Shown here one piece after another: positions 1 to 64,000 of a stretch of 64,000 nt of DNA. The translations under genes were made by a program, and so were the position numbers. The stretch spans positions 1,062,594 through 1,126,593 of the forward strand of contig MU270021.1 in assembly GCA_021432635.1 (NCBI GenBank), given 5' to 3'. Below the pieces are notes generated by a model, which saw only the letters and a list, made by a program, of their open reading frames with translations, did not search any database and had not been told where the DNA came from. This DNA is from Thozetella sp. PMI_491. Taxonomy: Eukaryota > Ascomycota > Sordariomycetes > Chaetosphaeriales > Chaetosphaeriaceae. How positions within the stretch are numbered: the first letter of the stretch is position 1; the number at the start of each line of letters is the position of its first letter.

Positions 1-2934
1 CTCGCGACTGGTGACCAGGCGAGTCGGGACCCTCGGCGGTACCGTGAGGAGAAGTGGCGAACTCACAAGCCCAAACCCCTTCGTGTGACCTAGGCTCCGC
101 AGAGCTCATTCCAAGTAGCATAGCCCATGCTTCGCATATCTCGGGTTTGCACCATTTGGAAGAAAGAGTGACTAGCAGCCAAATCAACGCTACACTCCGG
201 ACTGGGAACGCGAACACCAACTGCGTGGAGGCACAGCCGATACCGCCTTGAAACCTGGTGGCGCCTTCGGCGCAATAAGCTCTCTCAAGCTGCCGCTTTC
301 GCCCTAGCCCACTGCTGTTGGCCAGACCCGGCAGGAGGTTCATACCCCACCGAGCTTCTGCTGATCTCGCTTCTCGTCGCGATCTGGACCAGGCTGGACC
401 AGGCGATGCAAGTGTTCTGCCTGCAAATTTCGGTTGGGAGACGATGTTGGATAGCCGAGGCGCAGCTTACCGTGATGCGTGAACCACTTCTAGAACTGGC
501 ATCTCACTTCTGCAGAGGTATCTGATATTTTCTGTTGGTGTTGAAGATTGCCTTTGTAGGCGCGTATTCGGCTATCGATACGACACTGCGCCTTGAGAGG
601 TTGGATGGGCAAAAGAACTCTTGTGTGGCAGCCCCCAGAGAGGGGTCGATTCCTCCCGTAGGATCATGGGGGCTGCATCATTGACATAATGGGGTGCATC
701 ACGGACGTGGTGAATATGAATCTGAGCTGACACGCAAACACCCCAATCGGATGATAAATCGTCCAAAAGTCCGCCCATCTCGAACTGGCAGCTCAGGGTG
801 TCCAAAATTGAGTCGTGTCTGCACCTGTGGCAGTACTTGGCACCCTAGAGCGGGACTCGATTTGTCACGAGAGGGGCTCTTGTTATGGAATCAGGGAAGA
901 GGTGTGGCATGTGACAAAACATTCTGCACGATGACCTTACCGCCGACACTGGGTAGTTTTACCTACCATATACAGAGGATATACATGGTTCCGTATTCAT
1001 AGTAATGGATGCTAGCTTATGTCACGCATTACGGGCAAGCCTCTGGAGGCACCTCTTCGGCGCTAATGCTACACGACGCATATAGATGGGGGGTGATAGG
1101 TCTCGCTAGATGTACGTAGTAAGTCAAATAGTTTGCTAGCGCACTTAACGAGCCATTGACCTAGCGTCTGCCATATAAAATCGTCCAGTAGCCCGGCCCA
1201 GAAGTTGTGCTAGTGGTTCTACCCACTTGCGCTACCACCTGTAGCCATGTGCCCATTATAGTAGAGATACCTGTTAGCGTGAAAATAAATCCTGTTCCAT
1301 AATCCAGGTCTAAACTATCGAGCAGATACGGGACCTGGAGGCCTTAGGACACGGCGTGCTGGTCGTGTCTAGTATAGGTCGACAGCCTCGGAACGCGTAT
1401 ATCTAGAGACAACGTCTTCCACTAATCTCACTGGTAATGTATTTCCCCAACTCTCTTAATACTTGTAACATCGCCTCGTACGTCTTGAGATTGATGGAGC
1501 GATTAAAAAGATTGTGGCTTACGGCTTCGGGCTTCGTGGAGAACACCTGACCTGTAGATAGAAGGATCTTCGTCATTGTTAGTCATTGGGTACTGTACCT
1601 ACCTATTTATTTTACACTACCCTACCTCCTCCAGCTACCCCAGAGCTTGGTTGACTGGAAGCTGGGAGAGGCGCCTGTCCCCGCACTGCACTACGCCCGT
1701 CCCGGCGCCAATTTTCGCTTCTCCAATACAGTACGTCTCCCATGCAAGTGAGACCCTTTGTCATTTAGGACCCCAAACCCTGGCAACAGATCCAAGCAGC
1801 GCAATATTATGCACCTGTTTAAATAAGTGGGGCTAATTGCCGCTGTCAAGCCACCAATGCGATCTTCCCCTTATGCTCGCTTCCCCCTGTGGAAAAAGTA
1901 ATTAGACCCAGACGTCTGCACCACCGGGACCACCCAGTGCACAGCTGTGTCTGCTCTCGGTGTTTCCCCCTGCGATGCTTGTGTTCTCTACCATCAAAAG
2001 ATGCTGGTCTTGTCGATGGATCTACCGTTTCTCGACGACGCCTAAGCTCATATAGACAGGTGGTGTACCTCGACCTGCGCAGACAGCACTCGACTCGCTG
2101 CAGCTTTAATTGCGGCAAGTCCGTGCTCAACTCAACTCGTGCGGAGTTGAATATAATGGCGATCCCAATTCGGCGATAACGTAGTCCACCACCTAATTAG
2201 ACACACCACCTTGTTAGACACCGGGCCGCACCAGACCGTATCAGGCTGTTACAGCTGACAACTACTTTCTGTGGGTCTGGTGCGGCCCGGTGTCTAACAA
2301 GGTGGTGTGTCTAATTAGGTGGTAGATTACGTTATTTTGCCTGATGATTACCTAAGGTAGGTCGAAGCACGCCCGCACGATCGCCTCTTAGGTTAGCATC
2401 CGCTCTGGAAGGCGTTGGATCTACTCCACAAACCCAGGGGCCAATTGTTTCGACATTGGCGTCTAGGCGGATTCCCGACGACCTGGAGACACCGCTTGAA
2501 GAGGCATAGCCGTTCTCGGTCTGAAGCGTAAACCCACAGTGGCATGGCAGTCGTCATAGGCCAGACTGTCATCCTCGGGGCAACTTCGTGCCATAACCGC
2601 CAATAGGAATGCAGCACTCATGGACACCAGCCACCAAAGGCTGAGGATAGCGTTGCACTCGTCGCGCTATGCATCCTAAAGCAGTTTAGCTCTGGGCATA
2701 AGGCTGACACCGCATCTGTTGTCGGCGCCAAGTGCGTGGACGAATATAGAGAAGCCGGCAGGACGACATGCGATTCTAGGAGATGAAGGGGAGCTAAGAC
2801 TATAGTAAATCGTATTCCTTCTCAAATACGAGACGTGCCTGTCTGCATTTGCCTGTTCAGATCGGAACACCGTCAAGCCTAGAACCATCATACATCCGCA
2901 TCGTCTGCTCTAGGCCTTCGCGCACGCAGGAACA
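1..2934. other. Non-genic stretch upstream of first regulator
   Basis: No open frame here shows a recognisable domain, a signal peptide or a consistent chain of splice sites. The short frames on both strands have unrelated, low-quality translations. The only structured element I see is the hairpin at 2176-2335, listed separately. The last part (roughly 2640-2934) is probably the promoter and 5' UTR of the Zn2Cys6 gene that starts at 2935. Confidence 0.6.
2176..2335. repeat. 160-bp long-inverted-repeat hairpin, MITE-like
   Basis: Two arms of about 62 nt (2176-2237 and 2274-2335) are reverse complements of each other. They are essentially perfect over the inner 50 nt and have only a few mismatches near the tips. 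A 36-nt loop separates them. Both tips read ATAACGTA inward. There is no coding capacity, which is what a foldback or miniature inverted-repeat transposable element looks like. I cannot assign a superfamily, and clear target-site duplications are not visible because the flanks continue the inverted symmetry. Confidence 0.8.
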
Positions 2935-4611
2935 ATGGTGGGTGTCCCGGGTCGATCCAAGGGATGCCATACGTGTATTCAGCGACGAGTCAAGGTATAG
3001 GAAATCCGTTAGCTCCATCTAGACGCATTCTACTGACCCTGGCACACAGTGTGACTTGGGCAAGCCGTCGTGCAACAACTGCCAAAGAACCAACCGCTTG
3101 TGCACCGGGTACAAGCGCAAGCTTGGCTATGTCTTTTCGAGTGATATGGCCTTTCCCGATGCGGGGGGCAGGCTACAGTCTGATGAAACCACTGTCGTCC
3201 ACCAAGGTCGATGGCGCAAGACCAGCACGCGGGAGCCGGGCCAGCCGAAGTTTCCCGCCACCATGCCCCTGTCGCTCGACAAGCGCCTGGCACCCTACCT
3301 CCAAGCGACACCTTGTCAAGTGCGAGTGTCGTCAAGTGACGCGGTGCGGCAGCAGTTCCACTATCTCTTCATGACTGAACACCTCCCGGAAGAGATGCGC
3401 AGTAGCACCCACTCGGCCGGCGCCTTGAAGCCCGATCTCCTCCTCCAGCTGCAGGAGATGGATATCCGATCGCCTGTATTGGAGACCGCTCTCTCGGCCT
3501 TTTTCGCGGCGCGGGTTGCGCGCAAGCACCAAGACATTGGCCTGGTCGCCCGCAGTCGCGATCTGTACCTGGGTGCTATCGGACAGCTTCAGCAGGTGCT
3601 GCGTAGCCCGCAAGGCCGCCTGTCGGAGGAAACGCTTGCCGCATGCGTCATGCTGGCGCTGTTCGAGCTCTCCGAAAGCCACCCGGAGTCAGCCCGCGGG
3701 GCATTTCAGACGCACCAGCAGGGGGCCCTGTCATTGCTGGAGCTGCGGGGCCCCGAGGCATGCACCTCGCCTCTAGGCTTGAACATCCTCTTGGCTGCTC
3801 GGAACATTATGGTATGTTCAAGCGCCTCCACATCTGCGAATATCACCGCTGACGGATGGTGTAGGTCGGAACGAGCCTCTGGTATAGATTTGAGTCGTTC
3901 TTGTCGCGCCGGGAGTGGATCGAGACTCCGTGGAGCCAGTTCCGCAAGACGATCGTGGACGAGGTCATGGACCAACTGCTGCTCCTCCCGGCCGTATTTT
4001 GCCAATATGATCAGCTCATGGCGAGCAAGCCCGGGAAAAAAGCGCTGGAGAGTGGCTTGCGCGATGTGATTTCCAAGTGCCTCACGATCGACTTTTCACT
4101 CCGCCAACTGTACGACGGACTGCAACGATCGATTGCAAGCCCGCTGTACCGGGCCGAGCTCTCAACCTTGTCCAGTCGCGCAGACGACGAGAAGCTGGGC
4201 AAGGTATTCCCGGTGTCGTTCCACTTCACGGGATTCCACGTTGCCCAGGCCGTCACGACATACTGGTCCAGCCTGATCTCGGTCCACTACCAGCTTATGT
4301 CGACGTATCGCCGGGCCGCGACGCTCGAAACGTCGCTCTCTCCGGCCTATTGCGAGGAGCGGACCCGCTTTCACGCCGATGAGTGGAGGAGAGCGGCGCG
4401 GAATACCTGCCAGGCGGCTGAGTATATGAGCCAGAAAAGCATGGGCGAGCTCGGGTCTATCTCTATAGTTACATTCTTGCGTGCTTGCAAAATGTGTTTC
4501 ATGATCGACGTCGGTTATGACTGGGGCCGGGAGATTCGGTGGGTGGAAGAGCAGATCGATCGGATGGAGGACAGTTTTGTTATGGGTGGGAATAAAGCAG
4601 CACCTCACTAG
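2935..4611 (+). CDS. Zn(II)2Cys6 fungal transcription factor
   Basis: Predicted nuclear regulator. Three exons: 2935-2994, 3050-3811 and 3865-4611, with GT..AG introns of 55 and 53 nt; about 522 aa. Intron 1 splits the zinc cluster. Spliced, it reads CHTCIQRRVKC and then CNNC...C, a complete C-x2-C-x6-C-x6-C-x2-C-x6-C binuclear cluster at residues ~11-38. The start is the ATG just before it. The remainder is an alpha-helical middle region, with a stretch around 'SPVLETALSAFFAARVARKH' typical of the Fungal_trans_2/DUF3468-type regulators often found beside metabolic clusters. It is convergent with the next regulator on the minus strand. The target is unknown. The family call is firm; the function is not. 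Confidence 0.88.
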
Positions 4612-5159
4612 ATGATGCCAATTCCATTCTCTGCCAGCGAGTTTATCCCGTACAAGTTGTCCGCAGTACGAAGTCCCCAAGACGGCTAGCCATCCCGCCA
4701 TTCCTCATGCGGGCAAAAGTACCTGCTCGAAGCATGTGAATCTAGGTGATTGGCCGACTGTGCCTCACTCGCCGCCGACCAAGTAGATACAAGGCCCTGG
4801 TTGGCTAGCGCGTGTCTCTAGTTCTGAACCGATACTAAGTCAAGCGCCCGTGGGCAGGCTGGACCTCCCTCCCCCCTTCCCCGCCGACAAAACCTGATAT
4901 CCCAAGCGCTGTGCCCATCCTTGCCCCCTCCTGTGCATCTAGTTATCAAACGCCGTCATATTCACCGGATCAAACCAGCGCACTATTTTACATCCAAAGA
5001 TGACCCTACGTCCGCTAGCTAGATGCCATATGTTTGGAAGGAAGAGGTATACCACGAGTAGTCGCCGAAGGGCTCGGAGAGAGTGGGGTCTAGTGCCTCC
5101 TCGAAGGCCGTGTAGAAAGCGGAGCCCTAGTCGCCACACGTTAATTCTTTGGCCTTGTA
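4612..5159. other. Intergenic region between two convergent regulators
   Basis: The space between two convergently transcribed Zn2Cys6 genes should hold both 3' UTRs. I see no further coding frame. A short C-rich run lies near 4864-4880. Confidence 0.5.
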
Positions 5160-7441
5160 TCATTGAGCACAATCACGCAGCGGTCCACGTACCGTGGATG
5201 GTTCTTCCTGGCTAATAACCGGATTCGAAAGGTCTGCTGGCCACATATAGGTCTGTGAAGCCTGGTGTTCGATGTCACGTAAAGACATAGTTACCTTCTG
5301 GCTGATAAGGCGATGGACAACCAGCCGTGCCTGGTCCTTCAGACCGTTAAACTTGGACCTGAGTGACTCGTCGGTAGGGCCGCCCGCGGCGAGTAGCCTG
5401 TCGTACATATCGAGCCTTCGGTCGACCAACTTCTCGTCGGCTTCGATATTAGCGTCTTCGCGGGAATCAACGATGTTCGTGAGTAGCACAAGCCCGGCCG
5501 CGAGATGCGAGCATGAGTTGTACCTGGGATCGCCCTGGTTAGCACCATCCATAGCCGACGGAGTGCGGGCCGAGGAATAGCCTCACCATATGAAGTAATC
5601 CGTATCACCTGTGGCATATGATGCCTTGAGGCACGCCCGGCTGAGACTGACACACATATCCCATCCTGTAAAGGTGGCGAGCGTGATTGGGTGGTAGGGA
5701 TCGTCGCCGTCGTCGTCCTCCACTGAGACCCGGCCACCGGTGACGGTTCTGATCCTCTCGACTAAGAAGTCGTGGTTTTCGTTGATGTCGTAGATTATGA
5801 AATGGCACATAAGATGCGTGTAGCACATGGCCAGGATTTGCTGCGCTTGCATCCCTGTTTGGCCGCCGACGAGCAGATCTAGGTCAAACTCTGGAGGGAT
5901 CGAACGGCGCCACCGACTGAGCATACCCTGGACTCGAGACAGTCTCTTCCGCTTCTCCTCTGCGGTTGCCCTTCGTGCTTGCGTGGTGCACAGTAAGTCG
6001 TATATTCTGCCCTGGACGTACGCTAGATGCACCCAAGTGTGGAGAAAGTTCATTGTGGCGGTCCCGGACGTGCTGCTCAGCGTGGCTGCGCCGTCTTCGG
6101 GGGTTATCTCCGGAAGTCCGTGCTCTATGTCGGCGTCAAGGAAAGCCGACGGCGTTTGGAATCGAAGCGATGTGTCCTAGGATACTCTAGTCAGCAGCCA
6201 GTTGGCGAGAGTTACATGGGGAGGTTACCTTGTCCAAGATGTACAGAATCCAGAACACTCTACTCCGGTGTTGCGCCTCGGCTGGGGACATGGCACCGGG
6301 CCGTGAATGTGTCTGCAGCCGGAGAAGCTGCCCCAGCCGGGTACCCGAAGCCATCAACATCGGGATGGCCCGAAGCGGACCGTTCCTAGGGGTGCCCAGG
6401 AGCAGGAGGACGAGGCCCAAGACGACCTGAAGTCCTAGCAGGTCCTCGGTCCGCAGAAACACCTCGATCATGGCCGACTGCGCATTTTCGATGCATTTGG
6501 CGACTCTGCGGTCGTCTATCGAAACCCTGTCGACGATGCGGTATGTGATTGCCAGGACGACATTGATGGCAGCCCATTCCACAAGCGGCCGCTGCGAATG
6601 CCATTCGTCCACCATCTGCATGAAGGCCGGCCTTTCAAACAGCGGCACGATTGAGTTGTACTCTCGGAAGTACCTCTCGATGACGGGCTTGACCTCTTCA
6701 GGGGGCGGGAGCTCGCGTCGCGGACGGTGCTGAGCTCCTGCGCTGAGCAAGCTTGTGCTCGCGTGGCTGGCCTCTGGGGACACCGTCTCGGCCGGACCGT
6801 GCGCGGCCCAGGCCTCCATGGGCGTTGCGTTCGTCTGCACACTTGACGGTGGGCGGTTCGCATCGTCGAGAGAACTGCCATCTTCGGTGGTGCTGGAGCC
6901 GTGCCCACTTGAGCCGGACCCGACAGCGCTGGTGGTTCTTAGCATCATGGCCTCCATCCGCTCTAGCCGAGCCTCGATGGCACGCATCCGGTTGCCCTTG
7001 CCGCTATCTCCCCGTCAGTCCACATGTCTTGTCTTTGCAGTAATGCGACGGAGTGTTAAGTCTCACCTATCGGAGGAGTCTCCCGCTGGGGTCTTTCGGA
7101 TAGGAGTGGCATTGCGCGGACCGTCGCGCGCTGGGGGTGCCTTGCTCTTGGGGGTGAGCTTGCACTCGACCCCGTAGAGCACGCAGTTCGAGCACGACGG
7201 CTTGAGGCCATCACATTTGATCCGCTTGGTGGTGCAAAGGTCGCAGGCTAGGGACATAGGGCACCCACATCAGCGCCATATTACACACATGTCGATGCAG
7301 CCGATGCAGGCGAAGCAGCTGCCACTCCCGCCGGGCCTGCAGAAGCTGCAGCACCTGCCAGCTGCTGACCCGGCGGCTGTGCGGGGATAACCAGAAGCTG
7401 CACATACCTTTGCGCCTCCGTGCATGTGGAGCCACTTCCAT
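5160..7441 (-). CDS. Zn(II)2Cys6 transcription factor with Fungal_trans domain
   Basis: Predicted nuclear regulator of about 647 aa in five exons: 7441-7408, 7247-7067, 7003-6229, 6176-5587 and 5523-5160. All introns are GT..AG (160, 63, 52 and 63 nt). The first exon encodes only MEVAPHARRRK and joins in phase to ACDLCTTKRIKCD, giving a normal basic run before the zinc cluster C-x2-C-x6-C-x6-C-x2-C-x6-C. A start at an ATG at 7257 inside the intron end would lose that basic run. The middle region (PPPEEVKPVIERYF..., HRSRVFWILYILDK) is the Fungal_trans (PF04082-like) domain. The gene closely resembles the regulator at 32277-34308 in sequence and architecture. The last exon end is less certain, because a GT lies near the C-terminus. 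Confidence 0.85.
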
Positions 7442-8878
7442 CGCGATCAGTCCGGAAGCCTTCGCTTCGTGCCTCCAGCCTCAAGATGGGTGCATAATCC
7501 GACGTTGTTGGTGGGGCATCCGCGCTTGCTCGACGGACATGCAGCCGCAACGCCGACAGGGGGCGGGGCTCACGGACTTTTTATGCGCCACTGGGGCGGA
7601 ACTTCCTGAGCTTCAAATTAGTGCTGATGGGATTTCTCTACGTGACCCACTCCCCTACTCCCCTGGCGAATGTGCAGCTGTTGAGGATCAACATGCCTCG
7701 CCGGGCCTACAGCCTGGCTTGAAACCTGGCAGATCCTGACTATATTTGCTACGGCCCCTTGGACCGTCGCGATCCTGGGCTCAAAGCCGAGGTACCTGGG
7801 TCAATCAATAGAGAGGTACGGAGCTAGAAGCGCCAAGGGTTTGGGAAGACGTCATTGCCTCACCTAACTGGGGCTTGCTCTGACTTCCCAATTAGGCTTA
7901 TATCCTGATGCGCCTTCGCTTTGCTGAACTGTAGCCTGCATCCAATGCTGAGTGCCCAAGAGTAAGTTCGATGCTTTGGAACTGGCTTGAGGAAGATCGT
8001 AAGGCCAGGTTAAGACACAAAATGTCTAACTGGGCATGCATCGCCCACTAGGGGCACGGATGCAGGACGGAAGGCAAGGGCTCGAAGCCGGCTTTGTTTA
8101 ACGTCTGGATAGCACAGACACCTATCAACCCATTTGTTAGAAAACTCAAATAAGGCGGAGAGCTCTCTTAGATGGATATGTCTCCAGTAAAGGCTCTGGG
8201 CGAACAAAAAGTGCGCGCCAAGGCCTTTCACTGGCGGGTGAGTGCCACGCACACTAGAGCGCTGTACTAGTCAAGCAATGTGCGATCCAAGGCGATCCTG
8301 TCCCGGGACCCTGATTCAGACGCGTCAGTAACGTAGTAAAGAATGTCAGCCTAGGTGAATTTGGCGGCTTTCGATGTCCAGCACAAGTATCCATCAAATT
8401 GGCCGCTGGGGTACGGAGGTAGCTCGCAACCGACAACTCATGCCGTGGATCATATGTTATAGAAAGTCGTTTATTTCCCGAGGAGAAGCTGAGTGACTAA
8501 GGTAGCCGAGGACTGACTGTTGTGTTGCTCTAGTCCCCTTCTAGACAGACGTGATCGCGATACCCGAAGTCAACAGCGCCGAGCGATGCGATGCCCCCTG
8601 CCTAACCACAGCCATTACCCGTTCAGTGGGAGCCAAAACGACGCCAAAAGAATAGAAATGACATTGATGGCTACTAACCACCAGCAGTCATTTCAGTGTC
8701 CGAACGCGCTTCTTGTTCTTCCGGGTCTCTCCTAGCTGTTGCACAGAGATTAGCGTTCTGAGTTCTAATGCGAGCAGAGTAACAGATGTTTCTTACAGCC
8801 AATTCAGGGAAAAAAGTGGCATAGCCTGCATCGGCCACCTCACTCATGTTCACTTCCTTACGGGGCAGTTCGAATGGA
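7442..8878. other. Intergenic region, probable promoter of the minus-strand regulator
   Basis: This is about 1.4 kb without a supported gene. It probably holds the promoter of the minus-strand regulator ending at 7441 and the 3' flank of the RING gene. Short frames at 8010-8436 have no recognisable content. Confidence 0.45.
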
Positions 8879-10172
8879 TCAGGGCGGGCTGGAAGGCTGT
8901 TTGTCGTCGATGGAGAGCCCAAAGACGTCCATGCACAGCTCCGCCTCGGTTTCTCCCAACCTTCAATCGTTAGCACGTTCTGCGGCAGAACAGATCGTTG
9001 GGTATTCACTGAGGGAGGATGTCAGGCTCTTTGTCGCCAAGCTCGAGTCGATGGAGACCCGTGCACAAAGCCTCATGGGATCTTCCCAACCGATTAGCAT
9101 GCTCTTCCATTTTGTCAAGATTTGTCGACTAGTGAAACCTAGAGGAGCCATGAAGAGGATACGAACTTTGACTGGGAATTCACACGGTTGCTTTCACTGT
9201 CGTCGCGGAGCGCTAGTGTGTTGTTAGCTTGGGTGTGTCGCCGTCCGCTAGGTAAGGAGCATGGAAGAGAGAGAAAGGCGATAGAAATTGGCGTGGAGCA
9301 GAGTTTGAGATCGACCGTACCTCCGGGTTCAGCAGTCAGCTAGCAAGGACATTAGCTTTGAACACGGTCGTTGGTCAGGACACTTACGCCAAAGGCTGCA
9401 GGGACTGGGGTCGCCAAGGCCACGAGCATAGAAGCCGCTGCATCACTGGAGTCGACAGGAGCAGTTGCGGCCGGCTTGGTTGGTTAGTGCATCTGAGGGT
9501 GTTTGATGGCGGAAAGAACAGACGGAGAAGAGGACCAATCGGCGAAGGAAGTTCATCGATGATGGATTCGTTGACGAGAGAGATGAGAGCTGAATGCTTA
9601 CGATGGCAATCGGAGCAGGACCCAGAGCAGGACCAACAGTCAACTCGGTGATTACAGTGCTGCAAGTCTTGCACTTGAAAGGCCATCGCAAAATTGTCAC
9701 CGCCTCGTAATTAACCTCTAGGCATCTGCGACAGAAGGTATGGCCACACTGCGCAGATGTCAGCTCAGTTCGTTGTCAACGGGAGCAAAGGGAGAACAAA
9801 CCTGGGTAGTGAACGGGTTGCGTGCCACCCACAAGCATAGTTTGCACTCCTTAGCTAGTCAGAACTTCCTCAACGCGACTGACGATCGAGAGGTCGTTAG
9901 TGAAGAAGGATCGGCACGGGGACTCACGATGACAGCAAGCATGGCAGCGGCAGAGGCGGGGTCGTCACCGTCCTAGTCGGCCAGTTATTACATCTACTCT
10001 TCGCCAAAAAAAAAAAAAAAAAACCACCGGTGAGATTAGATGTCTTTACTCACCTCGGTGGTGGTGGCAGCGATCGGCGCAGTATCCAGAACCTGGTAGG
10101 TCTCGAGTGAGCGGTTGTAGGTTGGGGGTCCAGCAAGGGAAGTTTGGATCGAGTGCTCACGTTGTCAGCCAT
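8879..10172 (-). CDS. RING-finger protein with many small exons
   Basis: Probable C3HC4 RING protein (E3 ubiquitin ligase type by family). The 5' part is well supported. Exons 10172-10161 (MADN), 10092-10054, 9972-9928, 9849-9802 and 9748-9602 all join in phase over introns of 53-81 nt. The second intron contains an 18-nt homopolymer. Spliced, the RING reads ECKLC...CGHTFCRRC...KCKTC, giving all eight zinc ligands (C2-C, C-H, C2-C, C2-C). Next comes an Ala/Pro-rich exon (9474-9388). Continuation through 9339-9321, 9212 onward and a possible coiled segment ending at TGA 8879-8881 is plausible but weak. A simpler model stops at 9352. One acceptor is AAG. It is not in an evident cluster, and the substrate is unknown. 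Confidence 0.62.
8895..9105 (-). repeat. Diverged tandem duplication of about 85-90 bp
   Basis: Two adjacent copies are recognisable on the minus strand, about 9105-9025 and 8985-8895. They share the order CATGCTAAtcg / CGTGCTAAcga, then GTTGGGA, GAGGC, GTGCA, CTCCATCGAC and GACAAA. In the first copy the segment can be read as coding. In the second, the matching GCTAAC could serve as an intron branch point. This suggests an internal duplication in the 3' part of the RING gene, or a decayed coding repeat. Confidence 0.5.
10006..10023. repeat. 18-nt A homopolymer
   Basis: An uninterrupted run of A on the plus strand. On the minus strand it is a poly-T tract inside the second intron of the RING gene, upstream of the acceptor. 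Confidence 0.9.
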
Positions 10173-11260
10173 TGTGTGTTGGTCTTTCTGCGTGACAAAC
10201 GACGAAGTCAGTAATGTGATAGTTCAATAGCGACGGTGGGTGAGAAGGAAGGCACCTTGCACAGCTCAAAAAGTTGAGGTCGTTGTCTAGAAAAGAGGGA
10301 AGACGAAGCGAAGGGAGGAGTCAGAGTCAAAACAGAGCTAATGAAAGAGGTGCGTATTGGGGGGATGGTGGGCGATCGAAAATTGACCCAGTACCTCAAG
10401 CTACATTGCCTAACGATTTTGGTTGTGTGATACCACTCACATGGAAGTCACCAACGTTGATCTAGTATTCACGCACACAGAGAGTGCGGAGCGAGTTGGA
10501 GATATGGATAGATAGCTGAGGCTTGCAAACAATTATCAGACATGAAATTTGTCACATCCCTGACTACAGTCACTACAGACTGTCTGTGTATTGCATACTA
10601 ACCCCAAATTTGTTTTCTTCGGACATCTCACACACATCGATGATTACCGAAAGTCATTGGGGAGGGACGCAAGTGACAGAATGGTTTCAATAGGAATATA
10701 TCGAGCCGTTATTTTGTGCTCAGCTGAAAAGGTAATACTTGTGGACGAGGAGGTCTCCAAACGTATCTAAAATTTACTTCGCTTGCTCATCATTTAAATA
10801 TACAACTCTCAGGGCATTTCTTCGGGAGACAATATCTGAGATGGCCCCTAGCACCTTGACTCGGCCGATCCACGAAATATAGAACTTCTTTTTCATTCGC
10901 CATCTTGTCAAGCACTCAAGCTAATGGCACTTCATGCGAGAAGATGGGCTTGACGTGTATCCTAAAGCAGGTTTGCGAGATGTACGTGACTGGTGAAAAA
11001 TAACACCGGGTCGATACGACGATGGCACAGAGGAGCGAGCGGGTAAGGTTTAGAAAAATGTTGCCCATTCACAGAGGCAAAACGTGGTCATTCTAGTGGG
11101 TATAAATCTATCTTGTGCCTTAAAAGTTCACTGACCAATTGCAAGGAGCTCGTATGCCATAACGGCGACAGCTAACATGTAGCAGAGGTAGTTTTGAGAG
11201 CTAACATCATAGTTAGATGGGAGAAGGCGTATATTAATCGGAGGCATGCAAATGGGGGAT
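10173..11260. other. Intergenic region between RING gene and amylase 3' end
   Basis: About 1.1 kb with no supported gene. It should contain the RING gene promoter and the amylase 3' UTR. Translations in all frames are short and unrelated to known domains. Confidence 0.45.
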
Positions 11261-13704
11261 TTACTGTAAGCTCCAAGCCTCAGAAGTCGGCTTGCTGGAA
11301 GATGCTGTCCCTGTAGTTGTGGGACTACCAGTAGATTTAGGACCTATAAATTTCATGTTAGCTGAAGTAGAATCGGATGCATTTACGCTAGCAGCCTTAC
11401 CCGTTAGGGAACTACATATTCCACTGCCCGTAAGGGGAGTTCTCGGATAAAGTACTAGAGGCAGGCCCCCAAGGAGCTGAGCTGTAATGCTGCCGGATGA
11501 GTCTACCGTGTATGGTGCGCAGTTCATCACGTCAACAAGCTGCTCGCTAGCAGTGAAACCTGTTTCTGATGACGAGAGAGTCACGCTCGCAACGCCGGCA
11601 GATCCGACATTGGTAAATATGCCGACGATCTGGAAGCCGTCAAATCCCTTCCTCAATGCAATCGTGCTGGAGTCGTTGTATGTCGGCACTGCGTTGTAGC
11701 TGAGGTATTTTGCGTCCTGAGAAATGGCATGGGATCGAATCTGGTTCAGGCTGGTGATCCATGTGTATAGCTCAAAGGACGTGCTATATCCCGACAACCA
11801 TAGCGCTTCACGGTTTTCGGGAGTAGAGCCTCCTGCGTAATGCTGTTCCTGTCCCTGGTATACAATTGGAATGCCTTGCAAGCTTGTCAGCATCTGTAAA
11901 TCACTCGAGTTGCAGGAGGGAAAACAAATAGGGGGGCGCACCATCCTTAAGCATTTGGAATGCAATTGCCTAGTTTTTCGTTAATCAAACTTATCCTCCG
12001 TATAGAAGAAACGCCGCAAAGACGTACGTTTTTGGCCAGTGCCTATTGTAACAATTAGCAAACCACGGTGACAAGGGCCGTCGTGCTTCTTACCATGTCC
12101 TTCGTAACCGAGGCAAATCTCGGGTTGTCATGGTTCTCTAAGAACGACCCATACAACGACGTATCCATGGCTGCCAAATCCATGATATTAGAATAGATCT
12201 CCTATTTATTAAAGTACAGCCGACATACCCTCGCTCTTCATAATGCTGATACCGGAAGCAAGGTCGCCCATGCTCCCTTTCGTGGTCTGGAAGGCCTGCG
12301 TGATCGAATAAAAGCTATACATAAAACAAGCAAGCAGAACATGTTAGTTATTTGCCAGGGCAATAGATTAAGAGAGGTGAGAATGCGGCGTACCTAGGAT
12401 AGTCTAGCACACCGTCCATGGATTTCTGGAATGAATTGACGTACGAGGGGTCCCCGTCGTGGACCTCTCCGATGCAGTATACTCCTGCAGCCTTCTCGAA
12501 TCCGGGCCAGAATGACGGCTCTACTTCTTTGACACTGTCAATGCGCAGACCATCGATACTGTAGTTAGCGACCAATTGGGATGCCCAATTGTTGAAGATA
12601 TCCCGAATGTCCTTGCTGTGGGCTGCATCAGCGAAATGAAATTGTCAAGATTAGCGAAGACGCATCAAATTACCTTTCTGTGCGAAGGTCGGCGAGACTA
12701 GTCCCGATTGTGTCAGTCCTTGATCTTACTCCTGCTACCTTAGGCTTGAGGAAATAGAGAGTACTCGCCTAACAATATTGTCTCCTTGCCAGCAACTTCC
12801 AGAAGGTATTAGCCTTTTGCATGTTTATATCCTTTGGTTAATTTCTACCGGATACTCACATTTGAGTTGAAGTCTCGTTGTTAAAGTCAATCTCACAGAA
12901 TGGGTGGAAATAGGACTCCTGTGAGAATATTAGACCATACTGCACAAAGGGTTAAGGATGAGTAAATAAATGACATACTGAATTAAATGGGTTGAACGTT
13001 TTATAGTCGACGCATGTTCCACACCCATTGTAAGCCATATGATTTGTGACAACATCGACCATGAGGTACTTCAGAACTGTGTCAGCCGGGGACGTCCTTT
13101 TTCTCGTACAAAGTCAAGCGCACTTGCCATTCCCCGTTTGTGCAGCGCTTTAGATAGCGCCACCAGATCTTCAGACGTTCCAAACGCTGGGTTGAGTGAC
13201 CATATGTCTTGTGCCCCTGTTTTCAGCTAGGAGTTAGTCGATCTATCAGGCTGAAGTAATCCAAGACTAGGTGTGTGGGTTTGTAAGCATATTCGTGAAG
13301 ATGAGAAAGTTTGAACCATGTGCTGTAACTCGATACCGATTTTCTAGATGAAAGAAGAAGAGATAGGGAGTTGATCAAGGGGAGAGATTACAATAGCCGT
13401 GGTACGCAGACCCGTCCATGGTTCTTCCCTCCATCTGTTTGACCACAGGTGATATCCACACTGCTGTGAATCCCATGCCCTGGATGTAGTCGAGCCTATT
13501 CGTTAGGCCTTTCCATGTTCCGCCGCAGTAGTCTGCTTCCGTAGCATTGCAAGGTGCAGTCGTTGACAAGTCGTCGCGGGCGAATCGATCAGTCAATACC
13601 TGGTATATCGACTGGTTGCGCCATTCTGTCGGGGAGAGGGAGGCGGCAGGTGAAAACAGAGCTGCAAGCGCAGCAACGCTCACGATACGGTTTACAAAGT
13701 GCAT
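11261..13704 (-). CDS. Secreted alpha-amylase (GH13, Taka-amylase type)
   Basis: Extracellular endo-acting alpha-1,4-glucanase that hydrolyses starch. Start is ATG 13704-13702 ([10 protein letters not shown]), followed by a hydrophobic signal peptide; the GTG three bases upstream is not needed. The first exon continues with [15 protein letters not shown] and [12 protein letters not shown]. Later exons give [23 protein letters not shown] (nucleophile Asp), GEVHDGD (acid/base Glu), ENHDNPRF (transition-state Asp) and [12 protein letters not shown]. The catalytic triad is therefore complete. About eight or nine short introns are required, as in fungal amyA-type genes; I resolved only some. One is a GC-AG intron at 13069-13127. 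The C-terminus is a Ser/Thr-rich tail with no starch-binding domain visible. An AmyR-type site lies upstream. The family is certain. Confidence 0.93.
13069..13127 (-). other. GC-AG intron in the amylase gene
   Basis: On the coding strand the exon ends HKRGM and the intron opens with GCAAGT, the usual rare GC donor consensus. It closes with an AAG acceptor immediately before the codons for YLMVDVV. Splicing here restores the contiguous [13 protein letters not shown] strand-3 motif of GH13 amylases, which no GT donor in the vicinity does. Confidence 0.75.
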
Positions 13705-13775
13705 CACCGCAAATCGGATAGAATAGCAATAGTTACGTGCTTCAGTGGAGCGGACGCGCAGGGGGCCAGAATAAC

Positions 13776-13784
13776 CATATATTA
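13776..13784 (-). promoter_or_regulatory. TATA-like box of the alpha-amylase gene
   Basis: AATATATGG on the minus strand, about 75 nt upstream of the amylase ATG. This is a plausible TATA position for a strongly induced secreted-enzyme gene. Confidence 0.45.
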
Positions 13785-13916
13785 TTCATAGACGCAGGCA
13801 CACAGCGATTAACATACATTGGGAAAGTTAAGTTGACGAATAAGCGTTCCTAGCACGAAATCAGCCACTCAGGGCCGTCATACGCCAGTCTGCGGAATGG
13901 GGCAGGGCGAACTGGG

Positions 13917-13930
13917 CCGCTTTCTAACCG
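13917..13930 (-). promoter_or_regulatory. AmyR-type site CGG-N8-CGG in amylase promoter
   Basis: On the plus strand the sequence is CCG, eight bases (CTTTCTAA), CCG. On the coding strand of the amylase this is CGG-N8-CGG, the recognition pattern established for the Aspergillus starch regulator AmyR. It lies about 215-225 bp upstream of the amylase start codon. The spacing fits exactly, but a 6-bp-specific match can occur by chance. Confidence 0.6.
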
Positions 13931-15329
13931 GTGCCATAAGGCCCTGCTCGAGAGTGTCATACAGGCTCGTATGGCGGCCGAAAACGCTCTTACGACACAC
14001 GCGCCCGCCCTCGTCCTTTGCCGTTGGCCGCGGCGCAACCACGGACCCGGAGCCGCAGACAGGGTGACTCATGTAAGCGCCTTTCCGCCACTGCAATGCA
14101 TAGATGTGAGAATCCACATTTCGGATTCGTTAATAGAGAAGATGGGGAGCAGAGGGTGTAGCCACTAACTCGGTGTGCATTAGGTAGAGGGTCAATTTTC
14201 GCTGCAAACGAAAAAGGTAATTATACTGATATTGATGCTACAGGTTCCTAGCTAGGCTGATCCTTTTATTTGTTAAAGTTCCCAAGCCCGGCTTCGGGAC
14301 AGGCGAGTTGGGCGGCCGCTTTCTTACGACCAGGATATATATAGTTGTCAGAGAAGGAACCAACACAACGGGCCAGTCAGCAACGGCGGTGCATCGACTC
14401 GGTGGCAAGCAAAGCGGCGATGGGTTGCACAGCTTAGTCGAGGATTCCAGGTTGTGTTATGCGATGAGCCCCAAGAACCTCGGGCGCCTCCGGCCTTTTG
14501 CCGCTCTACAAACGGTGCCCAATCTCGCGTACATGTTCAGCTGGCTACGGGTAAATTTCATCTATTCGTGATGCATAGCCTTGTGCTCAGCGTTCACATA
14601 TTTAAAAAGTGCCTGCCCCCGCCGGCAGATTCACAAATTGGTTGGTCTTGCGCGTCAATACGCAATCGATGGAATCTAAGGTAGCCCGTGGCGTGAATGA
14701 ATGTCTCTATCATAAACAAGCCACCGAGTGACTTGTCCTACCGGGCGAGGTGGTGTAGTTTGTCATGCGTCCCCCCACCTGTCCGAACGTAGTAGACCAG
14801 GACGAACGGCTCGGGCGCTGTTTCGACGTGCCTTGGCTATATAGTGGCTAGCAATATCGACGTCCATCTGGGGGACCGATACCTATTACTTCGCCAGGTG
14901 CAGGATCATGTAGGTACACTACAGTCGGCATCGAGCATGATAACTTCGGACGAATAGTCCGGCGACGCAGCCATTTATTCGACAGCCTGCAGAGCGAGGC
15001 ACCGATGCGCTGTTCTTATGGAAGACTTCTACAACAAGGCATCGTGGCCTGACGCTGCAACGGCCCGACACCGCTGTCAAACCACACCTCACCCGCTCAG
15101 CCACCGTTGTGCATCTCGGCTGTCTGCGGCTGTGTTGGCCGAGCTTCAAAGGCAGTGAGCCTTGCGCTCGAGAGAACCAGTAAAGGCAAAACGATGAATG
15201 AACGGGCGCTAAAAAGCTCAGAGGACGCCCAATGTTCCAAAACACCTTTCACGTTCTAACAGCCAAATCCTGCGATTATTCAACATTGCCATACTTCGAG
15301 AGCAGGTTGATCCCTAAGCTCGGCCACAA

Positions 15330-16448
15330 ATGAGTGAAGCTCGCGTTGGCTGGGTCGCAGAGCCCGATGGCCGCGGGACGCTAGGCATTATTTGGACATG
15401 TCTCTCGACACTTTTCATTTGCATCTGGACATCCTTACATCTGAACATACCACCTATGGCAAACAAGCCCTTCGTGGGCACGAAAGATCGGATCATGTGG
15501 GTCTGCGCAAACATCTTGGCTCCAGAGCTCGTGTCCTACTACGCGATTGGGGATGGGTTACTTGCATGGCTCTCGTCCCGGCGATTAAAACTGAGGGGCC
15601 TCAAAAACTGGACCATGACCCACTCCTTCTATGCAAACATGGGTGGGATCCGCCTCCAAAATCAGACTGAAGGGTGTCCATCGTGTCGCCACGAAGCAAT
15701 CGCCGATACAGTGACAATTGAGACGTTACAGAGACAAGGGCGTCTCCCAGAACAAATCCGGCGGTTGAAGCTAGCAGAAATCACCAAGCACAGCAAGGCA
15801 GACAGCTTCACCAAAGCAATTGCCGTTTTTCAGTCTGCCTGGCTGATTGTCCAGTCGATAGCACGAACAGCGCAGAGGCTCCCTCTAAGTGCGCTCGAGG
15901 TTGGCACAATCGCCTACGTGACATGCGCCCTGACCAACTACTTGACCTGGTACTACAAACCAATGGACGCCAGAACCAGCATAACCATTCCCTTCAAGTG
16001 CACGGGAACCAATCGTCATCGTGTAATGCCGGGTGAAGGAGGGGCCGACGGCGGCCAGATGATAAGCCTGGCACATAGCGCCGATGTTTTATCGCAGCGG
16101 TACCAGGTACTTGATTATCTATTTGTCTTGATGCTCTCTAGTTTTGGTGCTATCCACTTCTCCGCCTGGTCATCAGAGTTTCCCAGCTTGGTAGAGCTGT
16201 GGCTATGGCGAGCAAGCTGCATTATCACAACGGTTCTTCCACTCTCTCTCATCTTAGCCAATTCGTACCAGTTGCCCAAGTTCGCATACTACGAACGGAT
16301 TGCAGATGCCAGCTATTTCCTTATTTACATTTTCTATGGAGTAGGGAGATTAGTCCTCATCGTTGAAATGTTTATATCACTTCGGTCCGAAGCGCCGGCG
16401 GTGTACCGGACAGTACAATGGTCGAAGCTTTTGCCTCATTTCGGGTAG
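15330..16448 (+). CDS. Fungal integral membrane protein of unknown function
   Basis: Intronless 372-aa protein. It starts with MSEARVGWVAEPDGRGT and immediately carries the pattern GRGTLGIIWTCLSTLFICIW, followed by LHLNIPP. This signature recurs in a large, uncharacterised Pezizomycotina membrane protein family often seen beside metabolic genes. Hydrophobic segments lie near residues 16-35, 165-215, 255-280, 290-315 and 325-350, suggesting several transmembrane helices. A CPSCRHEA segment sits in a soluble loop near residue 116. It is convergent with the SDR downstream. I cannot assign a transport or enzymatic role. Confidence 0.82.
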   Translation: MSEARVGWVAEPDGRGTLGIIWTCLSTLFICIWTSLHLNIPPMANKPFVGTKDRIMWVCANILAPELVSYYAIGDGLLAWLSSRRLKLRGLKNWTMTHSFYANMGGIRLQNQTEGCPSCRHEAIADTVTIETLQRQGRLPEQIRRLKLAEITKHSKADSFTKAIAVFQSAWLIVQSIARTAQRLPLSALEVGTIAYVTCALTNYLTWYYKPMDARTSITIPFKCTGTNRHRVMPGEGGADGGQMISLAHSADVLSQRYQVLDYLFVLMLSSFGAIHFSAWSSEFPSLVELWLWRASCIITTVLPLSLILANSYQLPKFAYYERIADASYFLIYIFYGVGRLVLIVEMFISLRSEAPAVYRTVQWSKLLPHFG

Positions 16449-16573
16449 ACGGGATTAGCATTCATTCTTGTCGGTGTTGCTTCACGACACACGAAATAGA
16501 TTCCTATAAACACCAAGAAGACGCCAGCCTATGAATATAATCTGGAGTACAGTATACTTTCCTGCAATCTTAT

Positions 16574-17659
16574 TTAGCACAGCTCAGCTTTTTCGCCGAC
16601 TGGAGGTAGCATCGCTGTCATCCCGCCAAGGGAGTCTAGCGCTGCCTGTCTAGACTTGCTCCTTGCCACATTTTCGTCACCGAACTTCACGGCCCCGTCG
16701 TAGGCGAGCCGATAAGCATGCATGTTCTCCGGGAATGGAATCCGCCGGTCGGTCCAGCCCGTCAATGCCCGGACCTTATCGCTGCTGCACCACTGGCTGT
16801 AGCCGAAAAGCGCCGTTAGCGTCACACTCGCCCCTGGAGTCCCTTCCGCGGAGTCAACAAACTCCACCCCTCCTTCCAACTGATATTCGGATGCCAGCGC
16901 TTGAAGTACCGACTTCGACGTCTCGTACCGGCGTCCCGAAAGATTGAAACACTCGCCGGCTACGGTGCCTCGGTCTCCGTGTTCCGCAAGGGCCAGGTAC
17001 GCATCGCCGCAGTCGTCGACATGGAGGAGGTGTAGGATGCTACTCGGACTGACGGCGACCTTGAGAGTCTTGTCACCATTCGCAGCAGCACGCTCGGCAA
17101 AGTCAAAGGCACACCCAAGGATACTACTGCTGTACCCAAAGACATTTGTCGGTCGTAAAACAGCCGCGTCGAAGAGATGGCGATGATCTAACACCTTGAG
17201 CGAGAAGTTCGCTCGAGGAGCCAGAAAGTATATGGGGTCAATCGGCGACTCCTCCGTATGTGGCGCAAGGTCGGCATCCCCATCTTTTTGCGTATGGCCG
17301 TAGTCTTTGCTCCCGGATGTCCACAGCACCAACGGCTTGACGCCATGTTTGTTGCTCACCTGGGCAATGTCTTGCAACATTTCCAGTGTTGGGGGGTAGT
17401 AGGCAGCAAAGTCAGGAGGCGCGGCGCACACTGCAATGACATCGATAGTCTTGGCTTGTCGATACAGATCCTCTAGGAACGCAAGGCTTGGGAGAGTAGA
17501 GATGATCGGAATGACTTCAGTGACCGCAAGAGCAGCAGCCGCTTCGGGCCGCCGTACTAGGCCAAATACTCGCCAGCCTGCTCGACTGAATGCGCGGCAT
17601 ACGGCGCCGCCGATGTAGCCATTGGCGGCCTCGACGAGAATAGTACGAGGAGCGGTCAT
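16574..17659 (-). CDS. Atypical NAD(P)-binding extended SDR / epimerase-like
   Basis: Intronless 361-aa Rossmann-fold protein. The N-terminal strand-turn-helix reads ILVEAANGYIGGAV, a variant of the TGxxGxxG nucleotide-binding loop. VLRPTNVFGYSS and HVDDCGDAYLAL are typical of the NAD-dependent epimerase / dihydroflavonol reductase branch. The usual catalytic Tyr-x-x-x-Lys is replaced by Asn-Phe-Ser-Leu-Lys (RANFSLKVL), so the general-acid tyrosine is missing. It may be a non-catalytic NmrA-like sensor or a divergent reductase. It is transcribed divergently from the Zn2Cys6 gene at 18188, with 528 bp between start codons, which hints at co-regulation. Confidence 0.82.
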   Translation of the reverse strand: MTAPRTILVEAANGYIGGAVCRAFSRAGWRVFGLVRRPEAAAALAVTEVIPIISTLPSLAFLEDLYRQAKTIDVIAVCAAPPDFAAYYPPTLEMLQDIAQVSNKHGVKPLVLWTSGSKDYGHTQKDGDADLAPHTEESPIDPIYFLAPRANFSLKVLDHRHLFDAAVLRPTNVFGYSSSILGCAFDFAERAAANGDKTLKVAVSPSSILHLLHVDDCGDAYLALAEHGDRGTVAGECFNLSGRRYETSKSVLQALASEYQLEGGVEFVDSAEGTPGASVTLTALFGYSQWCSSDKVRALTGWTDRRIPFPENMHAYRLAYDGAVKFGDENVARSKSRQAALDSLGGMTAMLPPVGEKAELC

Positions 17660-18187
17660 GATAGTGAAGGGCTAGGGGTCAATAGGCAGGGTAGGAATAT
17701 TCTGCATGCAAAGGCAAGCTGTATTCGTCTACGTCGGTCGGTTCTATGGCCTTTTATTCTCAATGCTCACATACCCTATAACTACTAACACTGCCATTTC
17801 CCAAAGATGGCACCGTCAATTTGTCATCAGCAGTATCAAATCGGCACAACGACATGGAGCTTCCCCCGACAGGCGATCCTAGTCGACTGGCCCCTGGCAT
17901 CTGGCGGCTTTCAGCTTTTTTGCGCAGCCACTGCAAGCATACGAAAGACAGCTGCAGACCGACGTAGTGCTAGCATGTGAGTTTGTGTTGAGATCTGTGC
18001 CTCCCATCCGTCAACCAGCCGCCGTGGGGCGAGCTAATGCAACGGCCGACGCATCGGCCGATGCATATGGCACGAATGGGGCTAGCCTCAGCCCCGCAGG
18101 GTCCGTTGCCTGTCGGCCGATGCATAAGTCTACCCAACAACGACCTCACCTTCAATCTTCTACCTTGATAGGCTCCGGGCGGGCGTG
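17660..18187. promoter_or_regulatory. Divergent promoter between SDR and Zn2Cys6 regulator
   Basis: 528-bp shared upstream region. It contains two exact copies of the 14-mer TCGGCCGATGCATA at 18055-18068 and 18114-18127, each centred on the CGGCCG palindrome. A related ACGGCCGACGCAT lies at 18043-18055. CGG half-sites in inverted orientation are what Zn2Cys6 dimers bind, so this may be an (auto)regulatory operator. That is an inference from pattern only. Confidence 0.55.
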
Positions 18188-19961
18188 ATGATGTCGGCCG
18201 CTATCCCGCTTACGCTGAAATCCCAACGGGCTTGCGCCTTTTGTCGCAGCCGCAAACAAACCTGCGACAAGGCACTGCCGAGATGTTCTCGATGCTGTTT
18301 GTAAGCCATGGTGATAGCGATGTCGGCCAAACCGAGCATGCGCTAACAGTCGATCTTGCAGAAAAGACAGGCATTGTGATTACTCGCTCAGCAAGTCCTC
18401 ACATTGCGTTGACGTCCTTACTTCTTCGCTCCCGCACGACCGTGAGCCAATAGCCAAACGGTGCGAACCCTGTGGCTGTCTTGAAATCTCCCCCCAAGGC
18501 GAACTTCACTTCGTTCGGGCAGTCATTCGCCGTGGAAACGAATGCCCTACTCCTTCTGACCGTGACCTTGATCTGGGCCAACTTGTCTGGTCGACGATCG
18601 AATTCGAAAGCGGCGGCATAGATAAGGTCGTGAAGCAATACTTTGCAACGGTGCAGAGATGGCTCCCCATTGTCGATGAGAGACGGCTCCTTGCCGCGCT
18701 CAGCCGACGACGTAGCTATGACGCAGAGTATCCCGATTATAGCCTTCCTCTTCTCCTTCTCTGCATGCGCTTGATCATCCATGGTCGATGTAGCGGTCTT
18801 CGCCACCACGTGGAGCAGAACTCTTTTTACCTTCTTACGAGAAGGCTATTTTTCTTATCGCAAGACGGACAACCGTCGCTTCACTTGCTACAAGCAGGTC
18901 TTCTTATCGCGGCCTACGAGTGTGGGCACGGTCTAGGAAGAGCATCCTACCTTACGTTGGCCTCATGTGCAGCCTTAGCCCGAGCCCTAGGATTTCACCA
19001 GGATCTCGCCTCCGCACTGAACGGTGACCAGGGGGACGCAGCAGACCCCGCAGTTCTATGCTGGAGTGCAGTCGTGCTCCTGGATCGGTGAGACCCGGGT
19101 GACCTACTCTTCCTACTTCCAAGTCTTCTAACCGTGTCTTCTTATCACAGCATGATCGCCCTCGCCACTGTCGATGCCAGTCTCCCTCTTCTCGTCCCGC
19201 CTCCGCCAGACTATTCCTTTGATTCGTCTCTGCAGCTCCTAGAGAACAGGCTAGCGAGGTCCCGTGCTTATGAACGCAATCATTGGTCCTTCGAGGCCAC
19301 GGCTGCCGCAGCGGAGCTGATCGGCGAGGCGTTGACTTGCGCGCCGAGCCATCCAAAAATACCGACCGAGAGGTTGGAATTCCTCAAAGCGCGAACAGAG
19401 AAGCTCGTCGAAGTACTTCTCAGCATCAGCCAGATGGAGCCGCTGCTGACCTGTGAAATGGCCCCTTTGGCAATAAGGTAGAACTCATCTACCGCACGAT
19501 TAGTGATCTGCCCTTAGATGCTAATCATTCTCAGTGCGCTCGCTGCTGTTCGTCTCGAGAGCATGACTGGCAGCCAGAAGCGTTGCTATGACACCAAATC
19601 CCACGAAGAATTGCGATCGACGTTCAATATGACAATGGATACGCTGCGTATCGGCCCGGATATTTGTTCCGAAGTTGGACTAGATAGAATTTCTTTTGTA
19701 GCTCTTTGCTCCATCTTCCGTACCGCGCTCCTCCTTGCTCGGTATTTCGATTGTGATTTTCCGGTAGCTGACTTTGCCAGACTGGGGTCTGGACTCAGGA
19801 GCTTACAAGCACACTGGGCCATTGGAGGTATGTCTCACGTCTTGAAACTGTGTTGTTATACCAAGCTAACTTGAACGTGGCCAGATCTATACATGACCGA
19901 GTTTGACAAAATAACTGTCCCACGTGACATACCCGAGTACGAATCTAAGGGTGGTACGTAG
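18188..19961 (+). CDS. Zn(II)2Cys6 transcription factor
   Basis: Five exons: 18188-18300, 18362-19087, 19151-19477, 19535-19827 and 19885-19961, with introns of 61, 63, 57 and 57 nt, all GT..AG and in phase. Product is about 511 aa. Intron 1 interrupts the zinc cluster; spliced it reads CAFCRSRKQTC...CSRCCLKDRHC, a complete six-cysteine cluster at residues ~15-42. The middle part (VVKQYFATVQRWLPIVDERR, LLQAGLLIAAYECGHG) resembles the fungal-specific regulatory domain of pathway activators. There are tandem ATGs at 18188 and 18191. It shares its upstream region with the SDR gene, where repeated CGGCCG motifs sit 60-135 bp before this start, so autoregulation is plausible. Confidence 0.86.
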
Positions 19962-20208
19962 AAATTGAGAAGAAGCGAAAGTCGTGCACAGAGGCATTAT
20001 TCATCTTGTCGGATCTCGTAACAAACCTCAATGTAGATGGGAGTGGCTTGGAGAAATAGATCAGAAGTCTTCAATTCTAACAACACTGTATGAAGGCTCT
20101 TCGTACGGATGGGCCCTGGAGGTAGATTTTCGTCAACTACTCATGAGGCCCACAGAATGATCACGGATTCGACCTTGATGTGGAAGGGAAAGGAAAAATA
20201 AAGATGGC

Positions 20209-20496
20209 CTACTCCTTCAGTGCAGCGACGGCCTTCCGCGCCACATCTTCACCCACGCAGAGCGTCTCGACCCGGGCTTCCTGGACCATCTCGAGCTTGC
20301 CCGGCTCTCCGAGATGCGGGTTGGCCGTATCACCAGGCCGGAACTGGCCAGTCCCGATGCTAGTCCAGCAACATTCAGTGTAGTTGCCCTTTCCAGGGTA
20401 GCGCCCGGCCCCGGCAGCAAATATCGCGCTCTTGCAGGCCTCGACGGCTGGCACAGGAGCGTGGAAGATGAGTCGAAAACGTGCGGTGGAAGCCAT
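20209..20496 (-). CDS. Stand-alone NIF3/YqfO-like small domain protein
   Basis: 95-aa single-exon protein. The pattern FRLIFHAPVPAVEACKSAIF, then GAGRYPG, YTECCWTSIGTGQFRPGD, ANPHLGE and VETLCV matches the PII-like insertion domain of NIF3/YqfO proteins (G-A-G, nY..C...s.GtG.F.P...anP.iGe). The flanking metal-binding NIF3 domains are absent. Such stand-alone domains are known as small cytosolic proteins of unknown role and may bind a small ligand. Start ATG is 20496-20494. It is convergent with the Zn2Cys6 gene before it. Confidence 0.8.
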   Translation of the reverse strand: MASTARFRLIFHAPVPAVEACKSAIFAAGAGRYPGKGNYTECCWTSIGTGQFRPGDTANPHLGEPGKLEMVQEARVETLCVGEDVARKAVAALKE

Positions 20497-21105
20497 GGTT
20501 CAGAGAAGAACGAGGGGGGTCAATTCACGAGAGCAATGGCTCACAAACGTATCTTGGTTTAGCGATTTGAATGAAACAGAGTCGGGGAAGGCAAAGTTAA
20601 GTTCTTAATAACTAGCGTAAAGGCGGAGCGAAAATACCCCGCTTCACGTAGTGCCTGGCGTCTCTGCTGTACAGCCACCCCACTGTGTATCCATCATCCT
20701 CTTTCCAGACCCTCTGCACTACAGTCTCTTTATCGCTGCTGCTGAAAGAGGGAAGGTGAAGTGAAGGGAGGAAAATTCTTTTTTGCGAGGAGTTTTGCTT
20801 TTCCCCCGGTGTTTTGGCGCTGCTCTTTGGAGGAAATGACGCCGGCCAGTTTTCATAGCTACTCAAACTGCAAGGACAAGCACACGGACGAGCTATGATA
20901 CTATGCGTTGCCTGGTAGCTCGTAATGCCCTTCAAATGCCTCTCGATCTAAATTTAGAGTCACTACCTATGTCGAGATTTTACGTTCCTCATTGTCCGTT
21001 TCACGCAAGGAACCGGTGAATTGTGCTACTAGGTCAAATGCTTCAAATCTATGCTACCAATAGATCTATCCAAGGAGTGCCGAGCATGACTGAGATGTCC
21101 GCAAA
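20497..21105. other. Intergenic region
   Basis: About 600 bp between the NIF3-like gene start and the phytase-like gene stop. No supported gene. It should contain the NIF3-like promoter and the 3' UTR of the next gene. Confidence 0.5.
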
Positions 21106-22711
21106 TTAACCAACGAGGGGGTGGGAGCCCTTGGGTAGAGTGATTTTGAAAACAATTGCCTGGTTCTCCAAGTCGACCGTATCGTGGAAAAGAGTCTTTC
21201 CTCCGTTCACGTACACTAGCAAAGATTAGCAGAGGCTCGGAAGACTCGGTAGTCTGTAACAGCTCAAGGGTCAACTCACCGTCCTTGGCGCGGAAGTCAT
21301 TGTCAGACAGGGTGAAGAGGAAGTACTCGTTTGAATCGGGGTTTACATGGCCCTTGTCGTCCACGTCGGTTGGAACAAGTGCGAACGACTCCCACTTCTC
21401 GTTGAGAAGGGTGCTGTCCTGGGCGCCACCGTTGTGCAGGCCGAACTTAGCTAGCTCTGTGTTGTTGTTGTAGTTGATGAACGGGTAGTAGGCAGCCGGG
21501 ACGATGCCGGTCTTGAGGGTCGCCGCCGTGACGTTGGTCACGATGGTTGAGTTGAAGGCATCGTACTGGCCGAGGATGTTCGTCGCCTTCGAGATGTCGA
21601 TGATATCGGCCTGGCGGTAGATGGATGTCGGGTCGTCTAGGCCCGCTCCACGGCCGGAGTCGCGGGAGAGAATCAGGAATCGCGTGTCAGACAGATAGTG
21701 AACCTCACTCTGAGCATCCACCAGGTTCTTGGCGTCTACGTTCAGCTTGACCACGTATTCCGCGACGAGCTTGGGTGCGGGGTTCTTCTTGCAGCCGATG
21801 TTGTACTTGAGGAACCTGGTGTAGAAGCGGTTACTGCTACCGCCCTGGCCGCCGTCCTGGCGCAGAGCGGACTGCAGGAGGACGTAGAGGTATTTCCCGA
21901 AGGGATCGGTAGTCAGGCCCTCGAAGCCCTGGTTGTTCTGGCGGCCCTGGGTAGGACTTGCGGGTGTTGGGTGCGATGCATTGTCATAGACGGGTGGCGA
22001 GTCCGCAGAGAAGGACACGGCGCCGTTACGGAGTGGTAGGAAGACATCCGGTGGTCGGATGGCTTGCAGGAGCTTGCCGCTGCTGTCGAACTTGTACACG
22101 TACGGGCCGTATTCGTCTGACACCCAGAAGGTGCCGTCCTTGTTGAGAACAAGGCCTTCAGAATCGAGAGATACGCGAGCGCCTCCCGGTCCCGGATTCC
22201 CGAAGCCGTCCCCGGTATAGTGGACGCCGGGGAGGTCAGGGAGTCCTGGAAACGAGAGGTAGCCTCCCACCTTGTCCGCGTCGAGGCCGGTGAATGGTGT
22301 TCCCGTGGGGTCGGTCAGGTACACAGTTTCCTTGTACTGAAGCTGGAGGTTTGGCGTGCTGCTCTGTGTCACGCCGGCGTCGAAAGTGATGGTGAACTTG
22401 TGCACGCGGGGCTGGTAGTTGATCGTCCCTAAGACGTTGAACCCGCGGTCCGGGAGGCCCCACAGTGTGCCAGTATAGGTGGTCGTGCCCGTCTTCTTCC
22501 ACGAGTTCTTTTCGATCGCGGCCGAGCTGCCAATGCCGCCTAGGGTGTCGCCGCGCGAGTCCTTGGTACTGAACGGGACGAAGCCATACCCGGCGACCCC
22601 GTGGTTCTCGTATGTGTCGCTTCCTATTTTGACACTATTGACGACCGCATCATTGGCTGCGGACACCGTCATGAGGGCCGCGAGGGCGATGAGCTCGAAT
22701 TGATACCGCAT
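21106..22711 (-). CDS. Secreted phytase-like / esterase-like propeller protein
   Basis: About 513 aa in two exons, 22711-21280 and 21215-21106, joined over a 64-nt GT..AG intron. Start is ATG 22711-22709 (MRYQFELIALAALM), giving a clean signal peptide; the upstream GTG is unlikely. Motifs such as LWGLPDRGFN, LDSEGLVLNKDGTFWVSDEYGPYVYKFD, NQGFEGLTTDPFG and FLILSRDSGRG place it in the 'esterase-like activity of phytase' family (PF13449-like). This is a calcium-binding beta-propeller group whose fungal members are secreted. Several N-x-S/T sites are present. After splicing it ends ...LPKGSHPLVG. The exact substrate is unknown. It is a neighbour of the FMO and O-methyltransferase but not obviously linked to them. 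Confidence 0.87.
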
Positions 22712-23888
22712 GTCGGACACTGAGAACAGAGGGGCTCGTCGAGGGCCGCTTGTGAATCAGACAGCTTAGAGCACCGGCGGCACGCTGAGCTTTCCCAATC
22801 GAGACTTTGGGGCTGTCGACTGGAAGAAAAGGATCGACGAGAGCAGGCCGCTCTGGCCCGGGACCTAAACTTATGTCCCCGCCGGCCAGCTGCTTCGCGA
22901 CAGCAACATGCTCGCCTCGCTACGGGCGATGCGCCGGCGTCGGTGAACAAGTTGTCCGGTTGCAGACGATGGTGAGGAGAATCCCTGTAAATATTGGGGT
23001 AAAAGAGCGCACGTTGTTCGTACGACCCACAATGATTGGATATGCCCTGGAGCCGTTCGATGGCGCCACACGAGTGCCACGAAGCCCTCTTTCTCAGCTA
23101 TGCGGGCTTAAAGGCATGCCAAGGCTTGGCTGCAGAGTCTTTCACCCAACACTCTCTGTCGCGATACAAGGCCTGGATCCTTTACCTCTTTGACGCGATG
23201 CTAGGCACCGCTGGCACAGCAGGGTTGGCTGGTAGTTATTCCCCATAGCGTACCGCTAGCCCGGACCCTAACGCACCAGCAACTCTTGGCTTCTACGACA
23301 GAAATACAGGCACGTGGAGAGGTTAGAAATGTTGGTGCACGAGTGAACGTGGACTATGTGCATAGTACAGACAGTCGGATAGCTGACATCCGCTGTCCCC
23401 GCTATCAATGCGGCTCCCAAAGCTCTCTCCATCGGTTATTACGAACACCGCCTCTAGCGATAGCAGCAATACCATGGAAGCACAGGAGCGCTTGGCAGTA
23501 AGAGCAAGCATCGAGACGTTAGGAGTAGATAAAATAACAATAGAAGAAGCTTATCATAAACAGCTAGATACCTGAGCTAGGGGAGCAACTCTTTGCTCAT
23601 AAACAATGCGTACCTTATACAATTGATTATATACGGAGTAATGGGGCAATCATTTATCCTGACCTGGCTCCGTAGCTCGTTCTCGGACCTCTCCTACTTT
23701 ACTTCCTGGCTATGTTGAATAGCCAAGATATTATCTTCCCCCTGCGCAAGCAATTCTCACCGTCAAGGCTCTCGGTAATTCACCAACTGTTAGTGCTATC
23801 TATGATATGTGTGTTCTCCCTGACTCGGGACCCGACCTTTCACCACCACCCTGCAAACCGCTGCAGCGCTCCTCGACGAATCCGAAGG
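22712..23888. other. Intergenic region
   Basis: About 1.2 kb between the phytase-like gene start and the FMO stop. No frame here has a recognised domain; the first few hundred bases are the phytase-like promoter. Nothing else structured was seen. Confidence 0.45.
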
Positions 23889-25760
23889 TTACGGCAGGAA
23901 AAGGTCAGACAAGCGCCAGACTCCGCTATGTAGAACAACCATTTTAGGGCGAAGGAGGCCGCCCCAGGCCTCTCGAAACCGAATGCCCAGTGCAGTGAAG
24001 AGAAGGTGTGGAACGAGCAACAACGGCGCAATCAGACGTTGGAGATAGAAGGTCGGAATGCTCCAAAAGAGGAGTAGAAGGAATCCTGGAGTGACCGCTG
24101 TAGACCGCCACAAAGGCACACGCTTTAGAATGCCGCGCAGATGAGCAGGGTTGGCGCCGTGGCCACGCTGCCGGTACCACACCGGCCACTGTGGGTAGAG
24201 CCACCACTGGATGAGGAGGCCGTCATCGACCACGGTGAAGGCAAGCAGTGTCCCAATCCAGACTGGGAGGGCATACTTCATATAGCCAGTTGAGTCTTCC
24301 ATGCCGAACAAGGACGCGATCATTGCGACGAAAGCGACCATATGCAGGTTATAGAGAAGGATGGACGAAGCAGGGAGTCGCGGCTCGCAACCAGCGCGGC
24401 GGGCAACATTCTCGAGGTAAGCGGCATAGTCAACAAGAGTGTCCAGGTTAGGGCTGATGTGGTAGTAATTACGCTCGGCCACTGCATCATGCCGCGCCAG
24501 CGTAGCATAGTTGGATGGCAGGACCCTGTCCCCGCGAATGATACGGGCCACATAGCGGGCTTGCATCTCAGCCATCGGAGGGATGCCTCCTTGGTGAGGC
24601 CGTGCATAGCCCACGAAGGAGAGGGTGTGTCCGAGCCCCGCGGGGAAGGTGTGAAGGAACCAGTCGCGCGGGTTCCAGCTCACCCCCTCGACCTTGAGCC
24701 ACGGGAACTCGGTGAGGTAGCCGTTGCACAAGATGACGGCATCAAACTCGCGCCGCTGCACCCCGTTGCCCTTCTCTGTCCGGAAGTCGAAAGTGAGCCC
24801 GCGCGAAGACACGTCTTTGCTGACGATGACCTCGACTTTGCCCTCACCTACGGCCTCGCACATGCGCTGGTTCTTGGTCACGAAGGTGGCCTGGTCGTTG
24901 AGGAAGAAGGCCGGCTTGGTGCTCTCCAGACACATACTATTCAAGCTCCCGTTCAGAATGGGAAGGCTCCACAGAACCTTGCGCCATAAGCCGTACAAGT
25001 ACACGTTCTGGGCCGCGCTCATGCGGTTCGTTGTCGCAGCCTCGAGGAAACTGTTGGCGGGGAAATCTCGGGTCTTGTTCACGACCACTTGTTCCATCTC
25101 GTTCTTTTTGTTGAGATAGCGCGGTCCGAAGCAGTGCGGCCGCCGCAGCCACACGGCCACCTCAGGTGAGAGCGCGCCCATCTCAGCAGAGAGGTCGGCA
25201 GAGCTCTCGCCGCCACCCACGATGAGTACGCGGAGCTTCTTTTCCTCGACTTCTCGCTTGAACTCCTCGCCGTACTCATTGGAGTGGATGACTCGGCCAG
25301 TGAACCCGGCGAGCCCAGCGGGTGGCGACCGGGGCACATGATGGGCACCGGTCGAGACCACAAGGGCATCGACTTGGACGTGGAGAATGGTCTGATCAGG
25401 CTTCACCCCTTGTCGGACTTGCAGGTGCCACTGGCCGTCCTTGCCCTGCTGCGCGCTGATGACCTCCGAGTTGTACTGGATGTGGCGTTCTAGGTCAAAG
25501 TGAGACGCGTAGTTGTGCAGGTACTGCAGATATTCTCCAGCAGAAGGGTAACAGAGCCTCATGGGGTCGGGGAAGTCTGAGAACGCCATGCACCAGTTAG
25601 AGATAGTAAGGTGGAGGTCGGGGTATGCGGCTGCGCTGGCGAAGACTCCGCCCATCCTCTCGGAGCGTTCGAACAGCATGGCCTCGAAACCAGCATCACA
25701 CATCTCTTTGAGGGCAGCAAGCCCGCAGGGGCCACTTCCTACAACAGCGACACGCTTCAT
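23889..25760 (-). CDS. Flavin-containing monooxygenase with C-terminal membrane region
   Basis: Intronless ~623-aa protein. Start is ATG 25760-25758 (MKRVAVVGSGPCG); the GTG upstream would add only a few residues before the nucleotide site. The FAD-binding GSGPCG lies at residues ~8-13. The FMO signature FTGRVIHSNEY follows, then the NADPH-binding VGGGESSADLS, then a late CNGYLTEFPW. The last ~170 residues contain several hydrophobic stretches (HMVAFVAMIASLFG, PVWIGTLLAFTVV, PGFLLLLFWSIPTFYL), so it is probably membrane-anchored and longer than the usual ~500-aa FMO. Expected chemistry is N- or S-oxygenation or Baeyer-Villiger oxidation. It lies between a phytase-like gene and an O-methyltransferase. 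Confidence 0.88.
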   Translation of the reverse strand: MKRVAVVGSGPCGLAALKEMCDAGFEAMLFERSERMGGVFASAAAYPDLHLTISNWCMAFSDFPDPMRLCYPSAGEYLQYLHNYASHFDLERHIQYNSEVISAQQGKDGQWHLQVRQGVKPDQTILHVQVDALVVSTGAHHVPRSPPAGLAGFTGRVIHSNEYGEEFKREVEEKKLRVLIVGGGESSADLSAEMGALSPEVAVWLRRPHCFGPRYLNKKNEMEQVVVNKTRDFPANSFLEAATTNRMSAAQNVYLYGLWRKVLWSLPILNGSLNSMCLESTKPAFFLNDQATFVTKNQRMCEAVGEGKVEVIVSKDVSSRGLTFDFRTEKGNGVQRREFDAVILCNGYLTEFPWLKVEGVSWNPRDWFLHTFPAGLGHTLSFVGYARPHQGGIPPMAEMQARYVARIIRGDRVLPSNYATLARHDAVAERNYYHISPNLDTLVDYAAYLENVARRAGCEPRLPASSILLYNLHMVAFVAMIASLFGMEDSTGYMKYALPVWIGTLLAFTVVDDGLLIQWWLYPQWPVWYRQRGHGANPAHLRGILKRVPLWRSTAVTPGFLLLLFWSIPTFYLQRLIAPLLLVPHLLFTALGIRFREAWGGLLRPKMVVLHSGVWRLSDLFLP

Positions 25761-27345
25761 AGTGCTAGATTTCACGAAGATGGAGAATGAGATGAAAATT
25801 CCTCGCGTCTGAGGGTGGGCGATGGGCGAGATACTGATTCTGTCTATGCTGCTACACCTACTTATAGACCGGCAGCCGCCATCTCCATCTAAAGCTCGTC
25901 TGACCTGGCCAGGGAGACTATTGAACCGTGGATAGGTCTAAAGCACGCAGTCACGCCGCCACCCACCATTTTCATGCTCGAGGGGCGGTATACATGGGAC
26001 GAACAGCGGCAACCCTCATTGGGCACAGCTGCGAGGCCCCGCAAAGTATTACCGGCAGTATCTTGGTCAAACATACAGTTGAAGTCGCAAGCGGCTGGAA
26101 GCGCTATCTCCCGCTTGCACTCGCTTCGACTGCCGGCGGCACTGCGGGGAAGTGAGTTTCCGAGTGAGAATGCCGCCCAACACAGTTAGGGATGCGGGAC
26201 GGGCTAAGCTCGCCCACATTCAAGCATGAAGCTGTTTCCAGATAGGAATGGTTTGGTGATTGGCTTAACGCCTACGCTCTGCTACCAATAGCATGCAATC
26301 CAAGAGCCTCTGAATTACAGTAACGCCTCACCGCCGCTAGCCCACGTATGAGACGCGACCAGCACTAGAGGCGGTGGGTTTTCTGTGGACCCAATACTCG
26401 ATTACTCTACAAGGCAATCAGAGGCTCGAAATAGAGCGGCGATAGGTCAAGGGATAGGAATCGGGGATGGTTGCCGGTGCGGACTACCGCTGCATGCGGT
26501 AAGCTGATGGGGGGAGGGGGGGAGATAAAGCGCCGAGCCTTGAGCCTTTCTGGCGATGTTGCCATTTTCGCTTATTCACAATGCTGACACAAATATCTAG
26601 GCTAAGCCGCGCGTTTATCTAATCGGAATCCGGAAACGACGAGCATCGTGATCGAGTGCCAAGTTTTATTCAATGGCCGTCGTTGCGTTGAGTATACGGA
26701 GGCTGAAGGATTTCGCTTGGATAGCGTCTACGGGTGCAGGCAAACCCATCACGGACTTAGCTCTATGCGGCAGGAAAATGGATGGTGTGCTGCTGTTTGA
26801 CCCCTCCAACTCGCAACTATCTCTCCGCACGCATCTCGCTGTCTGTCTCCCTCAGAGAGGAGCTTACTGAGCCGCGCTTTCCCGAGATTTTCGGATCTCC
26901 GAGTGCGGGAGCTTTCCGCATTCTGGGGTTTCTAGGGGAGTCTGTGAGATGAGTAATTCTCAAGCAACATGAGCCTGCCTCCTCGCCCAAGGTCGCTAGA
27001 ATGAGGAAGCTAGTAGTTAGATGGTTTGTCCCCCTTGGTGGCGCTCACCCTTCTTAATTCTACCTCACATTCACGCCATGTGAATTAGAAAATTAGCATG
27101 ATCGTCCCGGTCGTCCCGCATCGAAGCAATATACTAGAGCTTAGGACCGTCGAACATGGTAATAAGATGTTCCGCAAAACTAGTAAACGAGCAGAGTATT
27201 TGCTCCTATTGTAGCTACTCTGATCGTAGTGCCTAGTTCAAGGATGGCACGGTAAAGATGACACGTCCGCGTTCCCTCAGATCATAAAGGAGGTATATAG
27301 CGCGCTTAATAATATATACTTCCTCGTAAGCCCTGGTGTGACAGC
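25761..27345. other. Intergenic region
   Basis: About 1.6 kb gene-free stretch between the FMO start and the O-methyltransferase stop. A G-rich run lies near 26508-26522. I found no coding frame with splice or domain support; the FMO promoter should lie at its left end. Confidence 0.45.
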
Positions 27346-28833
27346 TCACTTTCCGAATACAACATGGACAAACATAAAGTTGTTTCCTGGTACTATTCTG
27401 CACTCCTCCACAGCGAACCTAGAGTCAGCAGCGCCAAAGAGGCTCTTCCAGTCACTCAACGATCTCTCTTTTCCGTTGGTACTACTCCACATCTGGAAGT
27501 CCATAGAGCTGGAGCCATGCCGAATGAACCGAGGGACGTCTTTGTCGCCAATCTCGGGCATCATGCTCTCGATCACAAAGATGCGACTTCCAGGTTTGAG
27601 TTCTGGAACGAGATTGCGGAGTAGCTTAATTGCAAGACTATCGGACCAATCGTGTAGGATGTATCTCATCATCACGATGTCGAAATCGATTGAAGGCCAT
27701 GGCTTGAAGAAGTCGTGACCCAAGAACGAAAGCTGTTCGCCGGACGGCCCAGCAGCGGCCTTTGTGGCGTTAAACTGGGCCTCGATTGATGGTAGGTCGT
27801 TGACTATAAACTTGATGTCGGGGTGGCTCTTTGCGATCTCCAGTGATAAGTGGCCCTTTGATCCGCCAAGCTAAGTCATTGTAACTTGTTAGTGGCGGGT
27901 GGTGACGTCCGGAGGAGATTCCAAATAAGGTACTAGAGAGTTGGAACGCCAAAGGGAACTTACGTCGAGAACTGTTTGGCCCTTGTACTCTTCCCAATCG
28001 AACCCGTCCAACACGAAATCTCTCTTTCTTCCTGCGTTCCGATAAGCCAAGTAGCCCATTGCAGCTGCGCAGCGGCGCATCCTCCAACCCTTTCTCTCCC
28101 CATCGCCATCGGAGACGAGGAAGTTAAATAGGGAAAAGTCCGGGCCCTTGTCTGGGTAGAACTGAAGACCCATGCCCGTCTCATTGCTGTAGCCAGCCTG
28201 CCGCCCTCCCTTTTCGAACTTCTCAACGGCTTCGGCCTGCCTAAGAGTTCCATAAGAGCCCTGATCCGCATTGTGGCCAAGCCAGTCGAGGCCTCCAGGA
28301 GTTTTCACAATATGGGCGGAGAAAGAGGTGTGCTCGAATCGGCTTGAGCCAGGGGCGGTCTCGCGCAAGAAGTGCATCAGCTCGGCATGTCGTAGGATAC
28401 GGCGGACGGCTGACAGTGAAAGATCGGTGCGTTCTGCTAGTTCCTTGAAGGAAAGAGCGCCATCTAATGGTATGTGGGTCAAGATATTGAAGCGATACAG
28501 CATGTTCAAGACAGAGAGATCATGCTTCGCCTACTCAGATGACCATGGTTAGGTTTGGCACATGCCCAAATGATAGAGGAGTGAAGATGCCATTACATTC
28601 AACACATGGAACTGGAAATAATCACTAGGTCCCAGTACGAGTGCCCTGAGAGAGTCCAAAGCATCAATAAGTTTCATCCGACTTTCCTGGAGGTCACGAT
28701 CTTTGGGATAGGACTCCAGCCCCCCCTGGGTGACCGATGGTAAAGTCAAGTCGCAAGCATGGAGCTTGCTTGTCAAAGCCCGGGTCAGCTCTGAGGCCTG
28801 GGAAGCAAGCTCGTTTAGGGAATCTAGGGACAT
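27346..28833 (-). CDS. Fungal O-methyltransferase, SAM-dependent
   Basis: Three exons: 28833-28597, 28530-27964 and 27870-27346, with introns of 66 and 93 nt, all in phase; 442 aa. Start is ATG 28833-28831 (MSLDSLNELASQ). Architecture is the plant/fungal small-molecule O-methyltransferase fold. An N-terminal winged-helix dimerisation part (FKELAERTDLSLSAVRRILRHA) is followed by SAM motif I VLDVLGGSKGH, completed only after removing intron 2. A C-terminal RYILHDWSD follows, in which the His is the expected catalytic base. Members methylate hydroxyls of polyketides and other aromatics. It sits near an FMO and regulators, consistent with secondary metabolism, but no scaffold synthase is in view. 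Confidence 0.9.
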
Positions 28834-29612
28834 GTCGGGAGGGGCAGGTATGCGTCTCGGACGTAAGGCTTCGTGCTTCTCAGATTCCGCCGAGGGCAGC
28901 AGCACGTGAAATTCACCACTCTATATACGGATCTTGCAGGTGCGAGTGAACTTCGCCCCCTCAGGCGGCTCTCGTTGATGCACTGGTCTGCGTAGACGAT
29001 GCTAACACACCGTTGGTTGATGTAGGGGAACTGCACGGCTGGCTTCCGCTGCACCACACCATTACATCGCATTATGCATCGGTGGCCCCGCGTCCTTCGC
29101 GTTTTGATATGGCTTCTGCTACAGTGGCGGCGTCTAAAGCTCAATATCTAGCTACTGCTTACCATGGCTTTCATAGCGCTTTGCTGACAGTGAGATATCT
29201 GCGGCGTGTCAGCCGAAGGTGGGAGATCCCCCCATTTAAGGCTAGGGTGTCTAAAACACCGGTCTATCCAAGCGATTGGGACATCCAGTCCGCCAGGCCA
29301 ATAGTGTTCTTCTTGGCTCTCAGCTTGACGCCGCGGCTTCGAGTGCCTCATAATTACTGTAAATCTCTGACGGCACGATTCTGACTCTGCATGTGCTCGA
29401 TACGATACAGAACCTGACCGGACTTGCTGCCGGCCAAGACGGAAGACCGAGCCGATACGACCCAAGCGTTTACTCGCTAGTCGGGCTGCCCAAGTAGGTA
29501 TGCACCTAGTCAGGGAAATAGTCTACATTGGGAAATCCGCCGGTATAGCGATAACCGGCAGTGAGGCACACGAGCAAGCGCGCAACCCCCCCTGTCGTAT
29601 CCGCATTGAGCG
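28834..29612. other. Intergenic region
   Basis: About 780 bp containing the O-methyltransferase promoter and the 3' flank of the PDI-like gene. A 123-codon frame at 29013-29384 has no recognisable domain and is not supported. Confidence 0.45.
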
Positions 29613-30911
29613 TTACAATTCGTCACGCGCCGGCCGTTCGATCCGCGATCCATCCCACGGCTTCACAAACCCTCCGATAATGTCACTCAAGAATTCCTCC
29701 AGCACGGTGGCCGATATTTCCGCCTTGCCCGTGTACGGAAATATACCCCCAGTTCTCATGTTTTCGATCGAGAGCCCCACCTTTGTGCCCTCTTGTAACC
29801 CAGCCGCTGCTGGCATCGCGGGGTGCTGGTTGGAGTCAATGATAGTGAACTGTAGCTCTGCCGAGTATTTCTTTGCCAAAGGTCTCATTGAATGTCGGTA
29901 CTTTTCCTTGTCGCCATCAGATAGCGCGAAGTAGTGTACCATGATGGTCTTCCCGGCCTCTGAGGCGCGCTGGCCGAGCTCTGCCATGTCTTTCCTTGTT
30001 GGCTCTAGGATCAGCGGATGGGTGCACTTGGATAGCAGTTCGTCCATCGCGTCGACAGACGATAGCTCAGTGAGAACATAGTCCTCCTCGTCGATGTTAT
30101 TGCGGCATCTGACGGAGGACCGGTGCTGCGCCGGGGGAAGAATGGCAAAGGAGAACCGGTCGGAGTACTGCCGCGCCAGGCTCCGGTAGCGGTCCTCATA
30201 TAACCCGGCTTCTTGAGGGAGTAGCTCGGCGGCAATGCTAATATCATCAGAACGCATGAAATTGTGCAACTCCTCCTTCTCGATCCCGGAGACCTTGGGA
30301 CGCAAAGCCCGCCGGAAAAAGGCTAAAATACTTGACCAGTGTCAGCAATTCTTTGCTCTGCGGGTTTGTAACAACGATTTAAGTGTAGCGGGACTTCTCA
30401 CGAGACTGCATTGCGGAGACCTCTGTATCGGTCAAAGTTCCCGTCCTTGTGATAAAGCCTGATTGCTGGGTATCTCATAACGTCCATCCTTCTACAGACC
30501 ATCGGATCCACGGCGCAGTCTACGCTAACCAAGTTGTCGGATTGAGCAGTGCTCTGTGCAGACACCCATTCGGTCTCCAAGGCCTGACTTTCTTGCCTAG
30601 TTCCTAGATCAGACTTCAGTTCTTACAAAGGCTTAAGTGGTATTACTGTGAGGGCTAGGAGGGATGTCAGCCGGTCCTAGAAGAATATGGGTAGATATGG
30701 ACGTTTGGCTACTCACTAGTACGACTTGAACAGATCACAGTCAGCGTAACAACGTTAGCCTCGAATCGATACGTGATATTTACTCACAAGCGATGAGCGT
30801 GCCAGAGTTCTGATCCAGGGCTCGACGAAGGCTATCTTGGGTCACATGGTTCCAACTTGCTCCCGGTAGTATAAACAGTGATAGGAGTAAGAATGGGTGT
30901 TGTTGCTTCAT
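29613..30911 (-). CDS. ER-retained PDI-family protein lacking CxxC, ends RDEL
   Basis: Probable lumenal ER protein of about 353 aa. Start ATG 30911-30909 opens a signal peptide (MKQQHPFLLLSLFI). It is followed by a thioredoxin-like domain: SGTLIAF, QALETEW, LVSVDCAVDPMVC, YPAIRLYHKDG, YRGLRNAVS. Strong exons are 30911-30788, 30613-30402 and 30330-29613; an 8-nt micro-exon at 30724-30717 best keeps the frame but is uncertain. Two acceptors are CAAG, not the commoner TAG/CAG. At the place where PDI has WCGHC no CxxC is present, so it looks redox-inactive. The long C-terminal part resembles b/b'-type domains. The last four residues are RDEL, a variant HDEL/KDEL retrieval signal. It is divergent from the prolyl hydroxylase, 226 bp away. 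Confidence 0.78.
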
Positions 30912-31137
30912 TTTTGTGGAAAGATTAGTGTGAAAACAAATACTTGAGATGACATCGTTGCATCAGTCGACAAGTGGCATCATGTATACCATACCGCATG
31001 GGCCGGCTAAAAGGGCATCGTCGCAGCTTTCGCCACGCGCTTGGACTTAGCCGGATCCCTGGCGCTCGACATCGCTCTCATTTCCTCTTCACAATTTCAT
31101 CAAACTTTGTCCCTGTTTCCGACTTCTACTCTGCGCC
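30912..31137. promoter_or_regulatory. Bidirectional promoter of PDI-like and prolyl hydroxylase genes
   Basis: Only 226 bp separate the two divergent start codons, so the genes very probably share regulatory DNA. The right part is pyrimidine-rich on the plus strand, common just upstream of fungal start sites. I see no unambiguous TATA box. Confidence 0.6.
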
Positions 31138-31932
31138 ATGATATTTGCACGCATTCTCGCTGCCGCCCTAGTCTCTCACATTGTAAAAGGGTCTTCAGAT
31201 GGAGAAGCAGGCTCTACAGCTGATTTCACGTGCCAACACCCTCCGTATAGAGTGAATAAGCTCTCATCATCACCGTTGATTGTCTATATCCAAGGATTCT
31301 TGACGAACGACGAGCGTGAGCATCTCAAGCAAGTGTCTAAAAATAGCTTTCGGCAGTCTGTCATCGCCGGCCTGGATGGTGCTGCGAAGAGCTCGACCCG
31401 AACCTCGCAGTCGACCGACGTTCGTCGCGATGCGGTAGTGAAGTGCATCGAACAGCGTGCGCTGGACTTCCAGGGCTTTGATGTACAGGAGTCACACCTC
31501 GAGCCGCTGCAGCTGGTCAAATACGGCCCCGGGGAGCATTACGACTTCCACACCGACTGGTTCACAGATCCTCAGTACTACACTTCGTTCAACGGAGGCA
31601 ACCGGCTCTCGAGCTTCTTTGTCTATGTACAAGTCTTGAACGATACCACTGGAGGCGGGACAAACTTTCCCTTCATAGAGCCGCCGAAGGACGAGCGATG
31701 GTGCGGATTCGTGGAATGCGATGAGCCGTACGCGAATGGTGTCACGTTTAGGCCGGTTGAGGGAAATGCCATTTTCTGGGAGAACTTGACACCAGGGGGT
31801 GTAGGTGACATGAGGACAGAGCACGCAGGACTGCCGGTAACCACTGGCAGCAAAATTGGGATGAACATATGGACAAGACAGGTACCGCAAAGTGAGGAAG
31901 TGAGGAGGGAGGATTTGCCTCTAGACTTTTAA
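31138..31932 (+). CDS. Prolyl 4-hydroxylase-type 2OG-Fe(II) oxygenase
   Basis: Intronless 264-aa protein. Start ATG 31138 opens a signal peptide (MIFARILAAALVSHIV), so it enters the ER. The iron ligands and 2-oxoglutarate residue of the P4Hc family are all visible: His138-x-Asp140 in DFHTDWF, His229 in RTEHAG, and Lys239 in GSKIGMN. Further family landmarks are YIQGFLTNDE near the start, LVKYGPGEHY, and GGGTNFPF. Expected reaction is hydroxylation of peptidyl proline (or a related substrate) with succinate and CO2 release. It has no ER-retention signal of its own (ends LPLDF). The divergent PDI-like neighbour has one, reminiscent of the animal alpha/beta enzyme. Confidence 0.9.
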   Translation: MIFARILAAALVSHIVKGSSDGEAGSTADFTCQHPPYRVNKLSSSPLIVYIQGFLTNDEREHLKQVSKNSFRQSVIAGLDGAAKSSTRTSQSTDVRRDAVVKCIEQRALDFQGFDVQESHLEPLQLVKYGPGEHYDFHTDWFTDPQYYTSFNGGNRLSSFFVYVQVLNDTTGGGTNFPFIEPPKDERWCGFVECDEPYANGVTFRPVEGNAIFWENLTPGGVGDMRTEHAGLPVTTGSKIGMNIWTRQVPQSEEVRREDLPLDF

Positions 31933-32276
31933 ATATCTATTCAATGTCTGATGGAGCACTGCCAATAATGAGATCGCTTTTGTACATTTTAAGAGTCTGA
32001 CGCTAGGTCTGGAGGCCTGGTCAGAGGAAGATACCTAACACGTGCGAGAGACCCACGCTGTCATAGCTGTCGAAGGGGATATCCCATGGAAGCAACCTGA
32101 CAAACACCGACTGCCTGCCCAAGCCATCTGGCGAGCGGTTGGCGTCGCAATATGAACTAGTAGGCGAAAGTTAGAGGTCGGCTGGAGGTAGCGATGTAAT
32201 TTCTTGTGTGGGTATTCCCACACTTCTCGTGCCGATGTGGCCCAAGCTTGCTTCATCTTTTGAAGATATATGCCCA
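31933..32276. other. Intergenic region between convergent genes
   Basis: 344 bp between the prolyl hydroxylase stop and the regulator stop; expected to hold both 3' UTRs. No gene seen. Confidence 0.5.
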
Positions 32277-34308
32277 TCAGCAAGATACGTCCCCAGCCCG
32301 CCATAGCCTCGTCTCTAGAGGTTTCTGCTCAGCAGCAGTGAACGCCTCGATGAGCTCGAGCGCGGAGTGCGCTGCACTCCGGCTCGCTTCGGCCTCGAGC
32401 CACTCCACGGCCGCAGACTTTGGGCCGACCGGGCCGAGCGAGAACTTGGCCCGCGCGATGCGCGCCCGGCAGCTCAGTTCGCAGTGCGCGGCGTGCAGGC
32501 GCCGAAGCGAGTGCCAGTCCGGCCTGCCGACGACGATCCGGGCGAGAAACGCTAGGACCTCAGCGACGAGCTGCGCGTCCTCGTCTGTCTCCGCGCCGGT
32601 CTCGTGGCCGCGGCCTGACACGGTCAAGGTGTTGGCCATCATTACGAGGCCCGCACTTTCGTATGTGCATGAGACGTTCCTGATGTGTCGTCCCTGAGAT
32701 CAGCCTTGTGTGCGTGCAATGCTGCACTCGTGAGAGGGAAACTAGTCCATACGTACCAAACAAGCGGATCGTCATCCTGCTCTACTAACCGAAACAGTCT
32801 TGCACAACCCCTCGCAGCGCTCAAGATACCTCCCCAGCTTGACGAAGGCTCCATAAAATAGTCCATCATAGAATCGGAGACTGCCTGCTGCCCTGCGCCC
32901 CCGACGATCTGCTGGCTGTAGTTTATGAGTCGCACGATCCACTCGGCATTGTGCGTCCCTACCTTATGCGCCTGCAGTGCCGAGGCCAGGTGCCCGAAGT
33001 AGAGCGAAACTAGCTGACGAATGCCGAGCTTCGGCGCTGAAAGATTCGACAGTCCATCGGGGCGTAGATCTTCGGGGATTGCCGCCAGCCAGTCCCGTAG
33101 CATGCCATGGATCTCCACTAAGCTGCGTTGCCGGACCTCCTCGGGCTGAGACTCGGCACGGACGGAAAACACCCGGTCGTAGATTGCGCTCTGGATACAA
33201 GCAAGGCGAATGGAAGCTTGAAACACGTCGAAATACACTTCACTACCGCTGTGCGTCACAAAACGCACGAGACCGGACCCAAACGCAGGGAGCGGAACGG
33301 CGATGTCGTAGTCGTTTTCTTGCTGCAATGGTGGGTCGGTCGTGCGTAAACTGATGTCTCTGTCGAGGATGTAGGCTACCCAGAAGACGCGCGATCTCCG
33401 TAAGGAGCTCTCGGTGTCGAATAAGGCGTTTGTCTTGCTCCGGTGGAGGCGGAGTTTGTGAGCGAGTTTCATTGCGCTGGCCATAAGGGAGCCCGCCGCG
33501 GAGATGCCCGGAGGAGGCATTCCGCGATAAAGAAACACGAGCCCGAGAAGTGTCTCGAGGCGGAGAAGATCGTTATTTCCTGGTGACAGCTTGCTTAGGC
33601 AGCTGGCTACGGAGAGCGCGTTCGAGATGCATGTTTCTGGGTCGAAGTTGGGAATCGGTGGGCGGGTGGTGGCACGGTGCTGGTACGCGAGGGCCACGAT
33701 CACATTGACAGCCGCCCTAACAGCTGGGTCCTGGCCTCCCGAGTTCCAGTTTTCATCGAGAATGTCCATGAACGTGCTGCGATCGAAGAGAGGTAAAATG
33801 ACGTTGAAGTTGTTGAAGTAATCTTGAACAACTGGGAGGACATCTTCGATGGGCGGGAGGTTCTTGGATTGACCACCTGCAGGAGCGAGTTTTTCACATG
33901 ATATTGATGTGTTAACATCCCCCGGAAGCGAATCGACCTGTACAAGCCCCTCTACCAGCCTGACAGTAGTTACTACGCTGATGTATCGGTCAGTTGTCTT
34001 CTCCATGACACCTGCGGAATAGCCTACTTCGTTTGGACGCGAACCTCCTTCCGTCGCCGTTTGATGTGCGGCGTGTACGCGCACTGCGCGCCATATACCA
34101 CGCAGTGAGAGCATGTAGGCTTTTTTGCGTCACATCGGATCTTCTTGATATGGCACAGGTCACATGCCTAGGTCTCGCGTCAGGGTCATCTCGAGAGGGA
34201 CGGCGCTGCAGGGGGATGGCAACAATCTTGGGTCTAGATCGGGAAAGTACCCACCTTTCGCTTCTCCAACCCACGGGTCGTTCCTGCCTGTTCGATTGTC
34301 CGGAGCAT
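32277..34308 (-). CDS. Zn(II)2Cys6 transcription factor, paralogue of 5160-7441 gene
   Basis: Predicted nuclear regulator. Exon 1 is 34308-34255 (MLRTIEQAGTTRGLEKRK). Intron 34254-34168 follows, then the zinc cluster ACDLCHIKKIRCD...CSHC...C starting at 34167. The linker intron, roughly 34065-33970, is not resolved with certainty. The long middle exon runs to 32757. A 77-nt intron (32756-32680) joins ...DPLVW to NVSCTYESAGLVMMANTL, and the stop is at 32277. The Fungal_trans-type segment LPPIEDVLPVVQDYFNNFN, PLFDRSTFMDIL and RSRVFWVAYILD align closely with the regulator at 5160-7441, including an intron just before ACDLC. It is convergent with the prolyl hydroxylase. Total length is near 600 aa. 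Confidence 0.83.
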
Positions 34309-36154
34309 CTTGACCTCGAACTGAGCGTGCCTTGCCTGGCAGGTCCGACCGATTCGGTCCTGTGCTGCAACTTTAAAAGGCATAGCCTGCAGAGTGCATG
34401 ACTAATGGCATAAGCCTTGTGGAGTCGACCACGAGACAGGTCCGCGGACCAAGTTTTGCTGAGTAGAAGGCTACTAGGCCGTATTGGCTTGAGGCTAGTC
34501 CTTGGCTGGGTGAGTGGCAAGTGCCAAGTGAAAGCCCTGCTTTGTCAAAGACTTATTTTGTCAACTGGCAGCAGTCGACAGCGACCAAGCGATCAAGAGC
34601 TGGATGCATGATATCGTTTCCAACCCCCGCCAATTGAACAAATACACTACAGCTCCTGTTGGTTAGTGTAGAGATTAGATGGCCACTGCCCAGCGGCAGG
34701 CCGAAAGAGCCAGTAGCGAGCTAACACGGCCGTCTACTTGTCTCCAAGCCCTTAGACCCTGCTGGCCTTCGTCTCGTACATACTAAGTAAGCTAACCAAC
34801 ATACAGAGCGCGGATTGCACTTTCAACGCGTACATGTCGAGTCTTGCACTCAATTTCCCGATGTCAGTATACGATGCCGTGGATGTTTATGGCACGGTTT
34901 AAGGCGTGCACACAACTAGGAATGTTCCAATTTTGAACGCTGCACGCGAAGATAGGGGTGATATGGTGCAAAAATGGAATTTACGCCTAGATATACGGTC
35001 GCAGATAGGATAATTAATGCTCCTGGATGTTAGTCTACCCAGAACCAAGACAAGAGGCACCTTTTGGCCCCTATTTGCGTTCTCTCGTCACTAAATCAGG
35101 CAGAAAACAAAAGAACTATCTATATTATAGAATAACCACTATCACGATATTTCAGACCTCTTTGCTTCTTGGAAGTTTCGGAGTAACTGTTTTATCCGTT
35201 GACGCCAACTTTGGAGTTGGAGGCCCCGATGAATTATGCATTTTGCCACTCCATATTCTCAATCTGCCCCCCCTGAAGGACACAGTCTGCATAGTATTTT
35301 TCTAAGCCATCTTTCTGATCACGCCATAAATGTCTGCCGTTGGCTTCTAGGGATGGCCTCTAGCCCAGCTCTGACGCACACCACCAACACAATGGTCCAA
35401 TCTCACTTTGTCACCGTGCCGCCACGGCTCTGTGTCCGACACAAGCGAGATAAGCGGCCTTGTGGAATGAGTTTTGAGGCGTACCGTCCGTAGCCCTTTC
35501 GTCCTCAGGAGCTCCAAGTTATAAATACTTTCATGAGCACGGCTGAGAATCGCCTGGCAATCGCATAGCATTTTTGCCCGGAAGGAGATTGAATCGGAGC
35601 GGGAAGAAGACAACCCCAAATAATAGACCGGCGGCCCCTTGCCGACTGGCTCGTCTTGCCCGCGTACACCCCAGACCCCGGTGTCGTGCATAGTCCCACG
35701 GGGACTCCGAATCAGTTGCGCGTAGGTGCCGAGCGGAGAATAAAGTGTTAAGGTTGGCACGCCTAAGCGAGACACCGGTAATTCTGGATTGATCGCCCGC
35801 TCCTAATATTAGCCCCCCTGGAATGCCTGTCATAATATTAGGGCCTGTCGGCTGAATGCCGATTTGGCCATTCGCAGGAACGCGCTGCTCGGAACTTCGA
35901 CCCCGCCCAATATCTCCGGGAGGAGATTTACGACTTCGCACTACTCCCGAGTATTCACCATAGACTACTTGTTGATGACTAGCCACATGCCCGGCGAAAT
36001 GTGCCATCTGCGGCGCTTGGCACACGTAGAAAACCGCACAGCCCCGCTGCCGCAGGGCGCGGTGGAACGAAGAACTGGACAGTTGGGATCCAGAGGCTCT
36101 TACAGAAGCGTGTCTGTGTCTACCGCAAATTAGGTCCAACCGCCAAGAAACATC
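34309..36154. other. Intergenic region
   Basis: About 1.85 kb without a supported gene. The right end is the promoter of the sorbosone-dehydrogenase-like gene. Long frames around 35347-36139 on the minus strand are low-quality translations without domains. Confidence 0.45.
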
Positions 36155-37490
36155 ATGAGTCGGCTTCCGTTCTCGATGACGCAGCTGTTCGCCCTATGGG
36201 GAGCACTCCTGCTGGCGCTGCTGCCACACGCCGCGGCTCAGTGCTCCGGGGTTACGGGAAAGAGCAACCAGAAGATGGGATCGGGCTACACTTCCAGCAT
36301 CCTTGCAACGGGTCTGGGAACTCCTCGCGGTATCGCGATGGATACCGAAGGCAACCTGCTTGTTGCCGAGCAGCAGGGCGGTAGGGTGCGAAGGCTGAGC
36401 CTGACGGACGAGGGCAGCAATGTTTGCGTTAGCGCCAATAAAGTGCTTATTAACGAGGGAACCGTAAGTTATCCTCAGGTTCTGGCCGGCACAGACGGGA
36501 ATTTAACAGATAAGCCAGACGAACCACGCAGTCGCCGTCTCTGCTGATGGCAAGACCATCTTTGTGTCTAACCTGCAGAAAGTCACAGCGTACCCCTATG
36601 ACGTCGCTGCAGGCACTGTCGGGACCGGCAAGACCATCATTACGAACATGCAGAACAACGGACCCCACCCCACCCGAGCCATTCTGACGTCCAAGTTCAG
36701 CCCGGACACCCTGCTCGTGACCATCGGGTCGAACGCCAACGTTGACACGGCCACCGCGGACAAGGCGGCTGGCCGCTGCATGATTAAGATGTTCAGCATC
36801 AAGGAGATCATGAATACGCCTGTCAACTTCGCCACCGGAGGTGAGATCCTTGGATGGGGTCTTCGGAACCTGGTCGGCATGGGCGAGCACCCCATCAGCG
36901 GCGGCATCTGGTCGGTGGAGAACTCTATGGATGACATTCGGCTTGGCGGAAAGGACGTGCATAACGAGAACCCGGCCGAGAAGGCGAACTACCACGGAGC
37001 CCTAAACGATACCAGCAACAAGCTCAAGGGCGCTAACTTTGGCTACCCGTCGTGCGTGGCCGCCTGGGACACCGGCCTGCTCGGCGTCAGCTCGCTCTCT
37101 GTCGGCAGTCTTTTCAACCCGGACAGTACGCCCAAGTCAAGCGACTGCGCATCGCGCCAGCAGGCTCGCCTTCACTTCCCCTCCCATACGGCACCCCTGG
37201 ACATCAAGTGGACTGCCGATGGCCTCACTGCCTACATCAGCTTCCACGGCTCTTGGGACCGCAGCCCGGCCGATGGCTTCCGCGTCATGAAGGTCCAGTT
37301 CGGACCGGACGGGCAGCCCATCCCGGCGGCCAACAGTAAGAATGCTGCGACCATTGTCATGGAGAACCAGAACACCGGCTCCTGCCCTCGTGGCTGCTTC
37401 CGCCCCGTGGGTCTGGCTTTTGACAAGAAGAACCGACTCTTTGTGTCGAGCGATTCGACGGGCGAGATTCACGTCATCTATGGTGCCTAG
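36155..37490 (+). CDS. Secreted L-sorbosone/glucose dehydrogenase-like beta-propeller
   Basis: Two exons, 36155-36463 and 36510-37490, with a 46-nt GT..AG intron; about 429 aa. Start ATG 36155 gives a signal peptide (FALWGALLLALLPHAAAQ). The propeller repeats show GLGTPRGIAMDTEGNLLVAEQ, HAVAVSADGKTIFVSN, LGWGLRNLVGMGEHP, DIKWTADGLTAYISFHGSWDR and FRPVGLAFDKKNRLFVSSDSTG, the hallmarks of the PQQ-type sorbosone/aldose dehydrogenase superfamily (GSDH / SGL-like). CSGV and several Cys pairs suggest disulphides. It is likely an extracellular sugar or aldehyde oxidoreductase, or a structural relative; cofactor use cannot be judged here. Confidence 0.88.
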
Positions 37491-38616
37491 AATGTAGCTG
37501 AAAGAAGGACATTCCTCAGGTGAGGGTTCAAGGTAGATGTGTGCGATTTTGGAGGTGCTATAGCGGGTTCAAGAATTCGTACATATCTGCCAAATCGTTC
37601 GTTTTATTTGAAGGACCATGAGCAGTATTTGCTGAACAAACACTTTTGGCTAAATTGCCCATACAAACATACACACCCATGTATATATACCCGTTAATTC
37701 CTACAGATCCTATCACCCCGCAGTCAAAGCTTGTATGGCTCGTCATTACAAGGTGAGTAGATTCAATGGTTTCGTATGGACAAGGGTAACTCGGCACTGC
37801 ACTTTGACCACGACGCGATCTACGTAAAGGTTAGGAGCCATCATTTTGACGCTGAAGTCTTTTCATTCCGTTCGAGTTTCCATGTATGCATCACAGTCTG
37901 AATGCCAGAGAACACCAGAACCACGTGCGCTTGCACCTTGCATTGAAGACGGATGGGTTAGGTATTTTATGTCTCAACAAGTTTCTGTCTATCCTCCCCC
38001 TAGAATCCGATTGGAATTTCCGTTGCTCTTGATGTTGCACCGTAAGCATTCCGGCGACCATTTGCTCGGTTGGTCGATCATGGCTCAGCTAAGCGCGGCT
38101 GAATGAGGGAGTTGATGGTGGCGCTAACGGGCATCGGTCGCGTGCGTTCGGTCAAGAATCAGGCAAGCGGCAAGTTTCCCGCAACTATTGCCCGCTCGGA
38201 GGTCATGCCAAGAGAAGAACCGACAGCCCCGAGCAGAAACGTGGGTTACGACTGCGATTGCGACAGGACGAGGATTTTGATCTCCTTCCGCTCGAGCCTA
38301 ACTCTGCCAACCGTGAAGCCATGGCTGCGTACGTGTAAGCAATAGCCGGGTGCAACCCGTCGCAACATGCACGGTAACACCAGTGATGTGAATATCGGAT
38401 CCACGTGCTTTGTGTGGTCGCCCCCTCCCTCACGATCTACCATCAGCCACCCGGTGAGGGCCGAGTACGGTTTCACTGCAGAGGTGTCTTGCTACATGCT
38501 GATCAAGCTGGTCCTGGAGGCTATAATAATCGTCACTGAGCGCTGCTGAAGGTTCAAATCTTGCATTACTAGACTCTGTTGAACACTAGATTTCTGTTCC
38601 CCTGTCTTGAAGTAAA
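37491..38616. other. Intergenic region
   Basis: About 1.1 kb gene-free between two plus-strand secreted-protein genes. It probably holds the 3' UTR of the first and the promoter of the second. No motif stands out. Confidence 0.45.
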
Positions 38617-39456
38617 ATGGCCGCTATGCTTGCGAAGATCACTCTCGTGGCCTTTGCCGCTCCACTCGCATTGGCAGCGGCGAATATGGTGCCCAACTAT
38701 GAAGTCCATCTGCTCATGAATCCCACCGTTGTGCTCGGCTCGGATCACAAGCTTACCGCAACGGTACTTTCGACCTTCGCCATGCCGACTTCGGTAACCA
38801 AGATGAATGTCCAGTACCTCGACACGGCTGCCCGTGACATTTACAACCAAGGCTGGAGCCCCCGCATTCGCAACATGGAAAATGACAACGGTCTAGATCT
38901 TACCTATAAGAAACGCTACAGCGTCGCCACCTACGACATGGCAGGAATCAACGCTGCGCTGACGACCGCCAATAGCGAGGGGTTCGATATAACCGACACC
39001 AACTATGACGCCCAGGTTGAGATCGGCTACAGCAAGCTGACTCTCTCCATGAGCATAGACAAATCGGCCTCGGAAAGCGGGCTAGGGGACACAGATCTTC
39101 CCGGCAAGAAAGACTCGCGCACGATGCTCATCAACAACATCCCAGGCAAATTTGATGACTGGGTATATAATGGCTGGGGAACTGATGAGCTCGGCGACGC
39201 CATTATCTACGGGCCCGTGCTGGCAAAACGCTCGATCGGGACGTGGAATAGCACGCAGCTGTACATCGAGGTTTGGCCGATCCAGAACTCTACCCGCAAC
39301 GGCATTGAGTACATCGTGGAGGCTTCGTTCAAGGAGGATGTTTACAGTACTGCCATGGACAAGAAGGTCGCTCTTCAGTCTTTCCTCCAGGGCAAAGGCT
39401 GGTTTCTTGCTCAAGACTCGCTGAAGACGTCGGAGATAATGAACAACTACAACTAG
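38617..39456 (+). CDS. Secreted protein with a CYTH-like motif, function unknown
   Basis: Intronless 279-aa protein. Start ATG 38617 gives a signal peptide ending LALAAA. The segment NVQYLDTAARDIYNQGW, SPRIRNM and GLDLTYKKRYSV follows the order yxDT...L...Gw..RiR....l.lT.Kk that characterises CYTH / triphosphate tunnel proteins. The N-terminal ExExK signature of catalytic members is not intact (YEVHLLM). Later TQLYIEVWP and YIVEASFK could be further barrel strands. If real, this would be an exported CYTH fold. It could instead be an unrelated fungal secreted family. It is convergent with the transporter downstream, 84 bp between stop codons. Confidence 0.72.
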   Translation: MAAMLAKITLVAFAAPLALAAANMVPNYEVHLLMNPTVVLGSDHKLTATVLSTFAMPTSVTKMNVQYLDTAARDIYNQGWSPRIRNMENDNGLDLTYKKRYSVATYDMAGINAALTTANSEGFDITDTNYDAQVEIGYSKLTLSMSIDKSASESGLGDTDLPGKKDSRTMLINNIPGKFDDWVYNGWGTDELGDAIIYGPVLAKRSIGTWNSTQLYIEVWPIQNSTRNGIEYIVEASFKEDVYSTAMDKKVALQSFLQGKGWFLAQDSLKTSEIMNNYN

Positions 39457-39540
39457 GGTTGTGAGCGACTTTTCTGTCTTAGGTTATACATTCGTAAAAG
39501 TATATACGCCTAACATAGCATCGGATTTCTCTTGGTTTTC

Positions 39541-41450
39541 TTAGTGAGACTGACCCGAAGGCCCAGCCCCACTCTCGACATGTTCAGATTCGCCGAGCTT
39601 GTCCTTGCGTAGGTCTCCCGCAGAGCTTCCACGTTTATATCGTTGGTGCGCGATCGTTTCTAGCGAGAGACCCTTAGTCTCCTTGAGGAAGACAAACGTG
39701 GTGATGCCAATGATAATATCAAAAGCCCCCCACAAAAGAAACGTGCCCCAGCCCATGTTGGTCATCATGTCTTGCAGTCATTGGGGTTAGCTCTAAGTAT
39801 CATAATAAAAGCGCTTTCTGCCTAGAGCTAGATGCTTACATGGTGTGGCAATGGAATACACGAAGTTAAACAGCCACTGCGATGCCACTCCGATGGCCAC
39901 GCCAGACTCTCGGATCCGGGTCGGGAATATCCTTATAGGGCTAGTCAGAATGAGAAAATACAGCACATGTGAGGGCACCTACTCGGAGAGATACGGCCAC
40001 GGTAGAGGACCCCAACTGAAGTTGTAGGCGATGACGAATAGATATATCAGTGCCACCGTGGCAATACCGGACGACGTAATATTCCCTTGCTCTGGCGGTG
40101 GGATGGCTTTAACAACCGCCGCGGTGGTAATTTGACACGCGGCCATGAAGGCCGCACCGCCGACGAGCACCTTGCGACGGCCAACGCGGTCGGCAAGGAC
40201 AAGCACAAAGATGCCGCAGGCAATGACTTTCACAGCACCAAAGATGGCGGTGAGCAGAAGATCTTTGTCGCCTCCCCCGACGAGTAGCTTGAAATACTGC
40301 GGACCGTAGTATGCGAAGGCAGTGGCGCCAATGCTCTGCTGGGCGAGCATGATAAAGAAGCCCGCAGAGACCCTCTTGAAGTTGTCACCTTGGAGCAGTT
40401 CTATTCAAAAATTAGCAAGCGGCCGAGAAAAATGCTTGATTGGCGGCCATGTGCCTTTGAACTGGAAGCCCTCTCGAGCGCGAGCTTCCATCTCTACTCC
40501 AAGCCTGATCTCTTCCATCTCATCCCGCGTTGCTTGGCTATCGTCGGCTCTAATCCACTTTAGGCTTTCCCACGCCTCCTCGTGGCGACCCTTTTTCGTG
40601 AGCCACCGTGTGCTCTCCTTCAAGGTTAGCATGCCGAGACCAAGTAGGGCAGCAGGGAGGAGCTGGAGGCCGATCGGGATCTGCCATTGCCGAGACTCAG
40701 TGTTGGGAATCGCCTTCGCAACACCGTAATCGATCCAGTACGAAGTGAAGATTCCCTACATCTATCATTAGGAGCATACTTCCCTGCGGTTTGGGGAACT
40801 ACAAACAAATGTGAAGAACCATTGGAAGAACGACCCGATCTGTCCGCGAAGTTCTTTGGGAACCATCTCGCTCGAAAACATGGGTACCACGACCTGGCAG
40901 CTGCGTAAGACTCAGGCTAATTGTTGACAGCTAGGGGGATGAACAGACAGTGGCAGCACCCAGGCCAAGGCCTGCGATGACCCTGGCTACATAGAAGGCG
41001 GCGAGGGAATGCGTGTTGATGGTTTGGATTAGCGCGCCTGTTTGCCAATCAGTGAAGTGCTAGCAGATTAATCGGTGGGTGGAGGCGGAAGGTACCTATG
41101 CAGAACACGGCGGACGACAGCATCAGGGAATGTCGGCGGCCGAGCCTGTCTGTCAGAGGCCAGGCCAGAAAGCAAGCAACGAAGGCCCCGAGCTGTTGAA
41201 GGCCGACGGCGAGGGAGTTTGTTCGCGTCGAGTCTGCAGCCGTGTACCCATAGTCAGATTCGAAGGAGCTCAAGGTCAAGACGCCTCCAACGCTACAGTT
41301 AACCGATAGAAGGAATCAGCAATTGATAATTAGAAAGCCAGAAAGGGACTCGAAGTACATTCCGCTGTCATAGCCGAAGAGAAATCCGCCGAGGCAAACT
41401 ACGGCCCCAAGCCAGTATGCTCGTACCTTCCCAAGTGTCGTACCCGTCAT
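39541..41450 (-). CDS. MFS sugar / quinate-type transporter
   Basis: Multi-exon major facilitator of about 500-530 aa. Start ATG 41450-41448 (MTGTTLGKVRAYW) leads to LGGFLFGYDSG. After an intron this joins IVGGVLTLSSFESDYGY, then DRLGRRHSL and YVARVIAGLGLGAAT, then FSSEMVPKELRGQIGSFFQ. The cytoplasmic loop has KESTRWLTKKGR, followed by AQQSIGATAFAYYGPQYF, DRVGRRKVLVGG, SEIFPTRIRESGVAIG and a C-terminal KETKGLSLE. These are the sugar transporter family signatures, and the N-terminal half most resembles fungal quinate permeases. At least six short introns are needed; I did not fix every one. Substrate is unproven. It is divergent from the arylsulfatase across 752 bp. Confidence 0.87.
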
Positions 41451-44072
<2,622 letters not shown>

Positions 44073-46217
44073 CTTCCAGCCGCGTTGTTTCCACGCTGCA
44101 TGGGTGAGCTGGCTTTCGTGTTTGTGGATAAGAATGGTTTAGGTGCTGGAGACGTGAAACATCACATGGCCAGGGCAGTAAGGGGGAAGATGGGAGCAGG
44201 GGCAGGAAGTATACAGGGTAGATCACCAGTAGGCTTCACGCGCTGCTGTCCTTTAGGTCCTTGAGGGGATGCTAGTGTCATCTGCCTTGGCTGCTTGTTG
44301 TGCTTGATAAGTATGTTGTACAAAGTGTAACTGCTTGATTCCATTTATCTGGGCAGAGACTTGCGGCACATCACCCTTTTTTTTTTTTTTTTTTTTTTTT
44401 TGGATCAGCATCGGGATTCGTAGACAGACAGTTAGTGTCCGAGCGTGGACTACTATCCCGATTCTTCCATCAGCCCACGTTCCCGGGGTTATCTGCCAGT
44501 TCCTTTGATAGTAACCCACCCGGAGGGCCGACGTGGGATGTTTTCGTCCCAACAGCGGCCGGCATACCCCTGTGTGCATCATGGTAGCGACCTTGGAAAT
44601 TTTCTCGAAACATCAATGCCGTCGTCGACGCGCCGACCTCCCGACCCACTCTTCCCGTCCACGTCCCCGTTGACCCCCACCCCCTTATCCCACCCCTAAG
44701 CCCCCTTTCCAGCCAGTGGAGTCGAGAGGTAATGAGGCTCAGCTAAACTGCCGTTTGAAACAGCCCACTTGCGGGCGTGGTCGAATAGCAGACGAGGCTT
44801 GCGTCAAACAGCGGTTGGTGTAGATTGCTCGTAAGGATGCATCGTTTCAGATCACCATGCCAGGATAAATTTGGTAACTGTCGATTGATCATGGATGCGT
44901 TGGATTTTATCTTTTGCTCTGATGATATTTGCAACCATGCCTTGGACGGGAACACCACCAAGAATGTACGGTAGCATTAGCTTGAGCCTTGCAAGTGATG
45001 TTGGCCTCCGCCTATAAGCCTCCGGATAGACTTGGCGCGAGCTATCGGCTGCGCCTCTTCGCAGCCTATGCCTATAAGCCCCACGATGGGGTAGTCTTGC
45101 AGAGCAATGCATTTGACCGAGGCATCCAGGGAGCACGTATAAGTCGTCGTCGACTATTTACTTGCGGGAAGACGCATGGGATCGGGCGCCTCCCCGAGAT
45201 TACTAGACGAGGCCGCCCTGGCCGATACCTTAGGCCCGGTACAAAATGGAACCTGTGGGCCGGTGGACCCGTGGGTCAACTGTCCAAGCCAGGCAGGCCG
45301 ATCAACCAACTGACCAACGAGCGAGATCCTTGGCACGGCGCGATCCCGAGCGACGCGTTGGTAGTCCAGCTGGTTGGTCTCCAGCCGATGCCTGTTCAAA
45401 CCAGATATCGAGTAGAAGGTCGGCGTCGTCATTTACAGCAGCCCCCCGGGATTGTCAACCACCACTCGTCATTTGGGAGACGCAAGCACCGCCAGGGGGC
45501 ACCCTGAGACAACTACCATACTCTAGTAGCTTCGTGATGTATTCGCTTGTGTTCACTTCGCTTCCCTCGCCTCCTCGCATCGTTGTGATGCTGGATATCC
45601 GCATAGCCTTGAGCGGCCCGCGATACCTTATGCCAGGTGGCTGTAGCCGGCGGAGCAGCTCAGGTCTACTTTTGGAGTTACCCAACGAACTATGTGGAGT
45701 AACTGCTGTGTCGGGCCCTTGACCTAGGATGAACTCGATCTTGTGGCTCCCTGCCGCCCCACCAGACGCTTGACAGTTCTCCACGCTCGCTCAATGCCGC
45801 TGGCTGCCCATACCTCATCGACGGGGGAGGGAGCCGAACATCGCACCCCTGCTGAGCTCGCATTTGGCATCTGGTCTTGGTCTTGTTCCCTAGGAGTCCT
45901 TATAGCCAAAACAATATCCACCGAACCCCCAGCCAATGACCCATGGGAGAGACGGGGATGCGCCTCGATGTTGACGAGTCTTCGTGGTCGCCATCCCCTG
46001 GCCTAAAAGGAGTCCTCAGCTAGCGGCGGCACCAGCCTACTGGCAGGTTCCACCTCAATATGTTGAGGCGCTTTTTTATCCGCCCTCCCGCCCTCCGCGT
46101 TGAGCCTCCTTAATTAGCTCGACGTCTTTCCCGCCCAGCTCCATCCACTGTTCTCTCGGCCAGACTCTCATCTAGGGAGCTCAAGGCCTCATCCTCCCTC
46201 TACATTAGCTCGCAGCT
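44073..46217. other. Intergenic region with T homopolymer
   Basis: About 2.1 kb without a supported gene, containing a 25-nt T run at 44377-44401. The right end (46000-46217) is the promoter of the ankyrin-MFS gene. Frames around 44989-46006 look like chance frames. Confidence 0.45.
44377..44401. repeat. 25-nt T homopolymer
   Basis: Uninterrupted T run on the plus strand downstream of the arylsulfatase gene. It could be a retroposed poly-A remnant or simple slippage; there is no associated element that I can recognise. Confidence 0.9.
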
Positions 46218-48439
46218 ATGGAAAAGCGGCCGGACAGCTGGTCCACCGACATCACGGAGGCGGATGAGTGGCCTCTCAGAACATGCACGTTCTCATACGA
46301 CCAAGACAAGAAGGAGTCTGTGGAGAAGGCCGTGTCTCCGGGTGCAGAGAACAGAGGTACCGTGGAAGAGGACGACAGGCGCTCGTCGATACACTCAGAA
46401 TGGTCAAGAACTACAGTGGCAAGCAGAGAATCCTCGGACACGCTGCTCAAAACGTCACAGGAGGGTACCGAGAAAGATGTGAAAGGTGAGGACACTCCGG
46501 CCATTCCCCCTTTGACGCTTTCTAATCAACGAATGCAAGGAATCGACCCGATCTTCCTCAATGATGACTGGGAAAGCTTGATGCAGGACGCGAAGTACAG
46601 GGCAACGGTGTACTTTCAGCACTGCCGCTCCAACGACCTCCTTGCTCTGCGCTACCTCATGCTTTCTTTCCCCGATCAGTTCATCAGTCTCGTGAACAAG
46701 AAAGGCGAGAATGGCATCTCTGTTGCGGCCGTGAGCGGTGCGCTTGAGGTGGCATCTTACCTAGCGAAGCGAGGAGCAGATATGGGCATGCCCGACAAGG
46801 ACGGCAGAACACCGCTAATGCTCGCGACCATCCACGGCCACTATTCGATAGTCGAGTTCCTGCTGTCAAAAGGCGTTGATACGTCGCTGCGGGACCGCAA
46901 AGGCCAGACGGCGCTCCATTTTGCTCTTCCGTACGTGTCGGGAGCCAAGGTGCGGAATAACTCTCTAGGTGAGAAGAAAGACGCCGAGGCGGAGGAAAGC
47001 CGCATCAACATCGCCATTCGACTGCTGCGGTACAATCTCGATCACCACTCCGGGGAAGACCACTTGGGTCAGAATTACCTGTCCCCATCCAGCTCGACGA
47101 CCGACTTGTCAGAAAAGGGCGACACGAGTAACAATCCCGCCCCCGACGGGGGTCGACGAGCATGGTTGCAGGTCCTGGGGACCTTTCTCATTTACTTCAA
47201 TACCGCAGGTAAGCTTGGTCTTCCGGACGCCGCTCTTATTGAGCTGAGAAATCTAACATGGACACAGGAATTAGCAGCAGCTTCGGTGTGTACCAGACAT
47301 TCTACCCGCAGAGCTTTGGACTGGCCACCACGCAAGCCTCGGTTATCGGCTCGGTCCAATCTTTCCTTCTTCTCTTCACTTCAGTAATAGGCGGGCCTCT
47401 CTATGATTCAGGGCTGTATAAATATCTCTTGATGGCTGGGTCATCCCTTGTGGTCCTGTCGACGTTTTCGCAGAGCCTAAGCAGCCAGTTCTACCAGCTG
47501 CTCCTGTCGCAGGGCGTTGGAGTCGGGTTCGGGGGCGGCCTTGTTGGGTTCCTCGGCCCGACCATTCTCTCTACCTACTTTTCTACCAAACTTCCTTTCG
47601 CCAGTGGCCTTGGCGCCCTGGGTGGTGGTGTTGCTGGGTAAGGCTATCCCTATCATTACGCTTGGTCGATCCCTTCTAACGTGCGCCATAGGATAATGTA
47701 CCCAATCATGTTCCGCAACCTTGAGCCGGCCATTGGCTACGGATGGACCGTCCGCGTATTCACTCTCATCGTCGTCATTTCCCTTGGCGTCGCAATGCTC
47801 GTCTTGAAGCCGCGAGCAGCGCCGAGTGGCAAGCGAGTTTTCTTCGACCCAACCGCGCTACGCGACAGGCCTTACCTTATATTTGTTTTCGGAAACTTCA
47901 TGATCAATCTTGGCCTTTATGTTCCTTTCTCTTTCCTTCCAACCTTTGCCAAGGAGCGAGGTCTTGCAGACGACAACCTCAGCTTGTATCTTATAGCAAT
48001 CATGAACGTGGGGAGCCTCTTCGGCCGTGTCATCCCCTCTCTGGCCGCAACTAGAACCGGACCCCTCAACATGATTATCTTGACTGCAGTGGCAACCTCG
48101 CTAGCAGGCGGATCACTACTTCTGGTCAACTCGCTGCCAGCACTGCTGATGATTTCAATTCTTTACGGCTTCTCGACCGGCGCGTACTTCGCATTGCAGC
48201 CGGTTACACTCATCTCCCTCTGCCCCGACCCGGCACGCCTCGGAAGTCGTGTGGGTATGGCGTCTGCTTTCTTAGCGTTTGGAGCGTTGCCAACATCCAC
48301 GGTTGCTGGAGCTCTCCTCGACGCAGTTGGCTTTCAGGGAGTTTGGCTATGGGGTGCCGCCACTACTGGACTGGGTGGCGCTCTGATGGCGCTGGCAAGG
48401 ATCCAGAAGGCAGGATTAGTCTTGACGACTCGCGTCTAA
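46218..48439 (+). CDS. Ankyrin-repeat / MCT-like MFS fusion protein
   Basis: About 702 aa in three exons: 46218-47208, 47268-47637 and 47692-48439, with introns of 59 and 54 nt, GT..AG and in phase. Residues 1-120 are polar and disordered-looking. Residues ~125-245 carry ankyrin-type repeats (NGISVAAVSGALEVASYLAKR, DGRTPLMLATIHGHYSIVEFLL, KGQTALHFAL). At ~309 begins the classic monocarboxylate-transporter-like start PDGGRRAWLQVLGTFL, then FGVYQTFY, GGPLYDSG, GFGGGLVGFLGP and the remaining membrane segments to the C-terminus. The ankyrin part and the first helix lie in one uninterrupted exon, so this is not simply two adjacent genes merged by an intron. Likely a membrane transporter with a cytosolic regulatory or scaffold domain. 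It is convergent with the permease. Confidence 0.85.
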
Positions 48440-48563
48440 AACAACCCTATGTACAATACCAGTGACAACTGGCGATTTCCTTTGAAAGATCTTAGATATG
48501 ATACCCATTTTAGACTTCTCAAAAGACTTTTATTTTCTAGCCTCAATCTGAGCCTCTTGATGG

Positions 48564-50162
48564 CTAGGCAGGAGATTTATCCTTCTCTTCGTTGGTTTCT
48601 TCCACGGACGATATCTCTAAACCCCCTGTTGTTTTCGGGCCGTGATAACCCTTCCTTGCCGCGACTAGCCACCAAACTCCCGCCAGAATAGTACTTCCTC
48701 CCCATATTAATGAAGCATAGTTCATCGACTGCTCCGTAGTTGGAAGAGCTGGAGGAAAGCAGTATATGACGAACCAAACCAGCATATATGCACATCCCGT
48801 ACCATTTAGTGCATATCCAAGCCACCCCTTCAGATGAAAAGGGCCGTAACGAATATTCTTCCTGCCGGTGAGAAGGTTTGGCAGAATCGCAGCCAGAAGC
48901 GAGCTGCTCGACAAGAGAATGAAGCTGCCCACGAGAGCGTTGAAGGCGGTCGTACTGCCCACGTATATGCATCCCACCACAGTTACGAGCACAGCCGTGA
49001 CCAACGTTGCCCACATTGGCATGCCGAGCTTGTGATTGACCTTGCCGAGTACACGCGGCAGCGGTGTAGCGCCGTCCCGGGCAAGCGCCCAGAGTGTACG
49101 TCCGCATGTGATGTAGAGTCCGATGACGGTCAGGCCAATGCAGACCAGGATCAGCGATAGAAGACCAGTGGCACCTGCCTCAGAGCCCGTCGCCTGTCGA
49201 TAAATCTCGGCAATCGGATAAGAAGACTCGAAAAGGGCGCTGTAATCGTTGATGGAGTACATGATTGCCACTAGATAACAGAATCCTGTCACGAACCCGA
49301 TACCTACCTGCATTCCGATAGCGATCGGAACGTTGCGCTGAGGATAGACGATCTCCTCCGCGAGATGGGTCACAGCATCCACGGGGCCAACGCTGTAAGC
49401 GCCATTGAGCATGCCGGCGACGAAGACGAAACCATCTGGGTACCCGAGATCGGCCGTCCATTCGGTCCAGACAGATGACGTGCTCGCATGCGCTGGACGA
49501 CCGTCATGGCCCGGCATTGCAGTCACAACAATGACTGTGATCAAAAATCCGGCCAGGATTGTGTACAGACCGACTGTGTTGAGATATGGCATGAACTTGT
49601 TCGCAAGACAGACCGAGATGCATGCGAGCCACGTGGAAATGATGTAGGCAACAAACACTTGCCAGGACTGCGCCTCGAAGCCAGGATGATTGAGGGCGTA
49701 CATTTGGACAAGCGTGTTGCTGAAGATGGATGTCATTGAGGCAGCGCCGAGGACCCAGGCAAGATAGTTCCACCACCCAGCAAAGAAACCAATCACCCTG
49801 CCCCATTTCTCGCCCGGAGTCACAGACGCCCAATGGTAAACGCCAGCCGATGAAGGGATTGCGCTCGCCAGCTCCGCAATGCTCGCCGCAACGGCCCAAT
49901 AGAAGACTGAGACGACCAGAAACTCATAGAGCACGCCCGGAGGCCCGCCGTTGTAGATAGCAACGAGGATGGAGCCCCCGATCGCTGGCCACACATTGCC
50001 CACTACCAACCCCATCCCAGCGAGGGAGAGCAAGCTAAATTGCCGAGAAAGTTCTTGTACGTGACCAGACGCATTGACTAGCTCGGGGTCGATTGGGCCA
50101 TCTGCTTTAGGGTGATCGTTAGCCGTCGCTTGCGCAGGGCTAGAGGGTCGAGCCACCTCCAT
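48564..50162 (-). CDS. APC-family amino-acid / choline-type permease
   Basis: Intronless 532-aa plasma-membrane permease starting at ATG 50162-50160. Motifs are FSLLSLAGMGLVVGNVWPAIGGS at TM1, ELASAIPSSAGVYHWAS, GWWNYLAWVLG, VDAVTHLAEEIVYPQRNVP and GRTLWALARDG. These are the fungal GABA/choline permease branch (Uga4/Hnm1-like) of the amino acid/polyamine/organocation superfamily. About twelve hydrophobic segments are visible and there is a short acidic C-terminal tail (SSVEETNEEKDKSPA). Substrate cannot be fixed from sequence. The stop codons of this gene and the ankyrin-MFS gene are only 124 bp apart. Confidence 0.9.
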   Translation of the reverse strand: MEVARPSSPAQATANDHPKADGPIDPELVNASGHVQELSRQFSLLSLAGMGLVVGNVWPAIGGSILVAIYNGGPPGVLYEFLVVSVFYWAVAASIAELASAIPSSAGVYHWASVTPGEKWGRVIGFFAGWWNYLAWVLGAASMTSIFSNTLVQMYALNHPGFEAQSWQVFVAYIISTWLACISVCLANKFMPYLNTVGLYTILAGFLITVIVVTAMPGHDGRPAHASTSSVWTEWTADLGYPDGFVFVAGMLNGAYSVGPVDAVTHLAEEIVYPQRNVPIAIGMQVGIGFVTGFCYLVAIMYSINDYSALFESSYPIAEIYRQATGSEAGATGLLSLILVCIGLTVIGLYITCGRTLWALARDGATPLPRVLGKVNHKLGMPMWATLVTAVLVTVVGCIYVGSTTAFNALVGSFILLSSSSLLAAILPNLLTGRKNIRYGPFHLKGWLGYALNGTGCAYMLVWFVIYCFPPALPTTEQSMNYASLIWGGSTILAGVWWLVAARKGYHGPKTTGGLEISSVEETNEEKDKSPA

Positions 50163-51401
50163 GGCTGCGAATAATTGGGTCCCCGAGGGTGATAAATATA
50201 TATGGTCGGATACGATTCAAGAGAGTTGAGAGTAAGGGGAATGGAGCTTTTAAATGGAGAGCAAAGCCAAAGCTAGATATCTTATGTGATCTGCGACGGT
50301 CGAAGCGGGGTCGGCCGAGCGCTGAACAGTGAGGTCAAGCGGCTCTCCTTAACGCGCCCTCGGTCGATGTGGAGTACGGTTTCGAGAAGCCCTTATCTAA
50401 TGGACAGTGATCGACAGGTTCATTGGCTCTCCGAATGGTTATCTCCAACACTCCATCACTTGGCATCTGCCCCAGGGACATTCATGCCAAATACGGCAAA
50501 GTCCACGTCGCAGTGAGGGGCATGTCGAGGTGACTCTCCTAGCTATTAGGTGGGGCTATACCCACGACGAATGCTACTGTGTCTGGCGAATAGATCAAGT
50601 TGCTTCACGTAACTACATATTTATGCGGAAATGACTTCGATTCAATGTTAACAGTGGTACGAATCGTCCACCTGCTACTACCAGGAAGGAAACAAGTTCG
50701 GGGCCACAAGAAAGCCTTTCCAAGAACCGGACTACTAGGGTAGTTCGTCGTCAGTGTAACGGAGTCTCAGTCTGCAGTGATAGAATTGATGCTGCCGTGT
50801 CTTTTCTGGGCACATGGAAGGATAATTGGCCCTATAGTATCCGCAACTCACGCCCCAAATCCATCGCATAGAGCACAGCACACGGAAAATGAACCATAAG
50901 AATATCACTATCGACAATAGCGATATTGACTATAGTGTGCCCTAGTAGGGCACTATTGGCTAGCTAGGTAGGTAAATCCTTAGAGTACTATAGTTCGTTA
51001 GTTCTTTTCGTCCAGCAGCTTTCTCCCTCCGTCCATCCCACCCCCCTCTTTCACTTCTACTTATACTGTCGCGTCATTGGCACATCCTTTGGTAACCCAT
51101 TCCTCGCCTCATACTTTATCTCTCCCTTTCGCCCATTAACTTATCCCCAACACTTATGACTGCTTAGTAATCTAGAAGGGTGGTTACAAGGCAGAGTAGT
51201 CTGCCTAGGTGCCACGAGGCTGAGAATTCCATATGACTTCCCTACAAGTTGGGCTTCGACACGTGTTTAAGCCAAGCCACCCTCATCTGTGGCGCTACCC
51301 CGCTCCCCAATATCTCGTCACTTCTTTGACAGTTTGGGTGCAGCACGTACGATGGGGAGTCCGCGTTCCGACAAGCAGTGATGTGAAAGTTTCTGCCCTT
51401 G
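50163..51401. other. Intergenic region, divergent promoters of permease and NACHT gene
   Basis: About 1.2 kb between divergent start codons. It includes a small imperfect palindromic cluster at 50911-50956 (listed separately). A pyrimidine-rich stretch around 51010-51150 would suit the promoter and leader of the NACHT gene. No gene seen. Confidence 0.45.
50911..50956. repeat. Cluster of short palindromes
   Basis: Two adjacent perfect short palindromes: CAATA-GCGA-TATTG near 50915-50928 and GTGCCCTA-G-TAGGGCAC at 50937-50953, with outer ATAG/CTAT matches. It could be a DNA-binding site or the remnant of a small foldback element; function unknown. Confidence 0.4.
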
Positions 51402-54163
51402 ATGGACCCTCTCAGCATCATTTCCGTGACGGCAGCCGTGGTCGACTTTGTTGACTTCGCGGTGTCTGTAGTCTCCGGTGCAAACAAGATCTCGAAGTCT
51501 ACAAATGGCGGCTCCCCCAAAGTCAACAAGATGCAGGTCGTCGCCGACGAGCTAAAGCATCTGAGCTCTCAGATACAGAGAAGCGCCGTCATTCTCAACA
51601 AAACGAAGACAAGGAATTCCGAATCCCTTCAAGCTCTTCTCAAAATCTGTAGCGACTGTGGAACCGCTAGCGATGAACTCTCTGGCTTGCTGTCGGCTGT
51701 CCGCGCCCAGAAGACAACCAAGCTGGAGCCCTTCTCATGTGCGCTTCGAGAGCTGTGGTCGGAGACCAAGATTGCGGAAGCGTGCGGTAGTTTAACACGA
51801 ATCCGGGAGCAGATGATGACTGCCGCGATAGTTTGTCTCTGGTGAGAACCCCTGCCACCTTTATTACCTCGGGCTCACTGATAGATTCTAGGGAGGATGC
51901 CAACTCCGCAGGAGAACAACTCCACAGAGTCTCCGAAGCCCAGGCTGAGATGATCGGCACCTTGGACAACTTGCGCCAGGTAGTCGGGACCTTCAGCAAA
52001 TCGCTTGAGAAGCTTCTCAGTCGGCCACCAGCAAACGACGATATCGCGTCAGATGGGAAACCTCAATGGGGGGGCCCTATCAATCTCCCAGACCATCTTA
52101 TACCAGCGACAGGCAAGCCAGAGGAGCTAGTGGCGACGAAAAAGGCGGAAGTTGAAATCATCAATAGTCTCCTCTTCGACACCATCCACGACCGTGAGAG
52201 GTCGATACCGGAGGCCTACAAGAAAACCTTCGAATGGATGTTTGACGGTGTCTCCCAACCCAACGACAATGCCGTGGCTTCTAGCTTTACAGAGTGGCTA
52301 CGGCGTGATTCCCAGGACATGTACTGGATAGCAGGAAAGCCAGGCTCTGGAAAATCGACTCTAATGAAGTATATCCTCAAACATCATCACCTAGAAGAGT
52401 TTTTGGACCAGTGGCAGATCGGGCCCGGTAACCTACCTCTCCTCATTGCTGGTTACTATTCCTGGAATGCTGGCATGAAGATGCAGAACAGTTGTGACGG
52501 CCTTCTCCGTACGCTCCTTCACGAATGTCTCACACGATTTCCCGATCTGGCTCCGGTAATATGTCCCAAGCGATGGACCATATTGAAGGTGTTCGACAAA
52601 CAGGCCATCCTTCCCGAATGGACCTGGGATGAGCTCGCCAGCAGTTTCCAGTTGCTCGCAGGCCAGGCTGGCAAATTATTCCGTCTCGCCTTATTTATTG
52701 ACGGCTTAGACGAGTTTGAAGGCGATCATTCGAGCCTCGTTGATTTCATATGGAAAATAAGCCGCCATGATGGAATTAAAGTTTGCGTCAGCAGTCGCCC
52801 TTGGAATGTTTTCAACGATGCATACGCGCAATCCCCCAGTTTGGCTGTCGAGACCTTGACCCGAGATGACATTGCGCTCTTGGTCCATGAAAAACTCGGC
52901 GAGAGCCCTGGATTCGAGGAGATGAAAGCTATTTCTCCCGAGGAAGCCACCCAAGTTCTGGACGGTATTGTGGAGAAAGCAGAAGGGGTTTTCCTTTGGG
53001 TTTCTCTGGTCGTACGCTCCTTGCTAGAAAACCTACGCGAGGGAGACACTCTGCAGAACTTGAAAGCAACGCTGGATGCTCTTCCAACAGACCTTTCTAA
53101 GCTATTCGACTCCATATGGAACCGCATTAGCCCCCGATATCTCGCAGAAGCTTCCAAGATCATGCAGATCCGTAGTGTGAGGAAACATCCGCTCACCCCT
53201 CTCACACTATGGTGTACAGATGAGAGCGTACCACTCGACTTCAACGTCCGGAAGATAACACGCACCATGTCCTTGGGAATTCGCAAAAATATCAAGCGGA
53301 GAGTCAACAGCCGCACAAGAGGGCTCCTAGAGCTAAAATCCGCCGGCCACATTGACTATTTGCATAGAACTGTCCGAGAATGGACAACGGACAAGGAAGT
53401 ATGGTCTCGAATCGTTTCTCAGTCCCCGGCAGATTTTGATCCCAATCTCTCCCTTATGAGGTCTAAGATGATTCAAGTCGAATTTGACAGTGCCTCGGGT
53501 CGCCCCTCTTTTCTATTTTGGACCCAAGTGAACGATTGCTTATACTATGGGTCTTTCTGTCAAGATCGCGCTATCAACTGCCGGACACAAATGACGCTTT
53601 TGGAATTGCTTGAGTCCAAGTGGACGCCACCGGCAGAAACTGAAAACCACGCGTTGCCGAAGGCATTTCAACTATGGACCAAGGTGCACACCCAAGACAG
53701 GCGCCGGAATTCGCTCCTGGGGGTGGCGGCCCAGTTTGCAATAGGAGCTCCCGTAAAGGCCGGAGTGGATGCCAATCCGGGACTCCTCCAAGACCCGCAT
53801 CCTCGTACCGTCTCGCTACTGGAGAACGCGATCTTCGGACCACCCCTAATTGTGTGCAGCAACGGCAAGTTTCACGAGCTAGGCCCCCGGTCACCTGGCC
53901 ACAGACTCGACCTGGTGGGGTTTCTCATCGAAAGCGGAGCCTCCCCAGATGTCGCTGTTCACAACCGTGTTCGTTATATTAGGAGGACTCGTGACCCGAA
54001 TACGGCCGATGGGAAATACTGGTCAGCGGTTGATGATCTGATAGCAAGCAAAATCGAAGTATCACACAACGATGAAGTTAAAAGTTGCGACGCCGAGAAC
54101 AACCTGTCTTCTAAGAGGTCCTCAAGGCTAAGCCTCCCGTCTTTCTTTAGCAGAAAGGGGTAA
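51402..54163 (+). CDS. NACHT-type STAND receptor (fungal NLR)
   Basis: About 903 aa in two exons, 51402-51841 and 51892-54163, with a 50-nt GT..AG intron. The start is ATG 51402 (MDPLSIISVTAAVVDFVDF), a typical N-terminus of fungal HeLo-like/STAND proteins. The N-terminal 250 residues are helical. NACHT Walker A is GKPGSGKST at ~294, and Walker B LFIDGLDEFEGD at ~414, followed by KVCVSSRPWNVF. The helical/winged part ends with GHIDYLHRTVREW at ~630. The C-terminus is short: only a single ankyrin-like helix pair (LVGFLIESGASPDVAV) and no WD, TPR or LRR array. Such proteins act in non-self recognition and regulated cell death. The missing repeat array may be real or due to decay. Confidence 0.88.
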
Positions 54164-55543
54164 CTGCCCGGGGTTTTAAACTAAGTGTGAGAATATAGCT
54201 ATAGGGAACTATGGTTTTTAAGCCAAATTAGGTATCTAAGTCAGACATTTTATTGTTAAGATAAAAAATGATGGCATTTCTTTCTCCTAGGCTATACTAA
54301 TATTACCCCAATGCAGGGAAGTCCTTTGGCCATTCTCGGCATCGCAGACCTGGTAATTGATATGACTTCTAATTTAGAAACCCCCTGTCCTGATCAGCTC
54401 AGGGGTAAAGGAAAATAGCGCCACCATCCCGGTCTCAGTATAGATTCTTATATAAATTTGCATAGGGATCTATATTAATAGTTACGCATTGAAGTCCGCT
54501 TACGTATTAAAGTACCGTACAGATTGAGCGAAGGGAGTAAAATCCATGCCTAGCTGCTTATGGAAGCCGCACGAATACGGTATTGCAAGGCAGGTCTAGA
54601 CCTCTTCACGAGGTTCCACAATAAGCGTTGGCATCAACCCTGCAACCGTTGAACCCCTTGCGCCATCGCATGTTTGGGGATAGCAACCAGGCTAAACAAG
54701 AGGGGACAGTTGCCACATGCCTATAGTTAATAGCGTAGTAGGTGTACCTTAACACCTAGCTTGCTAAGATGGTATGCTACCGCATAGTTGCCTGGTAGAG
54801 GGTGGTCAAAGGGAAGTATTTATAAGCTTTAGGGTGCATAGTGCACTCTGTACAGTGTCTAGGTGGCCCTCAGAAACAGTTCATAAGACGTCGGATAGTT
54901 AGTTATCCCTCTTACCCGACTTGTGGGCTGGTCTAGCTGCCAAGCCTCTTTTCTTAGCCGCGGATCACGAGTAGGCGAGGCTGAAGCGCGATGGTATTTG
55001 AGCCTAAAGTGATGAAATTCCGGGAGCGACTTTCATACCAGTCAGCCTGTCAAGTTCCAGCCTTGGCGACCCACACTTGATGGTGCCAAGATAGTCTGTT
55101 CCGTCGGTGCAGGTGTCTTCATCTGTTCTTGACTGCATACCCGTAAGACTAGCTGCAGTGTGAGGATGCCCTGAAGTAGTAGAGGCAAATATAGTTCCAG
55201 GCTCGCTAGCTCGAGATCATTGTTCCCGGTAGGTGGTAGAGGCAGGGAACTTCATCTAGCGTGCTCACTATTCTTCCTCGATTTGGTCAGTACTTTATAT
55301 TAACAGCATGTGCGTGTTATAAAATCAGCTTCGCAGCAGGGCATGGATGTTAAGAATAGAAAGCGTACGTATATCGGCTTCAGGAGGAGCCTGATATGTG
55401 CTGTTCACATATCTGTCTAGATGCTCATCGTGTATATAACACGCCCCCAGCTTCATTGCATAAGCCAGATTATTACCTTCTCATCACCCTCTTTCACTTT
55501 TCCTTTTACAGTTGAACCAGCTGTTCATTGCCAACCTTTCATC
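54164..55543. other. AT-richer intergenic region
   Basis: About 1.4 kb without a gene. The left part is noticeably A/T-rich with frequent stops in all frames. A TATATA at 55433-55438 lies about 106 bp before the small secreted protein start and is a plausible core promoter. Confidence 0.5.
55433..55438 (+). promoter_or_regulatory. TATA box of small secreted protein gene
   Basis: TATATA about 106 bp upstream of the ATG at 55544, at the usual distance for a fungal TATA element. Confidence 0.4.
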
Positions 55544-55948
55544 ATGAAGCTTGTCGCGTCTCTCTTTGTCGCAGGTTTTATTTGCACTGGTGCTTGGGCA
55601 TGGGATCTTGACTTCCAGGACGGCACGGGGCACGAATGGTAAGTGAAGCACATAGAGCTATTCTGGCGTATCGTGTCGCATCTATGATATTGTCAAGGCC
55701 GGAGTTGACCTCTTGCTAGGAAAACACACGGCACCGCGGATGTCGATTGTAACCACCTCAACAAGGACTGGTGGGGAAAATATAAGACAAAGAATATATT
55801 TTTCGACCCGGCCACGGATTGGCACACCGATCCCACGAAAGTAACAGTGTACGAAGGCGAGGACTGCGACGGAGCAAACTGGGGCGTGAAGAAGGGGGCG
55901 AACACGCTCAGCCCTGCCAAGAGAATCAAGAGTTACCGTCTGCATTGA
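55544..55948 (+). CDS. Small secreted protein, crystallin-like pattern
   Basis: 107 aa in two exons, 55544-55638 and 55720-55948, over an 81-nt GT..AG intron. MKLVASLFVAGFICTGAWA is a clear signal peptide. The mature part is rich in Trp, Asp and Lys. It ends with the pattern KVTVYEGEDCDGANWGV, then IKSYRLH, which resembles the second Greek key of beta/gamma-crystallin-like small fungal proteins (y.e..CsG....v...g...l....SyrL). Two Cys remain after cleavage and could form one disulphide. No function is assigned; small secreted proteins of this type include antimicrobial or effector-like factors and structural proteins. The spliced reading frame ends exactly at TGA 55946-55948. Confidence 0.78.
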
Positions 55949-56809
55949 CCTTTCCTGAATCATAGCAGTTAGTTCGCCAATCGTAGTATGAGTGAAATGA
56001 ATGCTAAGTCTATGTTAGTAGCTTACGTACGGGTCGAGTGAAAGTCGTGAAACGCGAGTTGCTGTGCCCCAATGCAGCATGCTGCAAAAGACACTTGATT
56101 CGTTGCGGGATTAGAGGCACTGGAAGTGGTAGTTATTCTGTATAATGTAATTGCATTAAACACCATCGGTAGCTTTGACCTTTCTTTCCTCGGATAAACC
56201 AGCCCGGCAGTCTTCGGAAGAATATTGAGATTATCCGGAAGCTCCTCTCTCTCTCTTGCTTGTACTTAGGAATCGAGAACTTATAGTCGCCTCAGCAGCG
56301 TGGCGATCTTGGCGTTATGCGACTGCTACGTATACAGCGAAGAGCGTAGGCATCACCACGAGAATGGGGACTGTACATTTTTGTAATCCCTGTCGAAGCG
56401 TAGCGACAGGGCTAATATCTAAGCGTAATGGCTACGCGAGAGCTACGGATTATAGTGTAAGCATTTCATCGCGCTTGTGTTCACAATACCTTAGCCTCCC
56501 CGTAGAGAGACTAGGCACATAAAATCTTCAAATTCAGCGGTGAAATACTTCCAGGTTGCTACTAAAACTACCAGGAGATAAGTACCGAAACACCGTAGCT
56601 TACCCTTGTACCCTCCCTCATCCCCGAGAAGCCCCGTGCCACAACCCACAACTGCTATCTTGACCAATCTCCGTCCAGCAAGATCGAGGGCAACAGGAAC
56701 CAGATGTGATTACAAATATGCTGGCTATCCTTAGGTCAATCCATGCCGTCCTAGCTAACAATGTGGCGCAAAACGTGTGTGGCACCGGGGACACTAGATT
56801 TCGGCGAAT
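55949..56809. other. Intergenic region
   Basis: About 860 bp without a supported gene, between the convergent small secreted protein and 48-residue peptide genes. Confidence 0.45.
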
Positions 56810-57042
56810 TTACTCAAGGTCGCCGATGGACTATAAGGTCATGTTTTTAGTCATGCGAAAACACAAAGTTACAGGCGAAGTGTACGAGATGCAGATATAA
56901 CTAAGCTTTTACTTACCGCCTTGTCATACCCGGCATCAAAGCCCGCCTGGTCGTCGAACTCGTTCGGGTCCACAGCATTCTCGAGAGGAGCGGCAGCGAC
57001 GAAGCTAGCCAGAGCAATGATGAGCAGGTTCTTGAAGAGCAT
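56810..57042 (-). CDS. 48-residue secreted peptide, divergent from UstYa gene
   Basis: Two exons, 57042-56917 (42 codons) and 56830-56810 (6 codons plus TAA), over an 86-nt intron with GTAAGT donor, TGACTAA branch-like sequence and TAG acceptor. It is too short for ordinary gene finders. MLFKNLLIIALASFVAAA is a clear signal peptide. The mature part is about 30 residues, very acidic and Cys-free, containing the near-repeat AGFD-AGYD and ending SIGDLE. There are no dibasic Kex2 sites. A TATAAA lies 112 bp upstream. It could be a small secreted peptide of unknown role. Because a UstYa oxidase is the divergent neighbour, an unusual RiPP precursor is possible but unproven. Confidence 0.62.
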
Positions 57043-58267
57043 GGTAGCGATTTGTCGTAATGACTAGAGTTATGTTGCAAGTTTCGTGTTGAATCGTGAG
57101 TGTGATGGGCTTTTAATGCTGGCTGCCCATCATGAGCGTGGATCTTGGACGCCTTTATACCTTGCGGTAGAACCATCTCGCCGTGCTGGGGGCGGCACAA
57201 CTCAACCGCCGACGGAACAACGAAGCCGGCTGCGCCGGCCTCGGGCTTGGCGGGAGGTGTTTACAGCTTTCATGCTGCGCCTGACACGGACTTGGACGAA
57301 GCTGGATCGCGACATTTTCGGCTGGATGAGGCCTCGAGTCAGGATCCACTAATGCCTTTGATGCATCACAGGGGAGGTTAGGATCTTTTTTTCGTGCCGC
57401 TCAGGCCCACGGCAGAGCGCATCGTATAGGCCGACTACCTATATACGGCCGTCTTCTACCACTCTCCATGAAGGATTCGTTGGTGTTGAGTGCCTTACAC
57501 GATATATGCGCGGATCTTTCGCATGTGACCTTCCTAGAATGCTTGGCGAGGGTGGGGATAGTACCAAACTCTATTTTCATCCTGAGCGAGTACAGTTATC
57601 CGCTCTGCATACTCGGCTCCATTGTGAGTGGCGCGAACACTCACTTGGCACTACAGATGCGCGGGTACCAGGGAAATACATTCCAGATTCGGAGTGGCCC
57701 CAGCAACTTCCTTATCTGGATACATAATTAGGTAGGATCGAAGGGCCTAGAGCTGTGCTGCCTAAGCGCGCCTTCTCTTATACGGCGGTAATAAATAACA
57801 AACTTGCTATCAGACCCCCCCAAAACTAGCTAATCCACTTGCCGCCCTTCATTCTATTGGTTCTGTCGCCAGTAATATTCTCTATCGGAAACTACTGAAG
57901 GAGCCGACTGACTCGAAATTCTCCATGTTATTGGTGTGAGTAAGCATGTCGCGATCATTACGAAGGGAACTTTTGATCGGCCAATGCACCCAAACGAACC
58001 CTAGCCCCTCTATCGCCTACCCATGCTAAGATACGCTCTGACCAGTTCCTTACTTCTTCGTCTAATTTCCGAAAGAATAAGGGTAAATACAATGAATCCT
58101 CGATTAAATAAACTTGGTTTCAGTCGACAGAGTGAGGTAGGCATTCTATTCACTCCGGCCCTTCCCCCGTCCCATCCAGGCCCTTTCTCGGGGCATTTGT
58201 CTCTCATCTTCTCCTTTCTTTCCACTTCTAAGTCATCACCAACACGATTAGCACCGGTAGCTATCGG
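57043..58267. promoter_or_regulatory. Divergent region between peptide and UstYa genes
   Basis: 1.2 kb between divergent start codons. Apart from the TATAAA at 57154-57159 I see no clear regulatory repeat. Frames at 57468-57731 and 58010-58225 are not supported as genes. Confidence 0.4.
57154..57159 (-). promoter_or_regulatory. TATA box of the 48-residue peptide gene
   Basis: TATAAA on the minus strand, about 112 bp upstream of the ATG at 57042. This supports the existence of a real transcription unit here. Confidence 0.4.
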
Positions 58268-59434
58268 ATGATTCTAAACATGGAGCCCAAAGTCGAATAT
58301 TCTCATCTCCCATCCGAGGAAACAAGCCTCGATGGCCTTCCAGAAGACATGGAGAAGGCCGGGTTTCTCGGTGGCAGGCCGAAGAAGCTAAGCCGGGAGA
58401 TTCTGTCATCGCCCTGGCTCAGTCTCGGGGCCCTGTCGACAATTGTGCCATGGGTACTTGTTGTCGCTTTGTCCATTGCTCTCCTCAGGGTTACTTTTGC
58501 ACCTAAGCATCTGGGGGGTGACGATGAGTGGGCACAGTACAGTAAGTTAGCTTTTCAAGAGATAGCAGAGGCGAACTATGGTGAGCCGTAACTAACAAAC
58601 TTCTCTGAACACAGCACCGGTCCCCAAGGAAGCTTTTGAGTACCATGATGTTGTCTTCCATCGTGATTTCGGGCCGGAAGCCCGCTTTTTCTCCGAGTAT
58701 TCGGGTTGGCCTAACGATGAGACTGATCGCCGATGGAAAGCGTTGTATGAGCGTAAGTTTATCTGAGGCCATCCGTCAATAAAGAATCAGTGGTCAATAT
58801 ATAGTCGTTTTGATGCTGATGTCATATTCTCGGGTCAGATGGATTTAGTTACATCGACTCAAACAGCCACGATAAACTCCTCAATAAGACACTGCGCACC
58901 CCGATGCCCGGCAAGGAAGACAGCTATATGGTCGTGCTTGATGTATTCCATCAGCTCCATTGCCTGGTACGCCCCTTCTGCCCACTGCATCACCTCCCGC
59001 TAGTTTCGACTACTAACAGTATACCATGAAAATAGAATACTATCCGTCGGTATTTCTACCCTAAACGCTACAACCTCACATTCTTCAACGACGACGGCAC
59101 TGTCTCGTATGAGAAGTGGATCCATGTGGACCACTGCATCGATACGATCCGCCAGTCGCTCATGTGCAATGCTGATACCTCGGCAAATGGCTATGACTGG
59201 TTCCCAAGCATTCACTACTTACGCATTCATTTGAACTCGGTGCACCGGTGTCGTAACTGGGACATGGTTCGTGACTGGGCTAAGGAGCACTATGTTCCAT
59301 ACAACGGGCGTATGGCCCACGTGAATGAGGAGACCGGTCGTCTTGAGGACTTCGGTACGGAAGCCGATCTTGACCCTACAAAGGTCACTATCATCAATCC
59401 CCCAGACTTCCGCTATACGAAGGACGACATGTAA
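58268..59434 (+). CDS. UstYa-family (DUF3328) oxidase
   Basis: About 312 aa in four exons: 58268-58541, 58615-58752, 58839-58966 and 59036-59434, with introns of 73, 86 and 69 nt, all GT..AG. The start may be 58268 or the ATG at 58280. After a ~50-residue cytosolic N-terminus, one transmembrane helix is visible (VPWVLVVALSIALLRV). The catalytic hallmark HxxHC occurs twice: HQLHC at ~175 and HVDHC at ~205, the latter continuing IDTIRQSLMCNAD. UstYa proteins are copper-type oxidases that cyclise or chlorinate peptides in fungal RiPPs (ustiloxins, cyclochlorotine) and also occur in other clusters. No Kex2-repeat precursor or methyltransferase is adjacent. The nearest small peptide gene is the divergent 48-residue one. 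Confidence 0.9.
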
Positions 59435-62007
59435 GGCTAAGATAAAGGGAAATACCTCCAACAAGCTGCTGAACCTGTACCTTCATGTAGCAGGCTTCAA
59501 GGATCGCGGAGAAGAGATGAGAAACCATGAAACATTGCGAACCTGAAATTGCAGCCTATGCTATGTAAAAGAAAATTAAATCATCTGCGCTTACCCTCAA
59601 TTCTACAGCTTTTAGTCCGCTCTTGGCCAACTGCTACTTCGACCTAGGCCCCCAGCCCCAGGCCGATTTCAGGCTTCTGGGGATATTTTGCCGATCATAT
59701 TCCACGTCGCGGTACGGGGCGGTCAAAAGCCGGTGTAAGAGCCCGCTACCCAGAAATGAAGCAGCACATATACCTATATAAGCTGTCTATGTCTTGGTTT
59801 CTTGGCACCTTGCCGTCTGGGCGGAGAACAAAATGCCCAGGCGCCTTCCTATATTGGCGTGCAACGCGAACTACGATCCTATCGACAACCACTGGCAGAC
59901 TCTAAGAAAAATGAAAATCCCCCGCCCATAGGCAGTGAGTCGCTGGGAATACGTCAACAATCCACTAATTTGATCAATCGAAAATATGGTAGTAAAATCC
60001 GCAGTCTCTTTTCTACGCAAGCACCCGGGTCCAGCACCTTTGCCGGGATCCGCGCCACAAATAGCAGCAATAAGGCAGGGAGCAAAAGCGATAGCAAGCC
60101 ATATCTACCCAAAGAAGTCTAGTGCAACTGTCCTTGCACCTTCACTGTGGCGATAGACAATGCATTATTTGGTACTGCAATCATTATGACCTTCAACCCT
60201 CGAGGTGCTCGACCTGGGTTGTGGAGTATGATTGGCTAGGAAGATCCGTGCCGCCTTTCATGACCAGGGAGTAAGGGCACAGCACTGCCCTAGAGCTGAT
60301 CCTGCCGGATGTATCTGCACCCGTACCACACTAACTTCAACGATGCTAATAAGAAGTTGCGTTGGTCTTTAGTTCGTATGGAGAGGAGGATAACGAGGCG
60401 AGCGAAATAATACATACAGGATAAAGCCGATGGTTTGCCGGGCTATTCCCAGGCCCGAATTGCCGAGACCGACTTCGAGACGACTTGGGCTGAGAATATC
60501 TACGCGTATGTTAGCAAGAGTTGCATAACGGGGTAGAATGCTATTATGCAACGATCCAAATATATAGATCAGCTCAATATTAAGATGGTTCAGAAGTGGG
60601 ATAAGGAGTGATCATAAGATTTTGAAAGGCCAATTTACGTCATGGATCAGGCAATAGGCTACGCAAGTTAATTATAAACTATAATCTTTCTGTTCACAAC
60701 TGCTTCAATCGGTGCAAGTTCATCATTCATCAATCATTCTAAAGACCACGGCTAATACCCAGGTTTAACCCCACTACTTAGCCAATTATCTCTTAGTGGA
60801 ATAAAAGTCTTCGTGGTCACCACAGAGCTTACACTCTATCCTTCGTAGCCCAAATAAGAAGTCACGGAATTTCCCTTAGCGTCTCAAGTCAGATCCCGAC
60901 TATGGTTGAACGAGACCGAGGGAGGATGTAGCATCGTTCTATCGAGGACTCGATGGCAACAGCTACAATTGGTCCACGTAGCCAAGGCGGCTTCAGTCAC
61001 GAAGAGAGGAGCTTATATCGATGCTGAGCCCACTACGAAAGCGCATTTCATCCGAATTCGCACATCTATCTTTAGTAACATCAATATGGCACAGCACAGT
61101 AGTATGTTTGTTGCCCCGCATTCTATTGCCGAGCAAAGTATTTTAGCGCACAACCACATCCGAAAGCCTCGCCTATCGGGACATATTCGAAATTCGAGCG
61201 CAGATCTGCGGGTTTGTGGCTCTGATGTCACACATGTTTGCTTGCCGGCGCGGCTGGCTTCGATAAGTATGGAACACAATGGTAACCTCAGGTGTATGGC
61301 TATGAACGTTGCGCAAATATTGTGGTGGCGAAGTCTAGGCCAAACCCAACAGACCTTCAGCTGCAGTGCTTGGGCCAATGGCATGACGCGCGAGTTCGCG
61401 ATTCTAAGCATGAAACCAGTCAACACCGGGTATGCAAGTGCGCGCACATGACGTGTCAGCACTGTTTTCCAGTGATGACCAGGCAGATCTCACGTGGAAG
61501 ACTGGTGCAGACCGCACGCACAAGACAGCAAGGCTTGGCGCTTACCGCCAGGGCGTACATTTTCGACTCCGCCTAGTTCGCAAAACCAGGATCAAATTCC
61601 TAAGCTATATTTATCGGCGACCTCTTTCGCCTGCTCAAAAACCACCTGTGGCTGTGGCCCGAGTCACGGCCGATGCAGGATCTGGCGCGATAAGATGTGC
61701 TGCAATTTGGCAACTCCGACAAGTCTACAGCAGAGCTTGTGCTGAGCAAAGGAGCCTGTCAAACTTTGTGATTCTCGTGTTAATATCGGGCCGGAATCGA
61801 GGCGGAGGTGCTGCGCATCGGCCAGACGCTTGCAGCTCACCGTGGAAGTCATCATGGTGAGGAGGCCGAAGGCAGCCTGCCTACACGAAGCATATAATAG
61901 CTCGTCACTCCCATGTCTTCGTAGACAGTAGATCAAGCACATTTCCAAATACACAACTGCTAAGAGCTACTTAAACTTACTATCGAAACCATCTAATTCT
62001 GCAAAAA
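59435..62007. other. Long gene-free stretch
   Basis: About 2.6 kb without a supported gene. The 181-codon frame at 60906-61451 has no domain, signal peptide or homology-like pattern and I regard it as chance. The region is A/T-richer around 60530-60900. The promoter of the cysteine-rich protein gene must lie at its right end. Confidence 0.5.
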
Positions 62008-62419
62008 ATGAAGGCCGCCACCGTTTTCGCCACTATCACCACCTTCGTGCTCGGCAGCACTGCCGCCAGCGTTGGGCTGCCCCGGAACCAGAGCCCCGCC
62101 GGGTTCGACCTCTACAGCGGCTGGGACTGCGCATCGGATGGCCTCCTGGGGCACTACGAAATGTCGACCGAGGCTGGCAATTGCCAGCAGATGTACCAGA
62201 CCGAAAAGGTCCAGGGTATCTTCCTCGACTTCTTGTACGAGCGGTGCCGATGTAAGCCTTCCCAAACCTGTCCTGCTCCGCTACTAGACTCGCTAACTCA
62301 GGGCCATAGTCTTTGTCTTCGAGAACACCGACTGCTCTGGTTCCGGCCAGGAGGTTGGAGCCCCCGGCTGCCTTTCGGATGCTACTGGGCTTCTTGCCTA
62401 CCAGCTCCGGTGCAACTAA
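62008..62419 (+). CDS. Small secreted cysteine-rich protein
   Basis: 117 aa in two exons, 62008-62251 and 62310-62419, over a 58-nt GT..AG intron. MKAATVFATITTFVLGSTAA is a signal peptide. The mature protein has six Cys (WDC, GNC, ERC, TDC, PGC, LRC), so three disulphides are possible. After splicing, the C-terminal half reads FFVFENTDCSGSGQEVGAPGC and ends AYQLRCN. This parallels the C-terminal pattern of the secreted protein at 55544-55948 (VYEGEDCDG...SYRLH), so the two may share a fold. Without splicing the frame would run on through an unlikely tail to 62478. Function unknown. Confidence 0.8.
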
Positions 62420-62983
62420 GCAGCCTGGGAGGAGATGCAGGGGACGGCGAAGTAATTATGGCTAGAGGGGGCGGATAGAGACCGGCGAGCACTCGACTTG
62501 AACTTGAACTGGATTTCGGGCAGCGTTTGTTTTTGCACTATGTCAATCAATACCTAATAGAAGACTGCCCTACAAAGGAAATTTCTCCTGCATTCCTAGA
62601 TCACTCCTTTCGAACTTCAAGTGTTGTGTCCTCATGGGTCTCTCCGGTATCCGGCCAGCAGCTAACCGTTGCTGTGACTCGGCGCGATCTTCGGTAGTGC
62701 TTCTCTACTAACTCCGCTAATTGAATGCTTCGATCTACCCAATATCAACCGGCCGCGTCGGCGAAGTGCTCTACTGCCACTAGTGTGTGTCGAAATACGC
62801 TACAGCCAATCAGAAGTTAGCCGGCGTCCGGGGGCAGCGCGACTCCGTTCCTCCCGAGGCAGTGGGGCCTAATCTTCTCTATGCCCCTCGTCGCCAGAGC
62901 ATCTGATCGCTCTTGGGTCGATATGCCGCCTCCTATCGACCTATTGGCGATGGTCTCAGAAGGCCAGTGTCGCCTGCGGTGAT
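62420..62983. other. Intergenic region
   Basis: About 560 bp, holding the 3' UTR of the cysteine-rich protein gene and the promoter of the last regulator. No gene seen. Confidence 0.45.
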
Positions 62984-63942
62984 ATGGACCCTCCACGAGG
63001 CAGAGGGCCGCCTAAGAAGGTCCGTCAGGGGGCAAGAGGTGCTCGGAAAGTTAAAACGGGGTGCCTGACATGCAAGTACGGACATCCTATGGGCTTGTGT
63101 CTCTCATGTCCCTCGCTTACTCTCTGCACAGAATCCGACGCAAGAAGTGCGACGAAATGAAGCCTGCCTGCTCACAGTGCGTGGACACGGGCCGGAAATG
63201 CGACTTCCTCACGCCCCCGCGCCCCCCAGCGCTCGAGGTAAGCGGCATCCCTCGCACCATCTGCGTAGGTCCGCTACGACCGCCTCCACCTCTGTGTTTG
63301 TACGACCACGAGGTCTTGCATGTCGAATACTTTCACCGCATCTGCGCCAAGGAGTTCACTCTGTATTTCGAGACACCCCTGTGGGAGTCTGTCATCCTAC
63401 AAGCAGCGGCTGCGGAGCCCGCCATCTTCCAGGCCGTCTTGGCCATCGGTGCTCTCAGTCGCAGTAACTACTTTCCGAGCTCCCGACAGCTCGTTCCAGC
63501 CAAGCAGTATGCGATGCAAAAGTACAGCCTCGCGCTCCAAACCCTGCACAAGCGACTTGATGCGTCTTCCCAGCGGGTCGAGCTTGCTGTCATGGCGAGT
63601 ATCGTTTTCAGCCTGGTCGAGTTTCTTTTGGGAATCGGTAGCAACGCTCTCTTGCATATCCAAGCCGGATCCGCCCTGCTAGAGAACCTCGACTCCTACG
63701 CGTTATCAAATGATGTTTTAGCTTTCCATGAACCTCCCATTCCAACAGCATCTCCCACCTCAGCAGTACCTCTCACCTCAGCAGTACCTCTCACCAGCTC
63801 TCTTCCGTATACCCGGCTTCATCTCCTTAACGCTGCCGTGGCCTGGCTCGATGCCCAAGTTAGCTCTTTCCTTGCCTTCCAGCGAGCAAATAAACAGGCC
63901 CTTTTAAGTAGAGAGAAAAGACATGCAAAAGGGAAGTTATAA
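62984..63942 (+). CDS. Zn(II)2Cys6 transcription factor, short
   Basis: About 300 aa in two exons, 62984-63075 and 63132-63942, with a 56-nt GT..AG intron inside the zinc cluster. Spliced, it reads TGCLTCKIRRKKCDEMKPAC, then SQCVDTGRKC, a complete six-Cys cluster near residues 26-54, preceded by a basic N-terminus (GRGPPKKVRQGARGARKVK). The body (YFHRICAKEFTLYFETPLWE, AVLAIGALS, LLHIQAGSALLENL) is the Fungal_trans_2-type helical region. The stop at 63940-63942 makes it shorter than the usual 450-600 aa. It follows a tandem 18-bp minisatellite and a basic tail (REKRHAKGKL), so it may be truncated by a frameshift or by an unrecognised intron. The window ends 58 bp later. Confidence 0.8.
63757..63792 (+). 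repeat. In-frame 18-bp minisatellite
   Basis: Two exact copies of an 18-bp unit (63757-63774 and 63775-63792) plus a partial third, encoding the hexapeptide TSAVPL repeated within the last regulator. The length is a multiple of three, so the reading frame is kept. Confidence 0.85.
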
Positions 63943-64000
63943 GGACGGAGACTAGATCTGTATTTAGCTCGCTGGTAGGGTGTATGGATCTTGGAGCTAG

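Follow-up and report, generated by a model that had tools for sequence, protein, structure and literature searches.

The divergent gene pair

We analyzed a stretch of 64,000 nucleotides from Thozetella sp. PMI_491 (C7:1062594-1126593), which we call the window, and searched the genome to which it belongs (72.3 Mb, 157 contigs). The window carries a gene for a prolyl-4-hydroxylase-like 2OG-Fe(II) oxygenase (P4H) and, divergent from it, a gene for a relative of protein disulfide-isomerase (PDI). The features are as follows.

29613..30911, minus strand: PDI-like gene, whole; five exons, 350 aa, ends ARDEL
30788..30911, minus strand: PDI-like exon 1; hydrophobic signal-like N-terminus and start of thioredoxin domain a
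30717..30724, minus strand: PDI-like exon 2; 8-nt microexon, position shared with the paralogue on contig C50
30647..30654, minus strand: PDI-like exon 3; 8-nt microexon with the first part of the former active-site loop, position again shared with the C50 paralogue
30402..30596, minus strand: PDI-like exon 4; remainder of domain a
29613..30330, minus strand: PDI-like exon 5; domains b and b', followed by ARDEL and the stop codon
29616..29627, minus strand: RDEL, C-terminal ER retrieval signal of HDEL/KDEL type
30912..31137, no strand: putative shared promoter between the two start codons, 226 bp
31138..31932, plus strand: P4H; single exon, 264 aa

An earlier note on this DNA had claimed a gap of 226 bp between the two divergent genes, and this is what we measured (30912-31137). 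The note had also described a P4H with H138, D140, H229 and K239 and without a retention signal. All four iron and 2OG residues were in place, and the C-terminus reads DLPLDF, with no retrieval signal. The protein scored 41.1 bits against PF13640 (profile search, cut-off 27). The HxD...H ligands, the 2OG-binding lysine and the double-stranded beta-helix of the family are present. The structures nearest to it are those of peptidyl prolyl 4-hydroxylases, and the best match has a (Ser-Pro)5 peptide bound. The only cysteines are C32, C103, C189 and C194. The N-terminus is hydrophobic and signal-like; ER targeting of both the P4H and the PDI-like protein was judged by eye from their hydrophobic N-termini. 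The database model of the P4H (P0001, 238 aa) falls 26 residues short of our protein. Since that model lacks a stretch kept in relatives, we preferred the unspliced 264-aa ORF.

There were 14 P4H-matching stretches in the Thozetella genome, and it thus has several P4H paralogues. An HDEL-type tail was absent in 119 of 120 P4H relatives (the 120 listed of 450), partnered or not. The missing retrieval signal is therefore general in the family and is by itself no evidence for a partner. Even P4H species with no listed PDI-like protein have no such tail, so retention through a partner is not demanded by this pattern.

The PDI-like protein

The single ORF listed by the program spans only part of the last exon of the PDI-like gene. 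We modelled both Thozetella PDI-like genes from splice signals and from the comparison of the two paralogues. The 350-aa product in the window passed PF00085 (residues 22-117) and PF13848, so the tandem thioredoxin folds of the PDI family are found above cut-off. Its architecture is a-b-b', without a', and the b' sequence is kept. At the place of WCGHC it reads SQQES (residues 46-50, spanning exons 3-4), and no CxxC was found anywhere in the corrected protein of 350 aa. The PDI relative with RDEL and without WCGHC, as first noted from the letters, thus stands, and rebuilding the gene with five exons, which could have brought back a CxxC, did not restore one. Further, the Thozetella genome has a separate canonical PDI gene with two WCGHC motifs and HDEL.

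The model of a relative, P0123, has three thioredoxin folds, judged from its elements and its structure match, and it scored 100.5 bits against TIGR01130, below the cut-off of 344.25. The profile and the model of the PDI-like protein also match calsequestrin and ERp44.

We compared 59 PDI-like rows, namely 57 database proteins and the two rebuilt models, which duplicate two of them. The tail was HDEL, HEEL, RDEL, HSEL or HNEL in 56/59; the three rows without it were all short models of 195-235 aa. None of the 59 had an active-site CxxC, the place being readable in only 45, with several mis-spliced there. Of the two cysteines of the motif, P0165 and P0166 retain the second and P0176 the first (placed by eye). 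A gene-model artefact hiding a CxxC was ruled out by rebuilding both paralogues and by these relatives.

The database models of the two Thozetella genes (P0121 and P0122) lack the 8-nt microexons, and several relatives have the same fault. The former active site is therefore misreported in both. The best local alignment of P0122 with the PDI-like protein of the window gave 100% identity over 86% of the query.

Another divergent pair on contig C50

A second divergent P4H/PDI-like pair lies on contig C50 (501,078 bases), with a gap of 421 bp. Its PDI-like protein is 41% identical to that of the window and ends in HEEL; its gene has the same two microexons, and exon 1 is 124 nt in both. Identity between the two P4H proteins is 66% over residues 66-261, falls to 43% in residues 2-66 and is about 60% overall.

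We looked for a promoter element shared by the two pairs and rejected it, as the sharing of 7- to 10-mers between the 226-bp and the 421-bp gaps was not above shuffles. We also compared the flanks (window 15000-45000 with C50 317000-326900 and 330600-340500, C50 326900-328088 lying outside the comparison). No third gene common to both pairs was found among ORFs of at least 60 aa at E <1e-3 in these stretches. A segmental duplication or a wider cluster found no support there either, no flanking ORF being common to the two.

Linkage in other genomes

The P4H/PDI-like pair is real and is linked in many related genomes. Eighteen of the 57 database PDI-like proteins lie on a contig of exactly the same size as that of a P4H (among the 120 P4H listed of 450). 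Two of the 18 are Thozetella's own, which leaves 16/55 outside Thozetella. Briefly, a shared contig was inferred from equal size of the longest contig of the protein clusters; adjacency itself was read directly only for the two Thozetella pairs, and elsewhere gene numbers or a short contig support it. Consecutive gene numbers were found in three pairs (genomes named: Xylaria hypoxylon, Daldinia sp. EC12). One linked pair comes from a 9,081-bp contig of a JGI metagenome, whose source annotates the proteins as prolyl 4-hydroxylase and as protein disulfide-isomerase A1. We take the linked species outside Thozetella to belong to Sordariales and Xylariales. The linkage in other genomes that the earlier note had proposed to look for was thus found. 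Chance adjacency was ruled out by the C50 pair and by this contig sharing.

P4H and PDI-like protein were on one contig in 15 of the 21 non-Thozetella genomes with both listed, while 1.4 would be expected on the assumption of 45-Mb genomes. These 21 were chosen by organism name by eye and apparently represent one assembly each. Thozetella, the metagenome contig and four species with two records seemingly from different assemblies (Xylaria arbuscula, X. curta, X. bambusicola and Hypoxylon rubiginosum) were left out; with the four species counted as misses, the figure becomes 15/25. In the remaining 6/21 genomes, the listed P4H (among the 120 of 450) is on a different contig from the PDI-like gene.

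Among the 7,995 candidates scored, we found no PDI-like match in Trichoderma, Colletotrichum and several species presumably of the class Leotiomycetes, all of which have the P4H. In the titles and abstract openings searched, a coverage outside which most subscription papers fall, we did not find a fungal P4H/PDI-like pair described.

Trees and matching of types

Neither tree showed clustering of the label 'linked' beyond that of shuffled labels: values as low arose in 158 of 500 shuffles for the P4H tree and in 346 of 500 for the PDI-like tree. Linkage therefore marks no single clade. The P4H tree was made by a quick method, without the three shortest (<195 aa) of the 120 rows and with P0001 swapped for the ORF of the window. 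Linked pairs outside Xylariales were of the window type in both trees for three and in neither for three, which is weak alone.

In the six unlinked genomes, the type of the listed P4H mismatches that of the PDI-like protein (types assigned by eye from both trees). Outside Xylariales, the contig was shared in 5/5 matched combinations and in 1/11 mismatched ones, a post hoc comparison with types by eye, with Xylariales and three Echria combinations left out and with weakly supported P4H forks (SH-aLRT 81-83). The metagenome contig is one of the five matched and is visible only because it is linked. Contig sharing that follows type is apparently what paired inheritance of the two sequences predicts.

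Comparison with known systems

Animal C-P4H is an alpha2beta2 enzyme with PDI as beta (PDB 7ZSC, PMC9676403). According to the available text of PMC9676403, human C-P4H is joined to PDI by disulphides from C311 to the CGHC of a' and from C529 to the CGHC of a, and by the hydrophobic pocket of b', while the PDI tail is its ER retention signal. As in the animal enzyme, a secretory catalytic protein without a retrieval signal stands in Thozetella beside a PDI-type protein that has one, here known from genes. However, the animal beta subunit is PDI itself, with a' and two CxxC, whereas Thozetella has a separate paralogue of a-b-b' only and no CxxC. The animal alpha subunit has N-terminal dimerisation and peptide-substrate-binding domains, whereas the Thozetella P4H consists of the catalytic domain and a short N-terminus. 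As it has no cysteine after C194, it has no equivalent of C529. We also sought a counterpart of C311; C32 lies just before the range aligned with human C-P4H, which begins at model residue 35.

The analogy to animal C-P4H drawn in the earlier note is reasonable for a P4H without a signal beside a PDI-type protein with one. It does not extend to an alpha2beta2 assembly, which is not implied because the partner lacks a' and both CxxC and the P4H lacks the dimerisation and peptide-binding domains. By working analogy, the Thozetella pair is a variant of the P4H/PDI theme that stands outside the animal C-P4H family.

We know of no PDI-like gene linked to a P4H of the algal/plant kind. Chlamydomonas Cr-P4H-1, which is of that kind (3GZE, 2JIG), is monomeric according to the text available from PMC9676403. 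Canonical PDI (PDI1 family; 8PKO_B of Chaetomium, 2B5E of yeast) shares with the Thozetella protein domains a-b-b' and the HDEL-type tail. Also kept are the two domain-a cysteines that lie away from the active site (C74, C81), whereas both CxxC and the a' domain are gone. The MTP and EDEM/Htm1 complexes use ordinary PDI and not a redox-dead paralogue. Judged from PDB titles, MTP and EDEM/Htm1-PDI are earlier examples of ER complexes in which PDI is a partner.

Candidate substrates

A collagen family search of the genome gave seven matches, and we read six loci (L048 and L050-L054; L049 is in-frame with L048). L052 (C17:207873-208028) encodes a protein of 325 aa that has a signal-like N-terminus, a run of ten GPP triplets and a C-terminal end that is hydrophobic and, by eye, GPI-like. 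On these features it is a candidate P4H substrate, a putative fungal collagen-like secreted protein. L048 (C62:70192-70536) encodes a protein with a single apparent membrane span; of its 63 GXY triplets, 21 have proline in Y. Its repeats are probably cytosolic, as judged by eye from basic residues after the membrane span, and for this reason we do not propose it as a substrate. The remaining four loci were low-complexity or unrelated (by eye).

Proposed role of the pair and alternatives

On balance, we lean towards reading the pair, from its sequence features, as a secretory-pathway prolyl 4-hydroxylase and a redox-dead paralogue of PDI dedicated to it, which would be its non-catalytic, ER-retained partner. 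The PDI-like protein would bind the P4H without a CxxC disulphide, through b' and the former active site. Any complex would be non-covalent or formed via other cysteines, since the PDI-like protein lacks CxxC and a' and the P4H has no cysteine after C194. The P4H would be held soluble and ER-resident via the RDEL/HDEL of the partner, and it would 4-hydroxylate prolines in secreted proteins that are rich in proline or resemble collagen. Most economically, the partner would keep the P4H folded and in the ER; in Trichoderma, Colletotrichum and several Leotiomycetes the P4H may act alone. More tentatively, and with somewhat less than an even chance, Sordariomycetes may have evolved a two-subunit secretory P4H independently of animals, with the redox-dead, a'-less PDI copy as scaffold and ER anchor and with hydroxyproline-bearing secreted products, including collagen-like (GPP)n ones.

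Several observations speak against a dedicated partner. The features that anchor human C-P4H to PDI (a', both CxxC, C529) are absent, linked pairs are unclustered on both trees, and the window and C50 pairs have no promoter motif in common. In six genomes the listed P4H (of the 120 of 450) lies on another contig, and some P4H lineages had no PDI-like match among the 7,995 candidates scored. This last point also favours a rather unlikely alternative, in which the P4H hydroxylates and the redox-dead PDI is an ER-retained client chaperone resembling ERp44 or calsequestrin. The two would then serve the same secreted clients without being subunits, and their genes would be neighbours because they are co-regulated. 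The matches to calsequestrin and ERp44 and the retained b' sequence fit such a chaperone as well. However, linkage to one enzyme gene, with apparently type-matched paralogues, is better explained by a dedicated partner.

We find it improbable that the 2OG oxygenase, instead of acting on protein proline in general, serves a single dedicated substrate (for example a ribosomal peptide, or a residue other than proline), presented to it by the PDI-like protein. Several P4H paralogues in the genome (the 14 matching stretches) would suit such specialisation, but the structural matches point to peptidyl prolyl 4-hydroxylases, with (Ser-Pro)5 bound in the best of them, and the stretches compared around the two pairs have no third gene in common. 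We give hardly any credence to coincidental adjacency with a decaying PDI paralogue. The active site is indeed lost and the reading frame needs two 8-nt exons, yet there is a second pair, the genes are linked in other genomes, and the ER tail is kept in 56/59 rows.

If the dedicated-partner reading is true, the partnership of P4H and PDI arose more than once, and a natural partner without CxxC and a' would reveal the portion of PDI that is required for holding and retaining such an enzyme. Secreted proteins of fungi should then contain peptidyl hydroxyproline, and the two genes could offer a compact P4H/partner pair for the production of hydroxylated collagen in fungal hosts.

Other genes in the window

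On the plus strand, positions 36648-37490 encode a TrAA12-like domain protein (PF22807), whose ORF spans only part of the profile; we assume that it may be a PQQ-dependent sugar oxidoreductase of the AA12 type. At 46218-48439 (plus strand), an ORF with ankyrin repeats (PF12796) lies just before one with MFS-transporter sequence (PF07690). To our eye, the end of the ankyrin ORF carries a motif that resembles the beginning of a monocarboxylate-type transporter; the two ORFs may thus belong to a single ankyrin-MFS fusion gene that is interrupted by introns. Further, an NTPase with NPHP3_N, an NB-ARC-like match and DUF7791 is encoded at 51950-54163 (plus strand), which we take to be of a type found in NLR-like proteins of fungi.
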